Below, piece after piece: positions 1-64,000 of a DNA stretch of 64,000 bases. This stretch comes from Daphnia pulex (lineage: Eukaryota > Arthropoda > Branchiopoda > Diplostraca > Daphniidae). The translations under genes were made by a program, and so were the position numbers. A model generated the notes under the pieces. That model had not been told where the DNA came from. It saw nothing but the letters and a program-made list of their open reading frames with translations, and did not search any database. Numbering within the stretch: position 1 is the first letter of the stretch; each line of letters opens with the position of its first letter. The stretch spans positions 744,001-808,000 of the forward strand of contig NC_060021.1 of NCBI RefSeq assembly GCF_021134715.1. The letters are read 5' to 3'.

Positions 1-3000
1 TTCCGATATTTTGGCAGAGAGGGGTGAGTAGGACAGCATCCGGAAAAGATTGAAAACGAACGGAAACTAGGCTATTTCAAATTTTCTTATCTCTCACACA
101 AATCTCTCGTGAGACACAAGTGTTGATCCCACGAGGCCTTCCGGACTGGGGGTCCATCCCATCTGTTGTGCGGATGAATCGGAAAAAGGAATTGACACGG
201 AGAGACACATCGACAGAGATATCCGGTCATCCGCCGTTTCCATCTTTTTTTTTCAGACACACACAAAGTGGGTGGGAGTGGGAGTGGGTGGGTGGCGTAT
301 GGGAGAAATAACCCTCATCACGAACATCCATAGTTTCCAACTCCTTCCTGTTTCCAACTTTATTCCAACCGAAAATTTTTCATTTTTTTCCCCGCCGGAA
401 TTTATTTTTTTTTAAATTTCCGGTTTTCATTCAACTTTTTGTTATGCAAATTTTACAATGAAAAATAAAATTGAAAGCAGCCGCCCAGATTTCGATCGGA
501 GAAAAAATGGCGTCGCTGTGTGTGTGTGTGCCTATATAGGAGAGCGTCGGTGGTGAAGAAGGAGGAAATGAGACGCCGTGGGTGGAGGAGAAAAACAAGA
601 AAGAAAAGAAAAGAAGGGGAGGGTAGAGACTCCGACCGACGCAACCGCCCGAAGGACGTGGGAATCTTCTCACGGGCCAGAGAGCCGGAGCTCCGCCGCC
701 GCCGCCCGTCTTGTATACTACGCCGTCCAATAAGACGTCCAACAAAACAAAACCCAAAAAATTTTCTTCCACCCACAGATGGACGGTATACATGTATACA
801 ATAACGGATGCGTCGTTGGAATTCCGCTCCACCGGAAGGAAATGTTTCGTCATACACATCCATAAGACGAAGGAATGTGCAATCAAAGTTCAACCCAATT
901 CAAATCTCGCGCCCAATTACTCCTCATCGTTTCAAATTAAATTTTACCAAGAATTTGTCTAAACAGCAACCAAATTGAAAATACAAAAATAACACAAATG
1001 GTTAAATGCCTCCAGGCCATTTCTTCCGGCGTACTACCTTAAAAGTTTCTCGACAATAGAAGAGAAAGAAAGAAAGAAGAAGGTGGATATAAGACATGTC
1101 GTAAAAAAAAGATAACGAGTGCGCACAGACACAAACAACAATTGCACCGGTGAGCTTAATATAACTCTCATAAAATCAAATAGAAAAAGAAGAAGAAGAA
1201 GAATAAAAAAAGGGCCTTCCGTTGGTGCGACCTTTCAACCCGCCGGCCCGGCCCGGCCCGGCCGCCATTTTTTCCGTCACCAGAAAATTCTTTTGCGCTC
1301 ATTTCGTGCGTTGTGTATAATTTCGCCAGCCAGTCAGCGCCATTGTTTTTATTCTAAGGGGGGGGAGAAGGAAGAAGGACGTCTGGTGTACAACATCCAG
1401 CGGAGGGAAACTTTAATTTTGTTTTGAGAATCGGCTGCTGCCTACCACCTGTCACTTTGTTTTTCTACTTTTCCAGTAAAAAACGACCCGCCCTGAGGCC
1501 GTCCGTCTCTCACCCACACACAACCGTTATACCCAGTCATCTACTCCGCGTCGATTCCGGAATGAAAATAGGAAAATAAAAATTAAATCAAAAAATCGAA
1601 ATGACGTCAAAGATGGACGACTTTGATCCAACCAGACAAAAAGAAATGAGAACTCGACTATTTGCGTTTCTTCCAGTTTGATGCCCAGTCTCAATGGAGT
1701 TACTGCTGGACAAGAAAAAGGGCCATCCATCAATAGTTCACGGCTATCGAACGATTCCAACCTTACAAACGGCGGTGTGGGGGTGTCTAACAAGACCATC
1801 GTCCACAACTAGTCAATGGAGGAATCAATTTGAAAATGTTTAAAGTCGGAGGGGGTCCAGCCATCGACTGGAAAATAATAAAAAAAGGTCCTGGTGCATT
1901 CCAGCACCTTTCCAAGATATAGAAAATAATTTTTTTTTTCCATCCTGGACCATCCATTTCCCTGGACAGAAGAGCGAAGCAGTCGAGCTTGTCCTCTTGT
2001 TTCTTTTATATTTGATTTATTTTTCAATTCTCTATGTGTGTAGCCTCCCACTCATTTTCACCCCCACCACCTTGAACCTTTTTCCTTCTTCTTCCCCTCT
2101 TGTAAAAATGAATAGAAAAAGAGAATGAATAGAATAACCCTGCAGGTAAATATATCAAGGATAGAGGGGATATACTATCCACATGTACAGCAGCAGCAGG
2201 AACCCGGGAGCTCGCGGTTGGAAGTTACCTTCTTTCTATCCACTCTGCCCAGCCATTTTCTTATTTTATTTTTTTGAATGGACTAAAGTTCCACACGATT
2301 TATACATTTCCCCCCTTCAAGTGGCAAGGTGGGGGCTATAAAAGAATTTCTGCCCACTTGACAATGTCCTCCTCCAGTCATTTTCATGTATGCTGGACTC
2401 TCTGGCCAGTTGGTGGACCCAAATGGACACAAGATGATGAGGAGGGTATATCTATCCAGTCGACCATTTTCTATATCTTTTATTCTTTAGACAAGACAAT
2501 ACGATCGGTTCTTTCAGGTGTGCAAAAGATGAAAAGAAGAAGAGCGGCCCTGGACGGACACAAAAATGCGCTCGGCCGTGTCCGACTTGAATCTATACAG
2601 GCGCATATAATCAACTTGCTGGCCATCACCTCTTAAACAACCGACAAACCTTCCAAGGTTTTTTTCTTATTTAAAAAAAAAATAAAACAAATTCTATTGA
2701 TTTAAACTGTGGCTGGAAATTGACACTAGCGCAATGCATATAGTTCGTCGACTTTTGGTGATGGCTGAGCGTTCTCTCCATGTTCCAGTAGACAAGAACA
2801 CAAGAGTTGAAAAAAAGAATAAGAAGAAAAAAAAGAGTTGGGAATAGTTTTAGCTTGGCCGCTATGCTGCGATAGGACTCAGGCATCCGAGACGGAAATC
2901 ATTTTGTGCGCACCAAAGCTCGCGGGCTCTCTTTTATCTAATGATTATTTATATTCCCTTTACAACCGTAATGCAGCTGGAACTCAGAAGAAGAAGAACA

Positions 3001-3300
3001 AAGAACAAATCTGGAAGCCGATCCTGACTGATGGCGGCAGGAATCCCCCCAAAAAAGAAATTCGGGAACGTGTTGGAGCATCGAGATGAGGCCAGCAGCG
3101 CCATTGTTTTATAGTTATAAACGGCCTTATGTAATGTTTTACTCAAATAACATTTCACCTTCTCAAATGTACATCACGTTATCTTTTGAATAGAAAAATT
3201 CCAAACGAGGATCGGCGACTTGTGGGTGATAATAGACGGTCAATTAAGATAGGCCCGTTTAGTAGATTAGCCATTTTGGGGGGTTTTATCAGTGACTCAC
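1..3300. other. No complete gene; probable intron/flank of the minus-strand gene at 3301-3436
   Basis: No open frame here has a recognisable domain, plausible splice partners or protein-like composition. The sequence is AT-rich with poly-T, AAGAAG and TG-type simple tracts and a CCGGCCCGG-rich patch near 1240-1265. Because the exon at 3301-3436 on the minus strand ends in a good donor (GTGAGT), this stretch is most simply read as the 5' part of its first intron, with later exons beyond the left edge. Short frames such as 431-886 on the minus strand are low-complexity and have no support. Confidence 0.5.
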
Positions 3301-3436
3301 CTCTTTCTTCGATGAAGGCGGCGGCGTCGACGACGGCGACGGCCAAGACGGCCAGCACCACCAGCAAGGCGTAGTGGCGTCGCTCCGCAGATGAACAGGA
3401 CATGGCCGATGAGCCTGGCAATCGACGGTTATCCAT
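3301..3436 (-). CDS. First coding exon of a secreted/membrane protein (partial gene)
   Basis: The minus-strand exon reads from ATG at 3436 (residues MDNRRLPG...) into a long hydrophobic stretch rich in Leu, Val and Ala ending AVVDAAAFIEER, a convincing signal peptide with a likely cleavage near DAAA. The exon ends after GAAAGAG at a consensus donor GTGAGT (3295-3300), leaving phase 1. The frame stays open upstream to an alternative ATG at 3487, which would add 17 residues; I prefer 3436 but cannot exclude the longer form. No further exon of this gene could be recognised to the left, so the product (peptide precursor, receptor or enzyme) is unknown. Confidence 0.5.
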
Positions 3437-6400
3437 TTTGGGCGAAATTAATTCAAATGCTCCGGCTGTTGCTGTTAGGATAGACACGCACCGCGGGCGC
3501 CTTTGGGCGGGCGGAAGTGCGGAGTGACTCGGCGGACGGAAAGTCTCAGATTCCGACAGTCCACTCGGATCGACGACTCATACTTACTCCCGTCCACAAT
3601 CCCAATGAACCACCGATTTCCAATTATAAATCACAAAAAGAAATTAAATAAAACCACTACGAGCGCAACACGGAATCCTTCCAGCTGGACGACACAATAC
3701 CCCCGCACCGGAATTGTCCAAAAATCAAACTGGAACAAATCCTGGCGACATCCGCTTTTTTGATTACGAGTTGATAATTAAAAAATGGCACTCGACGCAC
3801 TTTGTCAAATTGTTGTCAAATTCAAATGATTTCTTTAAAATAATTTCCGGATGTGTTTTTAAAATTTAAGTGTTGGATGGTGGTGGGACGCTACTGAGAA
3901 ATGAACGTCCTGACTGGGCGGCGACTGCACTGGGAATGAGGGCCGTCGAGTGCTCGACACTTTGGTTCCTTCATTTCCCCTTGGGAAAGAAAAAAGATTG
4001 CGAGCAACACACAGCGCAGTGGTTTTTCTTCTTCTTCTTCTTTCATTCTCTCCCCCACCCAACCGCAAAGGGAATGGAAGACGGCCCCAGGGGAAGGGGG
4101 TGTATAAGCCACCACCCCGACCTGTTGTTATATCCACCCACTTGTGGAAAATGGGGGGCGGCGGGTGGATGGAAAAGGAAGCGGCGAGGGACGCCAAAGA
4201 GCAGTTGAGCGCAATGGGAGAGTAGCGAGCAGGAGGGGAAATGGCAATCGACAACGGCGTGTCACGACAAGCGCACGACGACGACGACGACGACGCGCTT
4301 TTTTTTTCTTCTGTTCAATGAACTCTGCACGGAGAAATGATCGTAAAAAAACGGGAGAAAAAGAAAAGCAACAACTCCCGGTTGTTGTTGTTGTTTTTTG
4401 GCGCCAGCGTCGTTGGAGAAATGGCGCGACACACAAGAACGGCGGCGGCCCCCGGTCGGACGAATATTCACGACGGGGTTCAACGGAATCGGCTGACATG
4501 TTCTTCTTCACTTGTCTATAGAATGTACACTGTACATGTGACGTGTAGAACTAGCGTGTATAGGAGACTCACTCGGATGACACACATCCCGGACGAGTAA
4601 TGATTTAGAAATTGTTGCGCACACATTTCTGACATTTCGTGAATGTCATAGAGATGTGAGAAATGTTGGCGTGAATAATTGCCGAGCTGCTGCTGGGTGC
4701 TGCACCTTTGGCTGGCTGGCTGATCTAGTTGATGTTGTTGGTGGATACACACACGGGTAGAAGAAGCTGTCACGCCAGATTTATATAAGACTGCGAGATG
4801 TGTGGTGAGTCACACAAACAACTCTCTTTCCAGGTCCAGGTGTTTTGTTGCCACAAATTTTTAAAAACGATCGTATCGCAACAACAACCACTCGGATCCA
4901 TCCGCATCCAGCAGCAGCAGCTTCGTCATCAGCAGCAACCAGGCCAGCTCAATCGATGAGTCGATCGCCCAGTTGATTCTCAGCAACAACTCGATCGTGA
5001 CTCACGGCTATTTTGAGGGCCGGGAATTTCTATTTCACTTTTTTGGGAACAATTGACTTTTCCAATTTTCGATCGCACAGTTGCTCTATACAGAGTGACG
5101 CAAATTTGTACAAGTAACAATCAGTTGGGATGGACGAATTTTGTGAACCTTGTGTCGAGACTCAACTTAACACTTGTTGAATGCCAGACTTTTAATAACA
5201 CTTTCGTAATAAACTGATCCTCTTTTTAAAAATGACTAATTCACTGTGGATCTGTCAAACGGAATGACAGTCATTGGTCTTAAAATGTACAGTCAAGCTA
5301 CACACAACAACAACAATTTTGATTTTGATCTCGATTTTGATTTCGAATAGAGTTTATTACAGAAATAAATTAATAAAAATAATTATTTGTATCAATAAAT
5401 TACGAAAATAATTTTTTAACAACATTTTTTTTAAAACGAAGATTTCTAAAATGTCGAATTTTTAACGGGACAAGTCTAAAAATAGATGACATAAATCTAA
5501 ATCAATCCGACCATCTGATTCAAATAGTCGAAGTTCTTAGAAATACATTTTTCCAATATTTCTTCTTATTTTTTTTTTTTTTTTACTGTACTACTATATA
5601 CTTCGTAACATTGCAGATTGTGATTTCAAGTCTATTTTTGACAAGAATAAAAAAGAAATTGTTCCACTTTTGGCTGAAAAATATTTTCTGTTTATATTTT
5701 CGCTCCGGAATTTACCGGTCTAGATGGCAATCGGTCTGACTGGTTGCAATTTGCTAGACGGGGTGTACATGATTGCTCGTGGAGATTTTCAGTAAAATTT
5801 CAAGTGAAAAAATAACAATTTGATTAAAAATTGAGAAAATTGAAATGCGCTAAAACTACAAAATAAATCATTTCCACTTTGATTTGATTTCGCAAAGTCC
5901 CACTGTCAGAAATAAAATATAAAATAACGAAAAGAAGATATAAATCAAATAATAAAATCGACGATGATGCGGAACGAATAAAACCTTGGTGAATCAATCA
6001 TTCGCGATCTGAATATTTTGTCCTCGAAATAGTTTGGGCGTTTGTCCGCGATTGATAAGAAATTGAAACAAAAGAAAAAACAAAAAAACAAAAAAATAAC
6101 AAATGGTTTTGTGAAACATTCCAGCGAGAGCTGAACCGTTTCGCGTGCTGGCCTTGCCAAAGTCGTTACGATGTATTGTATATAATAGACGGATACTTTT
6201 GTTGGTCTAACTGCGCGCTGTTAGACATTTTTTTTTTTAAATGCGCTTGTGTTCTCTAGTGCGTATTACACGTTCGCCGTCTTATTTTTCTCTGTCCGTC
6301 AGTCATTCACCGCCAAGACCCGAGTGGTTTTTTTCGATATGACATTTTTTGTTTTCTTCTTATATCTCAATTGTTTCTTTTTTCTTTCAAGATATGCCAA

Positions 6401-6655
6401 TGTATAGATGCAACGTGGAAAAGTGCAAGTGGAAAATACTATGGCGATATCTGTCTATTGAATGGACAACCTTCATACACTTGTTTAATACATCAAATAA
6501 TTCAATTTTCTGAGACTGGCGATATAATACCGCAACTCAAGCAAAGTCTATAGTCAGTCTGGCGTGATTGACGATTGACGACACTTTTCAGTTGAGCCTA
6601 ATCAGCGCCGACGACACAACTATGTATACAGCCAGAAAATGGCGAATCTCTCCCA
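3437..6655. other. Non-coding upstream region with triplet repeats and a possible plus-strand TATA box
   Basis: I see no gene. The part from 3.9 to 4.5 kb is GC-rich and carries short triplet tracts: TTC/CTT near 4028-4042, GAC near 4276-4295 and GTT near 4380-4397. These create spurious Lys/Arg/Val-rich frames on both strands. A TTATATAAG motif at 4781-4789 is followed by a TCACAC initiator-like motif about 30 bases later, so a plus-strand transcript could start near 4810, but no convincing coding exon follows. From 5.2 to 6.6 kb the DNA is AT-rich and featureless. Confidence 0.4.
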
Positions 6656-7915
6656 CACAGCAGCGGTAACATACTTAATTTCCAGTATGTTAGTAGGTTA
6701 AAAGTACTGAATTTGTCAAGTAGGGCTTTTTTCATACTTAATTTGGAAAATTTCCTACTTGAAATATTTTTTAACGTACTTACAACTCATTTTCATACTT
6801 GCAAGCACTATATTTTTTAAATATCAAGTAGTTTAGGGAGTTGTAAGTATGTTCAACTATTTGTAAGTATTGTAAATTTGTAAGTATATTGGACGAACAT
6901 ACTTATACCTATTTTTCATACTTATTTTCGTCGTATACATACTTAAACAGCTAATAACATACTTGTACTTTGTACTTGTGCTCACTTTTGAAATTTGATT
7001 GAGCTTAGCCTATATATATCGACTACTGGATTCAACTTGTTAGTCGACGAGGCTAGTGATTCCACGTCCATTGAAGATGTGGTTGTTGCTAGTAGTAACA
7101 CAACTGATGGCGTCAGGGCTGGTCTTGAACAATCATCAGCTGAAGATAGGCATGATTTTGATCACGAACAACAACCCCAACATTTTGGCCAGCAAAATTT
7201 GGTTCCTGCTGCTCATCGTGAAATTGAATCCCTCCTTTTCACTCATGGTGCTGCGTTTAGTGAATTTGAATGGGAGGCTGGCTTGCTATCTTATGTTGCG
7301 ACAAAGATATTTCCTGACCTACGAGGCCCTGCTCTTTGTTTCTCAGTCCATCCATGAGCATTATTCAAGAAATATGGCCATCGTTCAGGTAGAACTCTAG
7401 AATACATGTAAACTACTTGTTTAAGGAATCTAACTACTTTTTTTCATTAATTGTAGGAAAAACTTGCTGCCCTATTTATATCTACTGAAGGAACTGGTAG
7501 TACCGAGTTTAAAGCAGCTTTCCTGTAAATCATTTTTGTGAAAAAAATGAATAAGGGCACATGCTCGCCGCTTTAGGAGAGAAAATTGAATATGATGTTT
7601 GGACATAAAAATCTCTAAGTCCTAAACCCCTCCGTTGATTAGTAACGGTTATTTAATTGGTAAAATCAAATTTAGAATGGCACAGCGGATCAGCATCTGA
7701 CTGTGATGCGGGAGACCCGTGTTCGATTCCTACAGAGGGCTTTTCTTTTATTCAAGTAAGTATGTTGGAGGCACATACTTACATGCTTACTCGTTACTTA
7801 CAAAATGTAAGTATGAAAAAACTATTTAAGTATGTTAAGCTCGTAAGTAGTTTCGTCTTGTAAGTAATCCTGGCCCACTAAAGTATGTTAAGGTAAGTAT
7901 TCTACCGCTGCTGTG
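6656..7915. mobile_element. DNA-transposon-like element with 13-bp terminal inverted repeats and subterminal CATACTT/AAGTATG arrays
   Basis: The left end CACAGCAGCGGTA (6656-6668) is the exact inverse of TACCGCTGCTGTG at 7903-7915. Immediately inside, both ends are packed with CATACTT, AAGTATG and close variants (6669-6970 and 7750-7900), the arrangement expected for subterminal transposase-binding sites. The interior has a degenerate coding-like stretch (about 7030-7360, one frame reading LSYVATKIFPDLRGP) with no recognised transposase domain, and a tRNA-like segment. No clear target-site duplication is visible, so the insertion is old, or the outer boundary is a base or two off. Superfamily is unassigned; the subterminal repeat architecture is compatible with hAT but does not prove it. 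Confidence 0.7.
7671..7740 (+). repeat. tRNA-like segment with pol III A and B boxes (SINE-like or tRNA pseudogene)
   Basis: TGGCACAGCGG (7678-7688) resembles the pol III A box and GTTCGATTCC (7721-7730) the B box, at tRNA-like spacing. The anticodon-arm equivalent GCATC..GATGC encloses a 7-base loop that lacks the invariant U33, and the T stem pairs poorly, so it is not a functional tRNA. It lies inside the inverted-repeat element at 6656-7915, suggesting a captured or nested tRNA-derived repeat. Confidence 0.45.
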
Positions 7916-10900
7916 CAATTAGAAGAAAGAAAGAGATTGATTATTATTCTAATGCGAAGATGCTATAACACAAGATGACAAGGAAACCGGTTGGCCATCA
8001 TCTGCTTCTGTGTCTACAGTAACAGCAACAAAAAAACACAAGGACGTCGTGTTATTGAACAGAAAATTGCACGATTCGTCGACTATAAAAGTCGATTGAT
8101 TGATCAAGGGATATCGTTCCATTTGGCAGTGTGATTTTCTTTCGCCCCAGCTCTCACATCACAGCATTCATCTCGTTCGCGCCAACACCTTTCAAACTAC
8201 ATAACCTCTATAAAAAGAATAGTAGATTCTTGACCGTAAAAGTCGTTAGCTGGGTGCTGTTTCTTTAATATAATGGTCATGAAAGAGTTCGTATTTCGAT
8301 CATTCGATTTGATTTCCAATAACTGTGCGAGTCGTGAAACACGTCGAACACGAACTATATAAGCACAGAACAGGAGTTCACGCTGTTCAAGAGTGTAGCT
8401 ATAGATTTATCAGATGGTTAAGTCCCGCCCAATCGCATCCATCAATAAAAAAATACCGTCAGAATTTTCTGTTCAATCGAAACTTCGCGGTTCAAACGCG
8501 TGAAAAAAATGCGGAAACTGGAAAAGTTTCGATTGTTTTTTTGATAATTTATTCCTCCCATGTATATTATTATTATTATTTGTAAATGAATTGCACAGGT
8601 CGTATAATATAATGAGTCACGGGGGTTTTGGGCAATGCGGCTGATTCACTTCTTGGTCAATTGCGCAATATACCACAACAGTTAAAGTGACCTAAAACTT
8701 AACACAACAAAGAGAAACATGTAATATACATTAATGCTGAGAATATAGAATTCGATTGACAAGTGAATGATCTAGTTGTGTTTCAATTGGGAAGTCAAGA
8801 CGACGTGAGGAGAGCTTTACAATATATATAATAATCAAATCAACCATCACTCGAGATGAAAGGCAGCTGAACTGGGCGGTATATTATCGCTTGATTCGAC
8901 TCATCCTGTTTTGAAATAACGACGCCATCCCGTGTTATTGATATATACTAAGCAATTATCTCTCTTTCTCCATTTCCTCGTGAATATCTTCTATATACCC
9001 ATCTACAGAAAAGTTTATTCTTTTCATTCCTTCTTTGCGCTGGTTTAAGCATACATAAAAGTAAAAAAAAAGAGTATTATACTGCTGGACCCGACGGTGC
9101 AATCAGACTGCACTAACTGCAACTCTCGCCGTCCTGCGGTTCATCATCCGACGCGGCCGCATATGCCCGCAAGTGCTTTCCATTTCCGCGGGTCATTTGA
9201 ACTCTTACCTGACCCACCTTCTGGCTATTAAAAATCCCAGCAGAGGGAAAAGAAGAAGAAGAACCCAAGGATATACACTCAAACATCAGCTGTTGCGTAT
9301 ATAGACACTCACCATATTTCTATAACTTTAGAAATAATATACAAGTTCTTATTCGGATTTTTGGCCGGGAAAAGAGATAGATGTACACCTACAGTATATA
9401 GTAACGCTTGAACAATTCTCTCGGTGCCGCACAAATAACGAACGAAATATACAAGAAAAATGAAGACGAATGTGAAGAAGAAGAAGAAGAAGTATAAGGA
9501 ACTCTATCTATACACACAGCACATACACGTACACACATAAATACATAAGAGAGAGAGAGAGAGAAAAGAATAGAAGAAAAGGAGAGACCCACATCCGGTC
9601 CAAGTTGCTGTGCGCACTGTTCATCCACTTGGAACGATATATAATGAATATAAGGAGAGAGGCGGCAGTGCTTATGGCGGTTATAGTCCTTATATTCTTT
9701 CCCTTTCAGGTGCCTTCTCGTCAGGTATACAGACGAAAAGAATATATATAAGAGAAGGCCAAAAAGAAATATAGAAAAATTAAAAAAAGAGCCAGCCGGA
9801 GCTGCTGCTGCTGTGCTGTTGCTGGCGTGCTAAACACAGGGTTCGGTTGATGGGCCATACACAGCAGAGCCCCAGCATGTCGTGAAACCAAACTCTTGAC
9901 AGCGCATGTGATGCGTGGACGTCCGTCTTTTTTCATTCGATCAAAAAATTCAGAACTTTAATTTCTTTTTTTTTGTTTTTATATAATGACAAAATTTGAT
10001 AATTATTTCCAACGAGTTCCTTTTCATCGTGTTTTCCGTGAGTTTTTTCTCATCGTTATGTGCAATGGTGAAGGGTTTTTGCGCAACAGCTTGATGAAAA
10101 TATATGTTGATCTATTTAAATGTTATCGCAGGCAGATAGCGGCTGATGCAACAAGACAAATGACCAAAATTGCAGTGCTCTTTTATGAATATCTGTAAGA
10201 AATGCGCTGCGTTATTTAGTGCAGCGTCAAGTGACTTGACGCAATTTATTGTTTGTCGCTGACACTGATAAGTGATGATAAAAGTCGTTCGTTAAAAATC
10301 CAAATGATGGAATCTTACACGATATTGTTAGTTTGTTAAACAGATGCAATCTCCGCTCGTTACTTTCCTGATCGAAATCAGCGCCACAATAATAAACGCG
10401 CACGTTCTATTCCTCCCCGTCTGTTTGTTTGTCTATACCAAGTGAAAATGGGCCATCTAGAGGCTGACAGTCGAACTCGGTAAAAAATTGAAACTTAAAT
10501 CAAAAAGATTGGCTTGAAGATTGGCAATTTACAAAAAAGGAAATCAAAAGAGAAAAGAAAAATGCGCATCAAATAAACTGGGATGCATTTCCTGAATAAT
10601 TGTCCATAAGGTTATTCGAGTAGCGGATGCAGAATCCGCTAGACGTCTGCGATACATAAGAACACGTATAAGCTGCACTGCTTGTAATAAAATCTAGTTT
10701 TGAAAATTGGCGGTGGTGGACTGGTGGATACGATGAAACCGGAAAAACCATCTGGAATCGCTTCATATGCATTACGACAACGTAAAAAGTTATACACCAC
10801 CTCAACATTTCTTAAATACAAAAGATTGAACAACAAACACCCGGTCTTCACTCTATACTACGCATCACCCGGCGTCTTTTTCTTATATCATGCATTCAAA

Positions 10901-12303
10901 CAAACATCGCTCATCCGTTGTGAACAGTTTTGAAGAATAATAATAAGAAAAAAAAGGTATATAGTATAACAATATAACAAATATAGATGTGCTTGTGTAG
11001 TATATACATGTACATGTCTATTCAAGGCTGTGCTGGGGTCACATTGTGGTCGATTCAGTTATTGTTCGGTGGGAATCTGTAACCAAACAACCTTCGCCTT
11101 CGTCGCGGTAGCCAATAACGGTTGGTTTATTTCGTCTCTTCTCTCACTTGTGCTGCGATCTTATAAGTTGTTGTTGACTGTCAGAGCGCGCGCAGCATGC
11201 AATGATGTGTGTGAAAGACCATGAAATTCTATCCGTATGCATCTGACCAGAAAAAAGGCAGGTATACATATATGGTCTTTATAGTATGTATTCCGTATTA
11301 TTTCATAGTTGTAGCCAGCGAATATCAATATATATAGATCTACGATTTAATCTCAAGCACTAAATATAACTATACAAGGTAAATTCTGATATACTATGTT
11401 TGGTCTACAGACTTTTACACGCTCTTTATTCTCTTATTTCATCATGTTCGCCATCATCATCCCTTCGGCATCATTTGCAATTCGTCTCACACCCGATAGG
11501 ATTTATTCAGAACTAATTCATATTTTTGCGTTGATTCATTCGTCAATGGCCGATTTCGATTAGCAATGGTGTGTTATTCTAATTCTTTTCTCAGGTATAA
11601 CGCTTCTTGGATATTATGTATATACGCAGCAAGCTGCTGCTGTGTATACTTTGGTTATTTGCTATATAGAGCGGCCTGACAGCGTTTGAGTGAGCTGTTA
11701 TGCGATCGGTGTTCAAAGAAATTCAATCCATCATCGCGTGGCTGACCCGTCATATAGTAAGAAAAAGGGTTAGGTGAATAAGGGAGAGCTTATATTCACA
11801 GAGAATAATACTATAGATGCCAGCAACGTTAAAGCTTGATGCCTGGTGTAACTCGGTTAGACTGGCGAGATGCCTATCGATTACTGATCGAATTTCTTGA
11901 TTTACGCTGACCCCTACAAATTCCTATCGTAGAAAATGCATTGCCACAATTGAGCCACAATCTAACACAACCTTGAAAAGAAGGTCATAACGGATACGAT
12001 TCAGACTGCTGAAAAAGACACACTAAAAAGATACAACAAATTCCGGTTCGTTAACCAGTTAGATTTTATTCCCCAGGACGCCAGGAGCGATCAAGTTTTG
12101 TATTCGAAATTTTACTTTTCAAAATTCCATCCCATAGCTTTTTTCAAATGTATTACTTAAAAAGTATAAACTGTGCAATATATTCATCATCAATCTTCAC
12201 AACTACAAAGATTAGTAGTCTGCCATAGAGTTGAGTTCACATTTGGATTATTGTTTAAAATAGGGCTAAAAAAAGCACATGAATCGATACTTACTTTTGT
12301 ATG
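7916..12303. other. Gene-free AT-rich intergenic DNA
   Basis: No exon with coding character or good splice partners was found. Small frames (for example 8325-8585, 9389-9628 minus, 10569-10808 minus) are unlike known proteins and are rich in simple sequence such as GAGAGA (about 9547-9562), AAGAAG and TATATA. Nothing else is supported. Confidence 0.45.
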
Positions 12304-12375
12304 TCCTCGATAGTATAGTGGTGAGTATCCCCGCCTGTCACGCGGGAGACCGGGGTTCAATTCCCCGTCGGGGAG
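12304..12375 (+). tRNA. tRNA-Asp (GTC)
   Basis: A 72-nt cloverleaf: acceptor TCCTCGA pairs with TCGGGGA, followed by discriminator G at 12375. The anticodon arm CCCGC-CTGTCAC-GCGGG gives anticodon GTC (Asp), and the T arm is CCGGG-GTTCAAT-TCCCCG-like with an intact B box. A T run (TTTCTTTTT) follows within about 10 bases as pol III terminator. The CCA is absent from the gene, as in eukaryotic nuclear tRNAs. Confidence 0.95.
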
Positions 12376-12579
12376 GATTTCTTTTTAACTTTTAAATCGT
12401 TTTTAACTTTTTATATATTCCGTTATTAATATCCATACACCATTTTAATCTTCTCTTATTATTCTGTCGAGTTCTCAGTGTTAGTGGTTGGTTTCTCTTC
12501 GTCGTCAAGGCACCCGACATTTTCTAGCCTGCACTGTTTGAAAAAAGATTTCTTGAAGTAACATTTCGGACTTGACAAG

Positions 12580-12651
12580 TCCTCGATAGTATAGTGGTCA
12601 GTATCCCCGCCTGTCACGCGGGAGACCGGGGTTCAATTCCCCGTCGGGGAG
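12580..12651 (+). tRNA. tRNA-Asp (GTC), second copy
   Basis: Same 72-nt tRNA as the copy 276 bp upstream, differing by one D-arm base (GTGGTC here, GTGGTG in the first copy). Acceptor, anticodon (GTC) and T arms are identical. A TCTTTTTT tract follows as terminator. Flanking sequences do not match, so only the tRNA is conserved, not a longer duplicated block. Confidence 0.95.
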
Positions 12652-13356
12652 GATATCTTTTTTCATGTTGATTAATCTTCATTTTATCACTTTTATCAAT
12701 ATAAAATTTAAAAATATGCAAATGTATTATCTACGTAACATTAAATTTAACCAAAACACATTTATGCAACAACCGCTTCATAAAAAATAATTAAAGCGCA
12801 CCAAACATTTAAATAATATTTCTAACTACAATTTGGTTATCGACTTATCATTGAAAAGCACAATAAAAATAGCAGATCGATGTTATGCGAAAAATAATTA
12901 ATTATTTGGTAGGTTATGGTCTTATACTCTTATGGAACGTGCATGATTAAGCTGTATGCTTGGGGAAGTTGGGCATACTAGAGTACTGTCATTAAATTCG
13001 CATTGCTCGGATTCTTTTTCATCATATTTTAATTACTGTAATCGTTATTCACGATCTATCCCGAACGCAGAACACGAATTACATAAATGACCCAATTTCG
13101 TTTTTTCTTTAATTGAATTCATGTTTCGCCATCTAGCGAACGATTGTCGATTAGTCAGCAACAGACCGACAGACGGCTCTCAATCCTTTTGAGCAGACGG
13201 AAGAGCGCGTACACAAAAATACGTTTGTAATCGTTTGTCAGAAGTACACATCATCATTTAACAGCGAAAGTATTTCACTTCGTATTCATTCTGTCGTTTG
13301 TATAACTTGTCTCAGTTTCTTGAAATTTATCGCGAATTAAAATTCCTGCCGAGAAA

Positions 13357-15648
13357 ATGGAAAAGATATTTGAACTCCGCCCGAAAAAAGATTTGCTAGA
13401 TCCTACTTTCGAAGGATACAAATTGAGTTTGGATGCTTTACCTGTTTACAAACATGAAGTACCTGTGGCTGTCGAACATTTAAAACCAAGTGATGAGCAA
13501 CTTTCTTATTCACACGTGAAAACATTCGGTCTTCACAATCATTTGATAGAAGATCCTTGGTCAGATGAAATTGCCTTTTTCATATCAAAAGATTTGCAGA
13601 TCTTCAAAATCAACCTTCATTCTCTGGTTTGTTGGATTAATATTTATTTTTAAAATCCAGAATATTTATTCTATGAAATTTTTTGCAGGCAAGTCAGAAT
13701 CCTGAGTTTACGTCTGTATGGCAAATCCCACAAAGATCTGAAAGAAGAGATGGCTGGTTTAATGCATCTTTGAGTTTTGCTTCGTCAGAATTGGCAGTTG
13801 TTACAGATGGGGGAGGTGTATTACATATAATCGATACAAACATCCGTACTTCAACACATTCTCATACTTGGGAGGTAAGCACAGTTTTATTTTTGCAATT
13901 CACTGCCATTATAGATTTCTTGTTAATTTCATACATTTTTAAAGGTCAAGTTGTCCAACCAAATTATGGGAAGTGGTGAACCCTTCAAGGTTATACATTC
14001 CATCCTCAATGCTGAAGAGGGCAGCCAATTGGAGACTCTTTCTGTTTTGGTTCTCAAAGTTGAATCAATCGGTATGCATAACAATTTTTAAAAGTAATGA
14101 TTTTGAACAAGATTAAATTTTGAAAAGATTATTCCAGATCAAGTTGAGAGCCAAATTGCTTTGTCAATATTTGGATGCAGTGAGAAAGAGACTCCTTTCA
14201 TAAATTGCCTTGAATGGATTGAGTATGAACACAAGGATGGAAATTGGTCCTTCAAACAACTTAAACGTTTAGCGATACCTCACGGCTTAGATTATGCTTC
14301 CATTTTGAGCCCTGGTAAATCGATATGCCTTATTGCTCGGGAGCCTTTCGGAATCATATTCGATTCCACCAGGAATGTCGCTGCTCCCTTACCAAGCCCA
14401 CAAATGGATGAAGGTATAACAAGAATTATTGTAGACATGTCTCATTATACTATCTGATTCTAATTTACTCTTCTTGTTTGCTAGATGAATCTGAAAATAA
14501 AGTTGCATATACTTGGGCAGAAACTCCAGAGGAGGTGACTCTATGGGTCAATTTTGACAAACAGACGTCAAAGCACGACTTGGTCGTTAAGATTGAAAGC
14601 CAAACTTTAAAAATTGTACACAAAAACCAAACTTATTTGGATGGCGAATTAGCGCATGCCATTTCGGTTGATACGAGTACGTGGACGTTGTCGGATGGAA
14701 AACTAGAGATCATCTTATCAAAGAATAACCAATCCCTTAACTGGAGTCATTTGGTCCTTAATGACCTTCGTGGTCGAAAAGTTCTTGACGCTGAAACAGC
14801 TGCCGAGTATGAAACTGTATTGAATACCACGAAAGACAAGGTAATTGCTGCAATCTTGTTAATCATGTTTTATAATCAAGTATCAATATTGTTTGAAAAC
14901 AAGTAACTAATGTTCCAATTTCTCATTAGCAATCAGGAAATGGTGGACGACCTCCAATCTTCAGCAGTGAACAACTAGAGGAATGCGATGATGATATGAT
15001 GGACGAAACCTACATCTTTCGTTTCGATGGAGAGACTAATCAATTTACACACAAAGTAAATAATAGAAACAAATTTCGATAAGGTTAAATAGCTAACTAA
15101 TTATGTATATATTTTTTCCAACAGGCCATACTGAGTGGTCAGCTACTATTCTTTACTGAGAGTGCTCCAGGATTAGCCCCGGCGTTCTGTTTACGCCATG
15201 ACGTTGATGGACTTATTTGGCAGCCGATGGGAGATGAATTAGAACAGCCATGGGGATGCCTTCACACTGCTGCGCTCCAAGCACTTGGTTACATCCAGGC
15301 TTCAAAAGAACAACGGAAGTTTACTGTAGCACCTCCCGGTAAAATATTTCGATAAGACGACCAATTGAATATTTAACAAAAAATTCCGTTCAAATCTACG
15401 TAGATATGACTTACGCAGCTTTGTGTGATGCATTCACTCACGTTTACATTTACCGTCAACCCAATTGCTCGTCGACTGGCGTGGAGATGGTACATCGTCC
15501 AACAGGCAGGAAAGTGGGTAATATTGCTCGTCAACAAGTTCTCAATATCGATAGTTCAGAAGAATGCCTTGGAGCCATGGCCACCAATACTTTCTTACTC
15601 ATTCTCACTTCTTCGTCACTTTTTGCCATTCGTGTGAACAGCGATTAA
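13357..15648 (+). CDS. NUDCD1: NudC domain-containing protein 1 (NUDCD1/CML66 family), 8 exons
   Basis: Exons 13357-13626, 13689-13874, 13945-14071, 14138-14413, 14485-14840, 14930-15055, 15125-15338 and 15404-15648 join in phase to 599 aa, close to the roughly 580 aa of the vertebrate protein. The N-terminal half has the beta-propeller-like repeats of the family (FGLHNHLIEDPWSDEIAFF, VTDGGGVLHIID). Exon 5 carries the CS/p23-like NudC domain (YTWAETPEEVTLWVNF ... WTLSDGKLEIIL), in which TW begins the domain and W-x-L-x-D-G-x-L-E-I is the hallmark end. The C-terminal region (FCLRHDVDGLIWQPMG, then SLFAIRVNSD at the end) is also family-like. Known role: a co-chaperone-like adaptor; the human protein binds the COPI and DHX15 machinery. 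All introns are 61-88 bp with GT..AG ends. The start follows an in-frame Met with A at -3. Confidence 0.93.
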
Positions 15649-17177
15649 AGTCTCACACAGTTTCCTTAATGAACGGCTGAATACAATTACTGATTCAGAC
15701 TGTACGTTGAATGTAATTTTTTTTTGTAACTTTGCCCAGTTTGAAATTTAGGTATGGGGTGCATGATACCATGATACCATTAATAGGCGTATTCGATTCG
15801 TAATGGTTGAAGAAGTAATTTTACTAAAGGGTTGTAAAAATAGATCGTTCGGTGGGAAATTTGAATTTTAAATACTCCACCACTCACGATCAAAACATGT
15901 ACGTACTAAGAATACACTATTTTTTAAGACCGCGAAAATCAAAGGTGGGCCCGATTATTTAAAAAATGGAAAATCCTAAAGTAGATTTGTGAAAATTGGT
16001 GGGAATCTAAATAGGTCACACATTATGTTGTTTGTGTATGTATAATTAAAATTTCAGATTCCTAAAGCTGCTATCTTATAAAATTTTACCGTATCAAAAC
16101 AACTTTTGATTTGAGGTTGGCCTCATAATGTCTTGAGCTACAGAACGAAAATTGACCTATTTTTTTTTTGTTGATAGGATGTTGATTATCTTATCTCTTG
16201 TTTATCACACCATCAATTGGTGATAGTTTTTTGAGAGCTTGCACAAGGTCTCCTATTGATGTACGGGAAATAACAAAAAAAAAAAACAAGGAAGGGAAAC
16301 GAAACTAGAATGCCCGCTTGAGCATAAAATAATTCAACCAATTTGTTACAATTATTATTTCAAATACTCTCTATTATCCTGTATTTTTATCATTTTTATT
16401 TTGTTACAAATGTAGGCCTACCAATTTTAGCATTATTGTTTTTCACTTCAGTTAAAACTATGATAGAGTTAATGTTTTTTAAAGGGGTCGCACACTTACT
16501 TAAAACTAAACTATGAATAAAGTTCATTTTAAAAAAATACAATTTAATTTGCAATTTGTTTGGGGTTTAAATCTTTTTTTTAGTCTAAAATAAGTAACTG
16601 TACTCCGGTCTTTGGTGTCGGGTGTCCGGAGTCCGGTAAGTGAAGAGGCTTTCGTAATTTCCCACCCTGTTGGTGGCTCAGTTGGATATAGCAGTTCGAC
16701 TAGGCGTTGCCAACTAGCGCCAGCACGATCAACTTGTGCACCAGGAATGCAAGATATTTGAAATATTAAATAAAAAACTTTATAAATTAATGCTAAGATA
16801 GATTAACGTTAAAATAATATCGTTTGTAAATCTCAGACAAATAGTGGTGGTCGAAAAATAGTTTTTAGTTTAAAAAAAAAATGATCCAAGTCACCAGAAG
16901 GCGCTAGTAACGCCATCAGTCTCGAAACGATGAAACGTTGCTTTTTGAAGGACGGGAGAGTCGAGTTGAGTTTGTAAAGTGGTCAGAGTTTATTGGACTG
17001 TTGGAATATTGGGCTTATCTGCTATCTTTTTCATCTGTTAAAAGTTTAGTTGACCAGTTCTTCAGCAATCAGTTGGTTTATGAGGGTTGGTAAATGTCGG
17101 TTACTTGGGTTTAGTGTCGGTAAAGATTTGTAGCTAGTTGAAGTTTTCACAAATTTGTATTAAATTTAATTATTCTG
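15649..17177. other. Intergenic region; one pol III A-box-like motif
   Basis: No coding exon is visible. TGGCTCAGTTGG at about 16674-16685 is a perfect-looking pol III A box. The GTTCGACT that follows is too close to act as a B box and no cloverleaf folds, so it may be a tRNA-derived repeat fragment. The stretch from about 16920 on, rich in GTTGG/GGTT, is probably promoter and 5' UTR of the gene starting at 17178. Confidence 0.35.
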
Positions 17178-20100
17178 ATGACCATACTGGCACCTGTCGA
17201 GAAAGCAGGAACGATGGAAAAACTTACGGATCCCGTCACGAGCGACAGCGAGTTAGAGGAAGGAGAGATAGCGAACGATGAGATAGAAATAATCTCCGAA
17301 TTCATACGCCACCCTCCAATGAAATCGCAGAAGTCAAGTCCAAGAAAATCCATTCCTGGAAGTAACTCAATTTCATCTAGGAAATTAGATAGTTTTGCAC
17401 ATAGGTTGAAGCATTCTGTGTCTAACAGTAGTGGTGGAGGGAACGTTGAATTGAAACATGTCAGTGAATTGAAGCCAGTTCCAAAAACTAGCAGGGAGAA
17501 GCCATCAATTTCATCGAAGAGAAAATCACCTGCTCGAACTCCCAAAAGGTTAGGCCAATCTAGATCTAGATCTACTTCTACTTCCAAGCCTGACACCAGT
17601 AGAAGTTCAAGGACTCGATTGAATAGTACCAGATCCAGCAGAGGAAGGCAGTCATCAAATCAGGCTAAGAAAGAAGAAAAGTTAATAAATTCAGTAACCT
17701 ATGAATCAGAAGAATCTAAAGAAAAAAAATGGAAGCAATCGTTTGAAGAATTATTAGTTACCCCAGGTTCTGTGGAAAGCATAGATGATGACTCTGGTTC
17801 AGAAGGTGATGAAGAACTTAAACTGCGGATAGAAGCCCTTAACTCAGTTGTTGTGAATGCAAAGCCAAAAGATGTTTCAAATGATGTGGTTTCCTCCAAA
17901 AGTGATTCTACACCAGAGCCAATAATCTCTAATGGAGTACAGGTATATTTGTATTAAATATTTGAATTCTAGTTAACATGTGAAATGTTTTTAATTGATG
18001 GATTTTACTTTGAAGTAAGTTTATTTTAGTATAAGTGTTGAAACTTGTAAACCATTGTTATTTAGGAAGAGGATGAAGGAGATGATGAAGATGAGGAGTT
18101 ATTGAGAGCGCAGTTGTTGATTGAAGTGGCACGGAAACAAACGAAGGAACTAGAAGTGCAAATGCAGCCCGAGGAAAAAGACACAAAAGCCGAAGAACCA
18201 GCCGTGCCGAATCTTGCTTTTGAAAGGCGAAACCAAGCGACAAAGATTCCTTCCAAATCCGTTCATATCCCAAAAGCTGATCGACTTGTAATTGATTTAC
18301 GGAACGATTCTTCTGATTCAAGTGACGAAGACGACGGCGTGCAAAGTTCGATTACTGCCCTTCTTAAATCGGCCCGGCAAACGGTAGAAGAGAAAAGTTC
18401 TATTGTTCCAAATGCCCTGTCTCATCTACCTCGCAACCAACAAGAAGAATATCAAAGGCTGAAGCAAGAAATTGTTCGTCGAGAAAAAATGAAGCAAGGA
18501 GCGTCAAAAGTTTCCCCACTCATTCAATCCCAATCAGATGGTCTTTCTAAAATGGATTCAACTTCAGGAGCGTCCACCCAGCTTCTGTTACAACAGCCGG
18601 TAGTGATTTCTACGCATTCCGAGAAGTCTGTTAATACCGTTCCTCCTCAGGTTGATTTTGTTCCGTCAATGGATCAAGAAATGCTCATCTGTTCCCCTAT
18701 AAATACTCTTGATTCGACTACACCATCTCCTATTATTCTTCCACATTCTGCGTCTCCGGGAAGCATTGTTAAAGAAAGCGAAAAAAATGAATCTATCGCT
18801 ATTACTAGTGGAAAATCTGACGGAGCCTCAGTTACAAGACCCACCACAACATCGACCCGCCCTTTGGATAGTTTGAAGAAGGCCTCTCCCATGAAATCCA
18901 ACGAATCCAATTCACCCAAGCTTATTGCTCTGAAGCAACAGCTACTTCATAAAAAGTATTTGGAAATGACTGTATTCTTAGTTTGTACTTAAAACTATTA
19001 TCACTTCATTGCTGTACAGGCGAGATTTAGCATCGACCAAAGAAGCGCTGAAGTGTCAATTGGGATTGGTGGACAAGAATCGATTACTGTGGTTAAACAG
19101 CAGCCAAGAAGTCAATCGGCTCAAGGCTCTTCTTCAAGCGGCCGAAGGAACTGAGCGCCAACTCCGCACTCAGCTGACAAACTCTCAGCTTCAAACGCAA
19201 CGTTTAAAAACAAAGATGCAGTCGGTGGAACGTCAAGTGACTGTACTTCACAGTGGTATAGGGGCACATCGGTAATTGAGAATAGCATTTTGTGTAATCA
19301 GCCTAGGCATTCAACTGTTCAATTGCTGGTATTATCATTATTTTTCTCTCTACAGAACACGACGCATTTCCGCTAAATTACGACCGAAATTGACCAATCA
19401 ACCTGGATTGAACAGTTCGACAACCACTTTTACTTTACCCTCTTTAACGCCTCTTCGTGTCAAACCCCGTGTCTTTGCCAAAGCATTGGCCAAAACCAAT
19501 CACCTGACTTATCACAGACCTACAACGGCCGCCGTTGACAGCGAAGTGTCAATGTCTGTTAAAGGAAGTGTTCAAATTAAAGAAAAACAGAACTTTTCTG
19601 GTGTTTTAGAAGGAAACAAAGCTCTTCACGACGAACAGTGGCTGTATGGTACCTTAGGCGATGATTGGAGTCAGTCAAATGTTGTCAGCGATTTCCCAAA
19701 GTGGTCTCCTCATGGACATGCCAGCCGATTCCTGTAAGTATCACATTCTCTTTGTTGTTTTCGTTTAATTTTCCTGCTTAATCAATTGACTTCACTTCTA
19801 CAAATTTCAAATCAATCTCTTGTACCTTCATTTCGTTAAAGTTGTAAAACAAATTTTGACTAACTTCGAAATTGATCGTGTTACACCAAAAGAACATAGT
19901 AATATGCAACATTTAAACTCGCTGCTACTGCTTATTCCAAAGTAGCAACGAAGGGTTTCGTGTAGATTCGTCACTCGTAGTCTGCCGCTATCAACTGGAT
20001 TCGACGCCTTGCCAAATTGTGCCGTGCCCATTTCAACACCTCCTCCCTCAGAAGGATGTGCGCCAGTTAGAAAAATCATCTCCTATGGTCTCCAAAAGCA

Positions 20101-20290
20101 CAGCCAGGTTGGCAACGTTGGCCCTTCTGCAGCTCTCATGTTTTGACAAACCCGGCAGCAGGAGAGTCTATACTCACTTATGTTTGCCCTTGCAATAGTG
20201 TTGAATCAAGTTGCTGAATGAGCGTCTAAGGTTATATAATTCACACTAATTCTCTCTCTTTTTCCTAGTGCGAGCCGCGGTGAGGTATGA
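17178..20290 (+). CDS. ZFC3H1-like protein, N-terminal region only (no zinc finger visible)
   Basis: Exons 17178-17942, 18066-18955, 19020-19271 and 19356-19733 join in phase. A last exon 20269-20290 after a strong pyrimidine tract would end the protein (ASRGEV, stop), giving about 768 aa. If the last intron is not removed, the stop is at 19737. Seen features: an acidic SDSELEEGEI motif near the N-terminus, an RS-rich basic region (residues about 110-165), an acidic stretch (EEDEGDDEDEEL), VIDLRNDSSDSSDEDD followed by ITALLKSARQTVEE and LPRNQQEEYQRLKQEIVRRE, and a coiled coil (exon 3). The last block strongly recalls the middle of vertebrate ZFC3H1, a nuclear exosome (PAXT) adaptor. The zinc finger and C-terminal repeat half are not found downstream, so this is either a short form, a split gene or a truncated one. 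A second ATG at 17214 is possible. Confidence 0.65.
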
Positions 20291-20575
20291 CCTTGTTATG
20301 AGCTTAACAAGATAAAAAATACGGGATGTAATCCTACAGCAAGTTAGTAGCTTACCTCATGCGCTACTGTGCCAAACTTGTAACTAAGAGCGTAAGTATA
20401 AAGTTTACTGTTTTTCGTCTTCCATTCGTTGAGGAGTGATCAAGAAAAGAGAAGTTTTGTGATAATATATTTAGCAACTAAATATGTCTGCTGATCTTAT
20501 GTCGTTCCTTCAGACATTTGTCTGACCCGAACGATTTCGCGATGTCCGAAGAATCGCATGGAAAGCAGTCAGTTA

Positions 20576-20597
20576 GTGTGTGTGTGTGTGTGTGTGT
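20576..20597. repeat. (TG)n microsatellite
   Basis: An uninterrupted TG tract of about 11 units, about 40 bp before the start of the first THAP-gene duplicate. Confidence 0.9.
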
Positions 20598-20637
20598 TTC
20601 GAGCCAGCCTTAATCGCAGTGATAATTCCTGCTCCAT

Positions 20638-21744
20638 CGTATTTCGAGAAATTGTCTTACCTCATCGGTGAATCATCTGTGTACGACGGAAAGAAGAGAA
20701 AAAAAATAAATGTACAAAGAACTGGTCACTTGTTCTGTTTTTAATTGTGAATTTATGAATTTAAGGAAATTGATTTTTCTATTTATAATTACTTGGGCAG
20801 AAAGAAGGAAGGTTTCTTTTTTTAACTAAATAGGGTGTCCAATGCGTAGTGTCATTGTCAGACAAAAAACACGAGACAGTCTGTTTGAAATAATCGTAGT
20901 AAATTAGCTTAAAATAAATAAGTCTAAAGGTATGCGTTCGCATTGGTAATAAAAATATAAGTAATTCATAAACAATTTAGATTAGAAATTAACAGTAATA
21001 GTCAATATTCGAGTGACAGCGTGTGTGTTGGGATTTGAAAATATGGGATAAGTCCATCTCCATCTCTTCAAAGAAAATTCATCCAACAAACCCATAAAAA
21101 TAAAATTATCTTTTAAAATTTTTTTATTTATTTCGGTTCAAACGCATTTTTGTTTTTAAAAAGTTTTAAGTTAACGAGTTAACTCTTTAATTCTTTACAG
21201 GCGTTGTTGAGTTTCATAGTGGCAACACCGAATTCCCAGTTCTCATGAAAGTTCGTCTGCAGCAAAAATCCAGTCTCCCTGTCAGTGATTGGCTCATCCC
21301 TTTTCTGTTTTGATTTTTGAATTCTGGGCTTATTTCACTAGTTAAATTGACGTTTATCGTGCTGCTGATAAAAATGGTGATGAAGTGCTTTGTGGCATGT
21401 TGCTCTGCCGGGTATGCCTCAAATAAGGTGAAAGTTACAAAATTTCGTGCTCCAAAAGACGAAAAACAATTCATTCTCTGGCAGAAAGCTATTCCCAGAA
21501 CCGATAGAAAGTTGACAAGAAAAGACTATGTGTGCGCAAACCACTTTGAAGAGAAATATTTAACGAAAGTAAAAACCATTCTTGATCAAGAATTTCCTCT
21601 GAAGATCTGGAAGTTGGCAGCTGAAGCCATTCCTACTCTAAATCTATGTAAGTGTGCCAAACCTCTTTTTATATATTACGTCTATAATATTATGTTCTAA
21701 TTACTTATTTGTTACACTGTGTGTAGGGAGTGACACGGATAATC
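20638..21744 (+). repeat. Duplicated segment, copy A (5' part of the THAP gene)
   Basis: From CGTATTTCGAG (20638) to GGAGTGACACGGATAA (about 21744) this matches 26969-28059 nearly base for base, with only scattered substitutions and short indels, including UTR, first exon and first intron. Outside these limits the sequences are unrelated. No terminal inverted repeat or obvious target duplication marks the edges, so this is a segmental duplication rather than a clear transposon. Confidence 0.85.
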
Positions 21745-21773
21745 AACTCGAAATTCTAATCATTTTGACTTGA
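21374..21773 (+). CDS. Truncated THAP-domain protein (duplicate of the gene at 27689)
   Basis: Exon 21374-21647 encodes a complete THAP zinc-finger module: Cys residues in KCFVACCSAG, the conserved Trp (FILWQKAI), the C-x2-H pair in YVCANHF and the closing AIPTLNL (the AVPT-like box). Splicing to 21727 gives 15 further codons, then a stop at 21773 in sequence unrelated to the full-length copy; predicted length is 106 aa. The THAP part differs from the downstream copy at only a couple of residues (for example RKD versus KKD and AAE versus AVE). It lacks the whole central region and coiled coil. It could be a stand-alone DNA-binding competitor or simply a dying fragment; expression is unknown. 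Confidence 0.6.
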
Positions 21774-22209
21774 TACATTCTAGGAGCTCACTGCGAGTAG
21801 AACTGCCATGTTCTTACACGGGGAAGTGATCAGATGGAAATGACGGCCTTGAATGCTGGACTTTTTATGTTGTGGCGCTTTGGGTTTTTCCATTAGGGAC
21901 GATTCCTGCTGCCACACCCCTTATCGAAAAATGAAACAAATTCAAACAGGTCATTGACAGGTCAGTTTGTAGGGGTCAAAAACCTATCCGGCTCCAACCT
22001 TTCCGGCCGCCCTCTTATCCTACATGTCATTTCAAATGTCCAACTTCCACCTGCAACACAGCAGGAGGATGTCTAGTATTTAGTAAATCACCGCACCATA
22101 TTGTATAGCACCCGGTAGATTTATGGTCATATTTTTCCGTCCCGTTTTAATTTGAACTGGTTTCAACGGGTTTCATTCTTCGCCAAGGTTAAACCTGTCT
22201 TCCAAATTC

Positions 22210-22528
22210 ATGCGCATTTGCCGCCACGATATTTCTGCACGCGCCAACTTGTCGGATGTGTCCTCGTCCGCTCCGGAGATTCCCATCAAAGAGTGCGCTA
22301 TTCACAGGTATGAATGTATTTGATGACCTTTAAAAAACAAACGAAAAGAAAAATATTTCAGAATAGGAATATGGGTCAAGATTAGTGGCGGGCGATTTTG
22401 TATTGTTTGAATTTTTTTTTTCAATAATTTTAGTAAGTCATTTGTGTCTTTTTTTTTTAATTTCTTTTCTCTGGAACAGCGATTTGATATCCTCCCTCCA
22501 TGTCCGTTTTTGGGTTCCTGGAAATCAG
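22210..22528 (+). CDS. Candidate two-exon coding fragment of unknown identity
   Basis: An ATG-initiated stretch at 22210-22307 (MRICRHDISARANLSDVSSS...) ends at CACAG|GTATGA. A second segment, 22480-22528, lies between a long T-rich acceptor and a GTAAGG donor; the join keeps the frame open (SDLISSLHVRFWVPGNQ). No domain is recognised and no third exon was found, so this could equally be a non-coding transcript or chance. Confidence 0.25.
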
Positions 22529-22559
22529 GTAAGGGTCATCTTTTCTCTAAGCCGAAATA

Positions 22560-25290
22560 TTCACGTGCACCTGACACATTTTTTTTTTTCACTTCAATTT
22601 GATTCTTGTGTCTGGATTTTTGCGTTACGTAAGACCGGTAAGACGTTGTAGGGACAGAATGTAAATATTCATTTTTGAATGATTGGTTGAACTTTTTAAC
22701 TTTTATAAATTTGTGGAAGTGATTTAATCACATTTTAAGTTATTTAGTCGTCACTAGTCGTTTGATGGCGTTCACAAATTTATGTTCTGAGGTTTTTCTT
22801 AGTAAATTCTGTTATTTTGATTGTTTGTTCATACCACTACTGATTCAGGTGTTGTTCTAAACTTTGATCGGGGTTGGGCGCTGAATGAATCTAAATTTTA
22901 ATCCTTAAGGTAACTGAGTTAACAAATTGTCTGCACGATCAGCACCTGTTAACTAATGGTTACTTTTTATATTGTAAATTAATTGAAGTATTTTGCTACA
23001 CAGGGCGTTGATGTATGCTGATCATTTAAAATATTTCCATCTTCGATAAAAAACCTCCCCAACCCCAAGTAAAAATTGATTTTTTGAAGGGCGCGCTTTG
23101 ACAAAAGGTTACTGAAAGCCTAAGAACCCCGTAGAAGTTTCTTTTATTCGATTTTACGATTTTCATATGGCAATCTAATTATATAAAAAACCTCCCGTGA
23201 GTTCAAATTGGTTTATTTGGAATGCCCGTTCCAACATTACCAGTAACAACACCATGGCGAAAAACCCTCACTCACTTGTTTGACAGGATTAATTGTGCAA
23301 CTATTTCTTGAGGCGCTAAAGAGTCGTTATTTCTGAAACATCAAATTTTAATCAATGAACTATGACTTAATCTCGTTGGCTTCTAGATTAACCACCATTA
23401 AAATGTTTGCCAGTGATGCGTACACAACACCCAATGCTGGAAGAATTATGTAATCATCGTCTGCATCACTGATTAAAGTAGTGAATTTAAATAAGTTTAG
23501 GAATGGCAACGGTACAGCGCTCATAGTTTCTGATATGTTGGAGCGTGGTTTCTTTTGATTCTGGTATTTTTGTCTTATTTGCCATTCTCTTTTATGTCGT
23601 AAAAACTTTGAAATGAATGCAAGACAGGTATTCTTAAGAGACGTTTAATTCGAGACCAATCGTACGAACCTTAAACAAATACTAGTAATAGAGTTAGATG
23701 GTTAAACAGAAGTTTATCTAGTTTTTATTGCGATAAGAGTAATTAATCAAACTATTAAAAAGTTGCATTACGCTGACGTAGAGTGTGTGACTTCATATAA
23801 CTCAATTGGAAAATATTTCATGTGCTGAATCTGAATGACATTTGAAACGCAAAAGCCTAAAAACTCGCGTGCACCTGAGTCAATTTTTTCGCTTCAATTT
23901 GATTCTTGTGTGGATTTTTACAAGACGTTGGAGGGACAAAAGATAAATGTTGATTTTGGACTTTAAAGTTAGTTTTGAGGATGTTCACTTGTTAAAGCAA
24001 TTGATTTGTTTAAAGAGCTGTTATGATTCAAGTGGTAAGAACCGAACGCGGTTGAACATTTTAACTTTTGTAATATTGTGGAAGTGATTTATTCTCATCT
24101 CTACTGATTAATTCGTCATCTCCCGTTTGATGTCACCTCAATTTAAAAATTCAGAGATTTCCCTCAGTTAAATTAGGTGGTAGCAATGTTAACTTGGATA
24201 TTGCAAACTTTAACACAAATCTTGCACTGCCATGCAAGATTAAGCGAAGCAACGTCAGTTAGTTAATTATTTAACTAAATGGTCTTATTAAGTGAATTCT
24301 TTAACTAAATGGTCGAAGTTACACACCGTTAAGTAAAAGTATAAATCAAAGGAATCTAAATTTTAATCCTCATCTGACTAGTAGCTAACGAATTTTCGAA
24401 GCGATCGGCACCTGTAGACTAGTCGTTACTTTACATATTGATAAAGAATTGGCGTGTCACGCTACACAGCACACTGATGTATGTTGTTCATTTAAAATAT
24501 TTACATTATCCTTAAAAAAACCTCCCCAACCCCAGTAACAATTGATTTTATAAAGGGCGCGCTTTAACAAAAGGCTTCTGATAGCCCAAGAACCCCGTAA
24601 AAGTTTACCTTTATTCGATTTTTAGGATTTTTATATTGCAATCTAATTATTCAAAAACATCTTCCGTGAGTTGAAGTTGGTTTATTTGAAATACCCGTTC
24701 TAACATTATCAGTAACACCATGACGAGAAGCCGTCAGTCACACACTTGTTCGATTAGTATAAATCGCGCAAATATTTCTCGAGGCGCTAAAGAGCCGTTA
24801 TTTCTTAAACATAAAAAAAGAATCTGTGCATTTTAAACAATGAACTGTGCACTTACTATCGGATGCTGCTAGATTACATACCAAAAAAATTGTTAACCAG
24901 AGTTCTGTAGTGCCAGGTACTGCTGAAAGATCCAATCAGGCACCAACTGCATCACTTAAGTAAGAAGTGTATTTAAATTTTTGTTTTCGTTATTAAGTTT
25001 AAGTAAGTCTATAGAGTTAGATTTCAAGAATGTTTAATTCTTGTTTTCTTCGGTAGTGGAGTGAAAGAATTCCATTCTTGGAAAAATTCTCTTTTTCGAC
25101 CTATTAAATAAAACAAACGGTACGAAACTTATATTAGTGCATATTATAAAATACGATAGTAAAACAGAAGTTGAACTAGTTGTTAGCACGATAAGAAAAT
25201 TAATCTAGCGATAAAGTAGTTACATTATGCCGACGCAGAATGTACGGCTTCACATTACTCATTAGAAAAATATTAAACGTGTTGAATGAC
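22560..25290. repeat. Diverged direct tandem duplication, two units of about 1.3-1.4 kb
   Basis: Unit 1 (about 22560-23850) and unit 2 (about 23868-25290) share co-linear blocks: a GTGCACCTGA..CTTCAATTTGATTCTTGTG block (22563 and 23871), a TTGTGGAAGTGATTTA block (22711 and 24074), and a long block with AACCTCCCCAACCCC and AAGGGCGCGCTTT (23050 and 24519). Later blocks are AGGCGCTAAAGAG (23310 and 24782) and a final block ending near ACGCTGACG/TGCCGACGC. Between blocks they differ by substitutions and indels. No open reading frame is shared. The even preservation of the CCTCCCC..GGGCGCGC block suggests either modest age or selection. Confidence 0.7.
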
Positions 25291-25414
25291 ATTTGAAAAA
25301 TTGACGCTTTAATTGTTTTGCTGTACTATTTTGTGTCTATTTCGTTCAATTATTTACATTGTCACCATTTTCACGTCAGTGCTGAAAAACGCCAACGATC
25401 TCTGCTACGTATAG

Positions 25415-26343
25415 TCAATTCATTTTGAAAGATTTCGGCATCATTTTTATGATTTTATGGCGATTAGTTTCCTCCTCTTCCGCAGGACCTGCATCTTCCC
25501 CGCCGGATGCGGCAGCTGCAGTTGTTGGAGCGGCCGTTGAAGCCACTGGCGCCGTTGAAGCGACCGAGGCGGACGCTGAAGGTGGCTTATTCCCTCCTCC
25601 TCCGGCTATTCCGGATGGATTGGTGTTGTTATTCTCCGCTATAACAGGAAGAATCCCTGGCGGAAAGAAACCTGGCCCTACTCCCGGATAGCCAGCACCA
25701 GGTAAGATTCCTGGATAGTAAGGATTATTCAAACCAACACTGGGATAGAATCCTTGTCCGGATCCAGCACCGGGGTAGAATCCCTGTCCCGGAATCATTC
25801 CTCCGCCACCTCCAAATTGAGGATGATGTGGATGAAACCCTCCTCCGCCTCCTGCTGGAAATTGTGCTGGATATCCTGGTGGGAAAGCTCCTTGCTGGTA
25901 CGGATTTGACCCGAATCCGCCGGCGTAAGGTGGGCGATTCCATTGTTGTGCATCTGCAAATTCACAAATTTCCGCTTTTAACAATTTGCTATTCAATTTC
26001 ATTTCAAATTTTCAATTCAGTGAATTAACTTGGACGAGGTACGAGCGAGAAGAGAAAACTGATTTTGTTGTGCAGCAAATTTTCCTTGTAAGTAAGCGCG
26101 TCGAAATTGCGGAACGGGCCGAATGTCCGGCCGTTAGCCTCCTGCTAATTATTCATAATTCACTTGACTAATTTAAACAAATTTTAATTTTTTTTATGTT
26201 ACCTCCTCTGGTGATGGGATAGCGTCAGCTTCTTGGAACACTTCAATGACTTGGGCTTCACCCTGGGCATCGACGGATATCCCGCCGTAAGTCGCCAGTG
26301 CCAACAGCAGCAGAAGAAACGCAAACACTCTATTACTCATCAT
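25415..26343 (-). CDS. Gly/Pro-rich secreted protein with Ala/Ser/Thr-rich C-terminus
   Basis: Exon 1 (26343-26203) starts MMSNRVFAFLLLLLALATYGG, a clear signal peptide, and continues to AIPSPEE with a GTAACA donor. The last exon (25953-25415) is rich in Gly, Pro, Tyr and Phe (GAFPPGYPAQFPAGGGGGF, repeated GxGFYPGxG and PGILPGAGYPG), then turns into an Ala/Ser/Thr and acidic tail. Composition suggests an extracellular matrix, cuticle-associated or silk-like protein, but there is no chitin-binding R&R motif. The phases of these two exons do not match (0 versus 1), so an extra exon is needed. A candidate is the open stretch after AATTAGCAG at about 26149 on the minus strand, reading EANGRTFGPFRNFDALTYK, but its donor is weak. 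The exon model is therefore incomplete. Confidence 0.65.
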
Positions 26344-26406
26344 GATGAGTGGATCCGACGAGTACTGGACTTTTGATTCTGGTGTCCTTATCGATGACGA
26401 GTCGAC

Positions 26407-26414
26407 TTTTTATA
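26407..26414 (-). promoter_or_regulatory. TATA box (TATAAAAA) of the Gly/Pro-rich secreted-protein gene
   Basis: On the minus strand TATAAAAA lies 64-71 bases upstream of the first ATG. Transcription about 30 bases downstream (near 26383) would leave a short leader of about 40 nt, typical of highly expressed structural genes. Confidence 0.55.
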
Positions 26415-26968
26415 CCTGTGTGATACAGAGTACCACTATAGTGCACGTTTCATCGATTCGACCCAAATGATCCTGATGCAAAACACCAGCATTTTCCAAC
26501 CGAGTTGAATGTGAGTAATAACCTAGCTTTCAATCAATCTCATTTTTTTTGTTTATTTTGCTTTTTGAACGGAGACATGGGGGATTTCTTTTTTACATTT
26601 GTATTACATTACATAACGATGGGGAAGAGTGTATAAAATAGATCAATCGGGGCATTGAGATACGCACGCGCTAAAACACATTTTGATCGGTTTTAGTTTC
26701 AATCAGCGATGGACGGCGACGAGGAACTTGCACAGCGATAAATAAAGGCGAGATGTGCAACACACGCAAGAGGTCACGGACAAGAGTTTCAAGCCGGGAA
26801 GGAGAAATTCATCGAGAAACTACGCCAAAAATAAAAGTGAGTAAGAATTAAATGCTTTGGGCGATTTTAGCGACGATCTTCGGTGTCGTAGAAGTAGTCG
26901 TATTCAAAGGATGATTTGAGTTTGCGTTTAGCAGCTTTTAAAATGACAGAAATGGCTTCTGTTGTTGG

Positions 26969-28059
26969 CGTATTTCGAGAAATTGTCTTACCTCATCGGT
27001 GAATCATCTGTGTACGACGGAAAGAAGAGAAAAAAAATAAATGTACAAAGAACTGGTCACTTGTTCTGTTTTTAATTGTGAATTTATGAATTTAAGGAAA
27101 TTGATTTTTCTATTTATAATTACTTGGGCAGAAAGAAGGAAGGTTTCTTTTTTTAACTAAATAGGGTGTCCAATGCGTAGTGTCATTGTCAGACAAAAAA
27201 CACGAGACAGTCTGTTTGAAATAATCGTATTAATTAGCTTAAAATAAATAAGTCTAAAGGTATGCGTTCGCATCGGTAAAAAAAATAAGTAATTCAGAAA
27301 CAATTTAGATTAGAAATTAACCGAAATTAACAGTAATAGTCAATATTCGAGTGGCAGCGTGTGTGTTGGGATTTGGAAATATGGGATAAGTCCATCTCTT
27401 CAAAGAAAATTCATCCAACAAACCCATGAAAATAAAAATAAAATTATCTTTTAAATTTTTTTTATTTATTTCGGTTCAAACGCATTTTTGTTTTTAAAAG
27501 TTTAATTCTTTACAGGCGTTGTAGAGTTTCATAGTGGCAACACCGAATTCCCAGTTCTCATGAAAGTTCGTCTGCAGCAAAAATCCAGTCTCCCTGTCAG
27601 TGATTGGCTCATCCCTTTTCTGTTTTGATTTTTGAATTCTGGGCTTATTTCACTAGTTAAATTGACGTTTATCGTGCTGCTGATAAAAATGGTGATGAAG
27701 TGCTTTGTGGCATGTTGCTCTGCCGGGTATGCCTCAAATAAGGTGAAAGTTACAAAATTTCGTGCTCCAAAAGACGAAAAACAATTCATTCTCTGGCAGA
27801 AAGCTATTCCCAGAACCGATAGAAAGTTGACTAAAAAAGACTATGTGTGCGCAAACCACTTTGAAGAGAAATATTTAACGAAAGTAAAAACCATTCTTGA
27901 TCAAGAATTTCCTCTGAAGATCTGGAAGTTGGCAGTTGAAGCCATTCCTACTCTAAATCTATGTAAGTGTGCCAAACCTCTTTTTATATATTACGTCTAT
28001 AATATTATGTTCTAATTACTGTTTTGTTACACTGTGTGTAGGGAGTGACACAGATAAAG
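26969..28059 (+). repeat. Duplicated segment, copy B (5' part of the complete THAP gene)
   Basis: Counterpart of 20638-21744. It carries small indels relative to copy A (an added ACCGAAATTA near 27319, a missing CATCTC near 27395) and identical splice sites for the first coding exon. After GATAA the sequence continues into a full-length coding exon, showing that copy A is the truncated member. Confidence 0.85.
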
Positions 28060-28969
28060 TTAAAAAGAAAAAAAAGGAGGGTAAACAGGATAGTGATGCT
28101 GACCAGGGGCAGAATGAGCTTGACTTGCCGAACACTCCTCAGCCAATTCAATCGACTGACAGTCATGAGACACTTGAATTTCCCAGCACAACTGATAAGT
28201 TAGCAGCAGATGTTGAGATGGTGGATCCTCTAGAAATTGTTGATCAACCCATCAAAGAAGCAGTCAACAACATTATCTCTCATCCCACACAATTGAAGCT
28301 TCCTAAGGCATGGCAATGGTGTTCTGTTAATGAAGATCTCCAAGAGGACAATCCCATAGCTTACAGCAGGATAACTGCTGTTAGATTTGGCGTTGTTAAC
28401 GAATTCACAATTCCAATTAAAATGATTACAGTTGTTGGAGGTGAAGTGTTTTACACCGTCAAGGGTGTTTTAATGACACCACCTCATTTCTTGCCAAAAT
28501 CCTTCAGCACAGTAGAGGAACTCAATGATCTCTTGTCTCGCTTTGACTCGGCAAATATTTGTAGTGGTTTCAAACTGGTTGGGAAGGGAGTGCTAACACC
28601 CAACCTGAAAAAAACAACAGTCAAGCAGCTTGGTGAACGAAGATCGAAATTCTGCATTCGGCTTATCCAAAAAGGGTTCACTTGCTACAGATGCGAACAC
28701 CTGACTAATTTAGTGGCTGGAAAGTCACCGAAGCCAACTAATATGGAGCGACTTCTTGAACAAATCAAGAATTCAACTTACAAAAATCGCCTGTTAACAA
28801 AACAGTTAGAACGTAAAGGAATGCTGATCAAGGTAGCCAATATCAGTATATTTAATTTATTATCCCTGTTTTAATCATTCCTTTGTATATTCAGGAACTA
28901 AGACAAGAAATCAAAAGTTTAAAAAAAGACCGAGACGTTGTAAATGCGTGTGTGAGCCATTCAACATAA
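27689..28969 (+). CDS. THAP-domain DNA-binding protein, three exons
   Basis: Exons 27689-27962, 28042-28832 and 28895-28969 join in phase to 379 aa. Residues 1-91 are a C2CH THAP finger (KCFVACCSAG, FILWQKAI, YVCANHF, AIPTLNL). A Lys-rich linker (KVKKKKKEGKQ), a low-complexity acidic segment, then a conserved-looking central region (residues about 185-330, containing WQWCSVNEDL, PHFLPKSFSTVEELN and CIRLIQKGFTCYRCEHL) follow. The C-terminus is a coiled coil (MERLLEQIKNS ... ELRQEIKSLKKDRDVV). THAP proteins bind DNA in the nucleus; many arthropod members derive from P-element-like transposases, but no RNase-H catalytic region is visible here, so this is a host-like or domesticated factor, or the N-terminal part of an element. 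Neighbouring direct repeats suggest a locally duplicating region. Confidence 0.75.
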
Positions 28970-30511
28970 ATGATTCTGCCTTACCCTTAATCATAAGGTA
29001 ACATTTAATTTCAATTAGCAATTTAGCTACTGCTTGATTGACCACGTTCATTTCTGAGCCTTCTCTGTTGTTTTCCAGACGTTTGAGCAGTGCTAGGAAA
29101 GTGCTGTAAGAAAAAATATCCATTCGATGAGGCAAACCTCCAAGTTATTCGGAAAATTTTTAAATTGATCAAAACAAAATCACCGGGAAAAGAGGAACGA
29201 ACTATAACTATACGGTACTTTAATTAAATAATTTGTTCTTTCTTTCGCAATCTTACCAATTTGGTTTGTACGATGGGCTAGAATTCAAATCAAATAAACG
29301 GAAATCAAATGCAATGTTCAGCCAGTTGGTTGTTGGACGATATTATTGTACTGCGAGGACGTGTCACACAAAGATGGCATCCCCGTTCATCCCTGACTCC
29401 GAGAAAGTTTGCATCATCCATTCGAATTAACGTTCCATCGACACGGAAGTGGAGGACTGAAGGTCAAGAAACAAGAATATCGATAACTCGTCTCAAATGT
29501 AGAATTTTTTCGGTCCGCAATTTCCTTATCAACAGTCTCCATCAAAAGTAAGTCTACTAGTCTTCTTCATTTGTTTATTAAATTATTATATTCTGTCAAA
29601 TTCAAAAGAAAATTTCATAATCTTGAACTTGATTAATAATTTTAAATATTCGACGCAGCGATCGTCATTCTTGCTTGTTCTATTTGTTATCGAAAGAATT
29701 GACGTATAGAAACACTTCATGGCCACAAGTTAGCAAAAATAACATCGCAAAATCTGCACGTCACACCTGTTAATACCTGTTAACATTCACCGCATTCCCA
29801 TGAATACGTACGTACACGCAGATTCTTACTGCACAGGTGAGGTCAAGTGATGACGCAACTAATGAATTCTCAATTGCACCTTTAGAAATTCGTCCGATGG
29901 AAATGCTTCCATTATACACCAAACTGCACTCGTTGTACGAAACTGCCGTAAATAAAAAGGTGGGAGCTCAAAGTTCGTTTCTGAAGAGCCGCACGCTATC
30001 ATCGCCGTTTGCGTCATCAGCGCACTCCAAGTTAAAGCTATTGCAGGTATAAACAATACATTTAATCATGTCGTTAGTAATTAGAATATGTTAGTCAGAA
30101 CTATAATGAGTAGGCTTAGCGGTAAAAGTAGGCCTAATTTGATCATTTTCGATCATTTCAAGAAAAAAGGAAATCAGAAGATTTTTTAATAGGGAAGTTA
30201 AAAACCAAACGCCGTTTTTGTTTGCCATGCCATAACCATTTCGACCGCTTATAAGGGATAGATATCATAAAGCTTTATTATGATTATTGTTCGACTTCGA
30301 ACATGTGAAATAAGAGACTACTTCCTTTCGTATCAGTTTTAATCCTATGTTACTGCAGTATATACTACAGAATAGTTATCGTGCATCGTACTCGAGCTGA
30401 TGTTGCCACAGCATGTTGCAGCAAGCGAGAATTATAATAATCGTATTGCTTTCAAATGATAAGCACTGGGTCATATCTGGTGACAGTTGTACAGCTCGCA
30501 TAAACAGCATG
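28970..30511 (+). other. Unassigned region with two exon-like open segments
   Basis: Two segments have coding character. One is about 29309-29546 (WLLDDIIVLRGRVTQRW ... basic), ending at a GTAAGT donor. The other is 29837-30049, bounded by TTACTGCACAG and LKLLQ|GTATAA, with APLEIRPMEMLPLYTKLHSL in frame. Neither matches a family I know and no terminal exon was found before the deaminase gene at 30614. They may be remnants of a gene, possibly the missing downstream half of the 17-20 kb gene, but I cannot align them. Confidence 0.25.
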
Positions 30512-30548
30512 TATATAAACAGGAGTCTGCTGGAATCCAAAAATCAGT
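30512..30548 (+). promoter_or_regulatory. Core promoter (TATA + TCAGT initiator) of the ADGF/ADA2 gene
   Basis: TATATAAA (30512-30519) is followed by ATCAGTCG, whose arthropod initiator TCAGT is at 30544-30548. The spacing (about 32 bases from TATAAA to the initiator A at 30546) is right for pol II. The ATG lies about 68 nt further on. Confidence 0.7.
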
Positions 30549-30613
30549 CGCTTGTTCACAGGTCGTCGGGACGGGTTGAGCGTTCGTTATTGTCGACCGA
30601 CAAAATTAACAAA

Positions 30614-33005
<2,392 letters not shown>

Positions 33006-33065
33006 ACACCCCTACGAAAATAATTCAAGACATAAATTAATCGACACAGCAATCATTATCGAGAG

Positions 33066-33112
33066 GCTTTATTGTATTGAAATGAAACACATAATTCGTA
33101 GCAGCTTTAATA
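33066..33112. terminator. Crossing polyadenylation signals of the two convergent genes
   Basis: The minus-strand gene TTLL1 has AATAAA at 33071-33066. The plus-strand deaminase has AATAAA at 33107-33112. Each signal lies beyond the other one, so the 3' UTRs should overlap by tens of bases in antisense. Confidence 0.6.
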
Positions 33113-33213
33113 AACACAGTGCAATATTATAAATCATTTCTATTTGTCGTTGTGAAAATTGAAAAATATCTATTATAGGCCTACCATTTACAACAGGATG
33201 AAAGAATTTTACT

Positions 33214-35321
<2,108 letters not shown>

Positions 35322-35512
35322 GATGAGTCGATTAAATGTGAAAATAGTAGCAAATTTGAAAAGAAACTGTGTTATCAACAGTACGCCAACTTCCCCAAAA
35401 ACTGTAGTCAACGAAACGTTGGCCGTTGGTTATCTATTGATTTAACTGGTACTCGGCGACCAGTAGTCAATCTTGATAAGATTTCTTTATAAAATCTGTT
35501 CTTATTTCACAA

Positions 35513-35585
35513 GGTCTCATGGCTTAGATGGCAAAGCGCCTGCCTAGTAAGCAGGAGATCACGAGTTCGAGTCTCGTTGGGACCT
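35513..35585 (+). tRNA. tRNA-Thr (AGT)
   Basis: 73-nt cloverleaf: acceptor GGTCTCA pairs with TGGGACC (one G-T pair), discriminator T. A box TGGCTTAGATGG, anticodon arm CCTGC-CTAGTAA-GCAGG giving AGT (read as IGU, Thr), B box GAGTTCGAGTC. It sits between the divergent starts of TTLL1 and AP3D1. The downstream T tract is weak (AAATTTTTAATTT). Confidence 0.93.
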
Positions 35586-35741
35586 AAATTTTTAATTTCA
35601 ATTTATCTGTAATTTTGTTTAAATCTCTCTTAGATTGCTCTTACATGATATTTTTATTGTTTATTTGTTTGTTCTGTGATAAGCCTTGATAAGCGCCACC
35701 GATTTGAAAACTAATTACCGTTCGGTAGTTAATGATAGTCT

Positions 35742-36056
35742 TTACACTTCAGTCTTCACCATTGTCTTCATTCGCCAATTGCTCAATTTTCCTCTAATTT
35801 CAAAAATTATTAGAATTACCACTCCCTCATTCCGACTGTAGTCGATGGCAAGTGTCACGATCGTGTTAATAAGAAACTCGACGTGTCTTTTCCGTGCATT
35901 TTTTTCCGTTTTGGAGGGGGCGGCGAACTCTAGAGATGAAGGCTTCTGTTCATGTCCGCTAGGTGGTTGCCAAACCAGATTTACGTGGTGTGTGTTTCTT
36001 CTGTCATTTTTCCCTTCAGAAGGAACTTTTGGGGCTTTTCCGCCGCCTCCGCTCAT
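35742..36056 (-). CDS. Possible small protein, 104 aa, head-to-head with AP3D1
   Basis: The frame starts MSGGGGKAPKVPSEGKND at 36056, 156 bp from the AP3D1 start on the other strand, and contains a hydrophilic N-terminus and a hydrophobic patch (VEFLINTIVTLAIDY). I do not recognise it. The Gly/Lys start and tidy composition up to about residue 75 look coding; the last 25 residues may instead be intron or UTR. A shared divergent promoter would be expected if it is real. Confidence 0.35.
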   Translation of the reverse strand: MSGGGGKAPKVPSEGKNDRRNTHHVNLVWQPPSGHEQKPSSLEFAAPSKTEKNARKRHVEFLINTIVTLAIDYSRNEGVVILIIFEIRGKLSNWRMKTMVKTEV

Positions 36057-36212
36057 AGCACATAATATCTTTATTCCTAATTTGCGATATTAGTTGGAAT
36101 CTTTAAGTGTTTTGGTGACTATATCCTAAGTTGTGAGACACCTGTCCGACATTTGAAGGGTGTTTATTCCAGGAAGATTGCGCCTCTTCAGTGAAACCAT
36201 CATCTTATAATC

Positions 36213-39200
36213 ATGGCTCTTACTAAATTAAAGGGAAACCTTGAAAGGATATTGGACAAAAATCTGGCTGATTTAGTAAGAGGCATCAGAAACAACAAGG
36301 AAAATGAAGTATGCAAAAATTTTCTTCAGTCTTGTTCCCAAAAGTTGGATGTATACATTCTGTCTGTGCTATTTTTCAGGTCAAGTATATCGCTCAATGT
36401 ATTGAAGAAATCAAGGCAGAGCTCAAGCAAGAAAACATTGCAGTAAAAGCTAACGCTGTGGCAAAGCTGTCATATGTACGGTTATTTGATTTATTACATT
36501 GATAATTGTGTCATTTTTAACGTAATCAATATGTTTACTTCCTTGTTAGCTTCAAATGATTGGCTATGACATCAGCTGGGCTGGCTTCAATGTAATTGAG
36601 GTTATGAGCTCTAATAAATTCACTTTCAAAAGAATAGGATATTTAGCTGCATCCCAAAGCTTCCATCAAGACACTGAGGTACTGGATTATATTTAATTGA
36701 TTTTCTCTGTTTGTTTTTATAGCTAATTTTTTGTTATTACACTTTCTTAATAGGTACTCATGTTAACCACAAATATGATCAGGAAAGATTTGAGTAGTCA
36801 AAATCAGTACGACGCTGGTGTGACATTATCAGGATTGGCATGTTTCATCAATCAAGATTTAGCCAGAGACCTAGCAAATGATCTGATGACATTGGTATGT
36901 TCCTTTTTGTTCTCTTCTCATTCATTGGATTTTTTATTGATTTTCCCTTGAATGTTTTTCTCCAGTTGTCTTCAACTAAGCCTTACATAAGGAAAAAAGC
37001 CGTGTTGCTTATGTATAAAGTTTTCCTTTCGTTTCCCGATGCCTTGCGGCCTGCATTCCCCCGTCTAAAAGAAAAGCTGGAAGATCCGGATCCCGGTATC
37101 GTATCTAGAGATACGTGACTGAACGCAGCCCATTATCGATTGCTTTTGCGTAGGTGTACAATCGGCCGCTGTTAACGTCATTTGTGAGCTGGCCAGAAAG
37201 AACCCCAAAAATTATCTCAGCCTGGCCCCAATTTTCTTCAAATTGATGACATCATCTACCAATAATTGGATGCTCATCAAGATCATTAAATTGGTAAGCC
37301 TCCGTAATGATGGGGTACAGTATACTGGGTATTCTAGACTAACAAAGTTTAATGGTCGAAAAAGAATCGATGTTTTCGTCAAAATTGTTCCATAATCCGA
37401 TACGTTCTTATTAGTTGAATGCAATGACACAGTGCGATTCTCGCCTAAGCAAGTGCATAAGCCAACCACTTATAGCCATAATAAAAAGGTATCAGTCGTG
37501 AAAAGAGCGATAAAATTGTAAGGCTTGACTAGGATTTCATTTCCTCCCTTAGTAGATCAATATTGACCGCATTCCCTTGAAATTTTTTTTGTTTTCACTT
37601 GCTTATTATTTTGTGTATTTACAGTTTGGAGCTTTAACACCCTTAGAGCCTCGCCTTGGCAAAAAGCTGATTGAACCTTTAACTAATTTGATTCACAGGT
37701 AACAACAAAAAATGTCAACACCTTCCTATTTGATTTGTGCAACACTAGCTTTGCGCTAGACTATCAATTTTGATCTGTCGCCATATTTGATTATTTGCTG
37801 CTTTCATTCATTTTTGCCAACATTATTTTTAATCGATATCGCATAATTTTTTCCAGCACTTCAGCGATGTCGCTGCTCTATGAATGTATCAACACTGTCA
37901 TTGCGGTTCTAATTTCCATATCGACCGGCATGCCTAGTCACAGTGCATCTATTCAGGTACCACCAACCGATCCCTTATCGTTTCAACATATTCGATATTT
38001 TCAAAAGAAATCAACTCATTTTCCATTTTTTTAATTTAGCTGTGTGTTCAGAAGTTGCGTATTTTGATCGAAGACTCTGATCAGAATTTGAAATACCTTG
38101 GTCTACTAGCCATGTCCAAGATCTTGAAAACGCACCCGAAATCCGTTCAAGCGCACAAGGATTTGATCCTGCTTTGCCTTGATGATAAAGACGAATCGAT
38201 ACGGTTACGCGCTCTAGACCTTCTCTACGGAATGGTTCGCTTCACATTTTCTTTAAAAATAAACCAATTTTTAAATTGTTTCTTTTGGTTTTGTAAAGGT
38301 GTCAAAGAAGAACCTCATGGAAATTGTCAAGAAACTGATGGTGCACATGGATCGAGCAGAAGGAACGCAGTACCGTGACGAGCTTCTTTCTAAAATCATC
38401 GAAATTTGCTCTCAAGATAATTATCATTTCATTACCAATTTTGAATGGTATTCTAGAGTACTCGTAGTGAATGAATTGATTGAAAAACTCAACCGCTCCA
38501 TCTCTTCCTTTTTTTAGGTACATAAGCGTTTTGGTGGATTTGAGTCGAATGGAAGGCCTCCGCCAGGGTCACGTTGTGGCTTCTCAGCTGATGGATGTAG
38601 CGATCCGCGTTCCTGCCATTCGTCCATTTTCTGTTGAACAAATGGCTCTCTTGTTGGAAACATCGAGTGGCTTTGCTATTCGTGGAATCACCGGACAAGT
38701 GGCCTTCTCTTCCATGTGCGAAGTGCTTTACGCAGCCGCCTGGATCTGTGGAGAATTCGCATCGTAAGGATTTTTTGTGTAACTCCGTTGGAAACAATTA
38801 AATAATATCTTTTATTTTTATAGGCATCTTAAAGAGCCCGAAGCAGTTTTAGAATGTATATTGAAAAGCAAAGTGACTGTACTCCCTGGTCACATTCAAG
38901 CTGTTTTCATCCACAATCTGATGAAGCTTTACGCTCACATTCTTCACAAAGCATCCACGGCGGATGAGAAAGAGAAAGCACAATTGGTACTAAATTTTGT
39001 TTATGGCTTCATCCAATTCAAATTCTATTTCAACATTTCCCTGTTTTTGTCTTGAAAGATGCTGTGTGTCCTTCAAGAGCGACTGACTCCGTTCATGCAA
39101 AGTGCCGATTTGGAGGTTCAGGAGCGCGCCAGCACCGCTGTCCACGTCCTCAAAGTGATTTCCAAATTGCAGGACGCTGGCGAAGGAGACGTTGTCAACG

Positions 39201-41615
39201 AATTGATGCAGCTCTTCCAAGGCGAGCTGAATCCAGTAGCGCCTAAAGCTCAGCGCAAAGTTCCATTACCTGAAGGGTAAGCCACAAATTTGAAAAAACC
39301 GTTTCGTTGAGAAACTTTTGGTTTACAATTTCTGCTCGTTTAGTTTGGATTTGGACGCCTGGATCAACGAACCGGAACCAGAGTCGGACGAAGAACCCAA
39401 AGCTGACGGAGGAGGGTCCCTTGATATTTTCTACAAGTCGAGCACATCCGCGCCCGACTTCCGCGACGGCTACCAAGGCGAAGGCGTTTACGACGAAGGT
39501 GACCAGGCCCAGTCAGACGACGTCCGCCAGCAGACGCTTCGGCAGCAGCAGGTGCGCCGCGAAGCCCTTCGCGTCGAGCAGGCCAGCAACCCGCATTATC
39601 TCAAGGGTTCCAGCCAAGCGCGACGGTCACCTTCGTCTTCCTCGCAATTATTATCTCCGACCGAAGAGATCCCCGTCATGTCCATCAACTTGTCCGTTCC
39701 ACTTCAGGTCTCCACTAGTAGGAAACTCTCCGACAAATACTTGGAGCTCGAACGAAACAAGGAAGCGTCTTCCGATTCCAAGAAACATCGATCCAAGCGG
39801 GACAAGAAAAAGAAGAAAAAGAAGGGTAAATACCTGTTCAATTCAACAATATTTTTTATTGCAGTGTAATAACGTTTGATTGTTATCCTCTCTGGTTATA
39901 ATAGGTTCCAGCGACGAGGAAGAGGCCGCCGCCGAGATTGTTGCTCCACAAGTGATATCTACCATGGAGTTGCCGGAAGGAGCGCGATTGTCGGACTCTG
40001 AAGACGATGGGCGACCACAGACGGACCCCCACCGCGCATTGAACATTGATTTAGAAGAGTATGTTTTTTTTATTATGGGCTTGGCTTTCATTTGGTTGTT
40101 ATGTAATTTCACGCTCTACTTTTTGGGAATTTCTTTGCCATTTGCCATTTTTCCCACAGCCATTCTTATCCGAAAGAAAAACCGGTGGTGCGAGTAACCC
40201 TGGAACCGGCAGCTGCGCCACCAATCCCAGCCAAATCCAAGAAACCCAAGTCGAGAAACGGGGTAGAAGGTCTCAAGGAAGAGAAAGCCAAGAGAAAGAA
40301 AACGAAACAGGAGAAAGAGGAGAATGCACCGCCGCCGCTGCCACCGACGACTAAGGGCGTTAACCTCAATGACGATCTTGACTTTTGGTTGTCGGCCAGC
40401 AACGGCAACGACGCCAAGGAAAAGAAAGTCGTCGCGAAAGGTGAACTGACCATCGATGAAACTGCCACGGCGGCCGACTCCCAGAAGACGGCCAAGAAGA
40501 CAAAAGACAAGAAGGAAAAGAAAGACAAGAAAGAGAAGAAAGCCAAAAAAGAAAAGAAGAAGAAGGACATCAAAGACTTTGATGACCAAAACAATCATCT
40601 GTCGGATAGTGTCATTGCTCCGGTCGCGATTGCGTGGAAATCCTTAGTAGATGACAAACGTCTCGTCATGGTAAAAATTCAACCATAGGTAACCCGAAAT
40701 CGTTTATAGTTGTTCATTTCACTTTTGTTTGTTGCAGAAATATCGTGTTGTCGCTGTACCTCACGATCAGCACCAAGTATTAGTCCCGGTACAGCTCCAC
40801 AATCGCAGTGGCAAACTGATTCATTCGATGATCTTTAATGTGGTCGACTCTACCAACGCCCGTCTATGCCGTGGGCAGCACGAGCAAGACGGGGTGGAAT
40901 TGCCTCACCAGTTAGCCAGCCAAAGCCGAGTCGAAATTCCATTTGCTTTCGCTGTCGCCGACAGCACCATGCTGCACCAGCTCAGAGGTGTTTTGACCTA
41001 CATGACTCAGGTATCAAGTCTACCAAATACTACTAATTTTCCCCCTCGGGTGATATTAATTGAATTCTTTTGCTATAAATGTGAAGGGAGAAAACGGATC
41101 TGTCTCGGAAAAGTTGGATTTCAAACTGCAAATTCCATGTAGCGTCTTCCTCTCTTCTGACCCCATCAGTGGCGATCAATTTGCCGAATTATTGGCTTCC
41201 CAGGAACTGATCGGCAAAGACAAGGCAGTGTGCGAAGGAATTGCTTTATCTCAGGTACAGCCATTTTTTAAAGATTGGTCTTTTAATCTATTATTAATTT
41301 TTAATACGTGAATTCTAAATGTCTATAGGCGATTGATCGTGTCAGTAGAGAGCTTAATATGCGTTTAGTCGAAATGGATAGTTCGGGAACATCCGCCTCG
41401 TTATACTGTCGCCACTCCACCGCTCATCATCTCTGCATTCTCATGAAATCACAGGTATTTGCAGCTAGAAAATGATTTAGGTGTGTTGCCAGATTTTTAT
41501 TTAATAATCTATCAATTGTAATTAGGCGGATGGTCGGCTGAGCATTTACGGAAAGAGCAGTAACCCGTCGTTGGTATCGTCGGTCATGGAAGAAATGCGG
41601 CAAATGTTTGCTTAA
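36213..41615 (+). CDS. AP3D1: AP-3 complex subunit delta (garnet/AP3D1), about 20 exons
   Basis: Starts MALTKLKGNLERILDKNLADL, the family start, and reads through the adaptin N-terminal solenoid (IAVKANAVAKLSYLQMIGYDI, QYDAGVTLSGLACFI, KPYIRKKAVLLMYKVF, VNVICELARKNPKNYL, LKYLGLLAMSKILKTHP, VAFSSMCEVLYAAAWICGEF). The hinge is rich in Asp, Glu and Lys (40270-40580, KKTKDKKEKKDKKEKK-type). It is followed by the ear-like domain and the end SLVSSVMEEMRQMFA, stop at 41613-41615. AP-3 delta is the large subunit that drives vesicle budding from endosomes to lysosome-related organelles; loss gives the eye-colour mutant garnet in flies. Introns are short, one only about 54 bp (about 37101-37154, joining DPDPG and VQSAAVN). 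Confidence 0.95.
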
Positions 41616-42124
41616 TACAAAACGTGTCGCTCCTGTCGATCCGGTTTGACGCATTAAACCTAAGATGATGTTTCAATGCAAAACCTGAAGGGAAGTTTAT
41701 AACCGAAAAGCCGAAAAGAGAGAAAAAAAAAGAGCCTTTTTGAAGTTGTTAACCTATTCCAAGTTGAATTCTAATGTCAATCCAATCTTAACATGTTACT
41801 GTATTTTTCTAAGTGGATAAGGGTTGGGCGAGATGGTGAAGCGCAATTGGATCGGTGGTCATGAATCATCTTGTGCTCAGCTTCCGTAAACTTCAAAACA
41901 AACAACAGCGAAAGAGAAATATACAATTTGGTTGATTATCTTAATGTATAATTGGCGTCCTTTTGAGACTGTTTAATCTGAGATACAGAAAGGAAAGAAA
42001 GAAAAAAAACAAACAGTACAAAAGCGTATATAAATCCGATTACAAGCATGCATAGTAAAATCCAGTTTTACTACAATGGGTATACCTGCTAGAGAAAAAC
42101 TAAATACCTGGGCGTAACAAACTT

Positions 42125-44352
42125 TTAGTAGCATAAGAAAATGAGAAATTCAGTATTAGATATGACTGTCGCATTGTGGACATCCACCGCCTCACAGATG
42201 TAAGACCCACAATCTTGGGGTTTCAATTGGCGGATGGTCAGGTAAGCCGAGTCGGAAACGACGGACACTCCATAACGGGGATCCTATCAAATGAAATTAA
42301 TTAAAGTATAGAACAAATTAAATATTTCTAGATAATAATTTACCTTGTGGATCATTTGAGTTCCAAAAGCGATCGGTGTTTTAATTGTAGATTCCAGCAA
42401 ATTGTTTTGCGTTTCGGCCACACTTCTGTGTTGCGTTTTGTACCATTGAAACTCCTGCATTGTAATAAAACAAATAATTATGACTAGACATTTTACGAAG
42501 AGGTAACTTTTTTAAAAGTTGACAATGTCTTTATAATAATCTAGGTTTAGTATTTCACGCTTTCTGATGCGGAAGGTCCTTTAGCTACCAACCATTAGAA
42601 AAACGAAATCGCCAAAAAGGTTTTTTCCATCTTTGAGACTGACATCACAAAAAATGTTAACTTTCTTGCACGTCGTCTAGACGAGCTTTCTTATTATGCA
42701 AGTAAGAAACTTCTAATTTGCAAGTTGTGAAAATACTAGCAGGTTTCAAGAATTAGGAGTCAAGATGTAGTAACAGCTAAGGAAATGCTTCGTCAATCTA
42801 AAAGAATAAGATGAACAGAAGTGCAATATAAAAAGATATTGTGTTGTTGCGTTCAACCATCCAGCACACGTTCTCCCTGGACATTTCTCTTTCGTTTTTA
42901 AAAAACAGAAGGAAAAAGTCGAACGAAACCATTGCCACTTATTATTTCGCCTCCGGTTTAAGGATAAACTAATGGCGTGTGTTTCACTAATTAAAATCTA
43001 AGAATGAAATCGTTTAAAGTTCCATTTGGGCCCCCATTTTTCACTCTTCCAAACTATCCAACAATTTATTATTTAAATGGAGTTTTTTCGTGGCGTTATT
43101 ATATAACTTGAAGCACAGCATATACAGACGTGGGTAATGCAGCACCCCATTACATGCATCGCACGTTCTCCGCCTACAGCGCCAGCGCTGGAGAAAGTGT
43201 TGGAGAAAGTAAAAATCCCCCGGCTGTGTCTATCGCTGCCGCTTTTGGAGTTGCTGGCCGCTCTTCAAATACTATTCTTCAATTTAGGTGATGGCTTTTG
43301 GCTATATGCAGTCCATAGATAACCACATGTTTTTTTTTTCGCATTGCCAGCAATGTAAATATCCCTTTTCACGCATAAGCAAACAGCAATATCCATTTCC
43401 GTGCTGGGACATGCGTAGAAAGCCGCAGCACACTATCTACACAGCTGGTTCACTATATATTTCTCCTGACCAACACAACTTATTGCCACCCATAAAATGT
43501 TTCTTTTTGGACATGACGGAACTTTCCTCGAACAAGAAAATGTAGGCTAAAAATTAAGTTACGCTCTAACATATCCGCTCTTAAAGTAATTTAAGTAATA
43601 GCCAAATAATTCAATGCAATAATTGGAAAATTCAAATTTACCACTGGTTGCTGAAGTTGCTGCTGCTTTGGCCAAGAGCAGGTAATGGTCAAGTCGTGCA
43701 GCAGTTTAGGGCAAGATGAAGTTCTGGTTAGCAGCCGATAAGGTTTGGCCACCGATTTTTTGACAATTAAAGATGGAGACTGTTGCTGGCGACTCTGAAT
43801 ATTCACCGCCTGTTTGATGGGCTTCGAGTAAGGCCATGGCCAGCGATCCTGAGCAGGACTACCAGTGACCGAAGTACCGATGGGAGATTGATTAATCTCT
43901 GGGCTTTTGGCCTGTCTGACGATAGTGGTGTGATCGGGATTCAAATTAGGTGAATTGGCCCTTCTCCCTTCAGTTTGAGCCGCCGGTGGAATGAATTCGG
44001 AATGCGGAACCGGCGAAAAATTAGGGACGAAAAACTCATCCGCATCCAGGAAGCGAATTTTAGAGACGCCAACTGCTCCACTGTGAGGCGAAGAAGCCAA
44101 AGTCGGACTGGGATTGGCTGGCCGGAAACTGGCCACGACCGGCGATTGGATGGAATGCTGCTGGTCGTTGTCTTCCGATTGCGATCGGAAGAGAATATCT
44201 TTCAACGATCGGTACTGAACTAAATCCCTGCTCGTTTCCACCGGGAAAAAGACATTGGGCGCCACTGATTGGATCAACACTGATGCGATAAGAACAAACA
44301 GCAGCAGCAGCAGCTTAGAAAATACGGCGACGTAACACACGGAAGAGGACAT
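42125..44352 (-). CDS. Secreted protein with a long disordered N-terminus and one Ig-like domain
   Basis: Exons 44352-43642, 42454-42344 and 42283-42125 are all phase 0 and give 326 aa. The start MSSSVCYVAVFSKLLLLLFV is a signal peptide; an upstream in-frame ATG at 44457 would bury it, so 44352 is preferred. Residues about 35-205 are Pro/Ser/Gln-rich and look disordered. The C-terminal part forms a single V/I-set Ig fold: LTITCSW (first Cys), FQWYK (C strand Trp), FGTQMIHKDPRYGVS, then AYLTIRQLKPQDCGSYICEA (the D-x-G-x-Y-x-C signature). It resembles arthropod cell-surface Ig families (Dpr/DIP, beat). There is no second domain, and no TM segment or GPI signal, so it is probably secreted. The first intron (about 1.2 kb) is long for this region. 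Confidence 0.75.
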
Positions 44353-47300
44353 GCTATTGACTTGCGCTGCACAACTCTTCTCAAGACGTTCTGACGAGAA
44401 AGCTGTTGCTTTACAAGTCCAGCAAAGCCTGCAGGATGACGGCGACAGCACACACACTCACAAACATTCAGCCCGGAGATGAAAGTCGCCTCTTAGCTCT
44501 TGTTGTTGTTGTACACCCTGTTGTCCGATGGAATCGAGTTGAAATGCTTACAAAAGGGAGGGGGCAGTGCTGCGGAGAAAGTTGACTTGGATGATATTGT
44601 ATGTATTTTCACTTGTGTATTTCTTTATACAAGCCAAGGTACCTCCTTTTTCACAAGACAAAATAATCTGAAAAAAAAATTCCCGGAAAAAATTCGCGGT
44701 GAACGCAACAGTAAATCAAAGTCTGAAATCGAAAAGAAATTGGTTTCACGTTACCTTTTTTTTTTCGTTCGACCATTTAGGAGCTATAAAAGCAAACAAT
44801 CGGGCTGTTATCAAAAGAAAATTCTTTAAACTCAAAAGAGAAAACTTTAATTCCATACAGCTAGTTTTTAGTGAGATTATTTACTTAATTGAATTAAAAT
44901 AGAAATAACTAGCCAATTTTATTTTATGGGTGTTTAGAGAAACGTCATATCCACTAAGGATTAATTTTCCGGGAGCGGGAGTTTCAATTCTTGTCAATTT
45001 AGTTTGATACCACTTGGGCCACTGTGCACACAGAAAAGCTATATGGAGAATAAACTTACATACATGTTGTTTTGTCACTACAATATGTGAAACCAAATGA
45101 GCTTTGAGAAGAGAAACTTGTCGGTTGCGCTCGGCACATGACCAAGCAATCGACCGCATACTTTTTGTTAAAAAATACAACCCATATATTGATTGATGAT
45201 ATGATTGGATTTATATAGTACAGATATTATACGTTGGGTGAATTTGTCTATCGTTTCCCATAGAGAAAAGCTAATCTAGAAAATAACCAATAATACAGGT
45301 TGCTAGTAATGCCGAGTGATTTGAGTCCAAAGAGAAAGTAACTATATGGTAGTCATCATGTGGTAGTCACCATAGCAGTCGTCAACTACATATTGTTTAC
45401 CAGTTTATTGATTATAAGAAATGCAAAAATGAATAATAGAAAATTTTTTAATGTCGAAATAATAAGAAAGATTTTCTGACATTAGCAAATAAAAATCTAA
45501 ATTGCTACCTTTAGAAGATTAGAAGTAATGAAATCCGCAACGCTGAAGGAATAAATGAACGCGAAAACGGAAACCCTTTAGTGTTTTGCGTGAGTTTTGA
45601 CTAGATTATACGTAAATTGATAACTTATTATAAATTACTATTTTTTCTAAACCTTTGGAACGGAGCAATCATCTATGTTAGTCCATAGCAGCATGATAGC
45701 AGGTCCTTAGTCGTTCAAGTCCCTGCTCCCTGGGCGGGCATCCCAGACGTTTTCCAATCCAGATTTAATTCTTATCCATTTATTTATATTTTCGTGATAT
45801 GTGCTATTTACAAAATATGATACTGTTACAGGTTTATTAAATTTTTAATTGGTTAGAGTTTAGGTGCGCAACGAGAAGATTGCCCTAATGCCCTACTCCA
45901 GCAATGTCTTTGATATGAGGCTCAGAGGTGGCAGCACTTGCACGAGCAGACTGATGTTTACAAAATAAGTCACACCGACTCGGCATCGTCTGCAGCAAAA
46001 AAAAAAAAAAAAAAAAACTACTAAACTCTTTTGGCCAATTGTCATCCACTAAAGGTTTGTTAAATTAAAAACTAAGCTTATAGTCTTTGTTTGGCATTTG
46101 TCATCTCTTAACCAGCATTTAGCCATGTAACGGTTATTTCTTATAAAAAGGTTTTCACTAGGTTTTTATTCCTTTGCTGTTCTGCCTTATGGATCCTAAT
46201 CAGCTTCAATCTTTTTGGCTTCCAATAATATTTGAAGCTGGAGCACAAATGGAAGAAATTGACAAACAACAGCAATGGCAGGTAAATTTGTGCAAACCAT
46301 AATTATATTCTCATTCAAATGATTAATCATGCTGAAATTACAAAGATTGTAGCTGCCATGTTAGGATGCAGTTCTCATCTTGAATGGAACCTAAAATGAT
46401 TGCATCACCTCCCTGGTCCAATCCATCTCTGCTCCCGCTGCATTGACCGATGTCTAAAACCGAATATGTGGAGCGCTGCATGAAGCAAACTTAATTTATT
46501 CACAACACTATAATGATGCTTTTTTTGCTGCTGAATGATGATTTTTTAATTATTAAAATTTCTTTAACATGACTACAGACTGCACAAAAACTGAGTGATC
46601 ATCACTTATTCTTTTATTCCCTTATTCATTTACATTGCGTGTAAAACATTTTTATACAGTGTCTTGGAAATTTGCAACTTGCATCAGTCCTACGTTAAAA
46701 TTTACCTACTAGGATTGTGACCCGGCTATATGTGCGTAGACCTGATTCAGCTGACGGCTTTGGGGATTTTTATGTGATACCAAAATTTATGTAGCTAGCA
46801 AATTTCGAAAAAAATAAATAAATTGTGTTGGCATCTCCGCTGAATATCTGACCACATTCAATGATGAGCTAAAGCTTCATCGGGCACGGCATGGGAGGAA
46901 ATAAGGTTCTTTGAACGAGTTGCAGTCTTTTTCTTAACCTGGAATTCATCCCCTGGTTAAAGTAGTTTGTAACATCATACGGATGGCAGCTCTTAAATGT
47001 ACCAGAAGGAAAAGTGCCCACTCTCTTCTACTGAGTATTAAATAATTCCATGGTAGTAATAGTCTATAACAAGCATTATATCATTTTTTCATTGTCACTG
47101 TTTCAGGAGTTTTTCGGGGTGTACACGAATTACTTGTTAGATCCAAGTTGGTATTTCGCCTGAAGGAGGGATTAGCCTACTATATGCAGTTGTCTGTGCT
47201 TTTTGGCGACGCATCAGAGATGTTCGACAGTTCGAGTATTCCGCTTCATTTGTCGGTTAAGTAATATTTGCGTATTCAACATTTGTACGTTATCCAATAG

Positions 47301-47483
47301 TGTTTTACGTACATCATCAGGGTACTATTAAGTCAGAAAACATAACTTGAGCTATAATTTTGTTAAAATTGAAAATTAAGTTTATACATATCACAGAAAA
47401 TCTAATTATTTCAAATCTAAATTTTTTGTTTGAAACAGGAAAAGTAAAAAAAAAAAAAATGTATGAATTAAAAATTCACAATC
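44353..47483. other. Mostly gene-free; two exon-like segments and an A21 tract
   Basis: No complete gene. 46189-46281 (plus) starts MDPNQLQSFWLPIIFEAGAQ and ends at TGGCAG|GTAAAT like a first exon. 47107-47264 (plus), after TACTGTTTCAG-like sequence, reads FRGVHELLVRSKLVFRLKEG...LHLSVK and a stop. Their phases do not fit directly, so a middle exon would be required or they are remnants. An uninterrupted run of 21 A at 45997-46017 follows a weak B-box-like GTTCAAGTCC (about 45713), perhaps a retroposed SINE tail. Confidence 0.3.
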
Positions 47484-48418
47484 TCAAAGTTCTGGCCAAT
47501 CAAACTGAGGCATTCGGTAAGTATCATTATCAAGTTCTAGACGTGAAAGCCTGGGTCCAAAGTAGTTAATTATATAATGAGATCCATCAGCAGGTCCAAC
47601 AGTTTGAGTAGCAATCAATATGATGTCCACAATTTGACCTATTTTTAGGTTAATGTTATTCAAATGTTTATTAAATGTTGTATAAAAATATTACCTAGAA
47701 ACATGCAACCCAATGTGCACAGTTTAAAAAGACCTATTGCTGGGTACCCCAGGTAGAATCGATCAGCACCAAACATTCCAAGAAACACTGAGAGTAGCAA
47801 CGATGTCTCAAATGAGTATCCATTTCTGAAATATATAAATAATCAATACTGGTAAAATAGATTGCAACATAACATTTGCATAGGTGTGCAACTAAAGGTA
47901 AATTTGAAATTTCATACGTCCATAAACATGGAATTTCTTTTGGAAAAGTGTTGTTTCCACTCTCCACACATTGGATCCCATCTGCTGCCATGCATATAGC
48001 TGTGAACAACAATACAGATTAGTGTAAATTTATTGTTACAATTCAGTCTTTATAGATATATTTCAATAGACTTCATTCAACAGAAGAAACAAACAAGTTT
48101 CTTCATTGTATACAAAATAACAGGCCCCTCTGAGTAAATTACAGGCTCTATTCTAGTGTTGTATGATGTCAACAAATAATTATGTTTTATTAGGTGGTAA
48201 AATCATATACTGTGAGCCAAGTTGTTTTTGCTACATCCTTTAGGCTGTTGAGTTGACGGATCGATTTCGGGACTGCAGAAATACTGCTCCAGTTGCAAAG
48301 ACGAACAATTGGTTTCAAAGGTACTGGTTGAAAATGTACGAACTTCACTTTCAACACCTTGTAATGTTCTTAGAAACACAAAAAACACGATTAATGAAGA
48401 AACACGAGAAATCGGCAT
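47484..48418 (-). CDS. TM2D1: TM2 domain-containing protein 1
   Basis: Exons 48418-48211, 47999-47918, 47825-47695 and 47638-47484 join in phase to 191 aa. MPISRVSSLIVFFVFLRTLQG is a signal peptide. The Cys-rich ectodomain follows (NCSSLQLEQYFCSPEIDPST...GCSKNN, ICMAADGIQC, KEIPCLWT). The TM2 module comes next: GYSFETSLLLSVFLGMFGADRFYLGYPAIG with the DRF motif between two helices, then IVDIILIATQTVGPADGSHY. The tail IINYFGPRLSRLELDNDTYR matches TM2D1 rather than TM2D2 or TM2D3. Family members act at the membrane in Notch-linked phagocytosis pathways in flies (almondex relatives); human TM2D1 was described as an amyloid-beta-binding protein. The upstream Met (48511) lies before the signal and is rejected. 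Confidence 0.88.
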
Positions 48419-48673
48419 GATTTGAAAAGAGCACTTTTGATCATAATAAACGATAATAATTTCATGGTCTGACAGGCGATATATTATCAGATAATAATCG
48501 ATTTCGTACATAACGGATACCGATTGATACTACCACGCCATCTAGCAGTTTAACGAACAACTATGCACCTGAGTCCAGCCCAAGGGGGGAAATCAAAAAG
48601 ACCCTTTGAAAAAAGGAGGCAGACCGCAGAGCCGCTGAGCTGAAGGCGTCAAATGAACTGGCAGTCATCGGAG

Positions 48674-49691
48674 TAGTGATGGCAACCTAGTTTTTTTTGA
48701 AAACTAGGTATTACTATTACTAAATACCTAGTATTTGAGAAAAAGTAGGTATTACTAGGTAGTAATACCTAGTAACAAAATAAATTAAACTAGGTATCGG
48801 AAAAAAAAACTAGGTTTTTACTATTACTAGGTATAAACTAGGTAACTAGGTAAAGTAACTAACTAGGTAAAAATACCTAGTTACCTAGTTACCTAGTTTG
48901 GATATTTCTCTGTTTATACTTCGAAATTACATAAACAACACAAATACAAAACTTGCAACTGAATTTTTTTCTTTTTATTGCAATTTCTGTCCCGCTAAGA
49001 TCAATGATAGGATAGAAAGGACTAACGACTAAGCGATAAGAACGGAAATTGAAAATTAGAGACTGAGAATTCAGATTCAGAAGTCAAAGTTTTTGTTGAA
49101 TCGGCAAAGTGTTTGCGATTCTACCAAGACAGGGGAGACATTTATTTTCTTGCCTTTGCAAGAAAGACCACTACACGAAAAAAGACGCTCTGCAGAGGCA
49201 GAAGTAGCTGGCATGGCGAGATACTGCACGTAATCCCCGATTTTCAGACATTTTAGGGCGGGGCCTGTCAGAATTGTGAAGTGAAACAGAGCCATCTAGG
49301 CTCTCAAAAGTAGCTGAGCGTAGTAGCTGACACACTCACTAGAGCGCTCATTCCAGTTTCCAAATCGGACCACGTTCACCCTGAAACCGGGATTGGGAAG
49401 CCAACACAGCCGTGAACCGACCAGGCATCTATAGCTATGCAGAAACCAAAGAAGCCTAGTAAAATGAAATAAAAGCAGAGTTGCCATTTATTTGACAATG
49501 CTGCAAAAAAATGGAAAATACCTAGGTAATTACCTAGGTAATCATTTTTCAAAAACTAGGTATTACTATTACTAGGTATACCTAGTAATAGATTTTTTCC
49601 CGAAAACTAGGTAAAAGTAGCTGAAAAAAAACTAGGTATTACTAGGTAACTAGGTAATACTAGGTATTACTACCGAGTAATGCCACCACTA
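48674..49691. mobile_element. hAT-superfamily DNA transposon remnant (1,018 bp) with 8-bp target duplication
   Basis: Ends TAGTGATGGC (48674-48683) and GCCACCACTA (49682-49691) are imperfect inverted repeats of the hAT type (TAGnGATGGC). They are flanked by a perfect 8-bp direct repeat CATCGGAG (48666-48673 and 49692-49699), the hallmark hAT target duplication. Both subterminal regions are filled with CTAGGTA/TACCTAG motifs. Inside is only a short piece of transposase on the minus strand, so the copy is internally deleted and non-autonomous. Confidence 0.93.
49077..49295 (-). pseudogene. hAT transposase C-terminal dimerisation (hATC) fragment
   Basis: The frame contains YLAMPATSASAERLFSCSGL followed by KKINVSPVLVESQTLCRFNK. 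This is the hATC signature (A-x-P-A-T-S-A-S-x-E-R-x-F-S, then L-x-P-x-x-V-E). The catalytic part is missing, and the other internal frames show no transposase similarity. It identifies the element that carries it but cannot make an active enzyme. Confidence 0.85.
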
Positions 49692-50081
49692 CATCGGAGT
49701 ATGTTATGTGAGTGACCCCGCAATTTTTCTCATATATGCCTTGCTTTTATTCTTTTAATTTGTCCTTTTCTCAGGTGTAATTTGTAAGTGTCATTTTTAT
49801 ACCTTATCGCTCCCTTGCAGTTCTAAATCATATATCTTTTTGGAGAGTTATAACTTCTAACATTTGGAATTATATTTTTTGCATCAGCCATCAGAGCCAT
49901 CAAGTTGCATGTTAGAAGTTTGTTTTAAGTGTAACTCAGTTTCTAATTCTTGATCCTTCCATTAATTTTCCCATACATTCATGCTACATGAAATCTATTA
50001 TCATTTTTCTTACTTGTATTGACTGTTTTTTTTTCTTGTGGTTAAGGTAAAAATCAGATAACTGGCCAAACCATTTGAAGG

Positions 50082-53000
50082 ATGGGAAGTTTTGAAGATG
50101 TTATGCCTCGGGGAGCATCACACAATATGCCTGGTGTCTTGGAAAATGGTCTTGTTCCCTATGTCCAAAGCACTGGAGTTGACAAAGAACGCCTGTTCAA
50201 AGCTGTTAATCTTCAGAAAAAAGGTGCTGAAGTTGACTTTGCAAATGGGGAAAAACTGTTTTTCGATAGAACTACCTCAAATCCTCTAAAAGTTGACAAA
50301 CTTGGAGACATTCCAATTCCAGTTTCTGTTAAGGTATTGATTACTGATTCAAAAACTATTATGGTAATTGTGTTAATAATTCAAATTGGAACAGGATATT
50401 CAAAGGCTTAAGGAAAAATCTGATTTAGGACTGTATGGAAAAGGATTAAATAGCTTTTACGACTCCTCAAAAAGATTGGCCTTACAAATTGATGCTTCAA
50501 AACTAACCTCAACTATTATCGATGATCTCAACTTGCTGTCAATGGTTATGCGTCATCTAGACCTGCCTTCTGATTTGATGAATGTTCAAGCAAATCTTCA
50601 CCAATTGATTTTATATGAATCAGATGGCCATTACCAGTGTACCTCAGAGTCAGAGAAAGAATATGGTATGTAGATATCATGCTTATGTTTTATAAAACGA
50701 TTGATTTCATTTCCATTTGACGGTTTAGGTTCGTTTGGCACTACTGTTCTTCAGTTACCCGTGGAAGGTGGTCATGAAGGTGGACGTTTCAAAGTGCAGT
50801 ATCGAGGAGAAGAACAAGTGTTTGACAATCATCAAGACAGCGATCGATGTTTTTACGCATCGTCTTTTTATGGAAATTGTCAGCATTCAATGGAACCCAT
50901 AACAAAAGGAGCAAAATTGACGTTAGTCTTTGATCTTGTTTGGACAAATGCCAAGAATATAATTCCGCAAGATTTCCCTGTCTTTCTTACCGCCTTGAAG
51001 GATATTAAAGAATCTCTCCCAACTTGGATTCGTAATCGAAGAGGTCATAAACAAAACAAAAATCCCAGAAATGACACGTTGCCAAACGACGCGGACGCAT
51101 CATTTACTTTTGAAGCCTTAACAGTCGCTTGGTCGTCTGAAAATCATTCAACCGAAAAACTTGATTCAAATTCTTTGCTGTTGGAAGCTGAAGAAAACAC
51201 TTCTGAAATTGTAAGCACGGAAGGTGCTACCTCTAAATTGTCCGAAAATTGTAATGATAATCATCACGACCAAACTCAACAGCAAACATCGTTGGGCGTA
51301 TCGATTCAGGATGGTGTATGCAACACGGGAGTAAATGCTTGTAACGAGGATCAAGACGAAAATCAAGACGAGGAAGATTCTGAAGTGAATGAAGTCGGGA
51401 CTTTCAAAGAAAATGTTTTGTACTTTGTTCTCGAAGGAAAATATGTCGAAGATGATTTCACGTTTCGTCGACTCCAAAGAAAAGATCGGGAATTGGCGCA
51501 ACTTCTTCAATGTTGTGGTTTTCTCGACACACATTTAGCTGTGGTTACCAAAACCGTTTCCACAACTCGCACTGACTATGATCCGTATGATTCATGTGGA
51601 TGTAGGGACGACTCTGATCACGAGAAAAGAAAATCTACCACCAAAATTTCGCGATGGATAGACTCAAAAGATGTTTCCAAGAAATTGAGCATGGATTTAA
51701 ATTGGAAGAAGCAGTGTGTTGGACCTCTTAGAAACTTGCCTACATCAGACAGCGAAATAACTGACTCGGAGGATGAATTTGGAGGATGTGGTTATTGGAA
51801 TACGACCACTACTGAAGAACATTCATACTATTTTGTATTGGTTATTTGGCCTAAGCATCAATCGGTTCAAATGTATTGTCGCTATGGTCTTCACGCACTT
51901 CTAGAACACATGGAAGTTAAAAGTTCGTCAACTAGTTGGCTTAAGAAAAACCAACAGAATGCTACTGAGAATTTACGAACGATCATTTCTTTTTGCTCCG
52001 CTGATCCTTGGAAGGTGTGGACCCAAACAAGATTAGCAAAAGGTGAATTGACTCAAAGATTGCTTCGTCTTTGTATTGTTTTTCGAGCGCGTGAGGAAGG
52101 TCTCAGTCTCTTGAAGATTATTGCATCCGATTTTCCCTTGCCACAAGATCGAGTCAGCAGCATGCAAGGAACTTTTGAAGGTATCCAAACAGAACAAGTT
52201 GCTAAGGCGATTGCTGAGTTGGAATGTCTAGTCATTGGTAAGATTAATTCCCTATTCTTCATGACTTTTGTTCTATCTTATTACTTTTGTTTAATTACTT
52301 ACTGTTTGTAATAGGTTGGAAGGATTCCGCTGATCTAATTCAGAAAATGATTTCTCCTGATCGAATCGTCCAGCAGCTGGTACCGATAATCAGTTTAGCT
52401 CAGCACTTGTTGAACTTTCATTGCTTAGAGGGAGCGGTATTAGTTGGAGATCGCATTTTGTCCTCATTGATCAACTTTAACAAGCAGCAGACCCAGAGGT
52501 TAAAACAATCGGAAATCCAAAGTTACGTTGAGTTTATGATTTCGTTGGAAGAAAATGCCAAGACTGCAAATCCTCAGAGAGCCAAGTCGTTTACAACTCT
52601 ATTCTCAAAACTGGAATCCTCAATTCAGTGCAACCTGGTTCTGGAGATGGAAGCTCAAGTTCGTTCACGGTTCAAGAACTCGGTATCTTGCAACAACATG
52701 TTCCAGGAATTGTGCAAAGCCCTGCCTCTTTGTGATCTTCGTTCTCCGTTTATTAAGGAGAATGCGATAGTTGAGTTGATGTGCTGTTACTTCAGGATTG
52801 GAAACGAAGAATTGCTTCAGACTCTGATATCTAAAATTTTCCACGTTCCAGCCAACCCTGGAGAAAACAATTCTCTTTCTTCGGAGGAAGTTTTGAAAAA
52901 AGTTATTTCATCCCCACTAATATTGGAATTGGCGTTATCTTCTGAAATAGGCCTGTCTGTTGTGCTATCGCTAGTTGATAAACAGCTAATTTCTATAACG

Positions 53001-54593
53001 ATCCAGCTCCAACAAATTCTTCGAGATAAGGCTCAGTCGCCAGCAAACGTTAATAGATTGTACCAGCGGAGCGAAAGTCAACTACTCCTTAGTTTATCGT
53101 CCTGTCTTCGAATTGTAATTCGCGTAGAAAAGAATTCCAGCAACTACACTGCGCAACGATCGTCGTCAATTTCATCACTGCTGTCGAAGCTGAGTGTCCA
53201 GCAGCTAACCACCGTCTTGAATGATATATTTAAATCAAGCTCCAGACATTTGAAAAAACTTTCGTCAACCGCCACAATTATTCGTCAAATTTGCGATCTC
53301 CTGATTTCGCGATTGAATGCAAAAACGTCTTTTATGCTTAGCAAAAGCACTATTCTTCAGACGGTAAAGGCCTTAATTGAGGTGAACGACGAGTCACTTA
53401 CACAAACTTTGTTCAAGCAATTTTGCGAAAAGGATGGAATAGGAATATGGAGCAAACAAAACAAATCTGGCTTATTCCGCGATATTCTTTCTTCCCCTGA
53501 CGTGTGGGGGAAATTGGATTCCACATCAAGGCAGCTAATCATGAAATCCTGTGCTTCGCTTATACATTCTCGGATTGCGGAAATTATCAAATCTCTGAAT
53601 TCCCTTACTGGATCTACTACCACCCAAAACCAATCTTTACGGAAACTAGTGATCGAAGGCATAGTCGAATGTGTTCAACTTTTCTTTTGGGGAGAGAAGA
53701 ACAGATTTGATTTAGAACAAAAGATCACCGCCGAAGCCTTTCAACCACTTATCATGAAACTAAATTCTTCTGTACTTTTGGAACTTGTATTGCAGCTCTA
53801 CAAATCGGAGTCTGATGCCCGTCCCAACATCAAGAAATTTCCCATCTGCATGGATTGGTATCGCACCATATGCAGAATCTTGTTCACTGTGGAGTTTGTG
53901 TCGCTTGTCAACTTTGAAGTAGCAACCCGCATCGTTAATTGCCTCTTGTGGCTTGAAGATGAAGAATCTTGGAAACAGTTCACACAGAGTGTTTGCAAAA
54001 ATTTTCTTTCATGGCGAGGCAATCTTTTTGTGCAAATCTTGTTGAAGGATCTTTCTATCCAGCGAGCACTTAAAGATTTCGCTCCTGCTTTTGCTGCTTT
54101 CGTGCACATCGTAGACCACTGGGCTCAGCGCACCGAAAAGCTGAAAGAACCGGCATTTAGCTGGCAGCAGTCCAAAGCCGTTGTACCGAATTATCCTGAA
54201 GTCCAAGCCTTTCTTCGTTCACCTCAAGAGTCTATGGCCTACATGAAATTTGGTGGAATTGCCGAGGCTCGTCGTTTGGCCAACAGTCTTAATGCCCTGG
54301 GACAGTCTAACAATTTCAGTGTTTCAGTTACTACGTCTGGAAGTGGAAAAAATTCTCGGTGTGACATTGTGAAAAATCGAAATCACTTTGAACGCAGAGC
54401 ACGAGATTTTTTTAGCAGGAAAGCTGAATTGATTGAATTGGTAAAACTTCGTAACCGCCTCGGACAAGAAATTGCTCAAGCGGAACAATTGGCTGCTGCG
54501 ATTTCTTCAACACCAATTATAACTGACGAGGTCTGTGTCGTCCCTCCACCTAAGCGTCCCAAGCTCGACATACCTGTAATTGAACTCGAATGA
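50082..54593 (+). CDS. Large 2OG-oxygenase-fold protein, tandem copy 1 (probable pseudoenzyme)
   Basis: Exons 50082-50333, 50395-50665, 50729-52237 and 52315-54593 give 1,436 aa. Residues about 150-245 resemble the prolyl-4-hydroxylase-like 2OG/Fe(II) fold seen in large uncharacterised eukaryotic proteins: ANLHQLILYESDGHY, SFGTTVLQLPVEGGHEGGRF and CQHSMEPITKGAKLTLVFDL. The distal His (H227) and a Lys ten residues later (K237; collagen P4Hs also use Lys) are kept. Where an HxD pair is expected (GHYQCTSESEKEYGSFGT, residues 162-179), no such pair exists (T-S-E instead), so iron binding is doubtful. An acidic Glu/Asp/Gln linker (about 420-435) follows, then a second half of about 800 residues, Leu/Ser-rich and apparently helical, with no known domain. 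The C-terminus PPPKRPKLDIPVIELE is an NLS-like basic motif. Its polyadenylation signal is AATAAA at 54689. Confidence 0.85.
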
Positions 54594-54688
54594 AGACATG
54601 TTTTGTGTTGTTTTATTTTTTTTTAACTAAGAATTCTTGTTTGATTTCATCAGCCATTCAGTTTTAACTCAGAATGTATTTTTGTTTG

Positions 54689-54694
54689 AATAAA
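54689..54694 (+). terminator. Polyadenylation signal, tandem copy 1
   Basis: AATAAA about 95 nt after the stop, conserved in position and context in copy 2. Confidence 0.7.
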
Positions 54695-54916
54695 AACTTC
54701 ACTCGTTGTCTTTTCTAAATCTTTTCTATTGTTTTAATTTTTAGCTGTTGGATGTCGTGAAACAAACCCCGTATTTCTTTCTGGATTATATGTCGAAAGC
54801 ATTATTTCCTTGCTCGAAGCAGCGACGTTTAGTAATTCACATTAAGGGGAAAGTTTATTTTCTGTTTGGAGGAGAGATTTAACGGTTGGGTTTCTACTAA
54901 TTTACGGACGTACGTA

Positions 54917-55026
54917 CCTAACTGGGAGCTGGTACATCTAGCGGGAACGATGCGAATGGCATATCGAGCTCGACTGCTCGAGTTTGCAAACTCTTAGCGC
55001 TAGATGCGCCACCTACCAGTTATAGG
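54917..55026. repeat. Foldback inverted repeat in the spacer after copy 1
   Basis: CCTAACTGG (54917-54925) pairs with CCAGTTATAGG (55016-55026). Further in, CATCTAGCG (54934-54942) pairs with CGCTAGATG, and the centre contains CGAGCTCG and CTCGAG. The same 110-bp structure recurs after copy 2, so it belongs to the ancestral unit. It could be an old MITE, a hairpin or a regulatory palindrome. Confidence 0.65.
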
Positions 55027-55561
55027 TTGATCGGAGGGAATGAGTAGCAAAAGGCCTAGGATTTTAATGGCTTAGAATGACTATGGTTGGTTGGAACTTG
55101 CCAACTTGGAACTCGCTAGTGTCGCTACTTCACTAGGGAACAGGCTATGGATTGAGTGGGTGACTGGGTTACCCCGCCATTTTTCTCACGTATGCCGTGC
55201 TTTTATTTATTTATTTTTTTTTTAAATTTGTGTCCTTTCTCAATTGTAATTTGTAAGTGTAATTTTTAAACTTAATCGCTCCCTTGCATTTATAAATCAT
55301 CTACTCTCTTTGGAGAGAAGCTGGACGGATTTGAAATTATATTTTTTGCATGAAGCCATCATTGCTATCAGGTTGCATGTTAGAAGATTATTTTAGATGT
55401 GTAACCAGTGTAACTCAGTTTCTAATTCTTGATCCTTCCATTAATTTTCCCATACATTCATGCTACATGAAATTTATTACCCTTTTTCTTACTTGTATTG
55501 AGTGTTAGTTTTTTCTTGTGGTTTAGGTAAAAATCAGATCACTGGCCAAACCACTTGAAAG

Positions 55562-58500
55562 ATGGGAAATTTTGAAGATGTTATGACTCGTGGAGCATCC
55601 CACAATCTGCCTGTTGTCTTGGAAAATGGTTTTGTTCCCCCCGTCCAAAGCACTGGAGTTGACAAAGAACGCCTGTTCAAAGCTGTTAATCTTCGAAAAA
55701 AAGGTGCTGAAGTTGACTTTGCATTTGGGGAAAAATTGTTTCTTGATAGAACTACCTTAAATCCTCTAACAATTGACAAACTTGGAGACATTCCAGTACC
55801 ACTATCTGTTAAGGTATTCAACACTGATTCAATAACTATTATGGAAAATGTGTTAATCACTTATATTGGAACGTTCAGGATATTCAAAAGGTTAAAGAAA
55901 TATCTGAATTAGGACTGTATGGAAAAGGATTAAATAGGTTTTTTGACTCCTCAAAAATATTGGCCTTTCAAATTGATTCTTCAAAACTAACCTCAACTAT
56001 TATCGATGATCTCAACTTGCTGTCATTAGTCATGCATCATCTAGACCTGCCTTCTGATTTGATGAATGTTCAAGCAAATCTTCACCAATTGATTTTATAT
56101 GAATCAGATGGCCATTACCAGTGTACCTCAGAGTCAGAGAAAGAATATGGTATGTAGATATCATGCTTATGTTTTATAACGCGATTGATTTCATTTCCAT
56201 TTCACGGTTAAGGTTCGTTCGGCACTACTGTTCTTCAGTTACCCGTGGAAGGTGGTCATGAAGGTGGACGTTTCAAAGTGCAGTATCGAGGAGAAGAACA
56301 AGTGTTTGACAATCATCAAGACAGCGATCGATGTTTTTACGCATCGTCTTTTTATGGAAATTGTCAGCATTCAATGGAACCCATAACAAAAGGGTCAAAA
56401 TTGACGTTAGTCTTTGATCTTGTTTGGGCAAATGCCGAAAATATAGTTCCGCAAGATTTCCCTGTGTTTCTTACCGCCCTGAAGGATATTAAAGGATCTC
56501 TTCCAACTTGGATTCGTAATCGAAAAGATGATAACCAAAACAAGAATCCCACAAATCACACGTTGACAAACGAGGCAGATGCATCATTCGCTTTCGAAGC
56601 CCTTGCAGTCGTGTGGTCGTCCGAAAATCATTCAAACGAAAAACCCGATTCAAATTCTTCGCTGTTGGAAGCTGAAGAAAATACTTCTGAAATTGGAAGC
56701 ACGGAAGGTGCTACCTCTAAATTGTCCGAAGATTTTAATGATAATCATCACGACCAAACTCAACGCCAAACACCGTTGGACGTGTCGATTCAGGATGGTG
56801 CATGCACGATGGGAGGAAATGCTTGTAACGAGAATCAAGACAAGGATCAAGACGAGGATCAAGACGAGGATCAAGACGAGGATCAAGACGAGGATCAAGA
56901 CGAGGAGCAAGACGAGGAGCAAGACGAGGAAGATTCTACGGAAGAGTATGAAGTCGGGACTTTCGAAGAAAATGTTTTGTACTTTGTTCTTGAAGGAAAA
57001 TATGTCGAAGATGACTTCACGTTTCTTCGACTCAAAGGAAAAGATCGGGAATTGGCGCAACTTCTTCAATGTTGTGGTTTTCTCGACACACATTTAGCCG
57101 TGGTAACCAAAACCGTTTCAACAACTCGCGGTGAATATGATCCGTATTATTCGCGTAAAAGGCATAACTACTGTGATCACGAGAAAACAAAATCTACCAC
57201 CAAAATTTCGCGATGGATAGACTCGAAAAATATTTCCAAGAAATTGATTATGGATTTAAATTGGATGAAGCAGTGTGTTGGACCTCTTAGAAACTTGCCT
57301 ACATCAGACAGCAGAACAACCGGAACAACTGACTCGGAGGATGAATGCGATGACTGTGATGACTGTGGAGGGTGTGATAGTTGGAATACTACTGAAGAAC
57401 ATTCCCACTATTTTATATTGGTTATTTGGCCTAAGCATCAATCGGTTCAGATGTATTGTCGCTATGGTCTTCACTTACTACTAGACAACATTGAAATCAA
57501 AAGTTCTTCAACTAGATGGCTTACGAAAAACAAACAGAAGGCAACTGAGAGTTTACGAACGATCATTTCTTTTTGCTTCGCCGAACCTTGGAAATTGTGG
57601 ACCCTAACAATATTAGCAAAAGGTGAATTGACTCGAAGATTGCTTCGTCTTTGTATTGTTTTACGAGCGCGTGAGGAAGGTCTCAGTCTCCTGAAGATTA
57701 TTGCTTCCGATTTTTCCTTGCCACCAGAAAGAGTCAGCAGCATGCAAGGAACTTTTGAAGGGATCCAAACAGAACAAGTTGCTAAGGCGATCGCTGAATT
57801 TGAATGTCTAGTCATTGGCAAGTTTAATTCCCTATCCTTCATCTTTTTACTTTTTTTAAATTATTTATTGTTTGTAATAGGTTGGAAAGAATCCGCTGAT
57901 CTAATTCAGAAAATGATTTCTCCTGATCGAATCGCCCAGCAGCTGGTACCGATAATCAGTTTATCTCAGCACTTGTTGAACTTCCATTGCTTAGAAGGAG
58001 CGGTATTAGTTGCAGATCGCATTTCTTCCTCATTGACAAACTTAAACAAGCAACAAGCCCAGAGGTTAAAACAATCGGAAATCCAAAGTTACGTTGAGTT
58101 CATGATTTCGTTGGAAGAAAATGACAAGACTGCAAATCCTCAGAGAGCCAAGTCGCTTACAACTCTGTTCTCAAAACTGGAATCCTCAATTCAGTGCAAC
58201 CTGGTTCTGGAGTTAGAAGCTCAAGTTAGTTCGCGGTTCAAGAACTTGGACTCTTGCAACAACATGTTCCAGGAATTGTGCAAAGCCCTGCCTCTTTGTG
58301 ATCTTCGTTCCCCGTCGATCAAGGAGAAGGTGATAGTTGACTTGGTGTGTTTTTACTTTAGGATTGGAAACGAAGAATTGCTTCAAACTTTGATATCCAA
58401 CGTTTTCCACGTTCCATCCACCCCTGGAGGAAACAAATTGAATTCTTCGGAGGAAGCATTGGAAAAGATTATTTCATCCCCACTAATATTGGAATTGGCT

Positions 58501-60183
58501 TTATCTTCTGAAATGGGCGTGTCTGCTGTGCTAACGCTAGTTGATAAACAGCTAATTTCCTTAACGAACCAGCTTTCGAAGATTCTTCAAGACGAGGCTC
58601 AGCCATCTTCGTACCTGAATAGATACCAGCCGTCATATTTCAATCTTATGTACCAGCGGAACGAAACTCAACTGCTGCTTAGTTTATCGTCCTGTCTTCG
58701 AATTGTAATTCGCGTAGAAAAAAATTCCAGCAACTACACTGCGCAACGATCGTCGTCAATTTCATCACTTCTGTCGAAGCTGAGCGTCCAGCAGCTAACC
58801 ACCGTCTTGAATGACATTTTAAAATCAAGTTCCAGGCATTTGAAAAAACATTCGTCAGCCGCAACAATTATTCACCAAATTAGCGTTTTCCTGATTTCGC
58901 GATTGAATGAAACCAACACTGCTGTGCTTAGCAGAAGCACTATTCTACAGTCGATAAAGGCTGTAATTGAGCTTGATGATGAATCACTTACACGAACTTT
59001 GTTCCAGCAATTTTGCGAAAAGGAAGGAAGTGGATCACGGAGCAAACAAAACAAATCCGGTTTACTCCGCGATATTCTTTCTTCTCCTGACATGTGGGGA
59101 AAATTGGATTCTTCATCAAGGCAGATAATCATGGATGCTTGTGCTTCGCTCGTTAATTCGTGGATCGCGGAAATATCCCAATCTCTGAATTCCCTCATTG
59201 AATCGACTACCACCCTTATCAATGCTCCACCGAAACTACTGACCGAAAGCATAGTCGAATGTGTGCAACTGTTCTTTCTGGGAGAGAAGAACAGATTTGA
59301 TTTAGAACACAAGATCACCGCCGAAGCCTTTCAACCACTCATCTTCAAACTAAATGCTTCTCAACTCTTGGATCTTGTATTGCAGCTCTACAAATCGGAG
59401 TTCGATGCCCGTCCCAACATCAAGAAATTTCCCATCTGCATGGATTGGTATCGCACCATATGCAGAATCTTGTTTACTATGGAGTTTGTGTCGCTTGTCA
59501 ACTTGGACGTAGCAACCAACATTGTTAATTGCCTCTTGTGGCTTGAAGATGAAGAGTCTTGGAAATATTTCACACAGAGTGTTTGCAGACATTTTCAATC
59601 GTCTCGAGGCAATCTTTTTTTGCAAATCTTCTTAAAGGATATTCCTATCCAGGGAGCTCTTAAAGCTTTTGCTCCCGCTTTTGCTGCTTTCGTGCACATC
59701 GTGGACCACTGGGCTCAGCATTCCGTGAATCTGAAGGAACCGACATTCAGCTGGCAGCAGTCCAAAGCCGTTGTACCGAATTATCCTGAAGTCCAAGTCT
59801 TTCTTCGTTCACCTAAAGAGTCTATGACCTTCATGAAATTTAATGGAATTGCCGAGGCTCGTCGTTTGGCCGACAGTCTTCATGCCATGGGGCAGTCTAA
59901 CAATTTCAGTGTTTCAGTTACTACGTCTGGAAGTGGAAAAAATTCTCGGTGTTACATTAAGAAAAATCGAAATTACTGTGAACGCTCAAGACTAAATTTT
60001 TTTAAGATGAAAACTGAATTGATTGAATTGATAAAGCTTCGTAACCGCCTCGGCCAAGAAATTGCTCAAGCGGAACAATTGGCTGCTGCGATTTCTTCAA
60101 CACCAGTTGCGACTGACGAGGTCTGCGTCGTCCCTCCACCTAAGCGTCCCAAGCTCGACATACCTGTAATTGAACTGGAATGA
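55562..60183 (+). CDS. Large 2OG-oxygenase-fold protein, tandem copy 2 (probable pseudoenzyme)
   Basis: Exons 55562-55813, 55879-56149, 56213-57817 and 57881-60183 give 1,476 aa. It has the same architecture as copy 1: MGNFEDVMTRGASHN start, degenerate iron site (HYQCTSESEKEYG again), NCQHSMEPITKGSKL, long helical C-terminal half and PPPKRPKLDIPVIELE end. It differs by an expanded QDED repeat (residues about 380-415) and by inserted Cys/Asp-rich segments (DECDDCDDCGGCDSW). It also differs at the third intron (57818-57880, 63 bp), which begins GC rather than GT and has no stop in frame. Retention would add 21 hydrophobic residues (KFNSLSFIFLLFLNYLLFVI-type). Reading frame is intact throughout, arguing for selection rather than decay. 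Confidence 0.85.
56833..56931 (+). repeat. In-frame 12-bp minisatellite encoding QDED/QDEE
   Basis: About eight units of GATCAAGACGAG and variants (GAGCAAGACGAG). Copies 1 and 3 have only about two units (near 51350 and 62387). Every length change is a multiple of 12, so the frame is kept. It encodes a strongly acidic, probably disordered linker. Confidence 0.9.
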
Positions 60184-60278
60184 AGACATGTTATGTGTTG
60201 TTTAATTTGTTTCTAATTAAGAACTCTTGCTTGATTTCATCAGCCATTCAGTTTTAACTCAGAATGTATTTTTGTTTG

Positions 60279-60284
60279 AATAAA
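60279..60284 (+). terminator. Polyadenylation signal, tandem copy 2
   Basis: AATAAA in the same context (TTTTTGTTTGAATAAAAAC) and at about the same distance from the stop as in copy 1. Confidence 0.7.
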
Positions 60285-60670
60285 AACATCACCCGTTGTC
60301 TTTTCTAAATCTTTTCCATTGTTTTAATTTTTAGCTGGTTGATGTGATGTAAACAAACCCCGTATTTCTTTCTGGATTATATGTCGAAAGTATTCTTTCC
60401 TTGCTCGAAGCAGCGACGTTTAGTATTTACTTAAATGGGAAGTTTGTTTGTTTGGAGGAGAGATTTAACGTTAGGCTACTTATTTACGGACGAACTGCAC
60501 TAATATAAGGGTTTAAAAATAGTCACACTATTACACTTACCGTAGAATTATCGAATACCGGTTGCGATTGGGTCATATCATAAAACAATATTTATATCAA
60601 GGAAAACATTTTGTTTGCTTGGAGGAGAGATTTAAATTAACGTTTGGGTTTCTACTAATTTACGGACGTA

Positions 60671-60784
60671 CCTAACTGGGAGCAGAGCTGGTACATCTAG
60701 CGGCAACGGTGCGAATGGCATATCGAGCTCGACTAGTCGAGTTTGCAAACGCTAGCGCTAGATGCGCCACCTACCAGTTATAGG
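60671..60784. repeat. Foldback inverted repeat in the spacer after copy 2
   Basis: CCTAACTGG (60671-60679) and CCAGTTATAGG (60774-60784) with inner CATCTAGCG/CGCTAGATG arms, the counterpart of 54917-55026. The centre differs (GACTAGTCGA here, GACTGCTCGA there), yet the palindromic character is retained. Confidence 0.65.
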
Positions 60785-61121
60785 TTGATCGGGAGGGAAT
60801 GAGTAGCAAAAGGCCTAGGATTAAGTAGCCAGTAGCCACAGCTATGGTGTGCCGTTTGTGCCGTTTGGAGAGTAGTTATAACATTTGAAATAAATTTTAT
60901 TGCATCAACCATCAGTTCCATCACCCATCAGAGCCATTTCAGGTTGCATGTTAGAAGCTTTTTAGAAGTGTAACTCAGTTTTTTATTCTTGATCCTTCCA
61001 TTAATTTTCCCATAAAAATTTCATTCATGCAATATGAAATTTATTATAATTTTTCTTACTTGTACTTACTGTTTTTTTTTCTTATGGTTTAGTTAAAAAT
61101 CAGATCACTGGCACTTGGAGG

Positions 61122-64000
61122 ATGGCATATTTTGAAGATATTGTGCATCAGGGAGCATCACACACGCCTGGTGTCTTGGAAAATGGTTTTGTTCCTCTTG
61201 TCATTAGCACTGGAATTGACAAAGAACGCCTGTTCAAAGCTGTCAATCTTCGAAAAAAAGGTGCTGAAGTTGACTTTGCATTTGGGGAAAAACTGTTTCT
61301 TGATAGAACTACCTCAAATCCTTTAAAAGTTGACAAACTTGGATACATCCAAATTCCAGTTTCTGTTAAGGTATTGAATACTGATTCAAAAACTATTATG
61401 GTAATTGTGTTGATAATTTAATTGGAACAGGATATTCAAAGGCTTAAGGAAAAATCTGAATTAGGACTGTATGGAAAAGGATTAAACAGCTTTTTCGACT
61501 CCTCAAAAAGATTGGCCTTACAAATGAATGCTTCAAAACTAACCTCAACTATTATCAATGATCTCAAGTTGCTGTCAATGGTTATGCACCATCTAGACCT
61601 GCCTTCTGATTTGATGAATGTTCAAGCAAATCTTCACCAGTTGATTTTATATGAATCAGATGGCCATTACCAGCGTATCTCGGAGTCGCAGAAAGAATTT
61701 GGTATATAAATTTTATGTTTATGCTTTATAACGCGATTGATTTCATTTCCATTTGACGGTTTAGGTTCGTTTGGTACTCTTATTCTTCAGGTACCCGTGG
61801 AAGGTGGTCATGAAGGTGGACGTTTCAAAGTTCAGTATCGAGGAAAAGAGCAAGTGTTTGACAATCATCAAGACAGCGATCGATGTTTTTACGCATCGTT
61901 GTTTTATGGAAATTGTCAGCATTTAATGGAACCCATAACAAAAGGAGTAAAATTGACGTTAGTCTTTGATCTTGTTTGGACAAATGCCAAGATTATAGTT
62001 CCGCAAGATTTCACTGTCTTTCTTACCGCTCTGAAGAATATTAAAGGATCTCTTCCAACTTGGATTAATAATCGAAACGGTGATAAACAAAACAAGAATT
62101 CCAGAAATGAAATGTTGCCAAACGACCCGGACGTATCATTCACTTCTGAAGCTCTGACAGTCGCCGCATGGTCGTCTGAAAATCATTCAACCGAAAAACT
62201 TGATTCAAATTCTTTGCTGTTGGAAGCTGAAGAAAATACTTCTGAAATTGGAAGCACGGAAGGTGCTACCTCTAAATTGTCCGAAAATTGTAATGATAAT
62301 CATCACGACCAAATTCAACAGCAAACATCGTTGGGCGTATCGATTCAGGATGGTGTATGCACCACGGGAGTAAATGCTTGTAACGAGGATCAAGACGAAA
62401 ATCAAGACGAGGAAGATTCTGAAGTGAATGAAGTCGGGACTTTTGAAGAAAATGTTTTGTTTTTTGTTCTCGAAGAAAAGTATGTCGAAGATGACTTCAC
62501 GTTTCGTCGACTCCAAAGAAAAGATCAGGAATTGGCGCAACTTCTGCAATGTTGTGGTTTCCTCGACACACATTTAGCTGTGGTTACCAAAACCGTTTCC
62601 ATAACTCGCACTAATTGCAGATGCATTTGCGACTGTGATTACGAGGAAAGAAAATCTACCACCAAAATTTCGCGATGGATAGACTCAAAAGATGTATCAA
62701 AGAAATTGAGCATGGATTTAAATTGGAAGAATCAGTGTGTTGGACCTCTTAGAAACTTGTCTACATCAGACAGTGAAATAACTGACACGGAGGATGAATG
62801 TGATTGTGGAGGATGTGATTATTGTAAACCGACCACTTATGAAAAACATTCATACTATTTTATATTGGTCATTTGGCCTAAGCATCAATCGGGTCAGATG
62901 TATTTTCGCTATGGTCTTCACGTACTAATAGAAAAAATGGAAGTTAAGAGTTCTTCAACTAGTTGGCTCAAGAAAAACCAACAGAATGCTACTGAGAGTT
63001 TACGAACGATCATTTCTTTTTGCTCCGCTGATCCTTGGAAGGTGTGGACCCAAACAATATTAGCAAAAGGTGAATTGACTCGAAGATTGCTTCGTCTTTG
63101 TATTGTTTTACGAGCGCGTGAGGAAGGTCTCAGTCTTCTGAAGATTATTGCTTCCGATTATCCCTTGCCACAAGAACGAGTCAGCAGCATGCAAAGAACT
63201 TTTGAAGGGATCCAAACAGAACAAGTTTCTAAGGCGATCGCTGAGTTGGAATGTCTAGTCATTGGTAAGTTTAATTCCCTATCGTTCATCTTATTACTTT
63301 TGTTTAATTACTTATTGTTTTTAATAGGTTGGAAGGACTCCGCTGATATAATTCAGAAAATGATTTCTCCTGATCGAATCGTCCAGCAGCTGGTACCAAT
63401 AATCAGTTTAGCTCAGCACTTGTTGAACTTTCATTGCTTAGAGGGAGCGGTATTAGTTGGAGATCGCATTTTGTCCTCATTGATCAACTTCAACAAGCAG
63501 CAGACCCAGAGGTTAAAACAATCGGAAATCCAAAGTTACGTTGAGTTCATAATTTCGCTGGAAGAAAATGCCAAGACTGCAAACCCCCTGAGACCCAAGT
63601 CGTTTACAACTCTGTTCTCAAAACTGAAATCCTCAATTCAGTGCAACCTGGTTCTGGAGTTAGAAGCTCAAGTTAGTTCGCGGTTCAAGAACTTGGATTC
63701 TTGTAACAACATGTTCCAGGAATTGTGCAAAGCCCTGCCTCTTTGTGATCTTCGTTCCTCGTCGATCAAGGGGAATGTGATAGTTGACTTGATATGCTGT
63801 TACTTTAGGATTGGAAACGAAGAATTGCTTCAGACTCTGATATCTAAAATTTTCCACGTTCCAGCCAACCCTGGAGAAAATCAATCTCGTTCTTCGGAGA
63901 AAGCATTGGAAAAGGTTATTTCATCCCCACTAATATTGGAATTGGCTTTATCTTCTGAAATAGGCCTGTCAGTTGTGCTATCGCTAGTTGATAAACAGCT
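61122..64000 (+). CDS. Large 2OG-oxygenase-fold protein, tandem copy 3 (3' end outside the window)
   Basis: Exons 61122-61370, 61431-61701, 61765-63264 and 63328 to beyond 64000 stay open to the edge. The N-terminus MAYFEDIVHQGASH is one codon shorter in exon 1 than in the other copies. The expected iron-site region reads GHYQRISESQKEFGSFGT, again without HxD, while CQHLMEPITKGVKL keeps His and Lys. The acidic linker has the short form of copy 1 (NEDQDENQDEEDSEVNEVG). The segment after TKTVS is shortened and Cys-rich (TNCRCICDCDYEERKS). The third intron uses a normal GTAAGT donor but, as in copy 2, is 63 bp and stop-free. Its C-terminal part cannot be assessed. Confidence 0.8.

Follow-up and report, generated by a model that had tools for sequence, protein, structure and literature searches.

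Oxygenase-like genes of a lineage-expanded Daphnia pulex family lack the first iron-binding histidine and are candidate binding proteins

Introduction

Three adjoining genes in Daphnia pulex, an established model, raise the question of what an oxygenase fold does once part of its iron site is gone. They lie at the end of the window, by which we mean the whole stretch of 64,000 nucleotides that was analysed (C5:744001-808000). Pseudo-oxygenases have received less study than pseudokinases, and relatives of this gene family may occur in other animals and in fungi. The initial annotation took the three genes for oxygenase-derived nuclear binding or scaffold proteins and for an undescribed system; as a whole, this interpretation is partly supported by the analysis below.

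Results

The gene models of the three copies, c1, c2 and c3, were derived from splice signals and from comparison across copies. All three lie on the + strand, none has an in-model stop, and they share a common plan, in which an exon 1 of 83-84 aa and an exon 2 that runs just past the metal-site position are followed by an exon 3 and by a fourth, long exon. Copy c1 (50082..54593, +) is complete, with 1436 aa in four exons (50082-50333, 50395-50665, 50729-52237 and 52315-54593), as is c2 (55562..60183, +), with 1476 aa in four exons (55562-55813, 55879-56149, 56213-57817 and 57881-60183); intron 3 of c2 has GC-AG ends, and the reading frame is open through this intron too. Copy c3 (61122..64000, +; exons 61122-61370, 61431-61701, 61765-63264 and 63328 to past the window end) holds 897 aa within the window and continues beyond it, where 1298 codons are stop-free in frame, the final 145 aa share 92% identity with c1, and the tail pattern is located at C5:809574. 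Thus, the frames are intact, as had been annotated. Elsewhere in the window, an open frame at 30413-31039 carries an adenosine/AMP deaminase N-terminal domain (PF08451, 1.5e-16), and three tRNA genes are found at 12304-12375, 12580-12651 and 35513-35585.

At the metal site, c1 and c2 read GHYQC-TSE-SEKEYG/SFGT and c3 reads GHYQR-ISE-SQKEFG/SFGT, and the aligned bacterial homologues carry H-x-D-[TS]-E-K at the same place. By this alignment, TSE (residues 167-169; 50641..50649 in c1 and 56125..56133 in c2, both +) and ISE (residues 166-168; 61677..61685, +, in c3) occupy the H-x-D position, with T or I in the column of the first metal His and E in that of the Asp. The earlier statement that the H-x-D pair is missing is therefore slightly corrected to the loss of one ligand: the first His is lost in all three copies, but the Asp is only conservatively changed to Glu. 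The distal His (227, 227 and 226 in c1, c2 and c3; 50884..50886, +, in c1) is kept, and Lys 237, 237 and 236 (50914..50916, +, in c1), at the position of the bacterial co-substrate Arg, provides the basic 2OG-binding residue of the last strand; both residues had been described for all three copies and were located there. The H-x-D/E...H iron triad is absent from c1, c2 and c3, in which Glu and the distal His are kept and the first His is gone, and the observation of oxygenase-like copies without H-x-D is thus confirmed.

Other residues that might replace the missing ligand were considered. The alignment lends no support to H190 or to D211/D213 in this role; it places H190 in the PVEGGHEGG loop and H209, within HQDSD (209-213), in a loop where four of six bacterial homologues carry a His besides their own H-x-D, both positions being taken from alignment and not from coordinates. 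HLD at c1 residues 138-140 falls where a predicted helix ends, ahead of the strands of the domain.

When the c1 domain was compared by tblastn with 72,556 plasmid records, 22 with bacterial genes were matched (E 1e-16 to 1e-6), and these genes were mostly annotated as 2OG-Fe(II) oxygenase. A paralogue in the same genome, C11:825k (C11:824936-825783), matches the same kind of bacterial genes at 7e-17. Profile versus profile, eight own and six bacterial sequences were joined at 99.9% (E 2.3e-32), and in the reverse search with the bacterial domain, all 41 matches in the own genome fell at family places. The c1 domain shows the double-stranded beta-helix of PF13640-type 2OG-Fe(II) oxygenases in Foldseek fold matches. 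Taken together, the plasmid, profile and structure matches support the oxygenase ancestry and fold that had been proposed. Three of three bacterial homologues scanned passed the PF13640 cut-off, whereas no match over it was found in C11:825k, C12:1921k, the frame of c2 or residues 1-452 of c1. The PF13640 profile had four places over cut-off in the own genome, all outside this family. The PDB gave weak matches alone by sequence (E 0.59, 0.8 and 0.21), NCBIfam matched nothing in the C11:825k protein, and an own-family profile (A1) found nothing in genome contigs and viral contigs, nor did a second profile (A2) in viral contigs; a motif pattern had one matching stretch in the viral contigs (L059). 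No paper on the family was among the literature matches listed, and the 2OG family named in the excerpt of a Daphnia gene-family paper is JMJD4-like (PMC12102780).

For comparison of the site, 361 bacterial loci were found, 80 were fetched and 77 were readable, with L110, L114 and L143 dropped as their longest frame had no match; 14 were used in the tree and 28 of the 77 in the structure alignment. First His, Asp and distal His are present in 77 of 77, with Arg in 76 and Lys in one; the scan patterns omitted the H-x-D stretch, and one of them spanned the stretch immediately ahead of the distal His.

Searching the genome (133,188,837 bases, 13 contigs) with c1 at an E limit of 1 yielded 79 matches (best 1.8e-66) spread over 45 places, of which 40 include the core exon and five exons 1-2 alone. 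This copy number and spread exceed chance, and the lineage expansion that had been proposed holds within the own genome. Four places that match exons 1-2 alone lie at C5:1339k-1360k and are possibly truncated tandem copies. Of the 40 core places, 33 entered the alignment and tree; L008, a near copy of L007, and the broken or partial L033, L041, L045, L054, L057 and L058 were left out. Exon limits of the paralogues were placed by eye, using translations and the shared phase; the exon 3/4 join of C11:825k is uncertain, as are several exon-2 starts. The full triad was found in one of the 33, C11:825k, which reads HCD...H...R. The first His is kept in three others (C5:1755k, HCE...N; C12:2012k, HRY...L; C12:1921k, HCH...H) and lost in 29, counting L023, whose aligned H was scored absent by hand; the Asp is kept in five and the distal His in 21, being lost in 12. 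In C12:1921k, HCH together with the retained distal His and Arg could make up a three-His metal site within this fold.

In the tree, the 33 own and 14 bacterial sequences were separated at 100/100. A clade of 20 members at 99/99 includes the window genes and has H-x-D in none, indicating that the loss is ancestral, as the initial annotation held; the nearest clade of eight reads T/I/V-x-E...H...K/R throughout. In the own tree the deeper branches are poorly supported, and C11:825k is a long branch with a best identity of 33%, for which a grouping with the bacteria was not rejected (p-AU 0.37). The intron after the metal-site position is missing from paralogues at C10:13386k-13414k, C5:224k, C3:3222k and C7:7465k, mostly the C10 cluster; perhaps these descend from a retroposed copy that was duplicated afterwards.

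Constraint was measured as dN/dS by Nei-Gojobori from exon 3 onward, with codon bootstrap intervals. The values were 0.53 (0.43-0.65) for c1-c2, 0.42 (0.30-0.59) for c1-c3 and 0.54 (0.40-0.74) for c2-c3, and 0.53, 0.48 and 0.55 over the whole CDS; against the copy at C5:713k they were 0.58-0.67, with intervals reaching 0.89. Per exon they were uneven, at 0.87 for exon 2 of c1-c2 and 0.90 for exon 1 of c1-c3, both from few changes. All of these bootstrap intervals lie below 1; the window genes are kept as proteins yet fast-evolving. Constraint is weaker in one sister clade (L051-L053, 0.95, 0.68-1.39). This clade holds six genes on four chromosomes (C11:181k, 190k and 1704k; C2:10564k; C4:4180k; C10:4425k), in which the metal-site loop is rewritten and dN/dS between members runs up to 0.95.

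Beyond the beta-helix, c2 owes the extra length of its acidic linker to a 12-bp tandem repeat of 8.6 copies (56828..56930, +) coding for acidic DEDQ-type units; no such array was reported in c1 or c3 at that score. Exon 4 of c1 (52315..54593, +) encodes the helical half with a repeated unit of ~190 aa, which occurs singly in the C-terminal half of C11:825k, C12:2012k and C12:1921k. In c1 the units are residues 722-925, 926-1117 and 1118-1288. The first and last units of c1/c2 matched the single-unit profile at 94.4% and 84.6%, and the best of 30 column-shuffled first units reached 1.0%; the middle unit is weakly supported, at 44% against the first unit and 3.7% against the single-unit profile.

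Both c1 and c2 end in the basic tail PPPKRPKLDIPVIELE and a stop (54543..54593 and 60133..60183, both +). Fifteen own ends were surveyed, namely c1, c2 and 13 readable ones of 20 loci, with two patterns that were both composed after the tails had been seen. Within the final 30 aa, a basic stretch, P-x(0-2)-[KR][KR]-x(0-2)-[KR], occurs in 11 of the 15 own ends, compared with none of the 77 bacteria and 18 of the 488 background frames, which supports a frequent basic tail, a candidate for the NLS-like tail of the initial annotation. The ends of L046 and L049 are of another kind, and the frames of L050 and L051 stop early. A SUMO-interaction-like pattern in the last 12 aa was found in 5 of 15 own ends (PVIELE in c1 and c2, PVLDLT in L040, EIIVISD in L046 and L049), 1 of 77 bacteria and 6 of 488 background frames; L046 (C5:1214k) and L049 (C5:1174k) are without the basic stretch and end in EPEIIVISD. 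The core of the PIAS1 motif is VIDLT in the excerpt of PMC3901395, and it is a guess that the SUMO-interaction-like ends bind SUMO. A genome-wide tail pattern had four matches and none outside the family; because it was built from the tails of c1/c2 and C10, c3 is the sole independent match of the four.

Discussion

We lean, with modest confidence, toward reading the window genes as a lineage-expanded pseudo-oxygenase family, in which a beta-helix without the first iron His and with Asp changed to Glu is joined to a helical half and a basic tail. Catalytic residues are lost while fold and constraint are kept, as in a pseudoenzyme. Since the enzyme fold remains and iron-holding residues do not, the role suggested by the sequence is probably the binding of other molecules rather than catalysis. 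Under this reading, the prolyl-hydroxylase-like double-stranded beta-helix, lacking the first iron His and with Glu for Asp, would not catalyse oxidation, and the old cleft, with its distal His and Lys/Arg in 8/8 of the nearest clade, may be retained as a binding surface. The basic tail would take the protein to the nucleus, where the repeated helical unit could act as a protein-binding scaffold. A likely target would be a substrate that the ancestral enzyme once acted on, or the full-site paralogue C11:825k, as vaccinia C16 with PHD2.

A specific version of this reading has the dead copies bind C11:825k so as to inhibit, titrate or scaffold it. It draws on C11:825k being the sole H-x-D...H among the 33 and, by analogy, on the precedent of vaccinia C16 with PHD2 (excerpt of PMC9674614), whose structure (8ag3) was third in the Foldseek ranking with an rmsd of 9.7. 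However, the distance and long branch of C11:825k, and the four other PF13640 places, which could equally be partners, leave this version unlikely, if a serious contender. Also unlikely is a family in decay, spread by duplication and perhaps retroposition and now mostly functionless under weak constraint. The six broken or partial copies, the copies without the site intron and the sister-clade pairs with dN/dS near 1 would fit such a decay, but at dS 0.13-0.18 the window copies still have their frame, splice sites and tail, and their dN/dS intervals stay under 1.

That the window proteins are iron enzymes still, with Glu, the distal His and water as altered ligands and Lys binding 2OG as in unusual oxygenases, strikes us as quite improbable. 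It is nevertheless the source of our main caution about inactivity, because Glu, the distal His and Lys remain in the window copies and some oxygenases work with fewer ligands: in the excerpt of PMC13168262, AspH is active with two His, and single-His variants retain reduced activity. T/I/V-x-E...H...K/R throughout the nearest clade and, among the fold matches, 4uwd, by its title PHD2 D315E with Mn(II), would fit this explanation. Against it, losses of the first His in 29/33 and of the distal His in 12/33 indicate that the whole site decays, whereas the bacteria keep both in 77/77. Finally, a missed H-x-D exon or a shifted alignment is scarcely credible, even with an intron directly after the site (c1 intron 2, 63 bases, 50666..50728, +), since c1 joins across it and runs gap-free through the site against six bacteria, the paralogues without that intron at C5:224k and C10:13386k, 13393k and 13403k lack H-x-D too, and C11:825k, with its intron at the same place, still reads HCD.

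The favored pseudo-oxygenase reading has a bolder, very doubtful extension: dozens of lineage-specific nuclear pseudo-hydroxylases, some tethered to SUMO by their tails, whose dead cleft binds and controls the product of the full-site gene or its substrates. If true, this would amount to a dominant-regulator system, amplified in tandem, that arose from an oxygen- and 2OG-dependent enzyme. One genome holds a series of the full triad (one paralogue), partial sites HCE, HRY and HCH (three) and sites without the first His (29), and the site is intact in all 77 bacteria; stepwise loss of catalysis and its replacement are therefore testable in an animal.

Compared with known systems, the window family amounts to a degenerate offshoot of an oxygenase family that is known but uncharacterised; because of this and of the full-site paralogue in the same genome, "undescribed system" was too strong. 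The nearest known proteins are bacterial 2OG-Fe(II) oxygenases of ~760 aa (PF13640; WP_100923131.1, WP_225006078.1), whose beta-helix domain is homologous to that of the window genes and which have in common with them the LEHxYTPAELSFSALKGADA segment and a recognisable C-terminal KNQASYERR segment. The bacterial proteins keep H-x-D...H, whereas the window genes lack it and have gained a basic tail and a helical part of greater length. Towards the bacterial C terminus lies a C-x-C-x2-C...H cluster (each residue in 76 or 77 of 77), which is missing from c1, c2, C11:825k and C12:2012k; in the bacterial oxygenases (L067-L146), it is likely a second metal site. C11:825k resembles the window genes in intron place, domain order and basic tail (LKRVKFNV) but differs in keeping HCD...H...R and in its single helical unit, against two or three in theirs. 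Structures of the PHD2, P4H and PiuC types share 9-14% identity over the aligned part, and the window genes lack their iron triad. Vaccinia C16, in the excerpt of PMC9674614, has a PHD2-like domain in which cofactor-binding residues are not conserved, as in the window genes, fused to another domain, and its N-terminal domain binds PHD2; it is viral and its second domain is different, making it a mechanistic precedent only.
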